A DNA stretch of 64,000 bases from Humidesulfovibrio mexicanus (GTDB lineage Bacteria > Desulfobacterota > Desulfovibrionia > Desulfovibrionales > Desulfovibrionaceae), in assembly GCF_900188225.1 (NCBI RefSeq), contig NZ_FZOC01000002.1:430310-494309 (forward strand), in the 5' to 3' direction. Below are positions 1-64,000 of the stretch, in pieces. The number at the start of each line of letters is the position of its first letter. Position 1 is the stretch's first letter. The translations under genes and the position numbers were made by a program. The notes beneath the pieces were generated by a model, which saw only the letters and a list, made by a program, of their open reading frames with translations, was not told the DNA's origin and did not search any database.

Positions 1-1
1 T

Positions 2-439
2 GCCGAACTGGGCGGCGTTGGCGCGAGGCCGCTGCTTCTGGCCGTCACCGTGCTCACCAGTATGCAGGATGTGGACAATCCGATCCTGCGCGGCCGTCCT
101 GCCTCGGAAGTGGCGCTGGAGCTTGCGCGCCAAAGCCGCGAGGCCGGGCTGGACGGGGTGGTGTGCTCCGGCCAGGAGGCCGCGCGCGTCAAGCAAGCCT
201 GCGGGCCGGATTTCGTGTGCCTCACGCCGGGCATCCGCGTGCCAGACCCCGACGACGCGGTGCCGGGCGACGACCAGCGCCGCGTCATGACTCCGGAAGC
301 CGCCGTTGCCGCCGGAGCGGACTTTTTGGTGGTGGGACGGCCCATTACCCGCGCGCCGAGGGACAAGGGCGGGCCAGCGGCCGCCGCGCGCGGCATCCTG
401 GAGCGCATGGCCCGGGCAGCCGCATCGGCCGGGCGCTGA
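2..439 (+). CDS. pyrF: Orotidine 5'-phosphate decarboxylase, 3' part (partial)
   Basis: This is the C-terminal 145 residues of OMP decarboxylase, the last step of de novo UMP synthesis; the gene begins left of the window. The segment DGVVCSGQEA, the phosphate-binding LTPGIR motif and the late VVGRPI motif followed by a short helix are the family signature. The frame is open from base 2, and the stop lies 4 bp before recJ, so the two genes are probably co-transcribed. The upstream catalytic DxKxxD region is outside the window and cannot be checked. Confidence 0.93.
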   Translation, partial: AELGGVGARPLLLAVTVLTSMQDVDNPILRGRPASEVALELARQSREAGLDGVVCSGQEAARVKQACGPDFVCLTPGIRVPDPDDAVPGDDQRRVMTPEAAVAAGADFLVVGRPITRAPRDKGGPAAAARGILERMARAAASAGR

Positions 440-443
440 CGCC

Positions 444-2213
444 ATGCCCTGCAACTGGAAACTGCTTTCCGGCGCGAAGGTGCCGGACACCATCGACGCC
501 ATGGCCCAGGACCTGGGCATCACCCGTGTCATCGCCGAGCTGCTGTGGCGGCGCGGGTACGAGTCCGCCCAGGACATGGACCGCTTTCTTTCCCCCGGCC
601 TGCGGCACCTGCCCCAGCCCGCCGCAATCCCCGGCCTTTCGGAATCCGCGGAGGTCCTGGCCCGCGAACTCATGGCCGGCGCGCGCTTCTGCGTCTGGGG
701 CGACTATGACGTGGACGGCATCACCGCCACGGCTCTGGTGAAGGACTTCTTCGCCAAGCGGCTGGGGCCGGAGGTGGCCGCGCAGCAGATCGGCCACTAC
801 CTGCCCAACCGCGTGAATGACGGCTACGGTTTGAACCTGGACGGCGTGGAGCGCTTGGCCGGACAAGGCGTGCGCCTGCTGCTCACCGTGGACTGCGGCA
901 TAAGCGCCGTGGCCGAGGTGGCCCGCGCGCGCGAGCTGGGCATGACCGTTGTGGTGAGCGACCACCACCTGCCCCCGGACGAACTGCCCAAGGCCCATGG
1001 CATTTGCAATCCGCGCCTGTGCGGCGGGGCCTGCGCAGACGCCTGCACCGGCCTGTGCAACCTGGCGGGCGTGGGCGTGGCCTTCATGCTCATGGCCGCC
1101 CTGAACCGGCTTTTGCCCGGCCAGCCTGTGGACATGCGCCAGTTCCTGGACTTGGTGGCCCTGGGCACCGTGGCCGACGTGGTGGATTTGACCGGCCCCA
1201 ACCGCATCCTGGTCAAAAATGGGCTGCTGCTCATCAAGGAGGCCCGGCGGCCCGGCATCGCTTCTCTCAAGGTCTACAGCGGCTACGACAAGCTGGCCGA
1301 CCTGGGCGCCGGGCAGATCGGCTTCGGCCTCGCCCCGCGCATCAACGCCGCCGGGCGCATGGACGACCCGCAAACCGCCCTCTCCATGCTGCTGGCACCG
1401 GACATGGACACGGCCAATCCGCTGGCCTCCAAGCTCGACGGCCTGAACGCCCAGCGCCGCAGCGAGGAGCAGGCCATCCTTGAAGAGGCCCTGGCCCAGG
1501 CCGAGGAGCAGAAGGAGCGGCTGGGCCTTGTGCTCGCGGCCGAGCACTGGCACCCCGGCGTCATCGGCATCGTGGCCTCGCGCGTTGTTGAGCGGCATTA
1601 TAAGCCCGTGCTCATGCTCTGCCGCGAGGACGCGCCCGACGAACCCGGCGGCGGCCACTGGAAGGGCTCCGGCCGCAGTGTGGCCGAATTCGACCTGCAC
1701 GAAGGCCTCTCCGGCCTGGAACGCCTGTTCCTGGGTTTTGGCGGGCACAGGCAGGCGGCCGGGCTCTCCATGCGCCTTGAAAACCTCGACGCCCTGCGCG
1801 AAGGCTTCCACCTGGCCGTGGAAGCCGCCCTCGGTCCCACGCCCCTTAAGCCCTCGCTCAAGCTGGACCGCGAGCTGTCCTTCGGCGATATCTCCTTCAC
1901 TTTGCTCAAGGAATTGGAGATGTTGCAACCATTCGGCATGGGCAACCCGGAGCCGCTGTTCGTCTCGCCGCCGGTGCTGGTGAAGGACTACCGCGTGTTC
2001 GGTAAGGACCACGTGAAGCTCAATCTGGCCGAGCAGGTGGGGGCGGACGCAGGGCGGCCCGGCGCGGTGCTGCCCGCCAAGGCTTGGCGCAAGGCCAATG
2101 ATCTTCCGCGCGAGGTGCTGGGCAAGCTTATGCGCTTTGCCTTCACCCCGCGCATCGACCGTTTTGACGGCATTCCCAAAATCGAACTGCAAGTAAAGGA
2201 CTGGGACGAATGA
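444..2213 (+). CDS. recJ: Single-stranded-DNA-specific 5'-3' exonuclease RecJ
   Basis: This 589-residue protein degrades 5' single-stranded DNA in RecF-pathway recombination and mismatch repair. DHH-family metal motifs are present: DYDVDG near residue 87 and DHH near residue 173. The DHHA1 motif GFGGHRQAAG lies near residues 430-439, and an OB-like C-terminal domain follows. The length is normal for RecJ. A cysteine-rich loop between about residues 190 and 205 (CNPRLCGGACADACTGLC) is richer in Cys than usual. I chose the ATG at 444, just after the pyrF stop; the longer upstream frame is read through pyrF. It overlaps the next gene by 4 bp. Confidence 0.95.
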   Translation: MPCNWKLLSGAKVPDTIDAMAQDLGITRVIAELLWRRGYESAQDMDRFLSPGLRHLPQPAAIPGLSESAEVLARELMAGARFCVWGDYDVDGITATALVKDFFAKRLGPEVAAQQIGHYLPNRVNDGYGLNLDGVERLAGQGVRLLLTVDCGISAVAEVARARELGMTVVVSDHHLPPDELPKAHGICNPRLCGGACADACTGLCNLAGVGVAFMLMAALNRLLPGQPVDMRQFLDLVALGTVADVVDLTGPNRILVKNGLLLIKEARRPGIASLKVYSGYDKLADLGAGQIGFGLAPRINAAGRMDDPQTALSMLLAPDMDTANPLASKLDGLNAQRRSEEQAILEEALAQAEEQKERLGLVLAAEHWHPGVIGIVASRVVERHYKPVLMLCREDAPDEPGGGHWKGSGRSVAEFDLHEGLSGLERLFLGFGGHRQAAGLSMRLENLDALREGFHLAVEAALGPTPLKPSLKLDRELSFGDISFTLLKELEMLQPFGMGNPEPLFVSPPVLVKDYRVFGKDHVKLNLAEQVGADAGRPGAVLPAKAWRKANDLPREVLGKLMRFAFTPRIDRFDGIPKIELQVKDWDE

Positions 2214-2956
2214 TGGACGAACGCATGGGCGTGGGCTCCGCGCAGGAGCATTACGAGGCCATTCTGGATGACGTGTATCCCTGGATGATGGGGCCGTTCG
2301 ACGTGAAGGCCGAGGAGCAGCAGGCGCTGTTCTCGCGCCTGGGCATTGCGCCCGGCGGCTGTGCGCGCGCGCTGGACCTGGGCTGCGGCCCCGGCTACCA
2401 GGCCGTGGCGCTGGCGCGGCTCGGTTTCCACGTCACCGGGTTGGACACCAGCCGCAAGCTGCTGGACGTGATGGCCCGGCAGACCATGGACCTGCACGTG
2501 CGCGGCGTGGTGGGCGACATCGCGCACCTGCGCGACCTTGCGCCCGGGCCGTGGTGCCTGGCCGTGTGCATGGGCGACACTCTGACCCATCTGCCAAGCA
2601 AGGACGCCGTGCGGCAGTTGCTGCGCGACGTGAAGTCCATGCTGGAGCCCGGCGCGACCGTGGTCATCGGCTGGCGCGACATGAGCGCGCTGCCGCAGGG
2701 GCTGGACCGCTTCATCCCTGTGAAGGCCGACCTTGAGCGCGTGGCGCACTGCTTCATCGAGCAGGAAAGCGAGGATGCGTACCTTGCGCACGACATCGTG
2801 TACACGCGGGAGGGCGAGGCGTGGCGCTTCGCCAAGGGCTGCTACCGCAAGCTGCGCATCGGCTCGGACTGGCTGGCGGCCGAGCTTGAGGATTGCGGGC
2901 TCAACATCCGCCACCGCGAGGTGGAACGCGGCATGACCCGGCTGGTGGCGGGGTAG
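2210..2956 (+). CDS. Class I SAM-dependent methyltransferase
   Basis: This 248-residue protein has the Rossmann SAM-binding motif LDLGCGPGYQ (about residues 54-63), followed by the acidic strand end VTGLD and the motif IV-like segment CMGDTLTHL. The substrate cannot be told from sequence; the family includes small-molecule and quinone methyltransferases. Its start overlaps the recJ stop (ATGATGG), so translation is probably coupled. GC content matches its left neighbours, in sharp contrast to the next gene. Confidence 0.85.
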   Translation: MMDERMGVGSAQEHYEAILDDVYPWMMGPFDVKAEEQQALFSRLGIAPGGCARALDLGCGPGYQAVALARLGFHVTGLDTSRKLLDVMARQTMDLHVRGVVGDIAHLRDLAPGPWCLAVCMGDTLTHLPSKDAVRQLLRDVKSMLEPGATVVIGWRDMSALPQGLDRFIPVKADLERVAHCFIEQESEDAYLAHDIVYTREGEAWRFAKGCYRKLRIGSDWLAAELEDCGLNIRHREVERGMTRLVAG

Positions 2957-2966
2957 GGGAGCAAAG

Positions 2967-4988
2967 GTGCGACACCCTGGTCAGAGGCTTATGTTGGCTC
3001 ACGCCAAAGGCTCGGACTACCGTGCAGACATTGATGGGCTAAGAGCGCTGGCAGTGCTCCTTGTCATCGGGTTTCATGCATACCCGACGATGGTGCCTGC
3101 CGGTTTTGTTGGAGTCGATATTTTTTTTGTGATTTCAGGGTATTTGATATCGTCCAAGATTGCTGAGGAGTTGCAACACGGTTCATTTAGTTTTTTTTCG
3201 TTTTACGGAAAACGAATCCGGCGCATTTTTCCGTCTTTGGTCGTGACGCTTGTCTGTGTCGTGATTATAGGTTGGCTGGTGCTTTTGCCTGTCGAGCTCA
3301 AGCAACTGGGCAAGCACGCATTGTTCAGCTCATTCTTTTTATCAAACTATGTTTTTTGGTCAGAGTCAGGATATTTCGACACTGGAGCGACAGTTAAGCC
3401 GTTGCTGCATCTTTGGTCTCTTGGGATTGAAGAACAGTTTTATCTTCTTTGGCCATTATTTTTGTGGTTTTTTTGGAAGAATAGGGTAAGCTTATTTTTT
3501 GCTTCTTTTGTATTGGTTGTATTCTCTCTTGGATACAATCTAATTGCTATTCAGGCTGACAAAGCTACAGTATTTTTTTCACCATTTTCTAGATTTTGGG
3601 AGCTTGGTGCAGGAGCTGCGCTCGCGCTCATAAAGAACAAATCCTGCCAAACAAATTCAGGGTTTATTTTTTATTCTTTCGTCCACATATTGCGATCTCG
3701 TTTTATAAATTGGGGGCGGTTGTGCTTACCTTGGCTTTCGGTCACTGGCTTGACGCTAATCGGCTATTCACTATTCCTGATTACCCCTCAGTCTGCGTTT
3801 CCTGGATGGCTAACTTTGCTGCCTGTGATTGGTACTGTGCTTATTATTGCCGCAGGTCCTACCCCTTTGGTCAATAGAGTAATGCTTTCCAATAAGGTTC
3901 TGGTAAGAATTGGGGTATTCAGTTATCCATTGTATCTTATTCACTGGCCTCTGCTTTCTTTTCAACATATAATTAATCACGGAGACCTGACGTCGCAGCA
4001 GGCTCTTCTTTTAGTCTCTGTTTCTATCGTCTGCGCGGTTGTGATTTATTATCTTGTCGAATATCCTTTACGATTCAAAATTAATAAAATAAAAAGTACA
4101 CAATTTCTTATTGCTTCAATGCTGTTTGTTTTTTTTATATCATGTGCTATTTTTTTTAGCAATAAGGAAATGTTTTTTAGCCACGATGCCGTCTTGGCTG
4201 AAAAAGTTGCTGAGCAACTTGTCATCGGCAAGATAAAGAAACCAGAAGCCTTTTCTTTCGTTCAAGGCGCTTTCGTATTGCGTTCCGATGGTGATTTTGC
4301 AGGAACTGTACTTTTTGTTGGTGATTCCCATGCAACCCACTATTGGCACGCCATGCAAGGGGCACGGGAACGTGTGCGTAATAAGAGTCTTAAACCATAT
4401 TCTGCGGCCTACATAGATTTGCCGATAGGCGAGCCTGTTCCTGCCAAGTTTCTGGCGGATAAATCAATCCATAGGATCGTGTTTTCATATTTTTGGGCAT
4501 ATAGATATGGGAGCGATAAGGTGGACTATGCTGCCCGGGGGGCGGGCTTGGGGCCAAACAGAAATGTCCCTTTCATGAAACAAATGCCTGCAGATGACAT
4601 GGCGCAGTTGGACGAAAGGATTCTTTCTGCCGCAAAGTCTGCTCAGCGCAACGGAAAAGAGGTTGTTTTCATCCTTGATAATCCGTTTGGCGTAGAGTTC
4701 GATCCATTTACTTTTTTTAAGAGGTCCTGGATGGGGTACAGTCTCAATATCCCGAATCCACTTGCTCGGACTATTGCCATAGAACGGACGGAGCCCATAC
4801 GTTCAAGGATCATTTCCATCGCGGGCAAGGCTGGGGCAACAATTATCGACCCAATGAAGACGCTATGCAACGGTGTGTTCTGTCCAGTCGTATCAGAGGA
4901 TGGTGTGCTAATGTATAGGGATTATGATCATATTTCTCCGCGAGCCTCTAGTGAGCATGTGCGCTATTTGGATCCGCTGTTTGAATAA
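2967..4988 (+). CDS. Acyltransferase 3 / SGNH hydrolase fusion (OafA/OatA type), AT-rich
   Basis: This 673-residue membrane protein probably O-acetylates a surface polysaccharide or peptidoglycan. Its N-terminal acyltransferase-3 domain has about ten membrane spans and the motifs RADIDGLRALAVL and LHLWSLGIEEQFY. A periplasmic SGNH domain follows, with the nucleophile motif GDSHA near residue 450 and the DxxH motif YDHISP near residue 652. The coding sequence is strikingly T-rich and low-GC against its neighbours, which suggests horizontal transfer. The GTG at 2967 has a good GGGGAG site; ATG at 2991 is an alternative start. Its 3' end overlaps convergent lipA by 41 bp. Confidence 0.9.
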   Translation: MRHPGQRLMLAHAKGSDYRADIDGLRALAVLLVIGFHAYPTMVPAGFVGVDIFFVISGYLISSKIAEELQHGSFSFFSFYGKRIRRIFPSLVVTLVCVVIIGWLVLLPVELKQLGKHALFSSFFLSNYVFWSESGYFDTGATVKPLLHLWSLGIEEQFYLLWPLFLWFFWKNRVSLFFASFVLVVFSLGYNLIAIQADKATVFFSPFSRFWELGAGAALALIKNKSCQTNSGFIFYSFVHILRSRFINWGRLCLPWLSVTGLTLIGYSLFLITPQSAFPGWLTLLPVIGTVLIIAAGPTPLVNRVMLSNKVLVRIGVFSYPLYLIHWPLLSFQHIINHGDLTSQQALLLVSVSIVCAVVIYYLVEYPLRFKINKIKSTQFLIASMLFVFFISCAIFFSNKEMFFSHDAVLAEKVAEQLVIGKIKKPEAFSFVQGAFVLRSDGDFAGTVLFVGDSHATHYWHAMQGARERVRNKSLKPYSAAYIDLPIGEPVPAKFLADKSIHRIVFSYFWAYRYGSDKVDYAARGAGLGPNRNVPFMKQMPADDMAQLDERILSAAKSAQRNGKEVVFILDNPFGVEFDPFTFFKRSWMGYSLNIPNPLARTIAIERTEPIRSRIISIAGKAGATIIDPMKTLCNGVFCPVVSEDGVLMYRDYDHISPRASSEHVRYLDPLFE

Positions 4989-5889
4989 GGTCCACATTTT
5001 TGTTCCCCCCCACCAGCTCCGCCGCGTGGTAGCTGCTGCGCACCAGCGGCGCGCAGAACATTTTGGGCACGCCCATTGAGCGGCCGTACTCGGCCAGCGC
5101 GTCGAAGTCCTCCGGCGGCATGTAGCGCTGCACGGGCGGGTGCAGGCGCGAGGGCCGCATGTACTGCCCCACCGTTATCATCGTGCAGCCCGCGTCGCGC
5201 AGGTCGCGGATGACCGCGCGAAGCTCCTCGTCCGTTTCCCCCAGTCCCACCATCAGCCCGCTCTTGGCCGGTATGCCCCGGCTGTCTTCCCCTTTATAGG
5301 CTGCCGTGCGCCGCAGCACGTCCAGGCTCTGCGCATAGTTCGCCTGCGGGCGGACCGACGCATACAGGCGCGGCACGGTCTCCACGTTGTGGTTCAGCAC
5401 GTCCGGCCGCGCGGCCAGCACGGTCTCCAGCGCCGCCGCGTCGCCCTGGAAGTCCGGGATGAGCACCTCCACGGTGCAGTCGGGCATGCGTCCCTTCACC
5501 AGGCGGATGCACAGGGCGAAGTGCTCCGCGCCGCCGTCGGGCAGGTCGTCGCGCGTGACGGAGGTGATGACCACGTGCTTGAGGCCAAGGCGCGCCGCGC
5601 CCTCGGCCACGCGCCGGGGCTCGTCCGGATCCGGCGGAAGTTGTCGGCCGGGGCTGATGTTGCAGAAGGCGCAGTTGCGCGTGCACTCGCGGCCAAGCAC
5701 CAGGAACGTGGCCACGCTGCGCGAGAAGCACTCCCACTTGTTGGGGCAGCGCGCGCTCTGGCACACGGTGTTCAGGTCCAGGTCGCGCAACAGCGCGCCG
5801 GTGTTGCCGTAGTCGCGGCTACTGGGCAGCTTCACCCGCAGCCAGGGTGGAATGCGCAAAGCGGGCGCGGAATTCTCTGGCGAGGACAT
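4948..5889 (-). CDS. lipA: Lipoyl synthase
   Basis: This radical SAM enzyme inserts two sulfurs into protein-bound octanoyl groups. It has 313 residues. The auxiliary-cluster cysteines C43, C48 and C54 ([12 protein letters not shown]), the radical SAM C69, C73 and C76 (CTRNCAFC) and the RSSYHA motif (about residues 284-289) are all present. The final residues after GGNKN are encoded in DNA shared with the acyltransferase on the other strand, so the natural C-terminus may have been replaced. It starts inside lipB (71-bp overlap), with GAAGG directly upstream of ATG. Confidence 0.96.
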
Positions 5890-6496
5890 CCTTCACTTCC
5901 TTGATTGCAATGGGGGATTCAAGCGGCCGTCCGGCCTCGGCGCTCATGGAGGTGGCCTTTGCCCCGCCGATGCCGCAGAGCGTGATGAGGTCGAAGAGGC
6001 TGACATCGTGCCCGACGTTGAGCGCCAGCCCGTGGTAGGTGACGAAGCGCTTGACGCCGATGCCCATGGAGCAGATTTTGCGTGCGCTTGCGTCCGGCCC
6101 GGTCCACACGCCGGGGAAGCCTGTGCGTCGGGCGACATCAAGGCCGAAGGCCGCGCAGGTGCGGATAACGGCCTCTTCCATGTCGAAAAAGAACTGCCGG
6201 ATGCCGCCGGGCCGTTTCTCCACGCGGAAGATGGGGTAGGCCACCAGCTGGCCGGGAAAGTGGCAGGTGATGTTGCCGCCGCGCAGGGTCTGGGCCAGCT
6301 CTATGCCCTGGGCGCGCAGATGCGCCTCGCCCACGTGCAGGTTTTCGCCGCCGCCCTGCCGCCCCAGGGTGATGACCTTGGGGTGCTCCAGCAGGTACAG
6401 CGTTTCCTCGCCGCCTCCCTGGACCTCGGCCAGGGTGCGCAGTTGCTGGGCCTCGGCCTCGCGGTAGGGGATGAGCCCCAGGTCCACGATGCGCAT
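5819..6496 (-). CDS. lipB: Octanoyl-ACP:protein octanoyltransferase
   Basis: This enzyme transfers octanoate from acyl carrier protein to lipoyl domains, the step before LipA. It has 225 residues. The LipB motif appears as [17 protein letters not shown] (Phe where most members have Gly in HGPGQ). The catalytic Lys140 lies in [10 protein letters not shown] and the catalytic Cys174 in LITLCGIGG. Its start lies 3 bp after the Rsm22-like gene, so it belongs to the same minus-strand transcription unit as the sensors and lipA. Confidence 0.95.
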
Positions 6497-6499
6497 GGC

Positions 6500-8056
6500 C
6501 TAGGCTTTCCCCTTGCGTTTGCCTGCTGCGCCCTTGGGGCCGGGCTTGCCCGCAGGCTTGCCTGTTGGCTTTGCAGGGCGCTGGCTGGGCAGGCGTTTGG
6601 ACGGGCGCGGCGCGGGCGTTGCGGCTGCGCCCAGATCCTGGGCCAGTTCGTCGGCCAAGCCTTCGGCCAGCATGGATTCCACGGTAAGCGCCTGGCCCTT
6701 TTGCCGGGCAGGGGCCTTGCCTTGGGGCGTTTTGCCGGGCGCTGTCGGGCGGCGTGGGCCGTTTGCGGACCTGGGCGCGGCCTTGGGACCGGCCTTAGCC
6801 CCGGCTTTGGGCGTGGGCTTGGGCGATGGTTGGGCTTGGCCCATCGGGCGTTGTCCCGATGGCCGCGGCGACGCATCGCCGCTCATGGGCAACACCAGCG
6901 CCCCGCTCTTGGCGTCGGTCGCGGGTTCCTCGGGCCAAGCGGCTTCCAGCAGCGCGCCGGGCTGTGGCACAAGATGTTTCCTGGGCAGGCTCAGCAGGGT
7001 GAGGCCGCGCTCGGAGCAGGCATACTGTCCGAAGCGGCGCGGGGCGTCCACGCCCTCGGGCGCGGGCAGCTCGAAAGGCCCGGACACTGCGCGCACAAGG
7101 CTTTTTCCCTCTGCCGCGTCGAGCTTTCTGCCCTTGGCCGAGAACTGTAGGAAGGAGAGGCTGACGTTGTCCTTGGGCAGCCGCGCCTCGTCGGAGAGCT
7201 TCTTGAGCCAGGCCGGGGCCGCCTCGGCTTCGAAGTTGAAGTGGCACCAGGCCGTGTAGCCGCGCCCGCTCATGGGGCAGGGACCGGTATGCGGGCACGG
7301 GGCCAGCGGCTTCAGGCCATGGTGCAGCAATCCGCGCCGAAGCGCGGCGATGAGGTGCGCCGAGGGCCGCACGCCGGGCTCAACCACGCACAGCGCGCCC
7401 GTGGGGGTGAGCATGGAGCGCAGGTGCTGGGCAAGCGCATCGGCGTTCTCTGGCAGGTCCTGGTCCTCGCCTCTGTGCAGCACCTCGTTCAACGCGTTGG
7501 CCATGATGAGGAGGTCGGCCTTTTCGCGCAGGCGGGCGTCCAGCGGGCCTTTGACCAGGGTGACCTTCCAGGGGGCCAGGCCGCCGTGCCCTTCCGCCAG
7601 GCTGGAAAGCGCGTCGAGCCCCAGGCGCATGGGCTTGGGCGCGCGGTCCACGCATACGAAAGTCAGTTGGCGTTTGCGCAGATGCGGGCGGCTCATCCAC
7701 AGGGCCAGGGGCGCGGTGAGCGGGCCCGTGCCAAGATCGATGACCGTGGCCCCGGCTTCCGGCGCATCGCCGCCGGGATCAAGGGCCAGGCCGTTGAAGA
7801 GCACGCCCAGGCGGTAGATGTTCCAGGGCAGGAAATAGCGCATGTAGGCCGAGAGCGCTGCCGGGTCGGAGAGATAGTCGCGACGGAGGTCGCCGCGCTC
7901 ATCGGTGAGCAGGTGCGACAGGCGCCGGATGTCGCCGGGCAGTTCGCGGCGGTGCTGTTTGCGCATGGGCATGGCCGCGTCCAGGTGCCGGGGCAGGGCG
8001 GCCAGCAGGGCGAGGAAGTCGCCGCCGGGACGCGGGAAGAGTTGCTCAGGGAACAT
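6500..8056 (-). CDS. Rsm22-like small ribosomal subunit assembly / methyltransferase-fold protein
   Basis: This 518-residue protein has a methyltransferase-type fold (VIDLGTGPLTAP at about residues 104-115). The Rsm22/METTL17 cysteine signature follows: CPHTGPCP near residue 252 and WCHFNF shortly after. In mitochondrial relatives such cysteines hold a 4Fe-4S cluster and the protein helps small-subunit assembly (family knowledge). The last 120 or so residues are a low-complexity Ala/Pro/Lys-rich basic tail that could bind RNA (inference). The ATG at 8056 overlaps the upstream ASKHA gene by 11 bp; a longer upstream frame is only shadow translation. Confidence 0.8.
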   Translation of the reverse strand: MFPEQLFPRPGGDFLALLAALPRHLDAAMPMRKQHRRELPGDIRRLSHLLTDERGDLRRDYLSDPAALSAYMRYFLPWNIYRLGVLFNGLALDPGGDAPEAGATVIDLGTGPLTAPLALWMSRPHLRKRQLTFVCVDRAPKPMRLGLDALSSLAEGHGGLAPWKVTLVKGPLDARLREKADLLIMANALNEVLHRGEDQDLPENADALAQHLRSMLTPTGALCVVEPGVRPSAHLIAALRRGLLHHGLKPLAPCPHTGPCPMSGRGYTAWCHFNFEAEAAPAWLKKLSDEARLPKDNVSLSFLQFSAKGRKLDAAEGKSLVRAVSGPFELPAPEGVDAPRRFGQYACSERGLTLLSLPRKHLVPQPGALLEAAWPEEPATDAKSGALVLPMSGDASPRPSGQRPMGQAQPSPKPTPKAGAKAGPKAAPRSANGPRRPTAPGKTPQGKAPARQKGQALTVESMLAEGLADELAQDLGAAATPAPRPSKRLPSQRPAKPTGKPAGKPGPKGAAGKRKGKA

Positions 8057-9629
8057 GTCGCAGCACCATCCTTTCAACGTACAGGGAGCCGAAGCCGGAG
8101 TCCGAGGCCAGATCCAGCGCGCGGCACTTTCCGGGCAGGGCGCGCACCCAGTCCCAGGCCTGGGGGGAGTTGAGCAGCAGCCGCGCCCCGGCGAGCGAGG
8201 TGTTGCCCGCGCGCACCAGCCGCCCGGCGAGCGCCTCGGGCAAAAAGCCCAGGGCGGCCAGGTCGCGGGCGTCCACATGCTCGCCCATGGCCCCGGCGAG
8301 AAAGACCGCCGTAAGCGCCCCGGCGCGCAGGCCGGACTCCGCCAGCAGGCGCGAGAGCGCCAGATTGAAGGCCGCCTTGACCTTCACCAGCTCTTCCACG
8401 TCCGAGGCGGGCAGGCCAAGGCCGCCGCCAAGGTCGAGAACGGTCTCGCCGCCCTGTTCGGATGTGTTCCCGGCGATTTTACGGCCAAGAGGCGTGGCGG
8501 GTACCACGAAGCGGCCGGACTCGTCCAGCGCCCCGGCGCGCAGCAGCGCGGCCGCAAGCGACAGGTAGCCCACGCCCGTGATGCCGCCGTCCTCGCCGGG
8601 CTGTGGCGGGCGCTCCACGTATTCGGGCCGCAGGCCAGCCGGGGTCAGGGCGAAGGCGCGCACAGCGCCCGGAGCGGCGGTGCGGCCGTGGCGCAGGCCC
8701 ACGCCTTCCAGGGCCGGGCCCATGGGCACGCTGGCCAGCAGATACTCGTCCGGGGAGAGGGCCAGCACGAACTCGCCATTGGTGCCGAGGTCGGCCAGGA
8801 GGAAGGGAAAGCGTGGCGACCCGGACTCCGGGTTCGTCGTTTCCAGGCTCACGGCGGCCAGTCCGGCGCTGATGTCCGCGCCCACGAAGGGCGCGAGCAG
8901 GGGCGGGATGCGCGCGGGCGGCAGGTCTGACGCAAGCTCGCGCTCGTCGCCCCCGGTATACTCAAGATGGTAGGGAGCGCGTGAAAGCCCCTCAAGGGGC
9001 AGGCCGAGCAGCAGACAGGTCATGGCGCTGTTGCCCGCCACGCACAGCCGCGACACGGGTGCTTTCGCCTTGTGTTCGGCCGCCGCGACGAGCTGGCGCA
9101 GACGGTCCAGCACAAGGCCGCGCAGGATGTCCGCTCCGCCGGGCCGCGCCGCGAAGCCCAGGCGTGACATGACCTCGCTGCCCAGGCCCATCTGTGGGTT
9201 CAGCTCCTGGCCGGAGGCAATGGCCTCGTGGCCGGAAAGCGCGGTCCAGTGGATGCTGGTGGTGCCCAGGTCCACGGCGAGGGCGGCTGCGTCGCGCGCG
9301 TGCGCGGTCCCGGCCGAACCGGACTGCTGGCGCGCCTGGCCGGAGCGTTTTGGCTCTGGAAGCTCGATGTCGCAGGCCTGCGCCGGATGCAGGCAGGAGA
9401 GCCGCCAGCCCTGGGCCAGAGCTTCGGCCCCGAGCCTGCGCAGTTCTTCGTCGCGTGGCGGCGGGGCGGACTGGACGAAGCGCACGCGGCACAGGCCGCA
9501 CTTGCCCAGGCCCGCGCACAGGGGCACCCCATCCCAAAGCCCGGCCAGAAAGATGGCCTGGGCAAGGGTGAGCTGCGGGTCAGGCACACGTTCAAGGACT
9601 CTGCCGTCGCTGGTGGCGATGCGGATCAT
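8046..9629 (-). CDS. 2Fe-2S ferredoxin-ASKHA fusion (DUF4445, RACo-like corrinoid-protein activator)
   Basis: This 527-residue protein has an N-terminal plant-type 2Fe-2S domain (C38, C44, C47 in CAGLGKCGLC, and C79). An actin-like ASKHA domain starts at AVDLGTTS (about residue 110) and includes LADLGTNGEF and FLAGAMGEH. Relatives reductively reactivate corrinoid iron-sulfur proteins or corrinoid methyltransferases using ATP. No corrinoid protein is visible in the window, so the partner is unknown. ATG overlaps the kinase stop by 4 bp. Confidence 0.88.
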   Translation of the reverse strand: MIRIATSDGRVLERVPDPQLTLAQAIFLAGLWDGVPLCAGLGKCGLCRVRFVQSAPPPRDEELRRLGAEALAQGWRLSCLHPAQACDIELPEPKRSGQARQQSGSAGTAHARDAAALAVDLGTTSIHWTALSGHEAIASGQELNPQMGLGSEVMSRLGFAARPGGADILRGLVLDRLRQLVAAAEHKAKAPVSRLCVAGNSAMTCLLLGLPLEGLSRAPYHLEYTGGDERELASDLPPARIPPLLAPFVGADISAGLAAVSLETTNPESGSPRFPFLLADLGTNGEFVLALSPDEYLLASVPMGPALEGVGLRHGRTAAPGAVRAFALTPAGLRPEYVERPPQPGEDGGITGVGYLSLAAALLRAGALDESGRFVVPATPLGRKIAGNTSEQGGETVLDLGGGLGLPASDVEELVKVKAAFNLALSRLLAESGLRAGALTAVFLAGAMGEHVDARDLAALGFLPEALAGRLVRAGNTSLAGARLLLNSPQAWDWVRALPGKCRALDLASDSGFGSLYVERMVLRHVP

Positions 9630-10624
9630 TTGCGGCCTCTGGTGGGAATGCGCGGCAGATGTACGGTAAAGGCCGCCCCCTTGCCCGGCTGGCTGTCCAC
9701 GCGGATGCGCCCCCCCATGCCGCTGACCAGGTTGTGGCACAGGGAGAGGCCCAGGCCCGTGCCCTGGCCCGGCGGCTTGGTGGTGAAGAAGGGGTTGAAT
9801 ATCTTGTCCATGTTTTCCGGCGCAATGCCTGGCCCGTTGTCCGAAACGCGTATGCGGATCTCGTTCTGGTCGGCCTCGGCCGCCACCTCGATGACGCCGC
9901 CGCGATCAACGGCCTGCAGGGCGTTGGTCATGAGGTTCAGCACCACCTGGCGCAACAGCGGCGAGTCCGTGCGCAGCATCGGCAGGTCCTGCTGCATATT
10001 GCGCGCGAGCGAGACGTTTTTGTACGCGGCTTCCTTGTCCACCAGCCTGGCCATGTCGTCGATGAGCCGCGCCACATCCACCTCCTGCAAAATGGGCTCG
10101 CGCTTGCGCGCGAAGTCCAGCAGCTTGTGGGTGATGTTCTTGCAGCGGTCCACCTGCGCGCGGATCTCCCGCAGCGAGTCCTTGATTTCGGTGAAGTCGG
10201 CGGAGCTGTTTTTCTCGACCTCGCCCACCAGGTGCCCGGCCCATTCGGTTTCCTGGGCGATAATGGCGATGGGGTTGTTGATTTCGTGCGCGATGCCCGC
10301 CGAGAGTTCGCCCACGGCGGCCAGCTTTTGCGACTGGATGAGTTGGGCGTTGAGGGAGGTTTTGGCCTCTTCGGCCTGGGTAAGGCGCTCCATCAGCGTT
10401 CGGGCGTGGATTGCGGCCATGACCAGGGCGGCCATGGCCAAAAGCGCGGCCAGCGGCAGACTTGCGAAGGCCGCCGCAACGACCAGGGCGCCCAGGGCTG
10501 GGGGCAGCAGAAAGTGTAGCCAAAGCACCGCGCGGCGCTCCCCGCCCACGCGCGTGCCCGTGGCCCTGGCGAGCAGGGCGCGCACGCCGCCCGGAGGGTT
10601 ATCCCCTGGCCTGCGCGCTGACAT
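9626..10624 (-). CDS. Membrane-bound sensor histidine kinase (short)
   Basis: This 332-residue kinase has two closely spaced hydrophobic segments (about residues 33-75) and no sizeable periplasmic domain. A coiled coil leads to the HisKA box GELSAGIAHEINNP (His113), then an HATPase domain with NALQAV, DNGPGIAP and GTGLGLSLCHNLV. It may sense a membrane or cytoplasmic cue rather than a periplasmic ligand. The start overlaps the response-regulator gene by 26 bp; the ATG has only a weak ribosome site and a later GTG is possible. Confidence 0.9.
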   Translation of the reverse strand: MSARRPGDNPPGGVRALLARATGTRVGGERRAVLWLHFLLPPALGALVVAAAFASLPLAALLAMAALVMAAIHARTLMERLTQAEEAKTSLNAQLIQSQKLAAVGELSAGIAHEINNPIAIIAQETEWAGHLVGEVEKNSSADFTEIKDSLREIRAQVDRCKNITHKLLDFARKREPILQEVDVARLIDDMARLVDKEAAYKNVSLARNMQQDLPMLRTDSPLLRQVVLNLMTNALQAVDRGGVIEVAAEADQNEIRIRVSDNGPGIAPENMDKIFNPFFTTKPPGQGTGLGLSLCHNLVSGMGGRIRVDSQPGKGAAFTVHLPRIPTRGRK

Positions 10625-10994
10625 TGAGGGCCTTGCGCTCGGCCGCCCGGCGCACCTTGTCCAGCAGATCGTCGAAATCCGCGGGCTTGAGCACGTAGTC
10701 GTACGCGCCAAGGCTCATGCCCTGCATCCCGGCGTCAAGCGAGGCGTGCCCGGTAAGCATGATGACTTCGGTCATGGGGCGCTTGGCGCGTATCTGCCGC
10801 AGCACTTCAAGCCCGTCCATGCCGGGCATCCGCACGTCCAGAATCACCACGTCGAAATCCTGCTCGTCAACAAGGCGCAAGGCCTCCGCACCACTCCCGG
10901 CCGTGGCCACCGGAATTTTGCGGATGCGGAAGCGTTTTGTCATGGTTTCGACGAAGTCGGCCTCGTCGTCCACAAGCAGGATGTTCATGTCCAT
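10599..10994 (-). CDS. Single-domain response regulator
   Basis: This 131-residue protein is a receiver domain and nothing more. It has the acidic pair DD (residues 9-10), phosphoacceptor Asp53 in ILDVRMPGMDG, Thr in MLTGHAS and the conserved Lys in VLKPADF. It has no output domain, so it probably works as a phosphotransfer intermediate or by protein contact. The CheY-like gene lies between two histidine kinase genes on the same strand, with a good AAGGAG site before ATG at 10994. Confidence 0.92.
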   Translation of the reverse strand: MDMNILLVDDEADFVETMTKRFRIRKIPVATAGSGAEALRLVDEQDFDVVILDVRMPGMDGLEVLRQIRAKRPMTEVIMLTGHASLDAGMQGMSLGAYDYVLKPADFDDLLDKVRRAAERKALNVSAQARG

Positions 10995-11023
10995 TCGCGC
11001 TCCTTGAAGCCTTTGCGCAAAGG

Positions 11024-12685
11024 CTAGTCTTTGTTCAGCGGCAGACCGATGATGAAGGTGGCCCCGTGGCCTTCCTCGCTTTCCACCGTGATGCGTCCGC
11101 CCAGCTTCTGGACGATGCTGAAACTGATGGTGAGCCCAAGGCCCGTGCCCTCGCCCACCTTTTTGGTGGTGAAGAAGGGGTCGAATATCTTGTCGAGCTT
11201 TTCCTTGGGGATGCCGGGGCCGGAGTCCTTGATGGTGATGATGACCTCTTCGGGATCGTGCACGGCCATTGTGCGGATGTGGATATGCCCGTCCTTGCCG
11301 ATGGCGTCGATGGCGTTGTCGATGATGTTCAAGAACACTTGCTGGAGTTGGGACGAGTCGCTGGCCACGAACGGCAGGTTCTTTTGGAAGCCGGTGTGGA
11401 TCTCGATGCCGCGGTACCGCGCCTCGTTCTGCAGGAAGGTTATGGTCTGGTTGATGACCTCGTTGATGTTCACATCCTCGTGGATGGGGTCCATGCGCCG
11501 GGCGAAGCCCAAAAGTCGATGGGTCACATCCTTGGCGCGGGTGACGTGCTGTTCGATTTTGGCGAGCGCCCCTTCGTATTCCTTGAAATTCGGACTGGCC
11601 TTGATGTCCTCCTCGGCCAGCAGGTCGCGCATCCACCCCGCTTCTTCCTTGATGATGGCCAAGGGGTTGTTGATTTCGTGGGCCACGCCGGCGGCCATTT
11701 TGCCGAGGGACGCGAGCTTGCTCGACTGGGTGAGGCTGGCGTTCAGCGCGGCCTTTTCCCGTTCCGCTTGCATCAACTGCCCCAGGATGGTGTTGCTGGT
11801 GAGGATGGTGCCTCCGGCGATGAGCAAGAAGCCCCCGGCCAGCAGCAGCCAGACCATGGAGCGCGTACGCGCCAGCGGCATCAGCTCCTCTGAGGGGTCG
11901 TCGCGAATGGCGAGCAGCCAGTTCTTGTTTTCAAGCCAGGCCAAGCCGACGAGAAACGGCTTGCCGTCCACGTTGATGGACTCCGTGCGCACGCCGGAAA
12001 ACTTGGGGAAGGATCCGAAGTCTACGCGTTGCAGCAGCTTTGGGCCAAAGCGAGGCTTTGACTGGAGCACATTGTCGGCATTGAGCAAAAAGGCGTCGCC
12101 GTTGGTGCCCAGTTGGTCGCTCTGCACAAGCGAGTCGAAGATGTCCGAGTCGATGGTGGCGCGCAGAATCCAGGTGCGGTCGCCCTCGCGGCGGCTGACG
12201 GCGATGATGAAGTGCGGATAATTGCGGCGGCCCAGAAACACGTCGCTGATGTAGAAGCCTTTGGCCGAGACCTGGTTGAACCAGTCCTCGTCCTTGTAAT
12301 TGGCGGTGCGTATGGCCCGGTACGGGCCTGTGTAGACCACATGGTCGCCGTCCTGGTCGATGACGCCCAGGTCGATGTAGTACTTGCTGCGCGCCTGCAT
12401 GAGGGTGAACACCCGCTCAAGCGTGCCTTCTTCCAGAAAGTATTGCAGCTTGTGCGTATAGGCGATGGCCATGAGCTGCGAGAGGCGCTCGTTCAGGAAC
12501 AGGTCGATGGTGCGGCGCTTGTTTTCGGTAAGGTGGCTTAAGTGTTGCACCACCTTGCCAATGTGCGCGGATTCGAACTGGCGGAAGATGGCGTAGCCCA
12601 GGATGAGCAGCGGAATGAGCGAGAACCCCAGTGTGGTCAGGACCATCTTGATGCGCAGTTTCGTGTAGCCCGAACCTTCGATCAT
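11024..12685 (-). CDS. Cache-domain sensor histidine kinase
   Basis: This 553-residue kinase has a first membrane span at about residues 13-33. A periplasmic double-Cache-like region runs to about 270 (segments YIDLGVIDQDGDHVVYTGPY and FYISDVFLGRRNYPHF are typical), followed by a second span. The HisKA box GKMAAGVAHEINNPLA (His near 332) and an HATPase domain with DSGPGIPKE and GTGLGLTISFSIV follow. Cache domains usually bind small organic ligands. It is the first gene of the minus-strand unit; ATG at 12685 has GGAAGG just upstream, while longer frames run through the divergent promoter region. Confidence 0.92.
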   Translation of the reverse strand: MIEGSGYTKLRIKMVLTTLGFSLIPLLILGYAIFRQFESAHIGKVVQHLSHLTENKRRTIDLFLNERLSQLMAIAYTHKLQYFLEEGTLERVFTLMQARSKYYIDLGVIDQDGDHVVYTGPYRAIRTANYKDEDWFNQVSAKGFYISDVFLGRRNYPHFIIAVSRREGDRTWILRATIDSDIFDSLVQSDQLGTNGDAFLLNADNVLQSKPRFGPKLLQRVDFGSFPKFSGVRTESINVDGKPFLVGLAWLENKNWLLAIRDDPSEELMPLARTRSMVWLLLAGGFLLIAGGTILTSNTILGQLMQAEREKAALNASLTQSSKLASLGKMAAGVAHEINNPLAIIKEEAGWMRDLLAEEDIKASPNFKEYEGALAKIEQHVTRAKDVTHRLLGFARRMDPIHEDVNINEVINQTITFLQNEARYRGIEIHTGFQKNLPFVASDSSQLQQVFLNIIDNAIDAIGKDGHIHIRTMAVHDPEEVIITIKDSGPGIPKEKLDKIFDPFFTTKKVGEGTGLGLTISFSIVQKLGGRITVESEEGHGATFIIGLPLNKD

Positions 12686-12825
12686 GCCTTCCACCCCGCT
12701 TTGCGCTGTGCGTGGGCTGGCGGTCGCGTCCGCACGGCCCGTCGAAACCCGCTTCCAGGGTGCATGATTACCCTCTGGGTGCGCGATATGCAAGGGGGAA
12801 ACGCCAAAGCATGGCGCGCGAGCCC

Positions 12826-12842
12826 TTGTCTTGATAAGACAA
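12826..12842. promoter_or_regulatory. Perfect 7-3-7 inverted repeat before the PEP-synthase-like gene
   Basis: TTGTCTT, three bases, AAGACAA. It lies 18 bp before the ATG at 12861, in the 175-bp divergent region between a sensor kinase and the PEP-synthase-like gene. No clear Shine-Dalgarno precedes that ATG. It may be an operator or a translation-controlling hairpin; its role is unproven. Confidence 0.4.
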
Positions 12843-12860
12843 ATCTGCGATTGCTGAACC

Positions 12861-15548
12861 ATGGCCGACCGACCCGGATTCTTTCGCCGGATTCTGCGGA
12901 CCCTTTGCGGTGACGCGTGCGCTCCCCCCCCTGGCGAGGAGGAGCTGCGAACCCTGTTCGCCGCCCGTTCACAGGCCTTCATGCGCCTTCTGTCGGCCAA
13001 CAACAAGGCGCTTGAGATCATGAGCGATCTTGAGGAGGCGCTCGGAGGATCGCGCATATTCGGCATGAGCTTCATTCGGGCAAACACTACCGCCGTTGGC
13101 GTCAACGTGTTCAAGCTCGTGCGGTCCCTCACCGAGTTGGAGCCCGGCCGCTACGAGCCGCTTTTCGACCGACTCGCGTCCATTCAAGCCGAGATTGACG
13201 CCATCCTTTCCCGCAAGGCCGGGCGGCAAGCCGCGCCCCTGGTCCTTGATGTGTCCCGCATCGACCGCCATGCCGCCGACCTTGTGGGCGGCAAGATGGC
13301 CAATCTCGCCGACATGCGCACCTCCCTTGGCCTGCCGGTTCCCGCGGGGTTCGTGGTCACGGCCGCAGGGTACGAGGCCTTCATGGCCGCAGGCGACCTG
13401 CAGGCCGAAATCAACGCCCGTCTGCAATCCCTGCCCGAAGACGCCGCACCGGGCGATGCCGAGGCTGTGGCCGCGCGGTTTCGCGTTTCCTCGGAAATCC
13501 GCCAGAGCATAATGGCCGCCCAGGTGCCGCCACCCCTGGCCGACGCCATTCGCGGGGCCTATGCCTGCCTGCGCGAGGAACTGGGCGGCGCAACGGTGAG
13601 GGTTTCGCTGCGCAGCAGCGCCCTGGGCGAGGATGCGGCCGGAACGACCTTTGCCGGGCAATTCAAGAGCATCCTGAATGTGCCCGAAGAAGGCCTGCTC
13701 GACGCCTACAAGGAGATCGTCGCCAGCAAGCACACTCTGCACGCCATCACCTACCGGCTGAACCGGGGCATCCGCGACGAGGATGTGGCCATGTGCGTGG
13801 GCTGCATGGAGCTGGTGGACGCCCGCGCAGGAGGGGTCATGTATTCGCGCAACCCGCTGGCCCCCCGCGATCCTGCCGTGGTCATCAACTCCGTATGGGG
13901 GCTGCCCACCGCCGTGGTGGACGGCACCACGCCAACCGATCTGTTCGTGGTCGAGCGCGTGTCCGGGGACGGTTTCGCCCTGCGCGAGCGCGAGATCAAG
14001 ACCAAGGCCGAGCGGACCGTGCCGGACCAAGGCGAGGGCCTTCGGCGCGAGGTCCTGCCTGCCGAATTGGCGGCGGAGCCTTCGCTCACCGATGCGCAAG
14101 CCCTGGAGCTGGCTCGCTTTGCTGATGGATTGGAGCGCGCCTACGGGGGGCCGCAGGACATCGAGTGGGCTGTGGACCCGGCCGGGCGCGTGCAGTTGTT
14201 GCAGTGCCGTCCGCTTGCCTTGGCCGCCCCGGACGCGACCGGCATTCCAACGGGACGCGCCGTTCCTGGCGCCACGGAGCTTCTCGCCGGTGGAGCGGCC
14301 GCCTGCGCCGGAGCCGGGGCCGGGCCGGTATTCGTGGCGAGAAAAGAGATCGACGCCCTGCGCTTTCCCGACGGGGCCGTGCTTGTGGTTCCCATGGCCT
14401 TGCCGCGCTGGGCGGCGTTGTTGCCGCGCGCCGCAGCTCTTGTGGCGGAGCAGGGGGGCATCACCGGGCATCTGGCCAATGTCGCGCGCGAGTTCGGGGT
14501 GCCTGCGCTTTTTGATGTTCCTGGCGCGGCGGATGCGCTGTCCGAGGGCGTCGAGGTGACGGTGGACGCGTTGGGGCGACGCATCTATGCGGGCCGCGTG
14601 GATGCGTTGTTGTCCAAGCAGGCGCCGCGGGCGACGGTCATGGCGGGCAGCCCCGTGTTTGAATGCCTGCGCGAGGTTTCACGGCTTGTGCTGCCCTTGA
14701 ACCTTACGGATCCTGAGTCGCCGGAGTTCCGGCCGGAAAACTGCTCCACCTACCACGACATCACCCGCTATGCCCACGAGATGAGCGTGCGCGACATGTT
14801 CGACTTCGGCGCGCGCAGCGGTCTGGCCAGCCAGGCCAGCAAGCAGCTGGCGTGCGAAGTGCCCATGCAGTGGTGGGTGGTCAACCTGGACGACGGTTTC
14901 ACCGGCCCGGTGCCGGAACGGTTCGTCCACCTTGCCGACATCTCCAGCGCGCCCATGCTGGCCATCTGGGCGGGCATTTGCGCGGTGCCTTGGGCCGGGC
15001 CCCCGCCGGCAAGCGCGCGCGGCATGATGAACGTCTTCCTTGAAGCCACCATGAACCCCGAGCTGGCCGAAGGCGGACCGGGGGGATTCAGCGACCGCAA
15101 CGTGTTCATGATCTCCAGCCGCTACGCCTGCCTGAGCTCGCGTTTCGGTTTCCATTTCACGACCATTGAATCCATGCTCACCGATGGCGACTTTGATTCC
15201 TACGCCGGATTCAAGTTCAGCGGCGGCGCGGCGGACGCGGGCCGCCGGGTGCTGCGCGCCGAGCTTATCGCCGATGTGCTGGAGCGGCACGGCTTTCACG
15301 CCAAGGTGCGCGGCGACAACCTTTTCGCCAAGGCGGAGAGCCGCGACCATGGCTTCATCCTCGACAGGCTGCGCATCCTTGGCTACCTGCTGGTGCACAC
15401 GAGACAGTTGGACATGGCCATGGCCGACAGGGGAGCGGCCGATGCCATGCGCGACAAGTTGCTGTCCGACATCACGGCCATATTGGCGGTTCCCTTTCCC
15501 CTTCCGCAGGCGTGCCAGGGCTGGGCAAAAGCCGGGGGCAAGGCATGA
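12861..15548 (+). CDS. PEP synthase/PPDK-like protein with atypical C-terminus
   Basis: This 895-residue protein has an N-terminal helical part, then a PPDK_N ATP-grasp domain (about residues 130-460; VGGKMANLADM, LPVPAGFVVT, RVSLRSSALGEDA). A mobile phosphohistidine-like domain (about 480-580) carries GGITGHLANVAREFGVPALF, where His near 537 matches the catalytic His of GGMTSHAA. The usual C-terminal PEP/pyruvate TIM barrel is not recognisable. Instead there are about 290 residues of unknown type, starting after VDALLSKQAP and containing an MQWWVVNLDDGF segment. It could phosphorylate or transfer phosphate to something other than pyruvate. ATGA overlap with the next gene indicates coupling to the glycosyltransferases. 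Confidence 0.82.
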   Translation: MADRPGFFRRILRTLCGDACAPPPGEEELRTLFAARSQAFMRLLSANNKALEIMSDLEEALGGSRIFGMSFIRANTTAVGVNVFKLVRSLTELEPGRYEPLFDRLASIQAEIDAILSRKAGRQAAPLVLDVSRIDRHAADLVGGKMANLADMRTSLGLPVPAGFVVTAAGYEAFMAAGDLQAEINARLQSLPEDAAPGDAEAVAARFRVSSEIRQSIMAAQVPPPLADAIRGAYACLREELGGATVRVSLRSSALGEDAAGTTFAGQFKSILNVPEEGLLDAYKEIVASKHTLHAITYRLNRGIRDEDVAMCVGCMELVDARAGGVMYSRNPLAPRDPAVVINSVWGLPTAVVDGTTPTDLFVVERVSGDGFALREREIKTKAERTVPDQGEGLRREVLPAELAAEPSLTDAQALELARFADGLERAYGGPQDIEWAVDPAGRVQLLQCRPLALAAPDATGIPTGRAVPGATELLAGGAAACAGAGAGPVFVARKEIDALRFPDGAVLVVPMALPRWAALLPRAAALVAEQGGITGHLANVAREFGVPALFDVPGAADALSEGVEVTVDALGRRIYAGRVDALLSKQAPRATVMAGSPVFECLREVSRLVLPLNLTDPESPEFRPENCSTYHDITRYAHEMSVRDMFDFGARSGLASQASKQLACEVPMQWWVVNLDDGFTGPVPERFVHLADISSAPMLAIWAGICAVPWAGPPPASARGMMNVFLEATMNPELAEGGPGGFSDRNVFMISSRYACLSSRFGFHFTTIESMLTDGDFDSYAGFKFSGGAADAGRRVLRAELIADVLERHGFHAKVRGDNLFAKAESRDHGFILDRLRILGYLLVHTRQLDMAMADRGAADAMRDKLLSDITAILAVPFPLPQACQGWAKAGGKA

Positions 15549-16624
15549 GCGGACGGGTGCGGGTGCTCCATGTGCTCAAGTCCCTGGGGCTTGGCGGCAC
15601 GGAGAAGGTCGCCCAGTCGTTTCTTGCGCATTTGGACAGGGACCGCTTCGAAACCGCCGTCCACAGCCCGGAGGACGGCCCCCGCGCCGCGCAGATCCGC
15701 CAGGGCGGCAGCGCCACCTTCGTGGGCATGGATCTTGGCCGTGCATTGTCCGTCTTTCGCCCGCAGGTGGTGCATCTGCACCGGGCGGGCTGGCCGGAAC
15801 CGGAGTTCCTCCGCCCAGTGCGGGACTACGCAGCCAGGAACCCTGTCCTGGTGGTGGAGACCAATGTTTTCGGCCGACACGACCCCTCGCCTTCGGGGAG
15901 CGTCATCGACACGCACCTGTTCGTTTCGCATTTCTGCGCCGAGCGCTACGCCAGGCATACGGGCGTTGCTGTTTCCTGGCCCCGCTACGGGGTGCTCTAC
16001 AACCCAGTGGACACGGATTTTTTCGCCGCCGCCCTGCCCGATGGACCGCAGCCTTCCGAGCCGGTCGTCGGCCGCATTTCCCGGGCCGATCCCGGCAAGT
16101 GGTCGCGTCTGGCCCTTGAGATTCTGCCCATCCTGGCGCGCGCAACGCCGGGGTTCCGCTACCGTGTGGTGGGCGGCGTCCCCGAGGCCATGTCCTTTGT
16201 GCGTGCGCACGGTCTTTCGCCCCATGTGGAGTTTCTGCCGCCGCTGTCCACGGACGCCGAGCTCGCCGGATTCTATGGAGGACTTGCCGTGCTGGCCCAC
16301 GCCAACGACGCGGGTGAGAGCTTCGGACTGGTCATCGCCGAAGCCATGGCCTGCGGCCTGCCCGTGGTGACGCATCCAAGCCGCGAGGAGCGCGACAACG
16401 CGCAGGTGGAGCTTGTGGAGCACGGTGTCACCGGACTTGTGGCGGAAACCGCCGAGGAGTACGCGGCCTGCGTGCGACGTCTGCTTGAGAATTCCGCCGA
16501 GGCGCGCGCCATGGGTCTCGCCGGGCGGGATAAAGCCCGGCGGCTGTACCGCGCTCAGGACATCGCGGGCAGGCTTGGCGACCTGTACGAGGAGTTACTG
16601 GCGCGCAAGAGGGAGGGAGCATGA
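15545..16624 (+). CDS. Family 1 (GT-B) glycosyltransferase
   Basis: This 359-residue GT-B glycosyltransferase has the N-terminal glycine loop KSLGLGGTEKVAQ and a C-terminal nucleotide-sugar motif with the EX7E pair in ESFGLVIAEAMACGLPVV (about residues 259-276). It likely adds a sugar from a UDP or GDP donor to a surface glycan; donor and acceptor are not predictable. It is joined by 4-bp ATGA overlaps to both neighbours, so the three genes are translated together. Confidence 0.9.
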   Translation: MSGRVRVLHVLKSLGLGGTEKVAQSFLAHLDRDRFETAVHSPEDGPRAAQIRQGGSATFVGMDLGRALSVFRPQVVHLHRAGWPEPEFLRPVRDYAARNPVLVVETNVFGRHDPSPSGSVIDTHLFVSHFCAERYARHTGVAVSWPRYGVLYNPVDTDFFAAALPDGPQPSEPVVGRISRADPGKWSRLALEILPILARATPGFRYRVVGGVPEAMSFVRAHGLSPHVEFLPPLSTDAELAGFYGGLAVLAHANDAGESFGLVIAEAMACGLPVVTHPSREERDNAQVELVEHGVTGLVAETAEEYAACVRRLLENSAEARAMGLAGRDKARRLYRAQDIAGRLGDLYEELLARKREGA

Positions 16625-17811
16625 GCGTGGACGATCCGCTTTTCGAGTATGCGGCCGAGGTGCTCTCCTTCGGGTTTAAGGATGCTGCGGAGGCCGTTCC
16701 GCCCGATCAGGGCGCGCCGGACGCCATGGAGCGCATCATCGCCCGTTGCCTGGCGGCTTTTGCCCGTTCGGGCAGGAAGCACATGGCGTTGCTTGGACTG
16801 GGGTCGGGCTTCGTGGCCAAAGCCCTGGCCTCATCGCTGCCCCACGGGGCGCTGGTGGTGTGCGAACAGGACGTGGAATTGGCCAGAAGCCTGTCCCGGG
16901 CAGGTCGGCTTGGCTGGTGGCGGCGCGAAGGCGGGGCGCGGCTCGCCCTGGACGCCTCCCCCTGGGCGCTGCTGTTTTTGTTCGACCGTGCCGCAATCCG
17001 GCTCGATGACCTTTTTGTGCTGCCCAATCCTGAACTGGACCCGGCCCGCAAGGTCCGGCTGCGGACGCTGGAGACCCTGCTCTGCCGGTCACGGCTTTTG
17101 GGGCCGCCGCCGCAAGTCCCTGCGCCGCGTCTTTCGGTGGCCGCAATCGTTTCGCCAGCCGAGCCGGAACTCCAGTGCTTTTTCGCCCAGTTGCCGCCCT
17201 GGCTGCATGAGCTGGTTCTGGTCTGGGATGCGGAGCACCTGCCTTCCATGAATCTCCCGCGCGCGTTTCCCGTTTGGCAGACGGCCCGGCCCTTGGCCCG
17301 CGACTTCGCGGCCCAGCGCAACGCCATGCTTGCCGCCTGCACGGGAGACTGGGTGTTCAGCCTGGATGCTGACGAGCGGCTGTCGGATATTGATTGGGCG
17401 GCTTTGCCGCTTTTGTGTGCCTACCCAGACATTTGCGCTTGGCATCTGCCCCGCGTGACGGTCTACCCGACCCCGGGCCGCGCCCTTGCTGGGTATGGCC
17501 TTTGGCCGGACGTGCAGCTGCGCTTGTTCCGCCGCGCGCCTGGCCTGTCTTACGTCGGCTCGGTGCATGAGCGGCTTACCGGGCTTGCCGGGCGTCAGGC
17601 CGTGTCGCTGGACCTGGAGATTGAGCACTTGAGCCGCCTGCGCAAGGGGGAGGCGGAAATTCGCCGCAAGCTGGAGGGATTCGACGAGGCCGCTGCGGGA
17701 AGCGTGCGCCATACGCTGAGCGCGGAGTATCCGAGCGTGCCCCGTTCGCTGCTGACGTCGCATCGGACGATGCTGCCCAGGGGGCTCTTGCTTCCAGACG
17801 CGATGGCGTGA
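16621..17811 (+). CDS. Glycosyltransferase family 2-like protein with N-terminal extension
   Basis: This 396-residue protein has a GT-A-like domain in its second half, with RNAML AACTGDWVFSLDADERLSD (DxD near residue 248) and a late VGSVHERL segment typical of SunS/TPR-type GT2 enzymes. The first 160 residues are unlike GT2 and include LLGLGSGFVAKALA, which resembles a Rossmann/methyltransferase glycine loop. The usual nucleotide-binding N-terminus of GT2 is weak (SVAAIVSPAEPELQCF). It is coupled to the GT-B gene by ATGA. Confidence 0.75.
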   Translation: MSVDDPLFEYAAEVLSFGFKDAAEAVPPDQGAPDAMERIIARCLAAFARSGRKHMALLGLGSGFVAKALASSLPHGALVVCEQDVELARSLSRAGRLGWWRREGGARLALDASPWALLFLFDRAAIRLDDLFVLPNPELDPARKVRLRTLETLLCRSRLLGPPPQVPAPRLSVAAIVSPAEPELQCFFAQLPPWLHELVLVWDAEHLPSMNLPRAFPVWQTARPLARDFAAQRNAMLAACTGDWVFSLDADERLSDIDWAALPLLCAYPDICAWHLPRVTVYPTPGRALAGYGLWPDVQLRLFRRAPGLSYVGSVHERLTGLAGRQAVSLDLEIEHLSRLRKGEAEIRRKLEGFDEAAAGSVRHTLSAEYPSVPRSLLTSHRTMLPRGLLLPDAMA

Positions 17812-17891
17812 GTGCGCCGAAGCTTGCTTCCCTTGCGCGAAGCGTCTAGACTGTTTTTTCTACAGCAACGTCAACACCGGAAGGACCACGG

Positions 17892-19049
17892 ATGCGGATT
17901 CTTTGCCCCTTGTGCGGGTTTGCACGGGAAGTGGACGAGAGCAAGATACCCCCGCGCGCCCAGATGGCCACCTGCCCCAAGTGCGCGCACAAGTTTCGCT
18001 TTCGTGTGGTGGATGATCTGGAGCCGGAGGCGGGCGCGCCCGGCGCCCCGCACGCTGGCCAAGCTGCCGCCGCGAGGCAGGGAGAGCAGGGCCTGGGGAC
18101 GCCTGTCGATGCTCCCGCCGACCCCATGGCCGCCCAGCGCGCAGCCGCTGCCGCAGCCTGGAAGCGGTTGCAGGACAGCCGTCCGGGCAAATCTTTGGAT
18201 GCCCCCGGAGCCGATGCGCTTCGGCCGGACCAGGATGACCAGGCCCAGGCGACGCCAGGGCCGGAATTCCCGGCTTCGCCGAAACGGGAGGGCGGCGTCG
18301 ACACCACCGGAAGCTTTGGCCCTTCATCCGGCCCGGCCCCTGGCCCGGCATCGGAAGCTCCGTCCAGCCCGTCCTTTGGTCCAAGCGGCGCAGGCGGCCA
18401 GTCTTGGCCCGAACCCGGAGCGCCAAAATCAACGGGTTCGCCCGTGCCCTTCGAGGATCTCCCCCGCCATGGCTTTTTTTCCGGCCTGTGGGCAACCATA
18501 CGGACATTGCTGACCAAGCCCGGAGAGTTCTTCCGCGCCATGCCCGTGGCCGACGGCATGGCCAAACCGCTCATCTTTCACGTGCTGCTGGCCGAGTTCA
18601 TGGTGGCCTGCCAGTATGTCTGGAGCTTGGCGGGCATCGGAGCCACGGCCCAGTATATTGGCAGCCCAGAGCTTATGCAAATGGGGCTTGGAGCATCGGG
18701 AGCCGCGCCCGTGCTGCTCCTCGTCGTCTACCCGCTGTTGCTGGTGCTGCGGCTCATGCTCATGACCGGCGTGGTCCATTTGTTGCTGCGCCTGCTGCGT
18801 TCCGGCGGCGCCGGGGCCGAGGCCACCTTCCGCGTGCTGTGCTATTCCGCGGCGCCTCTGGCTTTGGGCATCTTCCCCGTCTTGGGGCCGCTGGTGGGCG
18901 GCATCTGGAGCATCGTCCTCACGATCCTCGGCCTCAAGGTTGTCCACCGCACCAGCATGGCCGCCTCCATGTTCGCCGTGTTCGTGCCCATCCTGCTGCT
19001 GCTGGCCGCGCTCGTCGGCCTGATGCAGGGCCTGGTTCAGGCGGGGTGA
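17892..19049 (+). CDS. Zinc-ribbon / Yip1-domain membrane protein
   Basis: This 385-residue protein starts with an MJ0042-type zinc ribbon (C5, C8, C28, C31). About 160 residues of Pro/Ala/Gly-rich linker follow, then a Yip1-type membrane domain of about five spans (from LLTKPGEFFRAMP, near residue 205). Yip1-family proteins are of unclear function in bacteria. The start has GGAAGGACC upstream, and the 80-bp gap before it contains a T6 run after a small hairpin that may end the glycosyltransferase operon. Confidence 0.8.
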   Translation: MRILCPLCGFAREVDESKIPPRAQMATCPKCAHKFRFRVVDDLEPEAGAPGAPHAGQAAAARQGEQGLGTPVDAPADPMAAQRAAAAAAWKRLQDSRPGKSLDAPGADALRPDQDDQAQATPGPEFPASPKREGGVDTTGSFGPSSGPAPGPASEAPSSPSFGPSGAGGQSWPEPGAPKSTGSPVPFEDLPRHGFFSGLWATIRTLLTKPGEFFRAMPVADGMAKPLIFHVLLAEFMVACQYVWSLAGIGATAQYIGSPELMQMGLGASGAAPVLLLVVYPLLLVLRLMLMTGVVHLLLRLLRSGGAGAEATFRVLCYSAAPLALGIFPVLGPLVGGIWSIVLTILGLKVVHRTSMAASMFAVFVPILLLLAALVGLMQGLVQAG

Positions 19050-19053
19050 GGCC

Positions 19054-19407
19054 ATGGGCGGCGAGCGCCGGGTGCTGCATTGGCTGGTGCGCACGTGGCG
19101 CGCGCTGTGCACGGCGCGCAGGGCCATGCGTGAGCAGAACCCCGGCGGGCTTCTGCGCCTTGCCGTCGAGGTGCGCACCCTGGCCGAGGCCGCCTGCCGC
19201 GTGTGTCCGCCGGAGCGCAAGCTGCAAGCGCGCATACGCGCAGTGCTTGAGGAGATGGACCGCCTGACGGCCATAGCCGCCACGCCTGAGTTCCGCCGTT
19301 TGGATCCTGGCCAGCGCCAGCAGTTGCGCAAAGGCCTTGTGCGCTCGCGTGAGCAGTTGCTGCGCGTCATGGGCCAGGTGCCCGTGCCCACCCGGACCCT
19401 GCAATAA
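19054..19407 (+). CDS. Small basic helical protein, unknown function
   Basis: This 117-residue protein was not recognised. It is Arg-rich and predicted helical, with no signal peptide or membrane span. It starts 4 bp after the Yip1-type gene with a GAGG site, so the two are probably translated together. Codon use matches its neighbours, supporting a real gene. Confidence 0.65.
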   Translation: MGGERRVLHWLVRTWRALCTARRAMREQNPGGLLRLAVEVRTLAEAACRVCPPERKLQARIRAVLEEMDRLTAIAATPEFRRLDPGQRQQLRKGLVRSREQLLRVMGQVPVPTRTLQ

Positions 19408-19505
19408 GCTTCGGTACGCATCTTGCTTTCTGTCTGGCGGGGCCGGTGCGAGCGTCGGGAATCCGGCGCGCTCGGCCGCAAACATTGTCAGTATCTGGAG
19501 CCGCC

Positions 19506-20651
19506 ATGAAGCAGATCGTCCGCGCTTTTTGCCTGGCCGCGCTGGCCGCGCTTGCCCTTGCGGCCTGCGCCCACGTGGAGCCGGGCGTCACGCAGCAGAC
19601 CAAGGTCTACCGCGACGCACCGGTTGAGAAGTCGCGTCTGGCCGTCAACGTGCGGCCCAAGGCACGATTGACGGATTCGCCGCGTGTGCTCATGTATCCC
19701 TTCTGGATCGCCCAGAAAATGGACAACCACCTTTTGGTGGGGCGCGAAATGGCGCGCATCGTCCATCAGACCTGGACCGGGCTGGAGGTGTTTCCCACCC
19801 TGGCCTACGATTCGCAGCTAGTGTACCGTGGACCCGAGCAGGCCATCAACGTGGCCCGTGCCGCCGGGGCCGATCTCGTGGTCGTGGGCATCGTGCCCTA
19901 CCTCATCACCGGCGGCTCGGTGGATTCCAGCGCCATCACCCTGCAAATTCGCATCTACGAGACCAAGGGCGGGGCGCTGCTGTTCTCCATGGACCAGAGC
20001 GCGCGCGTGAACGCCAAGCGCACCCAGGACTGGATTCTGTTCACCATCGAGACCAGGCTTTCGGATTCGCCCCTGGCTGAGGCCCTCGCTTCCATCGCCC
20101 AGGACATGGCCGTACCGCTCAAGTCGTGGGCCCCGCCCACGGACGAGGATCTCGGCTTCGTGGTCACCTCCCAGGCCATGACGCGCGCTATACTCGGCAG
20201 CGGCGCAGGCTCCGGCAGCGGCGGAGGTTCCGGTGGCGGCGGAGGTTCCGGTGGCGGCAGTTCGGCGGCCATGGGCGACGGCATTTCCGGCGGCGGTACG
20301 GATGGTTTGCGCCTCAAAATCGAGTTCGATTTCGACTCCGCGCGCATCCGCCCGGAATCGTACGGTTTGCTGAATGAGTTGGCCACGGCGCTCAAGTCCA
20401 AGGCCCTGCGCGGGCGCAAGGTCGTCATCTCCGGGCATTGCGACATCGTGGGCACCGAGGAGTACAACCAGAAGCTCAGCGAGCGCCGTGCCGCATCCGT
20501 GAAAGCGTATTTGGCGCAAAAGGGCGGCGTAGACCAAGCGGTCATGCGCACGGTCGGCTTTGGGAAAAGCAAGCCCCTTGTGCCCAATACAACGCCACAA
20601 AACAGGCAGAGGAATCGAAGGGTTGAGGTCCGTCTGGACGGGGATGGCTAG
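19506..20651 (+). CDS. OmpA-family lipoprotein with Gly/Ser linker
   Basis: This 381-residue protein is exported and lipidated (lipobox LALAAC, Cys21). Residues about 60-225 resemble a curli/TolB-N-like nucleotide-independent fold (VLMYPFWIAQKM and GADLVVVGIVPYL). A very Gly/Ser-rich linker lies at about 232-258, then an OmpA C-terminal peptidoglycan-binding domain (FDFDSARIRPESY, GHCDIVGTEEYNQKLSERRA, NRRVEVRL). It probably tethers the outer membrane to the wall. The ATG at 19506 gives the signal peptide; a strong terminator follows. Confidence 0.88.
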   Translation: MKQIVRAFCLAALAALALAACAHVEPGVTQQTKVYRDAPVEKSRLAVNVRPKARLTDSPRVLMYPFWIAQKMDNHLLVGREMARIVHQTWTGLEVFPTLAYDSQLVYRGPEQAINVARAAGADLVVVGIVPYLITGGSVDSSAITLQIRIYETKGGALLFSMDQSARVNAKRTQDWILFTIETRLSDSPLAEALASIAQDMAVPLKSWAPPTDEDLGFVVTSQAMTRAILGSGAGSGSGGGSGGGGGSGGGSSAAMGDGISGGGTDGLRLKIEFDFDSARIRPESYGLLNELATALKSKALRGRKVVISGHCDIVGTEEYNQKLSERRAASVKAYLAQKGGVDQAVMRTVGFGKSKPLVPNTTPQNRQRNRRVEVRLDGDG

Positions 20652-20686
20652 ATTTCTTCTTTACCTTTCCGGCAAGGATTCCTATC

Positions 20687-20712
20687 AAGGGCGGCGCAGG
20701 CCGCCCTTTTTT
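20687..20712 (+). terminator. Rho-independent terminator after the OmpA lipoprotein gene
   Basis: A 7-bp G/C stem (GGGCGGC with GCCGCCC, extended by AA/TT) and a 4-nt loop are followed by a run of six T. It separates the lipoprotein gene from the heme cluster. Confidence 0.9.
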
Positions 20713-20787
20713 CGGCTTTGCGCGCGGGCTCGATTGTGGTAGCAATCGCCCTTCGCGACACCAAACGTTTTCACGAACGAGGTTCAC

Positions 20788-21972
20788 ATGATCGGCATAT
20801 CGAAGCTCTATTGCGGAGCCGTCGAGGCTTCCGACGCCCTGCGCTACAATCGGCAGTCCGGAAAACTGCCGTCGCACCTGCTGCAATTTTCGGCGGACAA
20901 AAAACCCGTCGTCGTTTGGAACATGACCAAGCGCTGCAACCTGAAATGCGTGCATTGCTACGCCCAAGCCGTGAACCCGGAAGGGACCGACGACATCTCG
21001 ACGGACCAGGCCAAGGTCATCATCGACGATCTGGCCGCCTACGGGGCCCCGGTCATGCTGTTTTCCGGCGGCGAACCCCTGGTGCGCAAGGATCTGGTCG
21101 AGCTTGCCAGCTACGCGACCAGCAAGGGGATGCGCGCGGTCATCAGCACCAACGGCACGCTCATCACCAAGGAGAAGGCGCGCGAGCTCAAGCAGGTCGG
21201 CCTGTCCTACGTGGGCATCTCCATCGATGGCGGCGAGGAGATCCACGACAAGTTCCGCGCCGTTCCCGGCGCCTTCAAAAAGGCGTTGCAGGGCGTGGAA
21301 AACTGCATGGCCGAAGGGCTCAAGGTGGGCCTGCGCTTCACCATCAACAAGCGCAATCAGGTCGAAGTGCCCAAGGTCTTCGAGATTGTTCGCGAACTTG
21401 ATGTGCCACGCATCTGCTTCTACCACTTGGTCTACTCCGGTCGCGGTTCGGAACTCATCAAGGAGGACCTGGACCACGCCGAGACCCGGGCCGTCGTGAA
21501 CCTCATCATGGATGAAACGCGCAAGCTCTTTGACGAGGGACGCCCCAAGGAGGTGCTGACCGTGGACAACCACGCCGACGGCCCCCTGGTCTACTACCGT
21601 CTGCTCAAGGAGGACCCCAAGCGCGCGGCCGAGGTCATGGAGCTTTTGCAGATGAACGAGGGCAACAGCACCGGCCGCGGCATCGGCTGCATTTCCTGGG
21701 ACGGCAAGGTCCATGCCGACCAGTTCTGGCGGCAGCACGTGTTCGGCAACGTCCTGGAGCGCCCCTTCAGCGAAATTTGGGACGACCCGAACATAGAACT
21801 GCTGGCTAAGCTGAAGGACAAGAAGCCATACGTGAAGGGCCGCTGCGCCGAATGCCGTTTCCTGAACATCTGCGGCGGCAATTTCCGCGCCAGGGCCGAG
21901 GCCTACTACGGGGACGTGTGGGCCCAGGATCCGGCCTGCTACCTCACCGACGACGAAATCAGGAAAGACTAG
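20788..21972 (+). CDS. ahbC: 12,18-didecarboxysiroheme deacetylase (radical SAM)
   Basis: This 394-residue radical SAM enzyme of the alternative siroheme-to-heme route removes acetate side chains from didecarboxysiroheme to give Fe-coproporphyrin III. The cluster cysteines are C50, C54 and C57 (CNLKCVHC). FSGGEPLVRKD and STNGT follow, and a C-terminal SPASM-like cysteine set is seen in CAECRFLNICGGNFRARAEA. The AhbC rather than AhbD call rests on family resemblance and its place before hemB and a second radical SAM gene. GAGG lies 6 bp before ATG. Confidence 0.88.
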   Translation: MIGISKLYCGAVEASDALRYNRQSGKLPSHLLQFSADKKPVVVWNMTKRCNLKCVHCYAQAVNPEGTDDISTDQAKVIIDDLAAYGAPVMLFSGGEPLVRKDLVELASYATSKGMRAVISTNGTLITKEKARELKQVGLSYVGISIDGGEEIHDKFRAVPGAFKKALQGVENCMAEGLKVGLRFTINKRNQVEVPKVFEIVRELDVPRICFYHLVYSGRGSELIKEDLDHAETRAVVNLIMDETRKLFDEGRPKEVLTVDNHADGPLVYYRLLKEDPKRAAEVMELLQMNEGNSTGRGIGCISWDGKVHADQFWRQHVFGNVLERPFSEIWDDPNIELLAKLKDKKPYVKGRCAECRFLNICGGNFRARAEAYYGDVWAQDPACYLTDDEIRKD

Positions 21973-21980
21973 CCACCCTA

Positions 21981-22010
21981 GCGGAGGCCTCCGGCGCCGG
22001 GGGCCTCCGC
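21981..22010 (+). terminator. Strong hairpin between ahbC and hemB (attenuator or weak terminator)
   Basis: GCGGAGGC pairs with GCCTCCGC around a G/C-rich inner stem, followed by the short T-containing stretch AGTCTTCTTA. The U-tract is poor, so partial termination or mRNA stabilisation is as likely as full termination within this cluster. Confidence 0.5.
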
Positions 22011-22063
22011 AGTCTTCTTACCGGCCCGGACTCCCGCCGCCGTCTTATCAGGAGACTTCCGCC

Positions 22064-23050
22064 ATGCTCGAATCCGACTTCCACCGCGGCCGCAGGCTCC
22101 GCATGAGCCCCGGCGTGCGCACGCTGGTGCGCGAGAACGAGATCCGCCCCGCGGACCTGGTGATGCCCTATTTTGTGGCCGAGACCGACGATCCCGGCTT
22201 CCGCAAGCCCATCGGCTCCATGCCGGGCCAGTTCCAGCTCTCCCTGGACCAGTTGGAGCAGCAGGTTGCGGGCGCTGTCGCGAACGGATTGAACAGCGTC
22301 CTGCTCTTCGGCATCCCCAAGGTGAAGGACGAGCTTGGCTCACAGGCCTACGCCGACGAGGGCATCGTGCAGGAGGCCGTGCGCCGTTTGAAGGACCGTT
22401 TCCCCGAGCTTGTGGTCATCACCGACGTCTGCCTGTGCGAGTACACGTCCCACGGGCATTGCGGCATCGTCCAGAAGGGCGGCGAGATCCTGAACGACCC
22501 CACCCTGGAGCTTTTGGCCAAGAGCGCGCTCTCCCACGTGCGCGCCGGGGCCGACATGGTGGCCCCCAGCGACATGATGGACGGCCGGGTTCTCGCCATC
22601 CGCGAGGCCCTGGACGATGGCGGCTTCGTCTCCGCGCCCATCATGAGCTACGCGGTGAAGTACGCCTCGGCCTTCTACGGGCCTTTCCGCGAGGCGGCGG
22701 AGAGCACGCCCACGTTCGGCGACCGCAAGACCCATCAGATGGATCCGGCCAACAGCCGCGAGGCCCTGCGCGAGGCCGCCGCCGACCTGGACGAGGGGGC
22801 GGACATCCTCATGGTCAAACCCGGCTTGCCGTATCTCGACGTCATCCGCCAGTTGCGCGACAGTTTCGAGGCGCCCATCGCCGCGTACAACGTGTCCGGC
22901 GAGTACAGCATGGTCAAGGCCGCGGCGCAGAACGGCTGGGTGGACGAGGAGCGCATGGTCATGGAGATCATGACTTCCTTCAAGCGCGCCGGGACAGACA
23001 TCATCATCACCTACCACGCGGAAGACGTTCTGCGCTGGCTGAACAGGTAG
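22064..23050 (+). CDS. hemB: Porphobilinogen synthase (delta-aminolevulinate dehydratase)
   Basis: It condenses two 5-aminolevulinate molecules to porphobilinogen, feeding both siroheme and heme. It has 328 residues. The zinc-type cysteine motif is DVCLCEYTSHGHCG (Cys near 123, 125, 133). The two active-site lysines lie in SYAVKYASAFYGPFR (about 199) and DILMVKPG (about 252). The complete Cys set marks the Zn-dependent class. It sits between the two radical SAM heme genes, which links early and late steps of tetrapyrrole synthesis. Confidence 0.97.
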   Translation: MLESDFHRGRRLRMSPGVRTLVRENEIRPADLVMPYFVAETDDPGFRKPIGSMPGQFQLSLDQLEQQVAGAVANGLNSVLLFGIPKVKDELGSQAYADEGIVQEAVRRLKDRFPELVVITDVCLCEYTSHGHCGIVQKGGEILNDPTLELLAKSALSHVRAGADMVAPSDMMDGRVLAIREALDDGGFVSAPIMSYAVKYASAFYGPFREAAESTPTFGDRKTHQMDPANSREALREAAADLDEGADILMVKPGLPYLDVIRQLRDSFEAPIAAYNVSGEYSMVKAAAQNGWVDEERMVMEIMTSFKRAGTDIIITYHAEDVLRWLNR

Positions 23051-23056
23051 GGTTTC

Positions 23057-24250
23057 ATGAGCGAGCAGATGAACGGACATCCCGGCGGCCACCCTTCCTC
23101 CATGCGCCCCGGTCATCCCACAGGGCACCCCGGCAGCGTGGGCAAGCATCCCGGCGAGCAGCCCATAGGCCCCGCCGTGGACGGAACCCCTCCCTTGCGC
23201 CTCATCGCCTGGGAGGTGACCCGCTCCTGCAATTTGGCCTGCAAGCACTGCCGCGCCGAGGCCCACCCCGAGCCCTACGAGGGCGAGTTGTCCACCGCGG
23301 AGGCCAAGGCCCTCATCGACACCTTCCCTGACGCAGGCAGCCCCATCATCATTTTCACCGGTGGCGAGCCCTTCATGCGGCACGACATCTTCGAGCTCAT
23401 CCCCTACGCCAAGAGCAAGGGCCTCCGGTGCGTCATGGCGCCCAACGGCACGTTGCTCACGGCGGAGAATGCCGCAAAAATCAAGAAACTCGGCATCGAG
23501 CGCTGTTCCATCTCCATCGATGCCCCGGACGCCGCCGGGCACGACGAGTTCCGTGGCGTCAAAGGCGCCTTCGCGTCCTCCATGAAGGGCATCGAGCATC
23601 TGAAGGCCGTTGGCCTGGAATTCCAGATCAACACCACCGTGACCAAGGACAATCTGCACCAGTTCAAGGATATCTTTCATCTGGCGGAGCGGCTCGGGGC
23701 CTCGGCCTGGCATATCTTCCTGCTCGTGCCCACGGGCCGCGCGGCGGAACTTGGCGCGCAGGTCATCAACGCCGCCGAATACGAGGAAGTGCTCAACTGG
23801 TTCTACGACTTCCGCAAGACCACGAACATGCAGCTCAAGGCTACCTGCGCGCCGCATTACCACCGCATTTTGCGGCAGCGGGCCAAGGCGGAGGGCGTTC
23901 CGGTCAATTTCGAGACCTTCGGGCTGGACGCGGTTTCGCGCGGGTGCCTGGGCGGGGTGGGGTTCTGCTTCATCTCGCACTCGGGCATCGTGCAGCCCTG
24001 CGGCTATCTGGATCTGCCCTGCGGCGACGTGCGCAAGACGCCCTTTCCGGAGATATGGCGCTCCAGCCCGGAATTCCTGAACCTGCGCAACCCCAAGATG
24101 TATGAGGGCAAGTGCGGCGTGTGCGAGTACGAGAAGGTCTGCGGCGGCTGCCGCGCGCGCGCGGCCACCATGCGCGGCGGCTATCTGCGCGAGGAACCGC
24201 TGTGTTCCTACACCCCTGCGAGGCTGGCCAAGAAGGGCCAGGAGGGCTGA
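23057..24250 (+). CDS. ahbD: Heme synthase AhbD (radical SAM), with His-rich N-terminus
   Basis: This 397-residue enzyme oxidatively decarboxylates two propionates of Fe-coproporphyrin III to give heme b. The radical SAM cysteines are C58, C62 and C65 (CNLACKHC), and FTGGEPFMRHD follows. Auxiliary-cluster cysteines appear in CLGGVGFCF, CGVCEYEKVCGGC and near the C-terminus. The first 40 residues are an unusual Gly-His-Pro-rich extension with five HP pairs. The AhbD assignment is by family likeness and neighbourhood. Its stop overlaps the next ATG (TGATG). Confidence 0.88.
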   Translation: MSEQMNGHPGGHPSSMRPGHPTGHPGSVGKHPGEQPIGPAVDGTPPLRLIAWEVTRSCNLACKHCRAEAHPEPYEGELSTAEAKALIDTFPDAGSPIIIFTGGEPFMRHDIFELIPYAKSKGLRCVMAPNGTLLTAENAAKIKKLGIERCSISIDAPDAAGHDEFRGVKGAFASSMKGIEHLKAVGLEFQINTTVTKDNLHQFKDIFHLAERLGASAWHIFLLVPTGRAAELGAQVINAAEYEEVLNWFYDFRKTTNMQLKATCAPHYHRILRQRAKAEGVPVNFETFGLDAVSRGCLGGVGFCFISHSGIVQPCGYLDLPCGDVRKTPFPEIWRSSPEFLNLRNPKMYEGKCGVCEYEKVCGGCRARAATMRGGYLREEPLCSYTPARLAKKGQEG

Positions 24251-24708
24251 TGGACGCCTACGACAAGGAGATCCTGGACATCATCCAGTCGAACTTCCCC
24301 CTGGACCCAAGGCCCTACGCCGTGGTGGGCGAAGCCGTCGGCCTCACCGAGGCCGAGGTTCTCGCCCGGGTGCGCAGGCTGAAAGGGGAGGGGGTGATCC
24401 GCCGCATGGGGGCCAATTTCGGCTCGCGCCAGCTGGGCTGGAAAAGCACCCTCTGCGGGGCCGAGGTGCCCCAGGACAAGCTTGACGCCTTCGTGGCCGA
24501 AGTGAACCGCCACCCCGGCGTGACGCACAATTATTTGCGCGATCACCGGTTCAACGTCTGGTTCGCCCTCATCGCCCCTTCCAGCGAGGCCGTGGAGGAT
24601 ACCCTGGCCGATATAACGGACAAGACCGGGGTGGCGATCATGAACCTGCCCGCCAGCAAGCTTTTCAAGATCAAGGTGGACTTCGCCATGGGCGAGGCCG
24701 CCGAATAG
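24250..24708 (+). CDS. Siroheme decarboxylase subunit (AhbA/AhbB type, Lrp/AsnC-like)
   Basis: This 152-residue protein has an N-terminal AsnC-type winged helix (DKEILDIIQSNFPLDPRPYAVVG) and a C-terminal RAM-like half with GVTHNYLRDHRFNVWFALIAPS. The latter is the segment that in AhbA/AhbB carries His residues for siroheme binding. The real enzyme is an AhbA-AhbB heterodimer; only one subunit gene is present here, so the other must lie elsewhere. I cannot say which subunit this is. It overlaps ahbD by 1 bp. Confidence 0.85.
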   Translation: MDAYDKEILDIIQSNFPLDPRPYAVVGEAVGLTEAEVLARVRRLKGEGVIRRMGANFGSRQLGWKSTLCGAEVPQDKLDAFVAEVNRHPGVTHNYLRDHRFNVWFALIAPSSEAVEDTLADITDKTGVAIMNLPASKLFKIKVDFAMGEAAE

Positions 24709-24724
24709 ACGCCAAGGAGACGCC

Positions 24725-25378
24725 ATGATTCTTTCGCCCTCGCTGCTTTCCGCAGACTTCGCCCGCCTGGCCGACGAACTGGCCGCGCTCAAGGCCGCCG
24801 GGGTCCAGTGGGCGCACCTGGATGTCATGGATGGCTCGTTCGTGCCCAACATCACCTATGGTCCGCCGGTCATCGCCGCCATGCGCAAGACCAGCGACCT
24901 GTTCTTCGACTGCCACCTCATGATCGACGAGCCCGGCCGCTATGTCGATGACTTCGCCAAGGCCGGTGCGGACCTCATCTGCGTGCATGTCGAGGCCACC
25001 AACCACCTTGAGCGCACCTGCGCGGCCATCGCGCAGGCCGGGTGCAAGCCCGCCGTGGCCCTCAACCCGGCCACGCCCCTTGAGGCCGTGCGCTACCTGT
25101 TGCCGCAGCTGCACATGGTCCTTGTCATGAGCGTGAACCCGGGCTTCGGCGGACAGGCGTTCATTCCCTTTTGCCTGGACAAGGTGCGCGAACTCAAGAA
25201 TATGATCATCCAGGCCGGAGCCTCCACGCTCATCCAGGTGGATGGCGGCGTGACCCTGGACAACTGCGCGGAGCTTGTCGCCGCCGGAGCCGATGTGCTG
25301 GTGTCCGGTTCGGCCTTCTTCGGGCACCCGCCCTACGACCGGCGGCTGCGCCAGTTCATGGAGCGCTGCGGCGGCTGA
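24725..25378 (+). CDS. rpe: Ribulose-phosphate 3-epimerase
   Basis: It interconverts ribulose 5-phosphate and xylulose 5-phosphate in the pentose phosphate pathway. It is a 217-residue TIM barrel with SPSLLSADFARL, the metal/catalytic segment HLDVMDGSFVPNITYG, CHLMI, MSVNPGFGGQAFI and the late DGGV motif. It follows the siroheme decarboxylase gene by 16 bp with AAGGAG before ATG, so it is probably the last gene of the heme operon transcript. Confidence 0.97.
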   Translation: MILSPSLLSADFARLADELAALKAAGVQWAHLDVMDGSFVPNITYGPPVIAAMRKTSDLFFDCHLMIDEPGRYVDDFAKAGADLICVHVEATNHLERTCAAIAQAGCKPAVALNPATPLEAVRYLLPQLHMVLVMSVNPGFGGQAFIPFCLDKVRELKNMIIQAGASTLIQVDGGVTLDNCAELVAAGADVLVSGSAFFGHPPYDRRLRQFMERCGG

Positions 25379-25483
25379 ACCTGCTCACATCCCTTGCTTT
25401 TGGTTGCCAAAAATATTGGCTGTGGCTATGGTGTTATCATGTTGTCGGAATTCTTCCGGCACGTGGAACGCACCGGAGCCCCC

Positions 25484-26293
25484 ATGCTGCGACCTCTCGC
25501 ACGCTTCTTCGCCTGTCTCGTTTTTGTCGGCCTGGCCGTGGCGGCCGCGCCGCATGGGGCGTTTTGTCAGGAGCGCCTGGGGGTGGTGCTCCTGCACGAC
25601 AAGAACGAACACCCGGAAAAGCAGCTGGATGAGCTGGAACGGCAGTTGCGCAACACCGGGTTCAGCGTGCTGGTTCCGGAGATGCCCTGGTCCAGACGTC
25701 GTGGCTTTGACGCCACCTATCAGCAGGCGCTGCTGGAGATCGGCTTGGCGGTGGAGGAACTGCGCCTTGGCGGGGCCACCCAAGTGGCCCTGGTCGGCCA
25801 TGGCCTGGGAGCCAACGCCGCCCTGGGCTATGCGGCCAGCCGCGGCGGGGTGTGCGGCCTCGTGGCCCTGGCTCCGTCGCACGATCCGGAGCGACACCGC
25901 GAAGTGTTCTTGCCCGATGTGCGCAAGGCACGGAATTTGTTGAGCACCAACGGCCGCACGGCCCGTTCGCTCTTTACGGACATCGCCCAGGACAAGGACT
26001 ACGACCTTTCCACTACCGCGGAAGTGTATCTAAGCTTCAACGACCCCGATGGCGCGGCGGTGATGCCGCGTTCCTGCGCCGCCTTGAAAAGTCCGCTGCC
26101 GTTGTTGTGGGTGGTGGGATTGGGGGATCCCCTGCGCCACCTGGGCCGTGCCTATGCTTTCTCCAAGGCTCCTGCGCACCGCATGAGCCGGTATGAGGAG
26201 GTGGAGGCCGACCATGCCGGTGTGCCGAAAAAAGCCTCGCGCCTGACCGCCGAGTGGCTGCGCGACATGGTTTGCGCTCCGGCGTGTCCCTAG
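25484..26293 (+). CDS. Exported alpha/beta-hydrolase-like protein lacking the nucleophile serine
   Basis: This 269-residue protein has a signal peptide (residues 1-28, hydrophobic CLVFVGLAVAA). Its alpha/beta-hydrolase pattern resembles DUF3530: LGVVLLHDKNEHP, a nucleophile elbow reading GHGLGA (about 105-110) and a late DHAG. The Ser of GHSxG is replaced by Gly, so it may be non-catalytic. The ATG at 25484 with GGAG upstream gives a clean signal peptide; two ATGs further up are possible. Confidence 0.72.
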   Translation: MLRPLARFFACLVFVGLAVAAAPHGAFCQERLGVVLLHDKNEHPEKQLDELERQLRNTGFSVLVPEMPWSRRRGFDATYQQALLEIGLAVEELRLGGATQVALVGHGLGANAALGYAASRGGVCGLVALAPSHDPERHREVFLPDVRKARNLLSTNGRTARSLFTDIAQDKDYDLSTTAEVYLSFNDPDGAAVMPRSCAALKSPLPLLWVVGLGDPLRHLGRAYAFSKAPAHRMSRYEEVEADHAGVPKKASRLTAEWLRDMVCAPACP

Positions 26294-26309
26294 CCGCAAT
26301 CCGTGGCTG

Positions 26310-27098
26310 TCACGACTGGATGATATGGGCGGGGTCGCTGTAGATCCAGAAGCTGTCTTCCTTGATGTTGCCGATGAGCGTTATGCCGATGGAGCGCGCC
26401 AACTCCACCGAAAAACTGGTGGCCACGGCGGTGGACGCCAGGAGCGGCGTCCCAATGCGCACGGTCTTGAGCAGAATTTCCGAAGCCACCCGTCCTGTGG
26501 AGACGATCATCTTGTCCGCCGTGGGAATCCCCTCCAAAAAGCATTCGCCAACGATCATGTCGATGGCGTTGTGCCGCCCGATGTCCTCGCGGAAGAGCAA
26601 CATGCGTTCGGCCATGCACAACGACGAATTGTGGCAGCCGCGCGTGCGGGCGTACAGGGTGCTGCGCCGCTTGAGCTCCGTTGCAAGGGCCAGGATCTGC
26701 GCCGGAGTCACCTTGAGGTCCGAGGTGACCCTTCGCCTGGAGATGGTGGCCACGTTGCGGTCGAAGTTGGTTCCCTTGCCGCAGCCGCTGGTGATGGAGC
26801 GCTGGATGGTGCGGCCGTCTGCCCACGGGTCGTGGCGTACGGACACCCTGGCCGTGATGCGCGCTCCCTCGTCCTGAACGTCCACAGCAAGCAATTGAGA
26901 GGGATCGGAAATGAGCGCATCGCTTTTGAGGAACCCCACCGCCAGATGTCGCGGGTATTTCCCTGTACACAAAAGCGTCACGACTTCGCGGTCGTTCAGA
27001 TAGATGGTGAGGGGCACCTCGCGGATGGCCTCAATGGTCATGCGCCTGTCTCCGCTGGCCCTGCATTCCGTAATTTCGTACATGAGTCCGTCGGTCAT
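26310..27098 (-). CDS. fdhD: Formate dehydrogenase accessory sulfurtransferase FdhD
   Basis: FdhD delivers sulfur from cysteine desulfurase to the Mo/W cofactor of formate dehydrogenase. This 262-residue protein has EDIGRHNAIDMIVG, STGRVASEILLK and TSFSVELARSIGITLIGNI, all typical of the family. The CxxC active-site loop known from E. coli is not seen; the region reads TSGCGKGTNF, with a single Cys. The gene lies just outside the tmRNA island that carries fdhA, fdhB and fdhE. ATG at 27098 is chosen because the longer frame has no ribosome site. Confidence 0.9.
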   Translation of the reverse strand: MTDGLMYEITECRASGDRRMTIEAIREVPLTIYLNDREVVTLLCTGKYPRHLAVGFLKSDALISDPSQLLAVDVQDEGARITARVSVRHDPWADGRTIQRSITSGCGKGTNFDRNVATISRRRVTSDLKVTPAQILALATELKRRSTLYARTRGCHNSSLCMAERMLLFREDIGRHNAIDMIVGECFLEGIPTADKMIVSTGRVASEILLKTVRIGTPLLASTAVATSFSVELARSIGITLIGNIKEDSFWIYSDPAHIIQS

Positions 27099-27387
27099 GG
27101 TCGGTCCTGCCTGAGGAAAGTGGGGGCGTTTCAGCCTGGTGGGCCATGCAGATTGGTACATGCAAACGGACAGCCGCGCCAGGGGGGGCGGCTGCTGCGC
27201 ACATTCTTTTTTTGCAGGCATGTGAGTGGTCCGATCATTGCTTCGCAGGTGAGGGCGGCGGGACGCCTCGCCGGTGGAACTGCCAGCTGCAACACGCCGG
27301 AAATGCGCGCCATTGCCATGCCCGTTGCGCTGATTTATAGCTGGATGCATGGGCTTTGCCGATGCGAATCGTGACAAGGGGGACCGG

Positions 27388-29001
27388 ATGCGTCCAGTGA
27401 TGCGACTTATTTTTGCGCTTTGCGCCATGTTTTTGCTCAGTGCGCCCGCACATGCGGCCGAGGGCCGCCATGCCCTGGTCATCGGCAACTCCGCCTATGA
27501 CCGCAAGCCCCTCAAAAATCCCGTCAACGATGCCCGCGACATGGCCGCCGCGTTGGAACGCCTGGGCTTTGACGTGTTGCTCAGAACGGACGTTGGCCAA
27601 CGGAACATGGAGGAGGCCATCCGAGACTTCGGCGTCAAGCTCAAAGGGGGCGGGGTCGGCATATTCTATTATGCCGGCCACGGCATCCAGGTGAATGGCG
27701 CCAACTATCTCGTGCCCATCGGGGCGCGCCTGGCCAGCGAATCCGATGCGCGTTACGAGTGCGTGGACGCGGGACGCGTGCTGGGCAAGATGGAGGACGC
27801 GGGCAACGAACTGAACATCGTCATCCTGGACGCCTGCCGCAACAATCCCTTCGCCAGCAGCTTCCGGTCGGCGGACCAGGGCTTGGCCCGCATGGACGCG
27901 CCCACGGGGTCGCTTGTGGCCTACGCCACGGCTCCGAACTCGGTGGCCTCGGACGGGGGCGGCAGAAACGGCCTGTACACCAAGCACCTGCTCAAGAATC
28001 TCAACACGCCCGGAGTGCCGATCGAGGAAGTGTTCAAGCGCGTGCGCATCGGCGTCATGGGGGAAACGGGGAAGAAGCAGGTGCCCTGGGAGTCCTCGTC
28101 ATTGGCGGGGTACTTTTACCTTGCAGGTGGGCAGCCCCAGGGACAGGCGGCCGTGGCGGCAAGTCAGCTTGCCGCGGCCCAGGCGGAGCGGCAACGCCAG
28201 GCGCAGGACGCCAGGCTCAAGGAGTACATCGCCGGGCTTGAGGCCGAAAAGCGCAAGGTTGAGCAGGAGAAGGCGGAGCTTTTGCGCCGCAGGCAGCAAC
28301 TGGACGCGGAGGCCGCACAGCGGCTCAAGCAGGCTCAGGCCCCGCAGGAGGCGCGTCTGCGTGAGCAACTCGCCATTCTGGAAGCCGAACGCCGCAAGTT
28401 GGAGCAGGAACGCCAAGCGTTGACCGAGGCGCGGGCCAAGGTGGAGAAGGGCGCGCTTTCCGCAAGCACGGCGCATGGCGCTGTTCCGGATAGCCCGCCT
28501 CTTGCGGCGGTAGCCTCCCGGCCTGGGAAATCCGGAATTGCTGTTTCGCCGTCCGCCGTATCGGATTCACGGCCTGTGGTGGAGGACCGCGCCGCCATAC
28601 TTGCCCGGCTGGCCGGGACGTGGCGGCTGGAGACCGAGGACGGCCTTTCCTTGCCATTGCTGGTGCTTCGTCCCGGAGGTGATACCCTCTATGGCGATGT
28701 GAAGGCCGGAGGCGCATCTCCCGCCTCGGACATGCGGTTGACGGGTCTGGCCATGCAGGACGGCAATCTGCATGTGCGCCTGAGCGAGGAAGTCCGGGTC
28801 CAGCGGGCTGAGGATGTCTTGCGTTTTATCGGCAAGCGGTTTGGCGGCGTTCCGGCAGAGCGCGTGGTGGAGTGCGTCGGTTACCTGCGTGTGGCAGGAA
28901 AAGATGGGATTCCGTTGTTTTGCGAATGTGCGGAGAAAGGCGCGCGTGAGCCTGGGCGACGCATTCCCGGCCGCATGGTGCGGGTCGCCGGAGTGCGTTA
29001 G
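27388..29001 (+). CDS. Caspase-like (peptidase C14) periplasmic protein with coiled coil
   Basis: This 537-residue protein has a signal peptide (1-23, cleavage near AHAAEG). A p20-like caspase domain follows, with RHALVIGNSAYDRKPLKNPV, catalytic His98 in YYAGHG and Cys150 in LDACRNNPF. A Glu/Gln/Arg-rich coiled coil (about 250-370) and a C-terminal beta-rich domain of about 130 residues follow. The dyad is intact, so it may be an active Arg/Lys- or Asp-specific protease in the periplasm (inference). GGGGGA lies just before ATG at 27388. Confidence 0.85.
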   Translation: MRPVMRLIFALCAMFLLSAPAHAAEGRHALVIGNSAYDRKPLKNPVNDARDMAAALERLGFDVLLRTDVGQRNMEEAIRDFGVKLKGGGVGIFYYAGHGIQVNGANYLVPIGARLASESDARYECVDAGRVLGKMEDAGNELNIVILDACRNNPFASSFRSADQGLARMDAPTGSLVAYATAPNSVASDGGGRNGLYTKHLLKNLNTPGVPIEEVFKRVRIGVMGETGKKQVPWESSSLAGYFYLAGGQPQGQAAVAASQLAAAQAERQRQAQDARLKEYIAGLEAEKRKVEQEKAELLRRRQQLDAEAAQRLKQAQAPQEARLREQLAILEAERRKLEQERQALTEARAKVEKGALSASTAHGAVPDSPPLAAVASRPGKSGIAVSPSAVSDSRPVVEDRAAILARLAGTWRLETEDGLSLPLLVLRPGGDTLYGDVKAGGASPASDMRLTGLAMQDGNLHVRLSEEVRVQRAEDVLRFIGKRFGGVPAERVVECVGYLRVAGKDGIPLFCECAEKGAREPGRRIPGRMVRVAGVR

Positions 29002-29038
29002 AATATTCTGTTGAAATCATCCCTGGGCGGCATATGAG

Positions 29039-29069
29039 CCTGGTCGTGGCGGAGTAGAGACCGACCAGG
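29039..29069. other. Stem-loop downstream of the caspase-like gene
   Basis: CCTGGTCG and CGACCAGG form a perfect 8-bp stem with a 15-nt loop. There is no T-run, so it is not a classic terminator; it could protect the mRNA 3' end. Confidence 0.4.
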
Positions 29070-29097
29070 AGCCTCCCAGACGTGACGGGCCAAGAAA

Positions 29098-29126
29098 GCA
29101 AAAGCCCCCTCGCCGGGAAGGGGGCT
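29098..29126 (-). terminator. Stranded ssrA terminator at the far side of the island
   Basis: Read on the minus strand, AGCCCCCT and AGGGGGCT form an 8-bp stem with an 8-nt loop, followed by TTTTGCTTTCTT. It lies 25 nt beyond the tmRNA 3'-end copy in the 29144-29169 repeat, in the correct orientation for ssrA. It is best read as the original terminator of tmRNA, separated from the intact gene by the island. Confidence 0.8.
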
Positions 29127-29143
29127 GTGCAGCATGTCGGAAT

Positions 29144-29169
29144 GAGGGACTTGGTGGAGGCGGAGGGAA
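29144..29169. repeat. Island attachment site, remnant side (26-bp direct repeat)
   Basis: It is identical to 38921-38946. The last 18 nt of the repeat correspond to the 3' end of tmRNA (CCA end included) and the first 8 nt to downstream DNA. Left of it lies the native ssrA terminator; right of it, sequence unrelated to tmRNA begins. Confidence 0.9.
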
Positions 29170-29225
29170 ACGCCCGCTGACTGTCTAAGCGCTTGGAATT
29201 ACTTGCTCGCAATGGCCTCCAGCAG

Positions 29226-29268
29226 GCTCCGTGTGTAGCAGCCCTGTGGGGCAGGTTGGCTGGCCTGT
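29226..29268. repeat. Putative integrase arm-type repeat, left end
   Basis: GCTCCG followed by TGTGTAGCAGC, TGTGG, GCAG and GCCTG. It is an imperfect direct copy of 38835-38876. It lies 56 bp inside the attachment core. The rest of 29170-29540 contains no gene I can support. Confidence 0.55.
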
Positions 29269-29540
29269 CCGCAGTCTCAAAGCCTTCAGCGGAAGGCCTG
29301 GATGCGGTTCCCCTCTATGGACCACGGTTCGATTCCTCGTATGTCTTTTGACTGAAACCGAGCAGAGGGTCAATGCCAGCTTCGTGCTGTCCTTCTGTGG
29401 ACAGCCACCCTGTTTTTAGCCAGTGTGATCTTGCCCACAGGGCGCAGGGGATGGAGTCCCCCTTGAACCGCGAATGCCGCTGATGACTCCTGCTGTACGA
29501 ACCACGTGGGAGAACCACGCGCAACAGCAGGAGGCACGCC

Positions 29541-30788
29541 ATGCCACAACAGCTTCCCAAGCCGGTCCGCAACCTGGGCTGGATCAGCTTCTTCACCGAC
29601 TTCGCCTCCGAGATGGTCTACCCTGTGGTCCCGCTGTTCCTGGTGTCGGCCCTGGGCGCGCCTGTGGCCGTCCTCGGCCTCATCGAGGGCGTGGCCGAGG
29701 CCATCGTCAGCGTCATGAAGGGCCTCTCGGGTTGGCACAGCGACAAGGCGGGCAAGCGCGTCCCCTACATCCGGGCCGGGTACGGGCTGGCGGCCCTGTC
29801 CAAGCCCCTCATGGCCCTGGCCTATGCGTGGCCCATGGTGTTCCTCTCCCGCGCCCTGGACCGACTGGGCAAGGGCCTGCGCACAACGGCCCGCGACGCC
29901 ATGATCGCGGACGCCGTGGACTGCAAGATTGCGGGGCGGGCCTTCGGCTTCCACCGCATGATGGACACCGGCGGGGCCATCGTGGGCGTCCTGGTGGCCC
30001 TTCTCCTGCTCAAGCTCCTGCCGGGCGAGTACCGGCTCATCTTCCTCATCGCGGGCTTGCCGGGGTTGGCCGCCATCTGGCTCTCATTCCGGCTGCGAGA
30101 GCTGCGCTGGGCGGACGATCCTGGCGATGGCTGCTCCACAGTGGATTCTGGGCCGGAGCAGGCCACACAGCCCAGCGTGGAGGCTACGGCCCAGGCCAAA
30201 TCGGTAGGCACGCTTGGGTTCTCGTCTGCCTACTGGCTCACCCTGGGCCTGCTCATGCTCTTCGCCTTCGCCAACTCCAGCGACACGCTGCTCCTGTTGC
30301 GGGCCAGGAACCTCGGCTGGGACGACACGCAGGTCATAGTGGGCTACCTGCTCTTCAACCTCACCTACGCCCTGTCCGCCTATCCGCTGGGCATCTTGAG
30401 CGACCGCATGGGACGTTGGCGCATGCTCATCAGCGGGTGGGTGCTGTACGCCGCCGTGTACTTCGGCTTTTCCGTCTCGGATGGGGGCAGCATCTGGTGG
30501 CTGTTCCCGCTGTACGGGCTGTCCATGGGTCTGACGGAAGGCGTGGGCAAGGCGCTCATCAGCGGCCATGTGCCGGTGCTGCGCAAGGGAACTGCGCTGG
30601 GCATGTTCCACATGAGCCTGGGCTTCACCGCCCTGGCAAGCAGCGTGGTGGCTGGCCTCTTGTGGGACCATGTCAGCCCGTCCGCGCCGTTCCGTTTGGG
30701 CGGAACTGTGGCCCTGGCCGCCGTGGTGGCAGGCCTGATCCTGGCCCCGCGCATCGCCAAGGCCGGGAAGGCGGGCAGGGAGGGATGA
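29541..30788 (+). CDS. MFS transporter
   Basis: This 415-residue protein has about 12 membrane spans in two halves. The first half carries the MFS signature region between spans 2 and 3 (LSGWHSDKAGKR) and LSRALDRLGKGLRTTARDAMIAD, which places it in a prokaryotic MFS group of unknown substrate. The second half repeats the loop as YPLGILSDRMGRWRML. The substrate is unknown; being island cargo beside formate dehydrogenase, an oxyanion or formate-related role is only a guess. AGGAGG lies 5 bp before ATG. Confidence 0.88.
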   Translation: MPQQLPKPVRNLGWISFFTDFASEMVYPVVPLFLVSALGAPVAVLGLIEGVAEAIVSVMKGLSGWHSDKAGKRVPYIRAGYGLAALSKPLMALAYAWPMVFLSRALDRLGKGLRTTARDAMIADAVDCKIAGRAFGFHRMMDTGGAIVGVLVALLLLKLLPGEYRLIFLIAGLPGLAAIWLSFRLRELRWADDPGDGCSTVDSGPEQATQPSVEATAQAKSVGTLGFSSAYWLTLGLLMLFAFANSSDTLLLLRARNLGWDDTQVIVGYLLFNLTYALSAYPLGILSDRMGRWRMLISGWVLYAAVYFGFSVSDGGSIWWLFPLYGLSMGLTEGVGKALISGHVPVLRKGTALGMFHMSLGFTALASSVVAGLLWDHVSPSAPFRLGGTVALAAVVAGLILAPRIAKAGKAGREG

Positions 30789-31063
30789 CCATGCCGGAAC
30801 CGACGCATGCCCTTGTCCTAGAATTCGCTCTGTCCGTTGACCCGGAGCGCGATGCCAGCGCCTTGCGGGTCGCTCAGCTCCTGCCGGGATTCGACGTCCA
30901 GGCCCTGGATACAGGCCGCTGCCAGGTGCGGTGCAGCCTTGAAGAGGTCGCTGCGCTGCGGGACGTGGTTCTGGACATTTGGGAACAGGTCCATGCGAGG
31001 TCGGGCGTGAAGCTCCTGCTGCCCACAACGGCCTCGCGGGTCGCCTGCCATATGATGCGCTGA
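30785..31063 (+). CDS. Small protein coupled to the MFS gene, unknown function
   Basis: This 92-residue protein starts at an ATGA overlap with the MFS stop. Its pattern of alternating hydrophobic and charged residues (ALVLEFALSVDPERDASALRV, then VRCSLEEVAALRDVVLDIW) suggests a small alpha/beta fold of ferredoxin-like size. No motif was recognised. Translational coupling implies it works with the transporter. Confidence 0.6.
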   Translation: MTMPEPTHALVLEFALSVDPERDASALRVAQLLPGFDVQALDTGRCQVRCSLEEVAALRDVVLDIWEQVHARSGVKLLLPTTASRVACHMMR

Positions 31064-31468
31064 ATCTGATCCTGCGCGTGATCACACCGAAAAGGGAAAA
31101 ACTTGCACTCCGTGGATTACGGCCCTCTGATCTCCAGCCTGAGGCCTGACATGGCGCTTCAGGCTTGGAGGCAGCCAGGCAGCACAGCAGCCTCACCGAA
31201 AACCGTGGCGATGCCACGAGGACGAAGGCGTTCAAGGAGCGCCCGGCGAAGTAGCCGCACCCCAGGCCAGGGAGTACAGGTCGGACGCCCTGTTCTTGCG
31301 ATGGTTCGGGCTGGCCTCGTTCACCAACGCCATGAGATGCCACGGCGAAGGTCCCGGCTCCAAGCCCCAAGGCTGCAAAGGCGAGCAGTGCAGGACACTG
31401 AGCTGGCGGTGAAGCCGAACAGGGAACACTTCGGCAGAACCGGCCCTTAAACCAGAAAGGAGAAGCGC
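31064..31468. other. About 400 bp of island DNA without a recognisable gene
   Basis: The frames open here are rich in Arg, Ser and Pro and read like non-coding or decayed sequence. No RNA gene, clear terminator or promoter was seen. It separates the plus-strand MFS pair from the minus-strand fdhE. Confidence 0.5.
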
Positions 31469-31540
31469 GTGGGCGAGACCACCAACATGCTCGACGTGGT
31501 GACGAGCCTGGGCCTGGCGGGGAAGGTGATCCAGGTCTGA
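31469..31540 (+). CDS. Possible 23-residue microprotein
   Basis: GTG start with AAAGGAG 6 bp upstream. The predicted peptide begins MGETTNMLDVV and ends GKVIQV, is moderately hydrophobic and ends at TGA. It may be a remnant of a longer lost gene. The only support is the ribosome site and the peptide's non-random look. Confidence 0.3.
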   Translation: MGETTNMLDVVTSLGLAGKVIQV

Positions 31541-31587
31541 TATGGAGGTAGCGCTAATGCGTGCTCTCTTTCTCGACTGTCAGGCCA

Positions 31588-32457
31588 TCAAAAACCCCAG
31601 GCGTAGAGCACGGGTCGGCTGTACCCCTGCTGCTGGGCCATGATGTCCAGCGCGACCGTCGCCAGGTCGTCCAAAGATGGAATGGGGTTCCCGTCCTGCT
31701 CGCGGTAATCAAGCGTCTTGATATACGCCTTGCAGGTGTCGCACACATCGACCCGTACGCCCGGATAATCCTGCACGCGGAACAGCTTGAGCTTATCCTG
31801 GTCAGCCTCATCGCAATAGGCACAGGCGATGCGGCGAATGCGGTACTCATGCGCGCACAAGGAGCATACCGCGTGGCGTTGGCCTTCTGCGCCGCGCAGA
31901 AAGGAGATGAGGGGCTGGCTGCCGCAAAGCGGGCAGTGTCCATGCTCGTAGGGCATGTTCTCCGGGACCAGCTTGGCCAATTGCTCCGCCGCGAGCGCGA
32001 GACTCGGAGCAAGGGCCGAGGTGGTGACGAAGTCCAACGCCCTTGGCGGCCTGGGAACCGCTTCATGAAGGCGTGCGTTCAAGGCCACGGAAGGGCTAAT
32101 CTCCCCGGCATCCACGGCATCTTGAAGCGCCCTCGCCGCCAGGGCGGCCTCTCCGCCACTGTCGGCCATAAGGGCGAGCAGGCGGGGGAACAGCTCCAGC
32201 GCCTGATTCATGTCGCAGGGAAAGTCCCGGCTCGGCAACAGCGGGCGTCCGGCAAACAGCTCTTCGTCGGAAGCCATGGCCTCCCGCGCTGGCAGCGTTA
32301 CTTTGGCCTGCTTCCGGGCGCTCTCCGACAGCAGAATCACACCTTCGACCAGGGTGATGAGTTCGGCCGGAATGATCTGCTGGGCGCGGATAGTGGACAA
32401 CGCCGCCGCCACGGCATCATTGTCAATGGGCGGTACGGCCTGGGGGTCGGCTGGCAT
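31588..32457 (-). CDS. fdhE: Formate dehydrogenase accessory protein FdhE
   Basis: This 289-residue rubredoxin-like iron-binding chaperone is needed for maturation of formate dehydrogenase. The C-terminal half has the paired motifs CPLCGSQP, CSLCAHEYRIRRIACAYCDE and CDTCKAYIKTLD, the expected FdhE pattern of four CxxC units. I chose the ATG at 32457 because it has AAGGAT at proper spacing; an ATG 11 codons upstream lacks one. It is the last gene of the fdhA-fdhB-fdhE set, 111 bp after fdhB. Confidence 0.92.
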   Translation of the reverse strand: MPADPQAVPPIDNDAVAAALSTIRAQQIIPAELITLVEGVILLSESARKQAKVTLPAREAMASDEELFAGRPLLPSRDFPCDMNQALELFPRLLALMADSGGEAALAARALQDAVDAGEISPSVALNARLHEAVPRPPRALDFVTTSALAPSLALAAEQLAKLVPENMPYEHGHCPLCGSQPLISFLRGAEGQRHAVCSLCAHEYRIRRIACAYCDEADQDKLKLFRVQDYPGVRVDVCDTCKAYIKTLDYREQDGNPIPSLDDLATVALDIMAQQQGYSRPVLYAWGF

Positions 32458-32497
32458 TTGCGAATCCTTTGCTTTGCACGCGGGCGGCATGTTGGGC

Positions 32498-32536
32498 GGC
32501 AGCCGCCGACACGGAACGTCCGTGCCAGCGGCTGCC
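32498..32536 (-). promoter_or_regulatory. Two-tier intercistronic hairpin between fdhB and fdhE
   Basis: GGCAGCCGC pairs with GCGGCTGCC (9 bp) and inside it CACGGA pairs with TCCGTG (6 bp), with symmetric 3-nt bulges and a 3-nt loop. No T-run follows on either side. It could limit readthrough or protect the upstream fdhAB message, lowering fdhE expression. Confidence 0.6.
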
Positions 32537-32568
32537 TGTGGAGGTGGATGCTGTGATTTACGTCTGGT

Positions 32569-33303
32569 CTACCCCAGGATGTTCCGAACCGGCTTCATCA
32601 GTCCGGCGAAGAGCTCCTGCCGGGTGTACTCGCGCGGGGCACGCGCGGGTGCATTCGACGCGTCGGCCATCAGGTTTTTGGCGTACAGGTTCGGTTCATC
32701 CGCCGTGAGGAAGATGACGCGAACGCTGTCGGCGTCCACCAGCTGGGCCTTGGGATGCTTCTTCTTGGCCTCGGCAAGACGCTTTTCGGCCAGCTTCAGC
32801 ATGTCGTCGCGGTCGCCGAAGTTCATAGTTCCCGTGGGGCAGGCCTGAACGCAGGCAGGCAGCTTGCCCGCCTTCACGCGGTCGATGCACATGTCGCATT
32901 TGGCGATGACCTTGCTCTTCTTGTCCATCCTCGGCACGTTGTAGGGGCAACTGCCCTGAATCGCGTCGAAGCTCTCCTTTGCGGTCTTGTCGGTGTAGAC
33001 GACCGCGCCGGTGGCCTCGTCAATGACGATGGAGTCCGGCAATTCCGCGCCGGATTTGCACGGGGCCTCCAGGCAGTGGCGGCACTGGTCCGGCGTGAAG
33101 AACCACTTCATCTGGCCGTCCACTTCCTTTTCGCTGAAGCGCACCACGCGCAGGGTGTTGAAGGCGAAGTCCGGCGGATTCTGATAGCTGCCGGTGTTCT
33201 TTGTTTTTTCGCCAGGCAGTTTTTTCCATTGCTTGCAGGCGATCTGGCAGCCGCGGCAGGCTGTGCATTTTGTGAGATCGACGAGGAAGCTCTTACCACT
33301 CAT
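32569..33303 (-). CDS. fdhB: Formate dehydrogenase beta subunit (4Fe-4S)
   Basis: This 244-residue electron-transfer subunit passes electrons from FdhA. Ferredoxin-type cluster motifs are seen at C13/C16/C19/C23 (CTACRGCQIAC), in CRHCLEAPC, in CPYNVPRMDKKSKVIAKCDMC and in CVQACPTG, enough for three to four 4Fe-4S clusters. It has no signal peptide and would ride out with Tat-exported FdhA. No membrane gamma subunit is encoded, so a soluble periplasmic dimer is expected. AAGGAGG precedes ATG at 33303, 11 bp after the fdhA stop. Confidence 0.94.
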   Translation of the reverse strand: MSGKSFLVDLTKCTACRGCQIACKQWKKLPGEKTKNTGSYQNPPDFAFNTLRVVRFSEKEVDGQMKWFFTPDQCRHCLEAPCKSGAELPDSIVIDEATGAVVYTDKTAKESFDAIQGSCPYNVPRMDKKSKVIAKCDMCIDRVKAGKLPACVQACPTGTMNFGDRDDMLKLAEKRLAEAKKKHPKAQLVDADSVRVIFLTADEPNLYAKNLMADASNAPARAPREYTRQELFAGLMKPVRNILG

Positions 33304-33314
33304 GACATGCCTCC

Positions 33315-36300
33315 TTAGGCTTTCCGCACGTTGACCATGAAGGCCTTCGATTCGGGTATGCTGGTGTTGGCGTCGCCCACGGCAGAGGTCAGCAGGTTGG
33401 CGGCATCGCCGCCGTCTTTGGGGAAGCGCCAGCCAAAGTGCCAGGGGATGCACACCTGATGCACCGTGTCCCCCTGGATTGTCATCGGCTTCAAACGCTT
33501 GGTCACGATGGCGATGGCCCAGTTGCTGCCGCGTCCGTTCTCCAGAATGACCTTCTCGCCGTTCTTGATGCCGCGCAGCTCGGCCAGTTCCTCGCTCATC
33601 TCACAGAACATCTGCGGCTGAGCCTCGAGCAACCAAGGCTGCCAACGGGTCATGAGGCCGGTCTGCCAGTGCTCCGCCACGCGGATCGTGCTGCACACGA
33701 AGGGATAGCGCGGGTCGCACACGGCGTACTTGTCTCCCTTGAACTGGAGTGCCGCAGGGTTGTTCAGCACCTTGGAGAACGGGTGCGAAGTCACGGGGCA
33801 GTTCATGGGCTCGTAATGTTCGGGGAAGGGACCGTCGTTCAGGCCGGGGCCGAAGAGCGCGGCCATGCCATGCTGCTGCATGATGAACGGGTGCACGGTG
33901 CCCGGCGCACCGCCGCCGTCCACCACGTCGATGTCCCATTTTTTGCCATCCGCGTTCCAGGCCAGCACGGCCTTTTGCGGATTGTAGGGCTTGCCGGTCT
34001 GGTCAACGCTGGCGCGGTTGTAGATGATGCGGCGATTGACCGGCCAGGACCACGACCAGTTGGGATACAGGCCGACGTTGGCCTGGGCCGGGGTCTGCTC
34101 CTTGGAGCGCTTGGCCGCGCGGTTGTCCTTGGGGTCCGGGCCGACGTAGGAGCCGGAGTATATCCAGTTGCCGCAGGCGGTGCTGCCGTCGTCCTTGAGG
34201 AACAGGAAGCTCTGCACCTGGCTGCCCTTCTTGTAGACCTTCACCGAGCCGTCGGGCTGCTTCTCCTCAACGTCCTTCAGATAGTAACCGTTGATGAGCT
34301 TGGCGGTCTTGTGGACATCGAACTCGTGCCCGTTGCCCATGTCTTCCCAGTTCATGTTCAGCACAGGCTCGGGGAACGCGCCGCCTTCCTTTTTGTACAG
34401 CTCGCGCACTTTCTGGGCCAACTCGTAGATGATCTCGCCATCGGGACGGGCGTCGCCCAAGGGCTTGGGGCCTTGGTAGCGCCACTGCATCCAGCGGCCC
34501 GAGTTGGTGATGGAGCCTTCCTTCTCGGTGGACACTGCGCAGGGCAGCATGAAGACCTCGGTCTTGACCTTGGCCGGGTCCATGCCCGGACCGTGCCAGA
34601 AGCTGCCGGTCTCGTTGTCGAAGATGTTGACGTTGACCATCCAGTCGAGCTTGGCCAGGGCCTGGCGGGTCTTGTTGGAGTCCGCGCCAGAGACGGCAGG
34701 GTTCATGCCCCAGGCGAAGAAGCCCTTGAACTTGCCCTTGAACATCTCATCGAAGAGCACCAGCCAGGAGGCGTTCTGTCCGGCGTCGAGCTTGGGCATC
34801 CAGTTGTAGGCCGTGGCGGGTTCGGCGTCTTTGTAGAAACTCTTGAGCAGGCTCACGGCGTACTTGCCGTAGTTCTTTTTCCAGTTCATGCTTTTGGGAT
34901 CTTTGGACACGGGCTTGATCAGCTTCAGGTAGTCGTCCAGCGTGGGCTGGGCTGTACTTGGGGTAGGCATGTAGCCGGGGATGATGTGGTACAAGAGGGC
35001 CTGGTCCGTGGACCCCTGAACGTTGCCTTCGCCGCGCAGCGCGTTCACGCCGCCGCCAGCCACGCCCATATTGCCCAGCAGAGACTGTATGATGCTCATG
35101 GTGCGGATGTTCTGCACGCCCACTGTGTGCTGGGTCCAGCCCATGGCGTACAGCTCCGTGCCCGCCTTGTCCGGCTTGCCCGTGGCCGAGTAGGCCTTGT
35201 AGACCGCGAGCAGCTTGTCTTCCGGGGTGCCGGTGATGCTGGTCACGTTCTTGATGGTGTAGCGGCTGTAGTGCTTCTTCATCAACTGGTACACGCAGCG
35301 CGGGTTGGCCAGGGTGTTGTCGCGCTTGGGCGCGCCGCTGGCGTCCAGCTCAAAGGCCCATTTGCTCTTGTCGTACTTGCCGGTGGCCTCGTCGAAGCCG
35401 CTGAACATGCCGTCCTTGAAGTCGAAGGCCTTGCCCACGACGAAGGATGCGTTGGTGTAGTTGACCACGTACTCCTTAAAGATCAAGTCGTTCTCAAGGA
35501 TGTAGTTGATCATGCCGCCCAGGAAGGCGATGTCCGTGCCGGAGCGCAGAGGGGCGTAAATGTCCGCCTTTGAGCTGGTGCGGGTGAAGCGCGGGTCCAC
35601 GTGGATGACGGTGGCTCCCTTCTCCTGGGCGCGGGTGATCCACTTGAAGGAGATGGGATGGGTCTCGGCCGCGTTGCTGCCCATGATCAGGATGCAATCG
35701 CTGTTCTTGATGTCGATCCAATGGTTGGTCATGGCCCCACGGCCAAATGTTTCGGCCAAGGCCGCTACCGAGGCGCTGTGGCAGATACGTGCCTGATGCT
35801 CGATGAAAGTCAGGCCGAGGGAGCGCAGGAAGGCCTGGTAGGCCCAGCACTCCTCGCTGTCAAAGGCTGCGGAGCCGACCGAGGCCAGCCCTTCGCAGCG
35901 GTTGACGGTCTGGCCCTTGGCGTTTTTCAGAGCAAAGGTTGCGTCGCGGTCGCGCTTGATGTTCTTGGCGATGCGCTCCAGCGCCCAGTCCCAGGATTTT
36001 TCCTCCCACTTGGTGCCGTAGGGCTTGCGGTACATGACCTTTTGCAGGCGCGGATTCGGCTGGCCAGGCGTGCCTTCGGTCAGCTGGTAGATGCTGCCGC
36101 CCTTGGGGCACAGCGCACCCTCGTTGATGGGATGGTCCGGGTCGCCTTCGATGTTGATGGCGCGCTTGGTGCCCTCAAGGGCGGTGTTGACGATGAGGCC
36201 GCAGCCGACAGCGCAGTAGCAGCAGATTGTCGTGGTCTGCTTGCTCCATTCGGGCTTGAGCTGGGCGATTCGATCGACTTTTGGGGTGCCTGCAGCGGGC

Positions 36301-36401
36301 TTGCCCTTTGCCGGTTTGGCCGCAAAGCCAATGCCGCTGAACGCGGTGGTGAGGGCGGCGGTTGCGGAGAGTTTGATGAACCCTCGGCGTGTGAGCGTCA
36401 T
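33315..36401 (-). CDS. fdhA: Formate dehydrogenase alpha subunit, cysteine form, Tat-exported
   Basis: This 1028-residue Mo/W-bis-MGD subunit oxidises formate (or reduces CO2). The Tat signal TRRGFIK is at residues 4-10. An N-terminal 4Fe-4S site follows (Cys near 60, 63, 67, 98). The active-site segment QARICHSASVAALAETFGRG has Cys near residue 207 at the position that is selenocysteine in E. coli FdnG, with the catalytic His next to it. No in-frame TGA is present. AGGAGG lies 5 bp before ATG at 36401. It was acquired with the island, while fdhD sits outside it. Confidence 0.95.
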   Translation of the reverse strand: MTLTRRGFIKLSATAALTTAFSGIGFAAKPAKGKPAAGTPKVDRIAQLKPEWSKQTTTICCYCAVGCGLIVNTALEGTKRAINIEGDPDHPINEGALCPKGGSIYQLTEGTPGQPNPRLQKVMYRKPYGTKWEEKSWDWALERIAKNIKRDRDATFALKNAKGQTVNRCEGLASVGSAAFDSEECWAYQAFLRSLGLTFIEHQARICHSASVAALAETFGRGAMTNHWIDIKNSDCILIMGSNAAETHPISFKWITRAQEKGATVIHVDPRFTRTSSKADIYAPLRSGTDIAFLGGMINYILENDLIFKEYVVNYTNASFVVGKAFDFKDGMFSGFDEATGKYDKSKWAFELDASGAPKRDNTLANPRCVYQLMKKHYSRYTIKNVTSITGTPEDKLLAVYKAYSATGKPDKAGTELYAMGWTQHTVGVQNIRTMSIIQSLLGNMGVAGGGVNALRGEGNVQGSTDQALLYHIIPGYMPTPSTAQPTLDDYLKLIKPVSKDPKSMNWKKNYGKYAVSLLKSFYKDAEPATAYNWMPKLDAGQNASWLVLFDEMFKGKFKGFFAWGMNPAVSGADSNKTRQALAKLDWMVNVNIFDNETGSFWHGPGMDPAKVKTEVFMLPCAVSTEKEGSITNSGRWMQWRYQGPKPLGDARPDGEIIYELAQKVRELYKKEGGAFPEPVLNMNWEDMGNGHEFDVHKTAKLINGYYLKDVEEKQPDGSVKVYKKGSQVQSFLFLKDDGSTACGNWIYSGSYVGPDPKDNRAAKRSKEQTPAQANVGLYPNWSWSWPVNRRIIYNRASVDQTGKPYNPQKAVLAWNADGKKWDIDVVDGGGAPGTVHPFIMQQHGMAALFGPGLNDGPFPEHYEPMNCPVTSHPFSKVLNNPAALQFKGDKYAVCDPRYPFVCSTIRVAEHWQTGLMTRWQPWLLEAQPQMFCEMSEELAELRGIKNGEKVILENGRGSNWAIAIVTKRLKPMTIQGDTVHQVCIPWHFGWRFPKDGGDAANLLTSAVGDANTSIPESKAFMVNVRKA

Positions 36402-36528
36402 GATGCCTCCTGGGGTTTGGGTGAAAGTCTCAGCCCCCCCGCGTCTCCCGGCAAAACCGGAGCAGCAGGCCAAGGCCTGCGGGAGTTCGAGGTGCTGCGG
36501 GCGCGACCTGCGCCCGAGTGGTCACGGC

Positions 36529-36660
36529 TCATGCCGTGGTCCTCGGGTGCGCGGCGGGTGCGCGACCAATGGCCAGCGGCAAGCGCTGTGGTCGTGCGGA
36601 TAAGCACGGACGGCAAGGCCTGCCGGGTGTGGAGCTGTGGGCGTTGGACGGTGTGTTCAT
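36529..36660 (-). CDS. Possible 43-residue leader ORF upstream of fdhA
   Basis: ATG preceded by a very strong GGAGGAG at ideal distance. The predicted peptide is Pro/Arg/Ser-rich with a CRPC pair and has no family. It ends 127 bp before fdhA. It may be a leader peptide, or a good ribosome site left in front of a rearranged gene. The composition of the peptide argues against an ordinary protein. Confidence 0.3.
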   Translation of the reverse strand: MNTPSNAHSSTPGRPCRPCLSARPQRLPLAIGRAPAAHPRTTA

Positions 36661-36718
36661 GGTCTCCTCCACGGATACTTTAGTGTCATTCACCAATACG
36701 TGCTAGAGCACAAGCAAA

Positions 36719-36780
36719 TGCCAACCGTTCAAGTGTTGACACAAAATGGCAATTATTTGGCATATATGCCGACATTGGCA
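36719..36780 (-). promoter_or_regulatory. Putative regulator-binding region upstream of fdhA
   Basis: This AT-rich stretch stands out in GC-rich DNA. It holds the perfect 12-bp palindrome GGCATATATGCC (36759-36770) and four copies of TGGCA/TGCCA at 36719, 36747, 36758 and 36776. It lies between the ModE-like gene and fdhA, so it is a candidate operator for that regulator. The exact -35/-10 elements could not be fixed. Confidence 0.5.
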
Positions 36781-36860
36781 CATATCCGGTGTGAGGAGGT
36801 CCGGACGCAAGAAAGCGCCCGGCCAGGGTGGTCGGGATCAGAAGGCGGGCTGCGGTTCGT

Positions 36861-37304
36861 TCAAGTGGTCGGGTTGGAGAACCGGGCCACTTTGAATGGG
36901 AACAGGGAGTTGGCGGAGGCTTCAGCGCAGCGCTCCACCGCCTCGAACCAGACTTGGAAGGTGTCGGCCAACTCCTCACCTTCAGGTGTCAGGCGCACAC
37001 CATCGCGGCGCTGCCCACGGCTCTCCACGAGCTTGAGGCCAAGGGCCTGCTCTGTTCGCTGGAGCTTGCCCCAGGCGGCGCGATACCCCATGCCGAGAGC
37101 CTTGGCTGCCTGGCGCAGGGAGCCGTGCTGTTTGATGCAGAAGAGGAGCTGGGCGCGGCCTATGCCGAAGAAGACTTCGCCTTGGCTCTCAAGCCAGAGG
37201 TGCAGGCGAATGGTGGGGCTGGGAAAACCGGTGGGGTGCAGGGGCGACTTCTCAGGGCCTGTGGTGGACCCGTCCGGACCGGACGGGAGTGCGCGGGTGG
37301 TCAT
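36861..37304 (-). CDS. ModE-like winged-helix regulator (DNA-binding domain only)
   Basis: This 147-residue protein has a LysR/ModE-type winged helix at about 45-130 (LLFCIKQHGSLRQAAKALGMGYRAAWGKLQRTEQ, then LVESRGQRRDGVRLTPEGEEL). The C-terminal molybdate-binding MOP domains of full ModE are absent, so how it senses metal is unclear. It lies just upstream of the Mo/W enzyme fdhA in the same direction, which suggests control by molybdate or tungstate. GGAGGG upstream of ATG is rather distant. Confidence 0.78.
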   Translation of the reverse strand: MTTRALPSGPDGSTTGPEKSPLHPTGFPSPTIRLHLWLESQGEVFFGIGRAQLLFCIKQHGSLRQAAKALGMGYRAAWGKLQRTEQALGLKLVESRGQRRDGVRLTPEGEELADTFQVWFEAVERCAEASANSLFPFKVARFSNPTT

Positions 37305-37436
37305 AGGGAGCGCGCCCTCCCCGCCTTTGGCCAGCCCGCAAATACGGCGGGGGCCTTCGGCATTGTGGTGATGAACTGGGTCATGTTTGCCTCCGGTGGT
37401 GTGCGCCGTGGACAGTCCAACGGCGGTTACGGCTGC

Positions 37437-38834
37437 TTAGCACAGCTCTGGGGCAGTGAACAAGGATGACACCTGGGCGGGATCGGACGCTGGCCCTCCC
37501 CCGAGTTTTTGACGCAAAAATTTGAGCGCCGCATCGTACTTGGTCCGATCCCGATTCTCCCCCCGTGCGGGGCGTCGGGTCTGGCGCGGATGGGCTGGGC
37601 TTGGGGTGCGGATGGTCGGCTCCGTCGTCCCCTGGCGGCTTCGTAGGACGTACCCTCCACCTCTTGACATCAAACAAACGAAGGTCTCCGGCGAGAAGTA
37701 CAGCCGGATGTCCTCGGGGGTGAGGGGGCTGCGATGCTCGTGGTCCTGTTTCGTGGTCTTGATGGTGAGGATGTCCGAGGCGATGGTCGGGTCGTTGTGG
37801 TAGCGGTGCTTCTTGGCCCACTTGAGGAACGCCCCGATCTTGTTGAAGTAGTTCTTCAAGGTGGTCGGCTGGAGGCGCTGTGCTTCCGGCACCTCGGCCT
37901 TCAGCACCTCCTCCATGGTCATGTCCCGGTAAGGGGCGAGCTTGCTCCTGTTGGCGGGGAAGCGGAGTAGGGCAGCCTTCAGGTCGCGCATGTCCTCGAT
38001 GGTCAGGCTGGCGAGGTCGCGGTCCAGCCCCATGATCTCCGCGAACAGGCGGACCTTCGCGCCCTCCTTGTACTCTGTGCCGTTCTGCCACTCCCCGGAC
38101 TCCCGCTTTTCCTGGGTGTAAAGGTCCACGGCCTTGCCCAAGGAGATGGTGGCCTGGATCGGCGAAGTGGTCCATTGGGCAAGAGGTGGGATGGTAGGGC
38201 GTTCTGAGAGAGCGCCAAAGGGGGCTGGCAGAGGCGGTGTGTCCACCACGTCGCCAAGATGGCGCTTGGCCTGTCGGTCGGTGGCCGAGACGATGGTTTT
38301 CAGAAAGCGGTAGCCCAGGGTCTTGAAGGCCTCGCTGTTTCGATCCAAGTCAAAACCATGGCCCCAAAGCCAATCTTCGACGACTTCAGCAGCTACGCTG
38401 ATGTCACCACGCGCCAGGGCGCGGCGAAAAAGGGCAAGGCGTTCTTCGTGCTCTTGGTCCATCCTGTCGAACATGAAGTCATCAAGACCGTTCTGGCGCA
38501 TCTCATCGTCGGCCCTGAGCATGCTGTGTTCCAGCAGGAGGACCAAGCGATCCATCTCAAGCTCAGTAATGCTTGAACGCGGCTGGGCTTTGACCTTTGG
38601 GCGGGCCGTCGCCTGCGCCTTGGCGCGGCGTTCCTCGAATTCCTGGTCAAGCCGGACGGCCTCAAGGCGGGCCTTGGCGCAGGCTGTCTTGTAGTCGGCG
38701 GTTCCCAGGCTGTAAGACAGCTCCTTGCGGCCATCGTAGTGGTCAACAAGATCGAGTGGGATGCGGCGACGGTAGTGGAACTGGGTGGATGCCTTCCGGC
38801 GGAAGACTCCTTGGCATTTTGGCATATCCTTCAT
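37437..38834 (-). pseudogene. Tyrosine-type integrase, catalytic domain lost
   Basis: The N-terminal about 390 residues match a phage/island integrase: an N-terminal arm-binding part (FHYRRRIPLDLVDHYDGRKELSYSLGT) and a core-binding domain ending KYAKK-like FLKWAKKHRYHNDP and SPLTPEDIRLYFSPE. After that point the expected catalytic domain with the R-H-R-Y residues is missing. The frame instead runs about 70 residues of Pro/Arg-rich sequence to a stop (465 in all). A deletion or frameshift has fused it to unrelated DNA. It lies 94 bp downstream of the tmRNA 3' end, on the same strand. Confidence 0.85.
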
Positions 38835-38876
38835 GCTCCGCTGTGTAGCAGCTTTGTGGAGCAGTTGGAAGCCTGC
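38835..38876. repeat. Putative integrase arm-type repeat, right end
   Basis: An imperfect direct copy of 29226-29268 (GCTCCG, TGTGTAGCAGC, TGTGG, GCAG, TTGG, GCCTG). It lies 44 bp inside the right attachment core. In the circular form of the island the two copies would flank the core in the same orientation. Confidence 0.55.
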
Positions 38877-38920
38877 AAGACCAGTAATGCCAAGGAGTCC
38901 TTGAGAAGTCAGTATCTTGC

Positions 38921-38946
38921 GAGGGACTTGGTGGAGGCGGAGGGAA
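38921..38946. repeat. Island attachment site, tmRNA side (26-bp direct repeat)
   Basis: An exact copy of 29144-29169. It contains the 3'-terminal 18 nt of ssrA plus 8 bp beyond the CCA end, so integration leaves the tmRNA sequence intact. Confidence 0.9.
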
Positions 38947-39282
38947 TCGAACCCTCGTCCGAGAACGCTTTGCGCGTGGCGTCTACAGGTTTAGGGCAGG
39001 TATGATTCTCGTCGTTTCACTAGCCCCTGCCCAGGCATGAAACGACATGTCCGCCTTGTGCCGCGTGCATACGGCGGACGCCATCTGCACGCCGTCCCGA
39101 TGGGTTTTGTCGATCCTTAAGACGTATCGGACGTCGGTCAGAAGGATCGTGGCTGGGTATTAGGCAGCCAGAGCGTAATCGTAGTCGTTGGCACTTGAGT
39201 GCTTGCCGCTTTTTACGAGGCCAGCGGCGCCTCGACCTGCAGCCACGGCATCGACTGTCCCCGTCGAAACCGGTGCGCCCCC
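38929..39282 (-). ncRNA. ssrA: tmRNA (transfer-messenger RNA)
   Basis: This 354-nt RNA rescues stalled ribosomes. The 5' end GGGGGCG pairs with the 3' CGCCTCC (one G-U pair) to form the acceptor stem, followed by A-CCA encoded in the DNA. The conserved 5' segment GGTTTCGACGGGGAC and the T-arm GGTTCGATTCC-like sequence are present. The mRNA-like part encodes the tag ANDYDYALAA followed by TAA (39160-39192). No terminator follows the gene at its present position; the apparent native one lies at 29098-29126. A TATTAT hexamer at 39311-39316 may belong to its promoter. Confidence 0.96.
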
Positions 39283-39512
39283 TTTCAAAGAACATGTCTT
39301 GTCTGGACAGATAATACCGCGTTGGGCAGTGGCAAGGCCCCTACGGCAGGAAAGGCACATTGCCCGCTGCGGTTGGGCATGTCAAGCAGCCGTTGAGGCG
39401 TTTAGGTTGCGCGCGCGTTCGACCTCGGCTAGGCTTGGTCCGCTGCGCCCGGAGAGTGCGGCGGGTGGTTTGGGGGCCTGTGTCCCTCTAGCGTTCCGGA
39501 GGATTTCCCCGC

Positions 39513-41060
39513 ATGAGAATTTCGCCAGCGCTCTTAATGACGCCGGGACGATACCGCCTGGTGCAATGGACCATCGCACTGGGGACCCTGCTGCTGGCCG
39601 TGGCCCTTGGGTTGTGCGCGCGTGAGCTTGGGCGCAACGCGGAGCGCAGCGGGCTTTTGCTGACCCTTGATGGCCTTGAGGCCAGACTGGCGCTTATTTC
39701 CAGTTCCATGGCCGAGACCGTGTTTCTTTCGCGTCATGTGGCTGCTGCGGAGGGCGAGCCCCTCACCACGCGAGGCCTGGACCGTCTGTACCGGCCCGTG
39801 GTGTCGCGCCTGCGCTTCATCGATTCCGTGCTGGTGACGCGCGGGAGCGAGACCCTGCTGCACCTGCGGCGCGATGGCGGGCGTGTGGTGTCGTTGCCGC
39901 AGGAGACCGTTCCCTTTGCCGTGGAGATCGCCTCCCGGCTTGCCTTGCGTCCGCCCACCCGGCCCGATGTCCCGGACGGTCCAGACGCCCTCGCAGTTCC
40001 ACAAGGCTTGGGGTCGGTGCACAAGGGCGATGGCGACCTTCTCTGGTCGCCGGGGCCCGCTGGGGGGCAGGCCAAACGCGTGTTCGCCAGTCTGCGCCTG
40101 CCCGATGACAATGGACGCCCCGTTGTCGCCACCTTCGGGGTGGACCTGTCCGGGCTGGACGATCCGCTGCGGACCACAAGCGGCGAGGAGTCCGGGGTCA
40201 TTATTTTCGGATACGGCGACACGCTTGTGGGCGCCCTTGGACCGGGCGGGTTCACCGCACCGCGGGACGGGCTTCTGCAAGGCGTTGCAGGGGCCGCGGC
40301 CGAAGCCTTCGCCGCTTCCGGGCGCGATTATCTGGAAGTGGTGGAGTTTGCGTGGGAAGGCAAGAGCTGGCGCGGAGTGTTCGACAAGCTGGCCCTCATC
40401 GACCGTACATCCTTCGTGGGCTACGCCGTGCCGCGCGGCAAGGCCCAGGGCTCCCTCGGCTGGGGGCCGGACCTGCTTTGGGCGCTGTCGGGCGTGAGCG
40501 TCGTCATCGGCGTGTTCGCGCTGCTTGCCCTTGCTCTGGTGCGGCGGCGTATGCGCGCGGGCCTGCTTACCGTTGGCCTGGACCGGCCGCTTGCCGAGGC
40601 CGATGTCCTGGCTGTCATCCGCGCCGGGGAGCGCGAGGACGTGGAATTCAAATCCACCCTGCGCGTGAACCTGTACTCCGGCAAGGCCGACAAGCGCATT
40701 GAGCTGGCCTGTCTCAAGACCATCGCCGCCTTTTTGAATTCCAAGGGCGGGGTGCTGCTGGTGGGCGTGGAGGACACCGGAGCGGTGCTCGGCACCGAGG
40801 CCGACGGGTTTCCCAGCCGCGACCGCCTGCTGCTACATTTTGTGAATCTGTTCAACCAGCATATCGGCGCAGAGCACGCACGCTTTGTTTCGGCACAGGC
40901 CGTGAACGTTGAGGATCGGGTCGTGCTGGCCGTCACGTGCCGCAAGGCCGAAACGCCGGTCATCGTCAAGAGCGGGGAGGACGAGCACTATTTCGTGCGC
41001 GTTGGACCGGCCACAAACGAACTCAGCCTGAGCCAGGTTGTCGCCTTGCTGCGCAAGTAG
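39513..41060 (+). CDS. Membrane-anchored AlbA_2 (Schlafen-type) protein with extracytoplasmic sensor region
   Basis: This 515-residue protein has a membrane span at about 18-38, a periplasmic region of about 280 residues (helical start, then a Cache-like beta region) and a second span at about 319-342. The cytoplasmic AlbA_2 domain runs from EDVEFKSTLR (about 375) through IAAFLNSKGGVLLVGVEDTG to the end. AlbA_2 domains are usually found in soluble nucleic-acid-binding or ATP-binding regulators; the sensor-like topology is unusual. GGAGG precedes ATG by 12 bp. It lies next to ssrA, transcribed away from it. Confidence 0.8.
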   Translation: MRISPALLMTPGRYRLVQWTIALGTLLLAVALGLCARELGRNAERSGLLLTLDGLEARLALISSSMAETVFLSRHVAAAEGEPLTTRGLDRLYRPVVSRLRFIDSVLVTRGSETLLHLRRDGGRVVSLPQETVPFAVEIASRLALRPPTRPDVPDGPDALAVPQGLGSVHKGDGDLLWSPGPAGGQAKRVFASLRLPDDNGRPVVATFGVDLSGLDDPLRTTSGEESGVIIFGYGDTLVGALGPGGFTAPRDGLLQGVAGAAAEAFAASGRDYLEVVEFAWEGKSWRGVFDKLALIDRTSFVGYAVPRGKAQGSLGWGPDLLWALSGVSVVIGVFALLALALVRRRMRAGLLTVGLDRPLAEADVLAVIRAGEREDVEFKSTLRVNLYSGKADKRIELACLKTIAAFLNSKGGVLLVGVEDTGAVLGTEADGFPSRDRLLLHFVNLFNQHIGAEHARFVSAQAVNVEDRVVLAVTCRKAETPVIVKSGEDEHYFVRVGPATNELSLSQVVALLRK

Positions 41061-41163
41061 AAGCCGTTGGCTGGGGGCATTGCAGGGCATCGCGGCGGGA
41101 GAAACGGCGAGGCGCATGGGACCTGGCCGCAACCGCCAGGGTTTTCTGCGAACCGTTCCGTTG

Positions 41164-41192
41164 TTGACTCCTTGTCGCGCGTAGGGCATTTT
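41164..41192 (+). promoter_or_regulatory. Possible sigma-70 promoter of the universal stress gene
   Basis: TTGACT, 17 bp, CATTTT. The -35 element is good and the -10 poor. It sits about 35 bp before the ATG. Confidence 0.3.
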
Positions 41193-41225
41193 CACGCTGC
41201 GCCGGGCTCGGCGCCAGGAGGCCAA

Positions 41226-41654
41226 ATGGATGTGATGTACAGGAAGATTCTTGTTCCCGTCGACAGCTCAGAACATTCCCGCCGGGCGCTGCAGCACGCC
41301 ATCGCCGTGGCCCGCTGCCAGGAGACTCACGTCGCCCTGCTGCACTGCCTGGGGCGCATCCCCATGCTTATTGGCGGCGAGCCCCGTGAAGAACTGCTGC
41401 GGGAGATGGAGCGAGAGGCGAGAAAACTGCTGGCTCCCTACGCCAAGCGCCTGCGCGAGGCGGGCATCGAACCGGCCCTGTTCATCAAGGAGGGGCGTCC
41501 GGGCGACTGCATAGTCCGCGAGGCCCAAAGCGGTGATTATGACCTCATCGTCATGGGGTCGCGCGGGCTCTCCGATCTGCAGGGGATGCTCATGGGCAGC
41601 GACGCCCACCGCGTGCTGTCATCGTCCCATTGCCCCGTTCTTCTGATACGCTGA
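41226..41654 (+). CDS. Universal stress protein (UspA family)
   Basis: This 142-residue single-Usp-domain protein begins YRKILVPVDSSEHSRRALQHA. The ATP-binding pattern near the C-terminus is MGSRGLSDLQ then MGSDAHRVLSSSHCPVLLIR, so it is of the nucleotide-binding type. Its role is general stress adaptation. AGGAGG before the ATG at 41226 decides the start. It is a single-gene unit ended by a strong terminator. Confidence 0.94.
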   Translation: MDVMYRKILVPVDSSEHSRRALQHAIAVARCQETHVALLHCLGRIPMLIGGEPREELLREMEREARKLLAPYAKRLREAGIEPALFIKEGRPGDCIVREAQSGDYDLIVMGSRGLSDLQGMLMGSDAHRVLSSSHCPVLLIR

Positions 41655-41689
41655 TTTCTTTCTTTTAAATCATCCACTGCGTTGAGTTG

Positions 41690-41716
41690 AGCCCGGTTTT
41701 TGACCGGGCTTTTTTT
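41690..41716 (+). terminator. Rho-independent terminator after the universal stress gene
   Basis: AGCCCGGT and ACCGGGCT form an 8-bp stem with a T-rich loop, followed by T6. Confidence 0.93.
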
Positions 41717-41822
41717 CTCGCTTCCAGGGGCTTGGCAGACGCATTGCGCAGGTGTACGTATTGCCCGCACCGGCCCCCACGGCCGACACCACTTGCGGCT
41801 GCAACCGCCCAGGACGTCCCCC

Positions 41823-43016
41823 ATGGAAACGTTCACCAAGATCATCACCGCCTGTTATGAAAAAGGCTATTCGGACCTGCATATCACTGGCGGCCATCCG
41901 CTTGTGTGCCGACGCGACGGCGAGGTTTTCTTTCAGAAACAGCATGTGCTGTCGCACCAGTATGTGGATGCTCTGGTGGATCGCATTCTCAACCAGAGGC
42001 AAAAACGTCAGCTCAAGGAACACTGGTCCACGGACCTCGCCCTTTCGGTCGAGGATAAGCGCCTGCGCATCAACGCCTTCAGCTCCCACAGGGGGGTGAG
42101 CCTGGCCATACGCTTCCTGCCGTCCGTGATTCCCGACCTGGACAGCCTGAACCTGCACCCTTCCCTCAAGGATTTTTGCGCCGCTCGTTCGGGATTGCTG
42201 CTCATTTGCGGCAGCACGGGCAGCGGCAAGACCACCACCATCGCCGCGCTCATCAACGAGATCAACAACACCAGGGCGTGTCACGTCATGACCCTGGAGG
42301 ACCCTATCGAGTACCTGTTCACCTCGCGCATGGCCTTCATCGAGCAGCGTGAGCTGGGCAAGCATTTCCATTCCTATCAGCAGGGGCTGCTCGACGTGCT
42401 GCGCCAGGCTCCGGACGTCATCGTGGTGGGCGAGATGCGCGCCCCGGAAACCATACAGCTTTCCCTGGACGCCGCCGAGTCCGGGCATCTGGTCATCGCC
42501 ACCATGCACGCCGGCACCCACGAGGAAGCGGTGAACCGCATGTGCAGCCTGAGCACCCTCGCCGGGGAGCATATCCGCCTTCAGTTGGCGCAAAGTCTGG
42601 CGGGCATTGTGAACCAGCAACTGCTGTACATGCCGCGGCTCAAGCATTCGGTGCCGCTGCTGTCCATCCTGCGCAACACCAGGGCCATCGCGACCCTCAT
42701 CCGCGAGAACAAGCTTTCCCAGTTGGACAGCACGCTGGAGACGTGCAAGGCGAAGGGCATGTTCACCTTCGCCGCCTACCGCGACGACTACCTCGCCGCG
42801 CGCACGGACTTCCGGCAGCCGCAGGTGCTCCACGCCACCGCCCCCGGCAACGCCCCGCGCGAGCATTCCTCGCGCTTGTTCGACTACGATTATCGCCCCT
42901 GTCCTGGCGCAGCGCCTCAGCCATCGCGGCGCCAGGAGCCGGACGAGCCGCAGACCGTGTTCGACGGCGGGGACATCGACGACTACATTTCGGAACTGGA
43001 ACGCCGCTCATCGTGA
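41823..43016 (+). CDS. PilT-like type IV pilus retraction ATPase
   Basis: This 397-residue secretion-superfamily ATPase powers pilus retraction. An N-terminal PAS-like domain (SDLHITGGHPLVCRRDGEV) precedes a RecA-like core with Walker A GSTGSGKTTT (about 130), the Asp box MTLEDPIEYLF, Walker B PDVIVVGEMRAPETI and the His box ATMHAGT. The C-terminal 50 residues are a Pro/Arg/Asp-rich tail. No other pilus motor genes are adjacent; a prepilin peptidase lies 7 kb away. ATG at 41823 was chosen because the longer frame begins in the terminator. Confidence 0.92.
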   Translation: METFTKIITACYEKGYSDLHITGGHPLVCRRDGEVFFQKQHVLSHQYVDALVDRILNQRQKRQLKEHWSTDLALSVEDKRLRINAFSSHRGVSLAIRFLPSVIPDLDSLNLHPSLKDFCAARSGLLLICGSTGSGKTTTIAALINEINNTRACHVMTLEDPIEYLFTSRMAFIEQRELGKHFHSYQQGLLDVLRQAPDVIVVGEMRAPETIQLSLDAAESGHLVIATMHAGTHEEAVNRMCSLSTLAGEHIRLQLAQSLAGIVNQQLLYMPRLKHSVPLLSILRNTRAIATLIRENKLSQLDSTLETCKAKGMFTFAAYRDDYLAARTDFRQPQVLHATAPGNAPREHSSRLFDYDYRPCPGAAPQPSRRQEPDEPQTVFDGGDIDDYISELERRSS

Positions 43017-43096
43017 CCTGGCTTCGAGCAGCCATTTTTTCCCAGCCCGTTGCCAGAAGTCGTCTGTTTCTGTAGAGACGAACGAGAACTGGATTT

Positions 43097-43118
43097 GGCC
43101 CCGGCTCGAAGCGGGGCC
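43097..43118. other. Hairpin just before the hybrid kinase gene
   Basis: GGCCCCG pairs with CGGGGCC around an 8-nt loop, without a T-run. It ends 14 bp before the ATG and could block the ribosome site or mark the end of the pilT message. Confidence 0.4.
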
Positions 43119-43132
43119 ATGCGGGGGGGGAG

Positions 43133-45802
43133 ATGGCCGGGGGGCTTTGGCACGGCAGAATGCCGATCTGGGCTGTATACGCCTTGGCTGTTTGCGCGCC
43201 CCTGCTCACGCTTGGCCTTCGTTCCGCTCTTTCCGTCGATTTCGGCGAGCGGCCCCTGCTCATCCTGTTCATGGCGCCCATCGGCGTGGTCGCGCTGCTC
43301 GGCGGCCTTTGGCCCGGCGTGCTGGCCACGGCGCTTTGCGCGTTGGGCATCAACCTGCAGGCCATCCCCCCGGAAGGCAGTCTCGCCATCGTGGCCGGGC
43401 ACGACCTGCTCCAATGGCTGGCGCTCATTTTCACCGGCCTGCTCGTCAGCGTCTTGAGCGAGCGGCATCTGCGGGCGCGACGGGTGTTGGCCGAGAGCGA
43501 GTCGAGCTATAGGATCCTGTTCGAGTCCATGAACGAGGGCCTGTGCGTGCTGGAGCTGGTGCGCGATGCCTCCGGCACGCCAGTTGATTATCGCATTCTG
43601 GACGTGAACCCCGCCTATGAACGGATTCTTGGGGTGAAGCGGACGGAGGTTCTGGGGCGGCGGGTGGTGGAGGCGTTCGGTCTGGCCGAGCCGCCGAATC
43701 TTCACGCCTTCGTCGCCATGCTCCAGCGAGGGCGGCCAGTCTCTTTCGATACCCATGTTCCCGGTTTAGATAAGCATTTCCGTGTTTCCGCCTTCCCCAT
43801 GCGGGACGAAGTGTTCGGCGTGGTCTTTCAGGACGTGACCCAGCGTCGGCTCTCCGAAGTCGCCCTGTACGCAAGCGAGCGCCGTTATCGAGAATTGTTC
43901 GATCGCGCGCCGATCCCGCTCTGTTCCGTGGATGCCCAGGGGCGTGTGCTCAATGTGAACCAGCGCTTTGTACTGGCGTTCGGCTGTTCCCTGGAGGACA
44001 TCCCCACCCTGGAACAATGGTGGGGCTTCGTTTGTCCGGACGAGGAGCGCCGCCAGGAGGCCAGCCAGGCCTTGCTGGACGACATGCGCGGGAGCGCCCC
44101 AGCGGGAGTGGCCGCTCCGCGCATGTACCTGTTGGCCGGGCGCGACCGGAAGCCGCGCGAGTACCTTGTCACTGCAATCGCCACCGGAGACGGCTTCGTC
44201 GCCACCTTCAGCGATATCAGCGAGCGTTTGCGCGCCGAAGAAGCCCTGCGGCGCAGCGAGCTGACCTTCCGCACGGTGGCGGACTTCACGTATGACTGGG
44301 AGTACTGGCGCGGCGTCGATGGCCGCATGATCTGGGCCTCTCCCTCCTGCGAACGCGTATGCGGCTATACCGCGGCCGAGTTCATGTCTGACAGCGATCT
44401 CGTTTTCCGCATCATCCACCCGGACGACAAGGCTCGTTATCATTGCCACCTTGAGGACCACGCATATCCCGGCAGGGAGTTGTGCACCATGGACCTGCGC
44501 ATCATCACCAGGTCTGGCGAGACCATCTGGGTGAACCACAAATGCGTCAGCATCGTCCGGGAGGACGGCGAGCCTCTTGGACGCCGGGTATGCAACACGG
44601 ACATAACCGATCGCAAGCGCATGGAGCTGGCCCTGGCAGACGCCCGTGACGTGGCCGAGGCCTCGAACCGCGCCAAGGGCGAGTTCTTGGCCAACATGAG
44701 CCATGAGATACGAACCCCGTTGAACGGTATGCTGGGGATGCTCCAACTGCTGCAGGGCGACCCCGCGAGCGAGGATCGCCAGGAGTATGTCGACATGGCC
44801 CTTGGCGCCGGGCGCAGGCTGCTTGGGCTGCTGAACGACATCCTGGACTTTTCGAGCATGGAGGCTGGAAGGCTTGCGCTGCACCTCGCCCCCTTGCGCC
44901 TGGATGTGGTGTTCGAGACCGTGGAGAACATCTTCCGCCTGGCCTGTGCGCCCAAGGGGCTTGGGCTGTCCTTTCGGGTTTGGCCCGGCACGCCGGAGGT
45001 TCTTCTGGGCGACGAGGCGAGGATTCGCCAGATACTGTTCAATCTCGTGGGCAACGCGGTGAAGTTCACCCCGAGCGGCGAGGTCCGGGTGGAGGCCTGG
45101 AGCGCCCCCCATCCCCGCGAGCCCCGGTCGGTGATGCTCTATCTCAGCGTCTGCGACACGGGCATCGGCATACCGGACGGGCAGGTGGACCATGTGTTCC
45201 GGCGCTTCACCCAGTCTGATGCAAGTTTTGCGCGCAAGTACGAGGGCGCGGGGCTTGGTTTGGCCATAGTCAAACGTCTGGCCGATCTCATGGGCGGCGA
45301 GATCGTTGTGGACACCGAGGTCGGTCGGGGGACGAGCATCCATCTGCGGCTTGTGCTGGAGCTCCCAGAAGAATTCGCGTCGACATCGCCTGAGGCGCGG
45401 ACAGCATCCAAAGCTGTTGCGGGGCCGTTGCGACTGTTGCTGGTTGAGGACGAGGAGGTGGGACGCCTGGCCATCCGCACCATGCTCACCCGCATGGGGC
45501 ACATGGCCGTGACCGCCGAAAACGGCCTGGAGGCGGTGCGGGCCTTTGCCGAGGGGAATTTCGACTGTGTGCTCATGGACATCCAGATGCCAGAGTTGGA
45601 CGGCGTGGAGGCGACCCAGCGCATTCGTGCCATTCAGAACACTGGCACCAAGCCTTGGACCCCGGTCATTGCGCTGACTGCGTATGCCATGGCCGGGGAC
45701 CGCGAGCGTTTTCTGGCGGCCGGCATGGACGGGTATTTGAGCAAACCAGTTCAAGAGGGCGAACTTGCCTCGATACTGTCCTCGCTGCCCGTGCGCGGCT
45801 GA
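43133..45802 (+). CDS. Hybrid sensor histidine kinase with membrane region and three PAS domains
   Basis: This 889-residue protein has an N-terminal membrane domain of about four spans (residues 10-105, MASE/DUF4118-like). Three PAS domains follow at about 120-240, 245-365 and 375-500 (the last with PAC segment LDLRIITRSGETIWVNHK-like). HisKA (NMSHEIRTPLNG, His near 524) and HATPase (GNAVKFTPSG, DTGIGIPDG, GAGLGLAIVKRL) come next. The C-terminal receiver has VEDEEVGR, phosphoacceptor Asp near 816 in VLMDIQMPELDG and LSKPV. No partner regulator gene is adjacent. Confidence 0.92.
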   Translation: MAGGLWHGRMPIWAVYALAVCAPLLTLGLRSALSVDFGERPLLILFMAPIGVVALLGGLWPGVLATALCALGINLQAIPPEGSLAIVAGHDLLQWLALIFTGLLVSVLSERHLRARRVLAESESSYRILFESMNEGLCVLELVRDASGTPVDYRILDVNPAYERILGVKRTEVLGRRVVEAFGLAEPPNLHAFVAMLQRGRPVSFDTHVPGLDKHFRVSAFPMRDEVFGVVFQDVTQRRLSEVALYASERRYRELFDRAPIPLCSVDAQGRVLNVNQRFVLAFGCSLEDIPTLEQWWGFVCPDEERRQEASQALLDDMRGSAPAGVAAPRMYLLAGRDRKPREYLVTAIATGDGFVATFSDISERLRAEEALRRSELTFRTVADFTYDWEYWRGVDGRMIWASPSCERVCGYTAAEFMSDSDLVFRIIHPDDKARYHCHLEDHAYPGRELCTMDLRIITRSGETIWVNHKCVSIVREDGEPLGRRVCNTDITDRKRMELALADARDVAEASNRAKGEFLANMSHEIRTPLNGMLGMLQLLQGDPASEDRQEYVDMALGAGRRLLGLLNDILDFSSMEAGRLALHLAPLRLDVVFETVENIFRLACAPKGLGLSFRVWPGTPEVLLGDEARIRQILFNLVGNAVKFTPSGEVRVEAWSAPHPREPRSVMLYLSVCDTGIGIPDGQVDHVFRRFTQSDASFARKYEGAGLGLAIVKRLADLMGGEIVVDTEVGRGTSIHLRLVLELPEEFASTSPEARTASKAVAGPLRLLLVEDEEVGRLAIRTMLTRMGHMAVTAENGLEAVRAFAEGNFDCVLMDIQMPELDGVEATQRIRAIQNTGTKPWTPVIALTAYAMAGDRERFLAAGMDGYLSKPVQEGELASILSSLPVRG

Positions 45803-45865
45803 CTTTTCCCTTCACCTGCGGCGCGATTTTGGGTACACCCCCCGGACAACCCGGAGGTCCGCCGC

Positions 45866-46459
45866 ATGTTCAGAGATATTCCCCAGTCCGTCGAGGTCAC
45901 CCAGGGACACATGAAGGCCCTGGAAGCCTGGCGCAAGGCGCAGGGCGTGGAGCCCCAGCGGCTTTTGCCGCAGGTGGAGCCGGAAGCGGGCAAGCTGCTG
46001 GCCTTGCTGCTGGCCAATTGTCCGCCGGGCGATGCGGCAGAACTGGGCACGGGCGCTGGCTATTCCGCCCTGTGGCTGGCCCTGGCCTGCCGCGCCACAG
46101 GCCGCAAACTGGTCACCTTCGAGCCGGACCCGGCAAAGGTCGAGCTTGCCCGGCACTGCCTGGACACCGCGGGGGTGTTCGACGTGGTGGAGCTGCGGCA
46201 GGAGGACGGCGTGGCCGGCCTGGACTCCCTGTCCGGATTGTCCTTCTGCTTCATCGACGCCGGGCCGGAGTGCGCGCGGGAGGCCTTTGAAACGGCCCTG
46301 GCGGCCCTGCCCCGTGGCGGGCTCGTCATTGTGGGCGAGGCCGTGAGCGGGGCGGAGCGCTTTCCGCAGTTTCTCCTGGATGTGGAGGTGGACCCGCGCG
46401 TGGATGCGGTGACCTTGCCTCTTGGAGCAGGGCTGCTCATCTGCCGCAAGGTGTCATAG
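45866..46459 (+). CDS. O-methyltransferase (family 3 type)
   Basis: This 197-residue SAM-dependent enzyme resembles the catechol/caffeoyl-CoA O-methyltransferase group: PQVEPEAGKLLALLL, motif I AAELGTGAGYSALWLA, motif II FEPDPAKVELAR and FCFIDAGPE. It lacks the long N-terminus of plant enzymes. The substrate is unknown. Its stop overlaps the stop of the convergent AraC gene by 6 bp. Confidence 0.85.
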   Translation: MFRDIPQSVEVTQGHMKALEAWRKAQGVEPQRLLPQVEPEAGKLLALLLANCPPGDAAELGTGAGYSALWLALACRATGRKLVTFEPDPAKVELARHCLDTAGVFDVVELRQEDGVAGLDSLSGLSFCFIDAGPECAREAFETALAALPRGGLVIVGEAVSGAERFPQFLLDVEVDPRVDAVTLPLGAGLLICRKVS

Positions 46460-47329
46460 GGGGGGGCATTTCCGCCGCGCGTAAGCCCTGGCATACTGCG
46501 CCGGGGTAAGGCCAACCACCCGCGCAAAGTGCCGGTTCAGGTGGCTCTGGTCGCAGAATCCCGCTTCGATGGCCGCTTCCGCCGGGGCCATTCCTTCGCG
46601 CAACTGGCGCTTGGCGCGCCGCAAACGCGCATGGGTCTGAAAGGCGTGCGGAGGCAGGCCGACCAGACGCGTGAAGGCCCGGTGCAGGGCATAGGCGTCC
46701 ACGCCGCAGCTCTGTGCCAGTTCTTCCAGTCCCACACCCTGGCCGTCCTCTTTCTCGATGATTTCTCGCGCTGTTGCCACCGCGCGCGTCATTTCTTCCC
46801 GATCCGGTCTTGTGGCGCATGGCGTTTCGACGCCGTGGTCGGCCAGGCGTTCCAGCACTTCCGCCAGCATGGATTGGATTTCCAGCGCGCCAGCGGCGCG
46901 TTCGCAGCACGCCGCCAGCTCCGCAAGGCAGGCGGCCAGGCCAGCGTCCGCAATGCGCAGGGGAAGGCGGGTGGGGAAGCCCAACGGCAGCGAGGCCTCC
47001 GTGAAGCTGAAGGCGAGGTAGGCGCAGGGGCCGCACGCCGTGCAAGAATGGGCCAGACCTTGCGGCAGGGAGAACACCTCGCCTAGAGCGACTTGCGTAT
47101 GGCCCTCCGCCGTGCTGATGCTGCGCGTTCCGTTGGTGACGAGGCCCACGGTGAGGGAATCGTGGGCATGGCGCGGCTGCTCTGGCGGGTGCCGGTCGGC
47201 CATGACCAGACACACCCCAGGCAAATGCGCCGGGCAGACCAGCCTTGGCCGCCCGGCGCGCGGAGTTCGTCCGCCGCTAGAGCAGGGGCGGCACGAATTT
47301 GGCGAGGATGTAGAGGTCGTGTCCGGCAT
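46454..47329 (-). CDS. AraC-family regulator with cupin-type sensor domain
   Basis: The N-terminal ligand-binding cupin domain has HAHDSLTVGLVTNGTRSI and FSLPQGLAHSC. The C-terminal double helix-turn-helix has VGLEELAQSCGVDAYALHRAF and AIEAGFCDQSHLNRHFARVVGLTPAQYARAY. Coordinates use the ATG at 47329, which overlaps the cupin gene. The first 25-30 residues do not look like protein, so a start near 47203-47245 (ATG at 47203 or a nearby GTG) is likely. It may control the upstream cupin and folD genes or itself. Confidence 0.85.
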   Translation of the reverse strand: MPDTTSTSSPNSCRPCSSGGRTPRAGRPRLVCPAHLPGVCLVMADRHPPEQPRHAHDSLTVGLVTNGTRSISTAEGHTQVALGEVFSLPQGLAHSCTACGPCAYLAFSFTEASLPLGFPTRLPLRIADAGLAACLAELAACCERAAGALEIQSMLAEVLERLADHGVETPCATRPDREEMTRAVATAREIIEKEDGQGVGLEELAQSCGVDAYALHRAFTRLVGLPPHAFQTHARLRRAKRQLREGMAPAEAAIEAGFCDQSHLNRHFARVVGLTPAQYARAYARRKCPPL

Positions 47330-47669
47330 CGGCCCTCACTGCATGGCGCACGCCCGCTGGCATCAGCCCGCAGACGCCGGGCTCGTAGCGTACGCTGTCG
47401 CCCGCCAATAGGCAGGTTCCCGCCCCGGCCACAACCTCGTGCAGTTCCATGTTGGCGGGGTGCGTGTGTTCCTCAAGGACGCAGCCAGCCTCCACCCGTA
47501 CCAGGTGCGCACTCATGGCTCCGTCCGTATCCGCAGCGGTGAGCAGGTGCTTGAGGGCAACGCCAGGAAAGCTCGCGTGCGGGTTCCAAGGCAGGGCGGC
47601 AAGATCCTTTTCGCGGCCCGGTGCGGCCAGACGCATGGTCCCGGGCAGAAGGGAAAGATCGTTGGGCAT
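47277..47669 (-). CDS. Small cupin-domain protein
   Basis: This 130-residue single cupin barrel has metal-binding motif 1 EEHTHPANMELHEVVAG (His, His, Glu, His) and motif 2 PAGVRHAVRADAG. It resembles anti-sigma-ChrR or small dioxygenase-like cupins, but no specific activity can be named. AAAGGAG lies 6 bp before ATG at 47669. It lies between folD and the AraC gene on the same strand. Confidence 0.82.
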   Translation of the reverse strand: MPNDLSLLPGTMRLAAPGREKDLAALPWNPHASFPGVALKHLLTAADTDGAMSAHLVRVEAGCVLEEHTHPANMELHEVVAGAGTCLLAGDSVRYEPGVCGLMPAGVRHAVRADAGHDLYILAKFVPPLL

Positions 47670-47757
47670 CGCAGACTCCTTTGGTTGAATGGGGGACGTT
47701 TGTCCCTCCTTTTGCCAAAGGCTGCGCTTGCGGTCTTGGACGTTCTTGCAGCGGCGC

Positions 47758-48618
47758 CTACGCGCCCACATGGGCCTTGTACGCCAGCACGGCGTTTTGC
47801 ATCAGCATGGCGATGGTCATGGGGCCGATGCCGCCGGGCACCGGAGTCATGGCCCCGGCGCTGGAGCAGATGCACTCGAAGTCGCAGTCGCCCATGAGGC
47901 AGTCGTCCACGCGGTTGATGCCCACGTCCACCACCACGGCGCCGGGCTTGACCATGTCGCAGGTGATGAACTTGGGCCTGCCTATGGCGGCGAAGAGGAA
48001 GTCGGCCTGCCTGCACTGCTCGGCCAAGTCGGGCGTGCGGGAGTGGCACAGGGTCACGGTGGCGTCGCCGTACTCGCCAGGCTGGGAAAGCATGATGGAC
48101 AACGGACGGCCCACGATGTTGCTGCGGCCCACCACCACGGCGCGCTTGCCGCGCGGGGAGAGCCCGTAGCGCCGCAGCAGCTCCATGACCCCGGCCGGGG
48201 TGCAGGGTGCGAAGCCGGGCAGCCCCTGGGCCAGTCGGCCCATGTTCTCCGGGTGGAAGCCGTCCACGTCCTTGTCCGGACGGATGCGCTCCAGGCAGCG
48301 GCGGCTGTCCAGGCCCTTGGGCACGGGAAGCTGGAGCAGGATGCCGTCCACGGCCTCGTCGGCGTTGAGCCTGGCGATGAGGGCCTCCAGGTCCTGCTGC
48401 GTGGTGTCGTCCGGGAGCCTGTGCGGGAAGGAGGCGATGCCCACCTCGGCGCAGGCGCGTTCCTTGTTGCGCACATACACCTGGGAGGCCGGATCCTCGC
48501 CCACAAGGATGACGGCCAGCCCTGGCGCGCGACCATGCCTGGGCGTCAGCCCGGCCACTTCGGCCTTGAGTTCTGTGCGGATGGACTGGGCGGTGGCTTT
48601 GCCGTCGAGCAGGATCAT
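47758..48618 (-). CDS. folD: Bifunctional methylenetetrahydrofolate dehydrogenase / cyclohydrolase
   Basis: It interconverts 5,10-methylene-, methenyl- and 10-formyl-THF in one-carbon metabolism. It has 286 residues. The motifs [15 protein letters not shown] (catalytic Lys; YVxxK), [24 protein letters not shown], the NADP loop [17 protein letters not shown] and [14 protein letters not shown] are all present. It provides formyl-THF chemistry that links to formate metabolism. A cupin gene follows 88 bp downstream. Confidence 0.97.
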
Positions 48619-48680
48619 CTGGACCTCCTGAAAGGGGTTGCCATGCGGTGCGTGTGTGTTGCGGAAGGGGCAATCTACGG

Positions 48681-48711
48681 AAAAGGCCCGCGCTTGTCGA
48701 GGGCGCGGGCC
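48681..48711 (-). terminator. Rho-independent terminator of the FecR/OmpA pair
   Basis: Read on the minus strand, GGCCCGCGC and GCGCGGGCC form a 9-bp stem followed by TTTT. It separates the OmpA lipoprotein gene from folD. Confidence 0.85.
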
Positions 48712-48746
48712 GTGGATGCGTTGGTTTGGAACGCGGGGAGCGTGCG

Positions 48747-49352
48747 TCAGCGGACGGTGACTTCCACCCGGCGGTTTCTTGGTTCGTGCGGGTTGGCGCT
48801 TACCACGAGAGGATTGGCCGAACCGTGCGACGCCACTTCGATGCCCTCCGACGGCAGCCCTGCCTTGATCAGCAGTTTGCGCACGGATTCCGCACGCCTG
48901 CGCGAGATGTCGATATTGTAGTTTTCGTCTCCGGCGGCGCTGGCGTGGCCCACAACGGCGATGTCGCGGGAGTCCCGGTCCTTGGCGGTCGCCAGTACCT
49001 GCGGCAGCAGGGCCTGGGACTCCCTGGTGAGCCGGGTGGTCTCGCTATCGAAATACAGGACGAAGCGCACCGGCTTTTCCGGCAAAGCCCGGCGGGCCGG
49101 ACCGAAAAGGGCTTCGGTTTCGGCCTCGGAAAGCGTTTCCGGCGCGGATGGAGCGGATTGGGCATCGGCCACGCGCACGGCTGTCCCCGCCTGGGTCAGC
49201 CGGGTCGCGCCAGCCGTGTTGGTTATGCTCACCTGGCCCACGTGGCCATCGGGATCAGGCAGGAGCAGCACCACGTTGCGCGGCTTGCCGCACGCCGCCA
49301 GCAGCGGCAGCGCCACAAGCACGGCCAAGAGCAGCAGCTTGCGCGCGTTCAT
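48747..49352 (-). CDS. OmpA-domain lipoprotein
   Basis: This 201-residue protein has a signal peptide ending in lipobox LLAAC (Cys21). A short linker precedes a C-terminal OmpA peptidoglycan-binding domain ([51 protein letters not shown]). It is coupled by a 4-bp ATGA overlap to the FecR-domain gene. The pair resembles modules in which a FecR-like protein and an OmpA lipoprotein act together in the envelope. Confidence 0.9.
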
Positions 49353-49876
49353 TTGGCTGCCCCCGTCACCTGGGCCTTGTCCTCGGCGGTCTCCAGGCCG
49401 GGTTCGACGTTCAGCAGAACGTGCGTGCCGCGTATGCCGACGGAATAGACCGGCGTTTCGATCTTGGCCACCTCCGGGTTGAGCTTCACGATTTCTCCGC
49501 TCACCGCGGCCATGGATCCGCGTGAGAGCTTGAGCACCTGGGCCAGCGCCCCCTTCTCCGGTTCGAAAAGGAAGCGTTCCACCACCAGGCGGCTGCCTGG
49601 GCCGAGCGACAGGGTGGAGTTGTCGCGCAGCACAAGCCCCAGAGTGGCGCCCTTGCCCGTGGTGAGCACATCCCTTTCATAGACCCGGTCCCCGATTTTG
49701 AGGGGGGCGGCGGCCCCGGCGCGCGTGACCAGCGCCTCGCCCGCAACGGACTTGACGCTTCCGGCAGGAGCATCGGCCGCAAGGACGGAGTTCGAGGAAA
49801 GGGAACACAGACAGAACAGGGCCAGGGCGGACAGCACCGCTTTTGTGGCGTATCGGCTTGGTGGATGCGGTGACAT
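49349..49876 (-). CDS. Secreted FecR-domain protein
   Basis: This 175-residue protein has a signal peptide (1-33) and a FecR domain (GSVKSVAGEALVTRAG, LKIGDRVYERDVLTTGKGATLGLVLRDNSTLSLG, VYSVGIRGTHVLL). It is a stand-alone periplasmic form rather than the membrane anti-sigma FecR. AAAGGAG lies 8 bp before ATG. It shares its last 4 bases with the OmpA lipoprotein gene. Confidence 0.88.
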   Translation of the reverse strand: MSPHPPSRYATKAVLSALALFCLCSLSSNSVLAADAPAGSVKSVAGEALVTRAGAAAPLKIGDRVYERDVLTTGKGATLGLVLRDNSTLSLGPGSRLVVERFLFEPEKGALAQVLKLSRGSMAAVSGEIVKLNPEVAKIETPVYSVGIRGTHVLLNVEPGLETAEDKAQVTGAAK

Positions 49877-49946
49877 GGAGAGTACTCCTTTTGTCTATGC
49901 TATGCCGGGTCAAAAATTTCGTCAACAGCTTCGCGGACGGAATGGA

Positions 49947-50762
49947 CTAGGGCAGGGGCAGTCCCAGCCACCAGTGCAGCAGCCATGGCCCTGCCAGCAG
50001 ATATCCTGCGGCCCCGGCGCACAGGAAGGGGCCAAAGGGGAGGCTGGTCTGCATCCCCCGGCCATTGGAGGTTCGCATGGCGGCGATTCCGCCAGGAAGG
50101 GCCAGCAGCGCCCCGGCGAAGAGGGTGATGCCCACGGCGGCTGGGCCAAGGAGCGCGCCAATCAGCAGCATGAGCTTGGCGTCGCCCAGGCCAAGGCCGT
50201 CCACCCCGCGCAGTCGGCGGTAGAGTTCCGAAACGCCCCAGAGACCGCCCCCGCCGAGCAGGGCGCCCAGGAACGCCCGCTCCCATCCGATGCCCAGCGT
50301 CCACAGGGGCGGCAGCAGGGCGGAACAGGCCAGCGCAACCGCCGCGCCGGGCAGGGTGAGCCGGTCGGGCAGCAGACGGATCTCCAGGTCGATGAGGGAG
50401 AGCACGAGGAAGAGCGTGCCGAACAGGAGCGCCGCCGCAAGGTGCGGCGTGGTGCCGAACACGGCGGCCGCGGCAAGGGCGAACAGGGCGCTCGCCAACT
50501 CGGCGAGGGGATACCGGGCCGGGATGGGCGTTTTGCAGGAACGGCATTTCCCGCCCAGGAGCAGCCAGCCCAGCAACGGCAGGTTCTCGCGCCAGGAAAG
50601 AGTATGGCCGCAAGCCGGGCAGTGGGAGCGCGCAGGGGAGAGCACGCTGCCGCCGCGCGCAAGCCTGTGTCCCGCGCAGGCGGCGAAGCTGCCCAGGGCG
50701 AGGCCCAAGAGCGCCGCCAGCGGCAGGGCAAGGGCGTTGGGCAGCGCGGAAACTGCGGTCAT
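49947..50762 (-). CDS. pilD: Prepilin peptidase / N-methyltransferase
   Basis: This 271-residue membrane aspartyl protease cleaves and N-methylates type IV prepilins or pseudopilins. The zinc-type N-terminal domain has CPACG and CRSCK pairs, and the two catalytic Asp lie in SLIDLEIRLLPDRL and GLGLGDAKLML. It has about eight membrane spans. ATG at 50762 has AAAGGAG; the much longer open frame upstream is antisense to the ligase gene. Confidence 0.93.
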   Translation of the reverse strand: MTAVSALPNALALPLAALLGLALGSFAACAGHRLARGGSVLSPARSHCPACGHTLSWRENLPLLGWLLLGGKCRSCKTPIPARYPLAELASALFALAAAAVFGTTPHLAAALLFGTLFLVLSLIDLEIRLLPDRLTLPGAAVALACSALLPPLWTLGIGWERAFLGALLGGGGLWGVSELYRRLRGVDGLGLGDAKLMLLIGALLGPAAVGITLFAGALLALPGGIAAMRTSNGRGMQTSLPFGPFLCAGAAGYLLAGPWLLHWWLGLPLP

Positions 50763-50912
50763 GGTGCTCCTTTCGCGTCGGGCGCGCTCTTGCCGAACGG
50801 CGCGTTCTGCTGCATGATGCGCCGGGCCTGTGGACCCGAGCGCCAGTGAAGGCGCTAGCGCATTTCCGCCCTGTCCACAAGCCCGCCAATCCAGTGTATT
50901 CGAGGGGGAGCC

Positions 50913-52214
50913 ATGCCTGAGACCGCCCGCTTCATTCCCACGCTTTCCGCAGACGAACTGGCGCACATCCAGCTTGAAGGACTCAAGTGGACCGTGGCCC
51001 ACGCCTATGCGGGCAATCCCTTCTACCGTGCCCGCCTGGACGAGAAGGGCGTGGCCCCAGGCGACATCAAGAGCCTGTCGGACATCACCCGGCTGCCCTT
51101 CACCACGGCCTACGATCTCCAGGCCGGGTATCCCCTTCCGCTTCTCTCCGTGCCGGAGGAGCAGGTGGTGCGCATCCATGGCTCCAGCGGAACCACGGGC
51201 AAGCGCAAAATCCTCTCCTATACCCGGAAGGACATCGACGACTGGGCCAATATGTTCGCCCGCTGCTACGAAATGGCCGGGCTCACCACCCTTGACCGCG
51301 TGCAGATCTGCGTGGGCTACGGCCTGTGGACCGCCGGGGCCGGTTTTCAGCTCGGCTGCGAGCGCTTCGGGGCCATGGCCCTGCCCGTGGGGCCGGGGAT
51401 GCTGGACATCCAGCTGCAGATGCTCACCGACTTGGGCAGCACCTGTCTGTGCAGCACGGCAAGCATGGCGCTCCTGCTGGGCGAGGAAGTGGAGAAGCAG
51501 AACCTGCGTGGTCGGCTCAAGCTCAAACGCTCCATCTTCGGGGCCGAAGCCCACACGAAGAAAATGCGGCAGCGTTTCGAGGAGGCCCTGGGCCTGGAGC
51601 ACAGTTTCGACATCTCCGGCATGACCGAGATCTACGGCCCGGGCGCCGGCATCGAGTGCGAGGCGCACCAGGGCATCCATTATTGGGCCGACATGTACAT
51701 CCTGGAGGTTGTTGATCCGGAGACGCTTTTGCCCGTGGCCCCCGGCGAGTTGGGCGAGATGGTCATCACCAGCCTCAGGAAGGAGGCCAGTCCGCTCATC
51801 CGCTACCGCACCCGCGACATGACGCGCCTCATTCCCGGCGCGTGTCCTTGCGGCTGCGCCATGCCTCGGCACGAGCGCATCCAGGGCCGCAGCGACGACA
51901 TGATCATCTTCCGCGGGGTGAACATCTACCCCGGCCAGGTGGCCAGCGTGCTGGAAAAGCACGCCGAGCTCAACAGCGAGTACCAGATTGAGCTCTCCCG
52001 CGTGGACGGGCTGGACCACATGGTGGTGCGTGTGGAGAAGCGGCCCGGAGCCGCGGCCGACGCCGACCGGGATGCGGGCCTCGCCGCGGCGGTTGCCGAT
52101 GACATACGCAGCCAGATACTGGTCCGCAGCCGTGTCGAGGTGCTGGAGCCTGGAGCCCTGCCGCGCAGTTTCGCCAAGACCAAGCGCGTCATCGATACGC
52201 GCGACAAGGACTAG
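50913..52214 (+). CDS. Phenylacetate-CoA ligase-like AMP-forming enzyme
   Basis: This 433-residue adenylate-forming enzyme of the PaaK group has the phosphate loop SSGTTGKRK (about 90-98), the ATP-binding segment FDISGMTEIYGPG and the hinge GRSDDMIIFRGVNIYP. It activates an aromatic or other acid to its CoA ester. Many anaerobes carry several such genes, and the substrate (phenylacetate, indoleacetate or another) cannot be fixed. Its stop abuts the stop of the convergent Memo gene. Confidence 0.9.
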   Translation: MPETARFIPTLSADELAHIQLEGLKWTVAHAYAGNPFYRARLDEKGVAPGDIKSLSDITRLPFTTAYDLQAGYPLPLLSVPEEQVVRIHGSSGTTGKRKILSYTRKDIDDWANMFARCYEMAGLTTLDRVQICVGYGLWTAGAGFQLGCERFGAMALPVGPGMLDIQLQMLTDLGSTCLCSTASMALLLGEEVEKQNLRGRLKLKRSIFGAEAHTKKMRQRFEEALGLEHSFDISGMTEIYGPGAGIECEAHQGIHYWADMYILEVVDPETLLPVAPGELGEMVITSLRKEASPLIRYRTRDMTRLIPGACPCGCAMPRHERIQGRSDDMIIFRGVNIYPGQVASVLEKHAELNSEYQIELSRVDGLDHMVVRVEKRPGAAADADRDAGLAAAVADDIRSQILVRSRVEVLEPGALPRSFAKTKRVIDTRDKD

Positions 52215-53048
52215 CTAGTCGGCAAGGAGCCCGGCGTAGCCCACCACCCGGTCGGCGTCACCGTTCACTTGGCCGGAGGTGGCGTAGGCGGCCACTTCGG
52301 CCCGCGTGGCCCCCAGTTCGCGCGCCGCGCAGATGCCTACCGTCATGGGGAGCACCCCGCACATGCTGATGCCCCGGCCGCGCACCGTCTCGTAGAAGGC
52401 GGTGGCGTCGAGACGCAGAGCGGGTTCCAAGGCCTCGGCGTCCTGGGCTTGCGCCACCTGATGCGGCACGTAGTGGCTCATGTCCGAGCTGACCACGATG
52501 CTCACCGGGGCCTGCCATTGGCGCAACGCTTGGCCTATGGCCGCGCCCACGGCCATGAGCGTGTCCAGGGATGGGTTTGACACGCACAGCGGGACAATGC
52601 TGGTTTCTGGATCCAGAGCTGCCAGAAAGGGCAGCAGGACTTCCAGGGAGTGCTCGCGCTGGTGGGCCAGGGTGTCCGGGATCAGGCGCGGCTCTTTCTC
52701 GCACAGGTGCGCAGCAAGTGGCGCATCCACCGCAAGCGCGCCGCCTGGAAAAGTCCAGCGGCCGTCCGGCCAGATGGCGAAGGGTTTGCCCAGGCCGGTA
52801 TGGTTGGGGCCGAGCAGCAGCACGGTGCGCGCCAGATTGGCCTGGCCGAGGGTGGCCCCGGCCACCGCGCCGGAGTAGCAGTACCCGGCGTGCGGGGCCA
52901 TGGCCAGGATGGTGGGGGCCTGCCCTTTGGGCTTGGCCTGGGCCAGGTAGCCCCGCACCTCGCGCATCAGGGCATCGGCTCCGGCGGGGTAGAACTGTCC
53001 TGCCACAACGGGCTGGCGGTCGTGGCTGCGTGCGTGGGGCATGGGCAT
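52215..53048 (-). CDS. Memo-family protein (AmmeMemoRadiSam system protein B)
   Basis: This 277-residue protein has the Memo fold with APHAGYCYSG, LLGPNHTG, REHSLEVLLPFL and SSDMSHY, including the conserved metal-site-like His residues. In many prokaryotes it is fused or linked to an AMMECR1 protein and a radical SAM protein; neither is adjacent here. It starts 15 bp after the TPR gene with a strong AAGGAGG site, in one operon with the TPR and sigma-54 genes. Confidence 0.9.
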   Translation of the reverse strand: MPMPHARSHDRQPVVAGQFYPAGADALMREVRGYLAQAKPKGQAPTILAMAPHAGYCYSGAVAGATLGQANLARTVLLLGPNHTGLGKPFAIWPDGRWTFPGGALAVDAPLAAHLCEKEPRLIPDTLAHQREHSLEVLLPFLAALDPETSIVPLCVSNPSLDTLMAVGAAIGQALRQWQAPVSIVVSSDMSHYVPHQVAQAQDAEALEPALRLDATAFYETVRGRGISMCGVLPMTVGICAARELGATRAEVAAYATSGQVNGDADRVVGYAGLLAD

Positions 53049-53063
53049 AGGGCCCTCCTTCGG

Positions 53064-56000
53064 CTACATGGGCGGCTTCACCAGATAATTCTGCAGGCGC
53101 TGGTCCAGTGCGCTGTTCTCCAACGCCTGGGTGGCCATGCGCGCGTATACCGTGCCGGGTTTCTTCTTGGCGATGTCGGTCAACAGCGCCTTCCATTCGT
53201 CCAGCATGTTGCCCCTGCGGTACACTTCCGCCAAGCGCAGGCGCACCGGTGCCCAATCCGGATCGCTGGGCGGGATGATGCGGTCGAATTCCCTGGCCCA
53301 TTTGACCGTCTCCCCGAACCGACCGGAGCGCTCCGTGGCCGTTATGGCCATGAGCAGACAGTCCTTGACCTTGTCCTTGTCGCCCCCTGCGGCCAGCAGC
53401 TGGGTCAGGGCCTCTTGGGAAAGGGCGAAGAGTCGGTGCATGTCCTGCTTGCGGGCGGCGTCCTTGGCCAGCACGTAGGTGGCGTGGGCGCGGGTGGCGG
53501 GGTCCGTGGCCGGATCCCCGGCGATGCGCGTCCAGAGCGGCAGGCTTTTCTCGATCTCGCCCTGATTCTCCAGGGCCATGGCCCGGGCGTTTTCGAATTG
53601 GGCCTTCTGCCGGGGCGAGAGCTTCCAGGCCTTGCCGGCCCGTGCGGCAAGGTCAGAGATGCGCTTCCATTCCTTGCGTTCCATGAAAATGTTCATGGCC
53701 AGATCCAGCGCCATTTCCGAGTACTTGGGCACCTGCTTCTTTCCCAGGAAGCGGCCTGCCAGCTTCAAGGCGCGGTCGGGCTGGCCGCGTTTCCAGGCGC
53801 TGACGGCTATGGCCATCTGCGCCTCGTCGCCCACCAGTCCCTGGTTCTCCTTCACGAAGGGCGCGTTGTCGTAAAGCTGCATCACGCGGGCGTAGTTGCC
53901 TTCCTGCACCAGTGCGGGCAGGGCGTGGAGGAAGGACTGGAAGCCCAACTCCTCGGCCTTCACCACAAGGTTGCTTTTGGGATACTTTTGCAGAAACGTG
54001 GCTGCTGTGTTCAGGGAGTCAAGGTACGACTTGTTGTGGAACTGCCACATGCCGAGCTTGATCTGCGCCAGAGGCGCCAGCGGGCTCTGCGGGTGGCGGG
54101 TGATGATGTAGGTGTAGGTCTCGTCCGGCCGGGGGGCGCCTGTGCGACCGAACACGGACACCATCTCGCCCATGGTGGGGTCGTCGTAGATGCCTTCCTC
54201 GGCCAGGCGCATCCGCGCCACCAGACCGCCCTCGCGGTCCGGGAAGTCGTGCAGGGCCTTCTGGTAGACCTCTTTGGCCGGGTCGCGTTTGTTCTGGCGA
54301 AGGTAGACGTCCCCGATGCGCACCAGGATGACATCGGCGTATTCGTTTTCCGGGTTCAGGTTGTAGAAGGTCCAGTAGTGGTCCTTGGCCAGGTCGAGCT
54401 TGCCGACTTTTTCCTCAACCTCGGCAGCTAGTTTGAGGAACGCAGGGTTTTCCATGTAGAAGAGCGGCCAGCGCTTGTCCAGGTAGTCCACGATCTGGAA
54501 GGCCTTTTCGAACTGCCCCAGCTTGCGCAGCACCTGCGCCAGAATGTAGGCGGTCTCCTTGGCCATGCGCGCGTCGGGATACTGCTGGATGAGGTCCTGG
54601 TAATGTTCCGCGGCCTTCTTGAGGTCGCCCTTTTCACGGTAGTATTCGCCGAGGGAAAAGGGAACGATGGCGGCGTTCTGGTCCTGTGGGTATTTCTTGC
54701 GGATGATGTTGAAGTAGGCCTTGGCCTCGGGCAGGTTGTTCACCTTGAGGTTCAGCAGGCCCAGGTTGATGAGGGCCCGCGGCACGCGGTTGGACTTCTG
54801 GTTGGCGTTCATGGCCGCCTGCTGCGCGGCGGCGATGCGGTCATAATTCGCGGCGAGATTGTCCTTGTAGGCCTGCATGGTGGCGTCGGCCAGGGCGTAC
54901 AGGGTTTCTTCCCGCAGCTCGCCCTTCATGAGGGGCTCGCGCAGGAGCGCCTCCAGCGCCTTCACGGACTCCTGCCATTTGCCGCCCATCATGTCGGACT
55001 GTGCCTGGAGCAGGCCGTCCTTGAGTTGTTGCTCGGTGAGCGGACCTTGCTGCTCCTTGTCCTTGCCGCCCTTGGCCGGGGCTGCGTGGGCGTCTCCGCC
55101 AGCCGGGGCCGATGCGTTGTGCTGTGCGTCCGCCGGAGCGGTGGCGTTGTGGCCGTTATGGGCTCCAGGAGGCGGAGACGACGGCGCGGGAGTCGTGGCG
55201 TTGGCCGCAGAGGCTGCCGTGGCGTTGGCCGTGTGCGTCTCGGGCTGCGGACCGGTAGCGTTTTCGGCGTGGAGTTCCGATGGCGGCGTTGTCCCGACCT
55301 GCGGCAGGGTCGCGCCGGTGGAGCCGCTGGGCGCGAGCACCTTCTGCACCGGCTGGCGCAGCTCCCACTGCTTGCCAGGTTGCGAATGGGCTTGGGCTGG
55401 CTGGCCTTGCGGCAGCCCCTGCGCCGGGGCCAGCGCCGCAGGACGAGAAGGATCCGCGGCGGAAAGCAGTTCGGCCGGTCGCGAGTCGCCAGGGCCTTTG
55501 TGTTCGGCGCGGAAGCGCAGCCCGTTCTGCCCCTTGGCCGGGGTTAGATCCGCAGGCTTGGCCTGGGGCGCTGGTGGCGGCGGCGGGGAAAGCGAAACCA
55601 CTGGCGGGGCCGAGCCCTCGGCCGGTCGGGAAGCGGGCATTGCTGTGGTCTGCTCCTGCAGGAGCGGGCGTTCCACAACGCCGGGGGGTACCCGGCCGCC
55701 TTGCTGGGTTTTCTGCGGCTGCGCAGGTTGCGGGAACGGCTGTTTTTGCTCTGGCGCAGCAGGTGGGGAGCCTTCCACCTGGGGCAGGGTGGCGATGTTG
55801 GCCGCACTGTTGCCGAGCACGGTCTTGTTGACCGGCATTCGCATGGAATAGGGCACGGAAAAAAACGGCTTGCCATCGGTGCCCGCGGCCGGTGGGGCCG
55901 GACGGTTGAGCGCTTGTGGGGCCGGAGGAGACGGTTGTGGCGCTGCATCTTTGGCCACGGGAGGATGTGCAGGGGCAGCCGATTGCGTCGGTGCTGCCTG

Positions 56001-56627
56001 CGTGGGGGGCTGCGCAGCGGCCTTGGCCTCCTGTTTCCTGTGGGCCTCTGCTTCGGACTGGGCCTTGGCCTCGGCCGCGCGGCGGGCCTGCTCGGCCTTT
56101 TCCGCCTGGTCGACCTTGGCCTTTGCCGCTTTGGCCTCGGCGTCCCTGGCGTGTTTTGCCTGCTCGGCCTTGGCCTTGTCGGCCTTGCTTTTTTCGGCTT
56201 GCGCCAGGTCCGTCTTGACCGGGGCTGCGGCCTTCGCGCTTTGCCCCCAGGTGGCGCCCACGGCATCGGGAAAAATCTGGATTTGCAGCTGCGGCTTGCC
56301 TTTGACCGGGTAGTTCACGTAGCCGAAGGCGCTGGTCTTGAGCTGGATCTTGAAGCCGCCGGGAATTTGGCTGACGCCCGACACAAGCTTGGTCCCGCCT
56401 ACGCCTGGAGCGTCCGGAGCGGTTTCTCCCGGCTTGGGCGCAAAGGTGACGGTGAGCTCCTGTGGGCCGGTGCGCCGCACGGTGTACTTGGGCAGCGTCC
56501 CCCCTGCGGAGGAGAGGGTGAGGGTGTCGGCATCGGTTGCGGCGCGCACAAAAGCAGGCCGCGCGGCGTCCGTCGCGGCGAGGAGCGCCATCAGGCCCAG
56601 GGTCGCGGTGAATTGTTTCAAGGACAC
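53064..56627 (-). CDS. Giant exported TPR protein with low-complexity middle
   Basis: This protein of about 1187 residues has a signal peptide, an AMIN-like beta domain (about 35-135), a Lys/Ala/Glu-rich coiled coil (about 140-215) and a Pro/Ala/Gln/Thr-rich region to about 520. About 650 residues of tetratricopeptide-like helices follow. It is probably a periplasmic or envelope scaffold. Start choice is open: GTG at 56627 (used) has GGGGAT upstream, while TTG at 56648 sits directly against the previous stop. It lies between the sigma-54 activator and Memo genes. Confidence 0.82.
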   Translation of the reverse strand: MSLKQFTATLGLMALLAATDAARPAFVRAATDADTLTLSSAGGTLPKYTVRRTGPQELTVTFAPKPGETAPDAPGVGGTKLVSGVSQIPGGFKIQLKTSAFGYVNYPVKGKPQLQIQIFPDAVGATWGQSAKAAAPVKTDLAQAEKSKADKAKAEQAKHARDAEAKAAKAKVDQAEKAEQARRAAEAKAQSEAEAHRKQEAKAAAQPPTQAAPTQSAAPAHPPVAKDAAPQPSPPAPQALNRPAPPAAGTDGKPFFSVPYSMRMPVNKTVLGNSAANIATLPQVEGSPPAAPEQKQPFPQPAQPQKTQQGGRVPPGVVERPLLQEQTTAMPASRPAEGSAPPVVSLSPPPPPAPQAKPADLTPAKGQNGLRFRAEHKGPGDSRPAELLSAADPSRPAALAPAQGLPQGQPAQAHSQPGKQWELRQPVQKVLAPSGSTGATLPQVGTTPPSELHAENATGPQPETHTANATAASAANATTPAPSSPPPGAHNGHNATAPADAQHNASAPAGGDAHAAPAKGGKDKEQQGPLTEQQLKDGLLQAQSDMMGGKWQESVKALEALLREPLMKGELREETLYALADATMQAYKDNLAANYDRIAAAQQAAMNANQKSNRVPRALINLGLLNLKVNNLPEAKAYFNIIRKKYPQDQNAAIVPFSLGEYYREKGDLKKAAEHYQDLIQQYPDARMAKETAYILAQVLRKLGQFEKAFQIVDYLDKRWPLFYMENPAFLKLAAEVEEKVGKLDLAKDHYWTFYNLNPENEYADVILVRIGDVYLRQNKRDPAKEVYQKALHDFPDREGGLVARMRLAEEGIYDDPTMGEMVSVFGRTGAPRPDETYTYIITRHPQSPLAPLAQIKLGMWQFHNKSYLDSLNTAATFLQKYPKSNLVVKAEELGFQSFLHALPALVQEGNYARVMQLYDNAPFVKENQGLVGDEAQMAIAVSAWKRGQPDRALKLAGRFLGKKQVPKYSEMALDLAMNIFMERKEWKRISDLAARAGKAWKLSPRQKAQFENARAMALENQGEIEKSLPLWTRIAGDPATDPATRAHATYVLAKDAARKQDMHRLFALSQEALTQLLAAGGDKDKVKDCLLMAITATERSGRFGETVKWAREFDRIIPPSDPDWAPVRLRLAEVYRRGNMLDEWKALLTDIAKKKPGTVYARMATQALENSALDQRLQNYLVKPPM

Positions 56628-56650
56628 GGGCAGGCCGATCCCCTGCAACC

Positions 56651-57667
<1,017 letters not shown>

Positions 57668-57874
57668 TGGTCCTCCCTGGATGGGCCTGGCGGACGGCCC
57701 GGATCGGGCCTGGATGGGCCCGGCGGCTGAAGGGGCCGGAGCTGGAAAACCGGCCGGAACGCTGGCCTGGAGCCATGGCGTCCACAAACCGTGTCTCCCT
57801 CACTGTCAAGGAAATGACACGAAGTCAATGGTTTTCTAGAAAAAATTTAGGGCTTGGCCTTTTGGGGCGCGGGC

Positions 57875-59587
57875 CTAGAGCACGAAGGAGATGTAGGAGT
57901 AGCCGGAGATTTCCAGGTGCTTCACGCTGCGGGCATAGCGGGCAAAGAGCACAAGCCCCAGGTTGCCCAGTTCGTCCTGGCTGGCCTGGAGCAGGGACTC
58001 CGGGAGGGCGAAGTTGTTGATGTCGTCCATTTTGTGGCCGCAGACCATCTCCGTGAAGCAGCCGTCTTCTGTCAGGGCCACGCGCAGGGACAGGCTGTTG
58101 TCGGCGGAGGAGTGGGCCTGGGTCATGTGGCAGAACACCTCCTCGCAGCACAGCGACAGGGCGTCCAGCCGCTCCTGGGAGAGCTTCAGCCGGTCGCGCC
58201 CGGAGCGGAGCAGCTTGTGCATGCGGGGAATCTCGGCCGGATCAGGCCGGAACACCCCGGAGACCCCGCGCTTGGGCGAAAGGTAGGCCAGGGTGCTCAG
58301 CACAAAGGCCGTGAACCCGCCCACGGCCACGCTGTTTTGCAGCAGTGGGCTCAAGCTTGTCGGAACCACCCCGGGAAAGAACGACTTGCCCCCGGCCACC
58401 AGCCCCACCACCAGCGACAGACCCAGGATGAGCCCGTGCTGGTTGCTCAGCTTGGTCATGGCCACCAGGCCGAAGCCCGCATGGAACAGCAAGGCGGCGA
58501 TAACCACCAGGAATCCGCCGATGACCGGGCCGGGCATGTCCAGGATGACGCCGCCGACCTTGGGCATGAAGGCCAGCACGAGCAGGATGCCCGCGCCAAT
58601 GGCTCCGATGCGCCGCGAGGCCACGCCGGTCATTTCGATGAGCGGCAGGTTGTCGCAGTAGATGCTGGGCACGGCGGTGCCGAAGAGGCCGGCCATGACC
58701 TTGGAGAGGCCGTCGCAGTAAAGGCCGCTTTGCACCTGGTCGTAAGACACGCGGCGGAAGTCGCGGGTGGAGATTTGCTGCACCAGCATGATGTTGCCCG
58801 TGCTCTCGATGACGCTGGCCAGCATACCCATGCCGAAGGCCAAAAACAGGGGCAGGTGCGAGGTGTCCAGGCTTGTGGCCACGCCCGGCCAGGCCGAAAA
58901 GTCCGGCAGGCCGAACCAGGCGGCGTCGCGGGAGTGCTTGAAGTCCAGCCCTCCGGTGAACAGGGCCGTGGCGTAGCCAGCGGCCATGGCGAGAAGCGGG
59001 CTCCAGAGCCGGATGGAAGGCCGCCCGAAGAGCATGAGCAGGGTGAGGCAGAGCACCGTGGCCGCCCCGGTGCCCACGCGGGCCAGGGAGGGCGCGGCGC
59101 CCGGCTCCAGGTCTCCGGCCCACAGCCCCAGGCCGATGGGCACCATGGACATGGCGATGAGCAGCACCACCACCCCGCCTACCGCAGGGGTGATGATGTG
59201 CCGGAAGTGGCGGATGAAGTAAGTGTACAGGAACACCACCGGCACCGTCAGCAGCGACATGCTGGCCAAGAGCGGCAGACCGCCCATCTTCACCGCGTCC
59301 ACGGAGCAAAGCAGGAAGGCGCTGTACGAACCCGTGAACAGCAAAAATCCCGAGCCGATCCCCAGGCGGGTCCGGCTCTGCAGGAAGGTGAACAGGGCCG
59401 AGGTGAGGATGGTGGCGAAGGTGATGAAGGCCAGCGTTCTGGGCTCCACCCCTACGGTCTTGCCCAGCACGTTGGGGATGAAGATGACGGCGTCGAACAC
59501 GAGCAGCACATGCATGAAGGCCAGGCTGATGGCCAGATGCGGCGGCGGGGCCTGGTCCGCGTCGTATTTCAGCGAGTCGCGCAGCAT
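57875..59587 (-). CDS. NCS2-type permease fused to a C-terminal ATPase-like domain
   Basis: This 570-residue protein has a NCS2 (xanthine/uracil) permease over residues 1-430: about 14 spans, the QSRTRLGIGSGFLL region, ASVIESTGNIMLVQQIS and a GLFGTAVPSIYCDN motif corresponding to NCS2 motif 2. The last 130 residues (from KLLRSGRDRLKLSQERLDALSLCCEEVF) look like an RsbW/HATPase_c fold, but the usual N and G boxes are only partly visible. It probably transports a purine, pyrimidine or similar anion. The fusion suggests sensing. Confidence 0.82.
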   Translation of the reverse strand: MLRDSLKYDADQAPPPHLAISLAFMHVLLVFDAVIFIPNVLGKTVGVEPRTLAFITFATILTSALFTFLQSRTRLGIGSGFLLFTGSYSAFLLCSVDAVKMGGLPLLASMSLLTVPVVFLYTYFIRHFRHIITPAVGGVVVLLIAMSMVPIGLGLWAGDLEPGAAPSLARVGTGAATVLCLTLLMLFGRPSIRLWSPLLAMAAGYATALFTGGLDFKHSRDAAWFGLPDFSAWPGVATSLDTSHLPLFLAFGMGMLASVIESTGNIMLVQQISTRDFRRVSYDQVQSGLYCDGLSKVMAGLFGTAVPSIYCDNLPLIEMTGVASRRIGAIGAGILLVLAFMPKVGGVILDMPGPVIGGFLVVIAALLFHAGFGLVAMTKLSNQHGLILGLSLVVGLVAGGKSFFPGVVPTSLSPLLQNSVAVGGFTAFVLSTLAYLSPKRGVSGVFRPDPAEIPRMHKLLRSGRDRLKLSQERLDALSLCCEEVFCHMTQAHSSADNSLSLRVALTEDGCFTEMVCGHKMDDINNFALPESLLQASQDELGNLGLVLFARYARSVKHLEISGYSYISFVL

Positions 59588-59608
59588 GATCTGCCCTTGG
59601 CCGGGCGG

Positions 59609-61012
59609 TTAGCGTGAAAACCGCCGGGCGATCTCCTTGCTCGGAATCAGCCCCGTGGCCGCAGCGGAGACGATGTTGCCGGCCACGCCGGGGCCGTCGC
59701 CCGCGACGAAGAGGCCGGCCACGGCGGTTTCCAGGTTGGAGGTGGTTTCTATCTGGGTGGCGAAGAACTTGATTTCCGGGGCGTAGAGCAGGGTTTCGTC
59801 GTTGGCCACGCCGGGCACCACCTGCCCCAGTTTTTCCAGTCCCTCGACGATGTTGGTCAAGATGCGTTCGGGCAGGGCCATGGCGATGTCGCCACAGACG
59901 ACGTTCTTCAAGGTCGGCTCGATGGAGCTGTTCTTGATGCGCTGCCAGGTGCTGCGTCGTCCGCGCTTGAGGTCGCCGAAGCGTTGGAGGATGGGCTTGC
60001 CGTCGCCGATGAGCGAGGCCAGACGGCCGATGTGCTCGCCGTAGGCCTGGTTGTTGGTGACGGGGTCGTTCAGCACCACCTTGGAGAGGAAGGCGAAGTT
60101 GGTGTTGGCGCTTTTCTTGTCCATGTAGGCGTGGCCGTTGACGCAGACGAAATCCTGGTAGTTCTCCAGGGCCACGAAGCCGCCGTCGTTGGTGCAGAAG
60201 GTGCGGGTCTGGTCATCGTACTTGCTGGTGCGGATGAAGAAGGTGGGGTCATAAATGACCTCGCAAAGGTCCTGCATGACCTCGCGGGGAACCTCAACGC
60301 GCACGCCTACCTCGATGCCGCGCTGGGAAAGCGAAAGGCCGAGCTCGCGCGCCTGGCCGCCCACCCACTCCGCGCCCACGCGCCCTGGCGCAAGGATGAC
60401 GGCGCGTGCAGAGTATTCACCCTTGTTGGTCACCACCCCGCGCACCGCGCCGTTGTCGGCGACGACCTTCTTGACTTCCTCGGAAGTGTGGAAGGTGACG
60501 CCCTTGGCTTTGACGTGTTCGGTCATGTCGCTGATGAGCCGGGGCAGGTTGTCGCTGCCCAGGTGCTTTTGGCGGATGATCAAGAGGTCGATGCCGCATT
60601 TGCGGGCCTGGGCGCGGACCTTTCTCGCCTGCTCCATGTCCGTCGGGTACACAGGTCCGTCCATGCCGAAGCGGTTGAACATGGCTTCGGTTTCGTCGAT
60701 GAGGGCCCTGGCTTCGGATTCCGCCATGAACTGGGTGAGGTCGGTCTTGCCCAGCTTGTGGATGAAGTTCAGCTTGCCATCGGAGAAAAGCCCGGCCCCG
60801 CCGATTCCCGACAGGATGTTGCAGGGCTTGCAGTGGATGCAGCCCGTGCGTCCCACGGGGCAATCGCGCCGGTTTGCCTGCTTGCCTTTTTCCAACACCA
60901 GCACGGAAAGGCTGGTGTTCTCGCCCAGCCATGCCGCGGCGAAGAGTCCGGCCGGACCTCCGCCCACGATGATGACATCGAAGTCCGTGCGTGCGTTTTT
61001 GCCTGGGGTCAT
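59609..61012 (-). CDS. FAD-dependent dehydrogenase (COG2509 type)
   Basis: This 467-residue flavoprotein has the FAD-binding loop DVIIVGGGPAGLFAAAWL (about 12-29). A Cys-rich insert follows (CPVGRTGCIHCKPCNILSG), then GAGLFSDGKLNF and a C-terminal GLFVAGDGPGVAGNIVSAAATG that closes the FAD site. The family is conserved in anaerobes with no assigned reaction; the cysteines could hold a cluster or a disulfide. It starts 21 bp upstream of the permease gene on the same strand, so they may be co-expressed. Confidence 0.85.
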   Translation of the reverse strand: MTPGKNARTDFDVIIVGGGPAGLFAAAWLGENTSLSVLVLEKGKQANRRDCPVGRTGCIHCKPCNILSGIGGAGLFSDGKLNFIHKLGKTDLTQFMAESEARALIDETEAMFNRFGMDGPVYPTDMEQARKVRAQARKCGIDLLIIRQKHLGSDNLPRLISDMTEHVKAKGVTFHTSEEVKKVVADNGAVRGVVTNKGEYSARAVILAPGRVGAEWVGGQARELGLSLSQRGIEVGVRVEVPREVMQDLCEVIYDPTFFIRTSKYDDQTRTFCTNDGGFVALENYQDFVCVNGHAYMDKKSANTNFAFLSKVVLNDPVTNNQAYGEHIGRLASLIGDGKPILQRFGDLKRGRRSTWQRIKNSSIEPTLKNVVCGDIAMALPERILTNIVEGLEKLGQVVPGVANDETLLYAPEIKFFATQIETTSNLETAVAGLFVAGDGPGVAGNIVSAAATGLIPSKEIARRFSR

Positions 61013-61346
61013 GTTTTGTCCTCATGGTGCCATGATTTGCGCAGCGCGTGCGCGCGCGTCTGGAGCCTGTTGGATGTAGCACCGGGCTGGGCGCAACCGC
61101 AAGGGCTTGGGAGCAGGTATTTCCGTCGTGCATTTTCCTGTAACCGTCCCGCAAGAGCTCGCGTCATAGTGCCATGAAGGACTCCTTCGTCGCCCTTGGG
61201 GAGGGGAGACGAAGAGAGGACGCCGATGACAAGACTTTGATCGCGGCCAAGGGCCGCGCCACGACGCGTAACCGTTTCAGGCAATGCGTTCTGGTGTTTT
61301 GCGCCCCCTGTCATTGGCGTGCGGGGGGCTGATTTGGAGATGTTGT

Positions 61347-62279
61347 ATGCAGATCAACTCCTCGACAAGCGGGACAAGTTCGATCTTTTCCATGGACGAG
61401 ATGGACACACGGCTCGCCACCGACATGGTGAGCGCGAAGGATTCGGATTCCAGCGGCTCGCTTTCCGCCTCGGAGCTTGGGGTGAGCGATTCCGATGTTG
61501 CCGAATTCGATACCGACGGCGACGGGGTCTTAAGCAGCGCGGAGCTTGCCGCGGCGCTCAAGGCCAAGCGAGAGAAGATGCAGGCGCAGATGGACTCGCA
61601 GATGCAGCAGAGCAGCCAGCTTGGAATGCTGCAGAGCACGCTCTCCGGGGCGCAGGGCGAGGAAGAGGCTCCGAGCATTGATCAGCTGATCTCGGGTCTG
61701 TTCGGCGATTCCGGGTCCGATGGTTCCGAAGGCACGATGGCGGTGAGCGCGGCCGACTCTTCGGAGACGGCGAGCAACGCGGGCTCTTCGCTGTCCGAGT
61801 TCCTTGAGCAGATGGACACGGAAATGGCCGCGACCATTCTGAACATGAAGGACACCGATGGCGACGGCGTGCTCAGCGCCGAGGAACTCGGAGCCACCTC
61901 CGAGCAGATCGCCGAGTTGGACACCGACGGCGACGGTGTGCTGAGCCAGGCAGAGCTGGCCACGGGGCTTGCCGCGGAGCGCGAGACCATGATGGCCGAA
62001 AATGGTGGGGTCATGCCGCCCCCGCCGCCTGCTGGCGAGCAGGGCGTGAGCGGCGCGGCTTCGAGTATGGACAGCACCGCGATGGACGCCATGATGCAGA
62101 GCATGTTCAGCACGGGAACGGGGGTGAGCGGGAGCGGAGACTCCAGCACCACCACGGCCACGCTGCAGGAATTCCTGCTGCGGCAGAAGGCCAGCAGTGC
62201 GTATCAGAGCGTTGACAACCTCATCGCCGGGCTTTTCTCCGGCGGTGCGGATTCCCGGTCGGTTTCCCTGGACGCGTAA
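61347..62279 (+). CDS. EF-hand calcium-binding protein without signal peptide
   Basis: This 310-residue protein is Ser/Asp/Met-rich and acidic. Calcium loops DSDSSGSLSASE (degenerate), DTDGDGVLSSAE, DTDGDGVLSAEE and DTDGDGVLSQAE are canonical at positions 1, 3, 5 and 12. No signal peptide or membrane span is seen; the Ser/Thr-rich start MQINSSTSGTSS resembles substrates of type III or other signal-less export (inference). GGAG precedes ATG at 61347. Confidence 0.88.
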   Translation: MQINSSTSGTSSIFSMDEMDTRLATDMVSAKDSDSSGSLSASELGVSDSDVAEFDTDGDGVLSSAELAAALKAKREKMQAQMDSQMQQSSQLGMLQSTLSGAQGEEEAPSIDQLISGLFGDSGSDGSEGTMAVSAADSSETASNAGSSLSEFLEQMDTEMAATILNMKDTDGDGVLSAEELGATSEQIAELDTDGDGVLSQAELATGLAAERETMMAENGGVMPPPPPAGEQGVSGAASSMDSTAMDAMMQSMFSTGTGVSGSGDSSTTTATLQEFLLRQKASSAYQSVDNLIAGLFSGGADSRSVSLDA

Positions 62280-62305
62280 GCGTCTCGGCCGATCGTGGCC
62301 CTCCC

Positions 62306-62336
62306 GGGGGTCGGTCTGGTCAACCGGCCCCCCACT
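62306..62336 (+). terminator. Likely terminator after the EF-hand gene
   Basis: GGGGGTCGGT pairs with ACCGGCCCCC (10 bp, one G-U) around a 7-nt loop, followed by CACTTTTG. The T-tract is short. Confidence 0.65.
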
Positions 62337-62418
62337 TTTGACAGGGGCGGCGACAAGGGGCTACATGCAAAATGGTGTGGGGCGGTTGGCGTGCGGGTAA
62401 CGCCGCAGAGATGAAGGA

Positions 62419-62982
62419 ATGAACGACGCCGAAATTGTGCGCCGGGTGCTTGATGGCGATGTGAACGCCTACGCGTTGCTTGTCGATGCGCATTCCGCGC
62501 AGATCATGGGCATCGCCGCCAGGCATGTGCCGCCGGACCGCGCCGCAGAGGTTGCTCACGACACGTTTGTGCGCGCCTTTGAGCGTCTTGCCACGTACAA
62601 GGGCGAGAGCCCTTTCGTGCATTGGCTGACGCGCATAGCGTTGCGCCGGTGCGCGGATTTTTGGCGCGGTCGTGCCAGGAGCCGTGAGACGCCCTTCAGC
62701 GCGTTGGGCACAGGGGCGCGCGAGTGGATTGAAAGCATTCCCGACTCCGCCGCCGAGGACGTGGATGCGCACGCCGAGCGAAACGAGGCCGGGGTCATTC
62801 TTGACTGGGCGCTCGCGCAGCTTACGCCGGACGACAGGCAGGTGCTCGTGATGACCCATATGGATGGACAGGCCTTGAACGATGTGGCGGAGTTGATGGG
62901 ATGGAGTCTTTCCAAGGTCAAGGTGCGCTCGCACAGGGCGCGGCGGAAGCTGCGCGATGTGCTGGGACGTATGCTCGACTGA
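62419..62982 (+). CDS. ECF-type RNA polymerase sigma factor
   Basis: This 187-residue sigma factor has region 2 with VNAYALLVDAHSAQIMGIAAR and EVAHDTFVRAFERLATYKGESPFVHWLTRIALRRCADFWR, and region 4 with LTPDDRQVLVMTHMDGQALNDVAELMGWSLSKVKVRSHRARRKLR. It is followed within 18 bp by a small membrane protein and then a Spy-like protein, a layout that suggests control by an anti-sigma/sensor pair. Confidence 0.93.
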   Translation: MNDAEIVRRVLDGDVNAYALLVDAHSAQIMGIAARHVPPDRAAEVAHDTFVRAFERLATYKGESPFVHWLTRIALRRCADFWRGRARSRETPFSALGTGAREWIESIPDSAAEDVDAHAERNEAGVILDWALAQLTPDDRQVLVMTHMDGQALNDVAELMGWSLSKVKVRSHRARRKLRDVLGRMLD

Positions 62983-63000
62983 ACCGCAGGGGGTGCGATC

Positions 63001-63309
63001 ATGGACGATGGCAGACTCGACAGACTGGAGCAGGCGCTCATGCGCGCCGGACGCGCCCGCCGGGGCGTGGTCGCGGATGATTTCACGGCAGGGGTCATGC
63101 GTGCTGTGCGCAACCTTCCGTCGCGCCGTCTCGCGTTTGGGGACCTCTTTGGATTGGCGGCCCGGCGTTTTGCGCCGGTGGGAGCGATCGCCGCGACCGC
63201 GACCTTCGGGTATGCCCAGATAATGGAGCGTGTGTTCAACCAGGCCCTTGTGTCCCTGTCCCTGCATGGCGGCTCCAGCGCCCTCAGCCTGGCCGGGCTG
63301 ATGCCTTAG
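63001..63309 (+). CDS. Small membrane protein, candidate anti-sigma factor
   Basis: This 102-residue protein has a charged N-terminal 45 residues (RLDRLEQALMRAGRARRG) and one hydrophobic stretch near residues 55-70. Size and layout resemble CnrY-like anti-sigma factors, but no signature was recognised. It lies 18 bp downstream of the sigma gene and 14 bp upstream of the Spy-like gene, so all three should be co-transcribed. Confidence 0.6.
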   Translation: MDDGRLDRLEQALMRAGRARRGVVADDFTAGVMRAVRNLPSRRLAFGDLFGLAARRFAPVGAIAATATFGYAQIMERVFNQALVSLSLHGGSSALSLAGLMP

Positions 63310-63323
63310 ACGGAGCGCGGCAT

Positions 63324-63809
63324 ATGAAGTCCTGGAAGGCCTGGCTCCTGGTGGCCGTCATTTTTCTCACCGGCGCGATGGCGGGAGCCTACGCCATGCG
63401 CGTCTACATGGTCCGGAATCTGCCGGAGCTCCTTGAACATACGCGCCAGCGTTTGGAGGAGCATTTTCTCGACGTTATCGACAGGGAAGTGGGATTGCGC
63501 CCTGAACAGAAGGAACGCATTTTGCCTATCTTGCGGGAGTCCGTGCTCAAGGGCGACCGCATCCACGCTTCGGTTCGCGAGCAGATGGACGCCGTGCGCA
63601 AGGAGGCTGACGAGCGCATCGCCAATGAGTTGGATGCGGACCAGCGCGTGAAGTTCGACGAGTTCCGCGTCCGCATGGAGAAGCTGGCCCGTCAAGGGCC
63701 GCGACCCGGAGGCCCGCCGCCTCCAGGATTTTCACCTCCGCCCGGCCCTCCCCCGGAGGGGGATCCCCGTGGCTTTCCGGCAACGAAGGAAATGCAGCCG
63801 CACCAGTAG
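63324..63809 (+). CDS. Membrane-anchored Spy/CpxP/ZraP-like periplasmic protein
   Basis: This 161-residue protein has an N-terminal anchor (residues 6-24). A long helical region follows with the Spy-like pattern LRPEQKERILPILRES and LDADQRVKFDEFRVRM, then a Pro/Gly-rich tail. Such proteins sense or buffer metals or envelope stress, as in CnrX and ZraP. It is the third gene after the ECF sigma factor. Confidence 0.78.
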   Translation: MKSWKAWLLVAVIFLTGAMAGAYAMRVYMVRNLPELLEHTRQRLEEHFLDVIDREVGLRPEQKERILPILRESVLKGDRIHASVREQMDAVRKEADERIANELDADQRVKFDEFRVRMEKLARQGPRPGGPPPPGFSPPPGPPPEGDPRGFPATKEMQPHQ

Positions 63810-63823
63810 ACAGGAGGACGAAC

Positions 63824-63883
63824 ATGGCCGTGCCTGCAACGGAACGGACCCGCCACGCGCGGGTCCGGGAGGATTCGTGTTGA
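63824..63883 (+). CDS. Possible 19-residue leader ORF containing a hairpin
   Basis: ATG with AGGAGG at ideal distance; the peptide is Arg-rich and ends TGA overlapping the start region of the next frame. Within it CGGACCCGC and GCGGGTCCG (63845-63867) form a 9-bp stem that ends just before the next ribosome site (GGAGG). The layout could allow ribosome-position control of the next gene. Confidence 0.3.
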   Translation: MAVPATERTRHARVREDSC

Positions 63884-64000
63884 CTTCGTTCGGGGAGATT
63901 TTCCCCGGCAGGGTGGTGATGCTTGACGCCAACCTCTTCGATGTTGTTGCGTGCGCCACCGGCAGCCCGTCCATTCGCTCGCACTATTGCGCCTGCCTGG
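63877..64000 (+). CDS. 5' end of an unidentified gene (partial)
   Basis: An open frame starts at GTG (or the adjacent TTG at 63880) behind GGAGG and is unbroken to the window end, 41 residues. It contains VVMLDANLFDVVACATGSP and a Cys pair near the end. No family was recognised and the gene continues outside the window. Confidence 0.4.
   Translation, partial: MLTSFGEIFPGRVVMLDANLFDVVACATGSPSIRSHYCACL

Follow-up and report, generated by a model that had tools for sequence, protein, structure and literature searches.

A terminator probably displaced from ssrA by a genomic island, and candidate hairpins over the starts of DUF6538 integrases behind tRNA and tmRNA genes

In our study, what appears to be a 9.8-kb genomic island was found at the 3' end of the ssrA (tmRNA) gene of Humidesulfovibrio mexicanus, and a strong intrinsic terminator was found past the far end of this island. 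The whole stretch of DNA analysed, called the window hereafter, is 64,000 nucleotides long. Integration at the ssrA 3' end would move the ssrA terminator to the far side of the island. We give a probability of roughly 0.55 to the reading that this has happened here and that elements with a DUF6538 integrase often guard the integrase gene, either by a terminator or by a hairpin over its start. Bacterial islands insert preferentially at tRNA and tmRNA genes, whose promoters face the inserted element. The way in which the element escapes or exploits transcription of the RNA gene bears on whether it stays put. The coordinates of the features are listed in Table 1.

Table 1. Features of the island and its borders (positions in the window)
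Feature	Position	Strand	Basis
ssrA (tmRNA), tag ANDYDYALAA	38929..39282	-	ARAGORN; Rfam RF00023, 190.3 bits
att core at ssrA end: last tmRNA bases plus AGTCCCTC	38921..38949	-	direct repeat D3
Distal att core copy, 28/29 nt identical	29144..29172	-	direct repeat D3
Intrinsic terminator, probably the displaced ssrA terminator; T-rich tail to about 29091	29103..29126	-	spacing and score typical
Putative guard hairpin, left arm, 14 nt	38886..38899	-	14 perfect pairs with 38805-38818; duplex z -5.6; fold
Putative guard hairpin, right arm, in first integrase codons; no U-run after	38805..38818	-	pairing, duplex z
Arm-type-like repeat D1, within the hairpin loop	38842..38864		87% to distal-end copy
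Arm-type-like repeat D1, distal island end	29232..29254		repeat search
Integrase remnant, DUF6538 domain; start ATG 38834 or 38825; catalytic C-terminal part missing	37437..38834	-	PF20172 only
HTH protein, LysR-type HTH domain, between att copies	36861..37304	-	PF00126
Formate dehydrogenase-like molybdopterin (alpha) subunit, no in-frame stop, between att copies	33315..36473	-	PF00384, PF04879, PF01568
Iron-sulfur (beta-like) subunit, between att copies	32569..33453	-	PF13247
FdhE, between att copies	31588..32490	-	PF24860, PF24859
MFS transporter, between att copies	29541..30788	+	PF07690
Fluoride riboswitch directly 5' of the MFS gene, inside the island	29438..29499	+	RF01734, 54 bits

Materials and Methods

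The ssrA gene was detected in 252 of 297 genomes, and 141 distinct 3' flanks, that of the window included, were taken from among the matches listed. Three of these flanks were too short to score, 138 were searched for integrases and 136 had 150 nt or more. The shuffled flanks used for the terminator score keep base counts only. The integrase match of L050 was dropped, its ORF having looked unrelated to integrases.

The integrase pool was drawn from the order (30 loci and 60 fetched stretches), from named genomes (79 loci) and from earlier loci. Among 172 distinct DUF6538 integrase N-termini, a tRNA or tmRNA gene was found within 320 nt upstream in the same direction in 122 and in the opposite direction in 2. 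Removal of duplicates reduced the 122 loci to 120, and 119 rows were scored; the rows are non-independent (77 clusters), with L382 in twice and L366 and L368 as near-copies. Duplex energy was calculated between the upstream stretch and the integrase start zone, against shuffles of the upstream stretch. The shuffles of this survey (duplex z, stems, motifs, long-loop terminators) preserve the dinucleotides of the sequence that was shuffled. A script picked the start codons, and its choice looks wrong in L326 and L366, which works against the hairpin class there. The ARAGORN tmRNA call of L251 is doubtful, because this locus clusters with mostly tRNA-Ser loci.

The island at the ssrA 3' end

The att core repeat is 29 nt long with one mismatch and includes eight nucleotides past the tmRNA 3' end. 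This repeat, together with the integrase gene (a DUF6538 remnant) which adjoins ssrA, is what marks an ssrA-integrated genomic island. The integrase gene is co-directional with ssrA and starts 94 or 103 nt past the tmRNA. It aligns with residues 1-361 of a 556-aa relative, and full-length relatives carry PF00589; no significant match to C-terminal remains was found in 29101-39000. An integrase with a catalytic domain, as an active mobile element would have, was thus absent from the window, and the island would be stuck at its place. The D1 pair lies just inside both island ends, as would be expected of integrase arm sites. A third, weaker arm-like copy (74%) was found at 37434-37456, where the truncated integrase frame ends. 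This copy may be the scar of the rearrangement by which the catalytic part was lost. Near the distal end, nucleotides 29319-29336 form an 18-nt inverted match (89%) to the ssrA T-arm, possibly by chance.

The genes between the att copies include those of a formate dehydrogenase-like enzyme. Among the alpha-subunit homologues listed at 80% identity or more and near full length, 11 of 12 contained one in-frame TGA and the twelfth a TAA. A second copy in the same genome (G000:C2:164513-167620, 82%) belongs to the 11 and has one in-frame TGA. The alpha subunit of the island may be the Cys form of a usually selenocysteine enzyme. The formate dehydrogenase genes lie inside the island, and an FdhD gene (PF02634, 26310-27488) lies outside the distal border, past the caspase-domain gene described below.

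A terminator past the far end of the island

A first-pass annotation of this DNA had placed, on the minus strand, a copy of the tmRNA 3' end, followed 25 nt later by a GC hairpin and a T-rich tail. This was confirmed in our analysis, with a slightly longer repeat (29144-29172) and a stem (29126-29103) of 8 Watson-Crick pairs and one G-U pair. The loop has 6 nt and is followed, after the stem, by TTTTGCTTTCTT; the distance from the CCA of the distal copy to the stem is 25 nt. A GC-rich stem with a short loop and a T-run after it is the sequence pattern of an intrinsic terminator. As a bare pattern, such sites are not rare: 13 were counted in the 12 kb of this region, where shuffles gave 10.5 (sd 3.2), and the 64-nt flank that carries the hairpin gave a fold z of only -1.18. 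The distal hairpin is notable because of its place and its strength. Its score was 33 on our own scale; a score of at least 28 was found in 89 of 141 ssrA flanks and in 2 of 136 shuffled flanks. The stem was found 14-35 nt past the CCA in the middle half of 86 terminator-bearing flanks of the non-DUF6538 classes, with a median of 24 nt, so that a displaced ssrA terminator fits well. The next gene past the hairpin is not another integrase; it encodes a caspase-domain protein, runs convergently and ends about 100 nt past the stem. The tail sequence was similar to that of other ssrA terminators in 2 of 141 flanks, too few to use.

To judge from these sequence features, the hairpin at 29103-29126 is probably the terminator of ssrA itself, pushed 9.8 kb away by the island. 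The first-pass annotation had further held that no terminator follows the intact ssrA and that joining the two repeats restores a complete ssrA-terminator arrangement. The former statement stands for ordinary terminators, as the terminator scan found no short-loop terminator after the real ssrA gene (3' end at 38929); the annotation had, however, missed a long hairpin that covers the start of the integrase. The latter gains from a spacing and strength typical of the order, from the caspase neighbour and from the precedent of ICEKp1; the relatives gave no confirmation.

Relatives in the genus

A search of relatives for the same hairpin directly 3' of ssrA had been proposed. It did not recover the hairpin there in 14 other genomes of the genus, none of which is a demonstrated clean empty site. 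As an arrangement, the flank 29040-29172 was absent from these 14 genomes, several of them incomplete. It matched ssrA 3' ends and att-like pieces; the remaining matches, to the hairpin part, were short and weak (E 0.057 and above) and lay off the ssrA contigs. Searches of the genus for an empty site, with the neighbouring caspase gene or the flank DNA as the query, found none; the caspase gene and ssrA lie on separate contigs in the 8 relatives in which the two were detected, all of them drafts. In two relatives rated 99-100% complete (G009 and G012), no ssrA match exceeded the family cut-off, possibly through assembly gaps.

The distal terminator could instead have come from an earlier, now lost neighbouring element, through tandem accretion at ssrA, and would then not be that of ssrA. 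Att-like copies away from ssrA, each with a terminator after it, were found in two genomes. One in G003 (L040:13863) has 2 mismatches in 14, lies 11 kb from ssrA and is then followed by a TTTGACATCC stretch which resembles that of other elements; the other is on contig C69 of G001. In addition, 8 of 10 other ssrA flanks of the genus carry their own strong terminator, and in 5 of these 8 an integrase lies beyond the terminator. After the distal copy of the window there is no TTGACATC-like stretch, and the next gene is the convergent caspase-domain gene, which argues against this origin, and we judge it unlikely. Because of the copies in the two genomes, an own terminator of ssrA is likely and not proven. 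One flank of the genus (L043, in G013) contained a strong terminator with no integrase detected; about 0.9 kb past its ssrA begins a 626-aa ORF, which looks like a chloride-channel protein.

Integrases behind ssrA across the order

A strong terminator was found within 220 nt of ssrA in 89/141 flanks. Among the 136 flanks, it was present in 56 of the 87 without a detected integrase and in 30 of the 39 with a best integrase match of the L036/L040/L041/L047 type (L041, for example, has the Pfam domain Arm-DNA-bind_3). The flanks with a DUF6538-type integrase contained one in only 2 of 10. The integrases behind ssrA are co-directional with it, with a match in 49 of 138 flanks and 0 on the other strand.

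In the ten flanks of DUF6538 type, the integrase starts 83-128 nt past the CCA. Two of them have an ordinary terminator and the other 8, the window included, a long-loop inverted repeat, the right arm of which lies over the integrase start or first codons, as judged by stems and folds. In L200 the stem is 15 bp over the ATG with a loop of 39 nt, and in L039 it is 11 bp over the ribosome-binding site and ATG with a loop of 27 nt. In L048 the ATG lies within the stem and a T run follows inside the first codons.

The hairpin over the integrase start in the window

The inverted repeat of the window starts 29 nt past the tmRNA CCA and has 14 perfect base pairs (16 pairs in the predicted fold) around a loop of 67 nt. 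Its right arm lies 16-29 nt past the first ATG (38834) and 7-20 nt past the second (38825). The 149-nt junction between ssrA and the integrase was folded, and 2 of 200 shuffles folded as well as the native sequence. The right arm is followed by TTCCGCC and not by a U-run, and this locus is outside the 23 long-loop-terminator rows of the survey below. The absence of a U-run and the 67-nt loop rule out the 38899/38805 hairpin as an ordinary terminator. Since the integrase also lacks its catalytic domain, we regard the hairpin as a relic.

The predicted mean openness of the start zone was 0.32 in the read-through transcript, 0.37 in a circle transcript and 0.46-0.52 in transcripts starting inside the loop. 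For the right arm, the corresponding values were 0.01, 0.11 and 0.31-0.42. The predicted change in accessibility at the integrase start is thus modest. A simple sigma-70 promoter scan found none in the hairpin loop and none for ssrA either, so the scan says little on a promoter in the loop.

DUF6538 integrases behind tRNA and tmRNA genes

Across the survey, the start zone paired with upstream DNA in more rows than expected from the controls. A duplex z of -3 or lower was found in 27 of 119 rows and in 2, 3 and 2 rows for zones lying 40, 80 and 120 nt further in. Perfect stems of at least 9 bp were present in 21/119 rows, against 2, 3 and 2 in the control zones and 1.2 on average (at most 3) in the shuffles. 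The look of a long-loop terminator over the integrase start was found in 23/119 rows (shuffle mean 1.8, maximum 4); four of the 23 (L243, L291, L311 and L314) were counted among the short-loop terminators as well. When each cluster was represented by a single row, z was -3 or lower in 19 of 77, against 1, 1 and 2 in the control zones. The carriers of the start hairpin include Trichlorobacter thiogenes (L342), Marinobacter salexigens (L360), Oleispira (L366, L368) and Pseudodesulfovibrio (L326, L327), and a hairpin arrangement unique to the present genome was rejected. That a GC hairpin near the att copy and an inverted repeat near the integrase start arose by chance has some backing in the terminator-like patterns frequent in the region and in the 2/200 junction shuffles. 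Against this stand the control zones, the shuffles and the cluster representatives across elements, and we consider the chance very slight.

Among rows that lack a short-loop terminator, the low duplex z was found in 23 of 65, and among those that have one, in 4 of 54 (p=3e-4). The start hairpin and the ordinary terminator thus appear to trade off in DUF6538 elements. It was also found in 13 of 24 tmRNA rows and in 14 of 95 tRNA rows (p=1e-4). By script, 42/119 rows, 7 of the 24 tmRNA rows among them, had neither a hairpin nor a short-loop terminator. When these 7 were inspected by eye, a start hairpin was seen in L326 and L327 (both also listed as long-loop terminators), a hairpin ending just before the start in L340 and a longer-loop terminator in L173 and L251; nothing was visible in L345 and L376. 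The best integrase matches within the genus, L136/L115 and L137/L122 at tRNA-Ser, have neither a hairpin nor a short-loop terminator. Together with the 42 rows, they indicate that the guard is not universal.

Compensatory changes were observed in some pairs. In a comparison of four related ssrA elements (L228, L406, L183 and L048), both sides had changed with the pairing kept in 6 of 31 predicted pairs, a count made with no null model, and some predicted pairs were broken in one sequence. L262, a relative of the window's element at tRNA-Ser, has a perfect stem of 12 bp over the same integrase codons, with a duplex z of only -2.1.

Two or more TACAC/TACAA motifs were found in 42/119 upstream stretches, against 2.3 in shuffles, which suggests that these motifs are arm sites of the integrase. 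Their presence in the same stretch could favour a site at the DNA level, such as a palindromic operator or a recombination site, over an RNA hairpin. The loop differs in length between loci (27 nt in L039, 39 nt in L200 and 67 nt in the window), the arms diverge in sequence but still pair, the right arms coincide with the start zone, and T-runs come after them in the 23 long-loop-terminator rows. A DNA-level site is therefore quite improbable in our view.

Proposed mechanism

With the integrase gene head-to-tail behind ssrA, ssrA transcription would enter the integrase. From the arrangements above we infer read-through, occlusion, termination and an internal promoter as follows. DUF6538 elements would have two types of guard. 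The first would be an ordinary terminator between the RNA gene and the integrase. The second would be a hairpin with a long loop, in which the ribosome-binding site, the start codon or the first codons of the integrase form part of the right arm. In the read-through RNA the left arm would be made first, the hairpin would close over the integrase start and translation would be blocked; where a U-run follows, read-through transcription could also end there. A transcript starting inside the loop could be translated, because it has no left arm. The circle transcript keeps the left arm (openness 0.37), so that an internal promoter would be needed. In the window, the tmRNA 3' ends would come from processing or from termination at a site further downstream. 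Terminators with a long loop are as a rule weak, which counts against the guard reading.

A further proposal is offered tentatively, with the odds somewhat against it. DUF6538 elements may build the integrase start codon into a replacement terminator of their tRNA or tmRNA, which would end the host RNA and silence the read-through integrase, with only loop-born transcripts translated, among arm sites; the copy of the window would have decayed. If true, an integrase start in a hairpin stem would be a compact answer to read-through, recognisable in sequence and testable with reporters. Such start hairpins would predict insulated islands, islands that are perhaps driven by host RNA promoters, and host RNAs dependent on a terminator borne by the element.

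The integrase could also use the promoter of the RNA gene on purpose, with the hairpin only tuning down a read-through that is needed. According to the available part of one report, the tRNA-asn promoter drives int of ICEKp1 by co-transcription, and stem-loops of the int 5'-UTR lower the amount of full-length transcript; the same was argued for ICEEc1 and ICEclc (PMC13023037, 2026), and the gene order is the same here. A stem that covers the translation start, whether at the ribosome-binding site, the start codon or the first codons, should silence the read-through message and not tune it, and a short-loop terminator lies in between in 54/119 rows. We consider deliberate promoter use somewhat unlikely, and a guard over the integrase remains our preferred reading.

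Comparison with known systems

Our literature search was limited, with many subscription papers outside its scope. In it, we recognised no description of an integrase start codon inside a read-through hairpin of an RNA gene, and found no paper on 'DUF6538'. Within this search, the stem taking in the integrase start, the link to DUF6538 and the apparent trade-off with ordinary terminators were not found described. Insertion sequences such as IS10 and IS200 have read-through protection, by which outside transcripts are kept silent. The comparisons that follow refer to those parts of the cited papers that were available. In ISPpu9, likewise, mRNA structure can hide the ribosome-binding site of the recombinase (PMC8450116), whereas IS10 (PMC5006887), IS200 and ISPpu9 (PMC8450116) are transposons without a fixed RNA-gene neighbour.

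The Dehalococcoides islands resemble the present one in having respiration genes at ssrA and direct repeats of the ssrA 3' end as bounds, but they carry a serine recombinase and not a tyrosine recombinase (PMC3146451). In Escherichia coli, the prophage CP4-57 also lies directly downstream of ssrA; its excision deletes one ssrA base and inactivates tmRNA, which differs from our case (PMC10107115). The same-direction order of tRNA and integrase is the commonest one (736 of 1273), and the STI-shape pairs and KplE1 intS share with the window the same orientation with the RNA gene first (PMC2951348). In these pairs the integrase promoter overlaps attL, and self-regulation was proposed to be common. 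Control there is by binding of Int and RDF to DNA at the promoter, and no read-through hairpin was found described in the available part of that source (PMC2951348).

ICEKp1, ICEEc1 and ICEclc resemble the present case in their insertion at the 3' end of an RNA gene, a terminator displaced, here probably, to the far side and a co-directional int downstream (PMC13023037). The 5'-UTR stem-loops there are potential terminators, whereas here the stem takes in the integrase start or first codons; no stem overlapping the integrase start was found described in the available part of that report. The target there is tRNA-asn or tRNA-gly, with int 161 to about 200 bp away, and here it is tmRNA, with a DUF6538 integrase. 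In ICEKp1, integration displaces the tRNA-asn terminator to the far end of the element (PMC13023037). In the window, a terminator of typical kind was found past the far end of the element and may descend from that of ssrA. The displacement which the first-pass annotation had proposed is thus of a kind already known for tRNA-targeting ICEs, here at a tmRNA gene.
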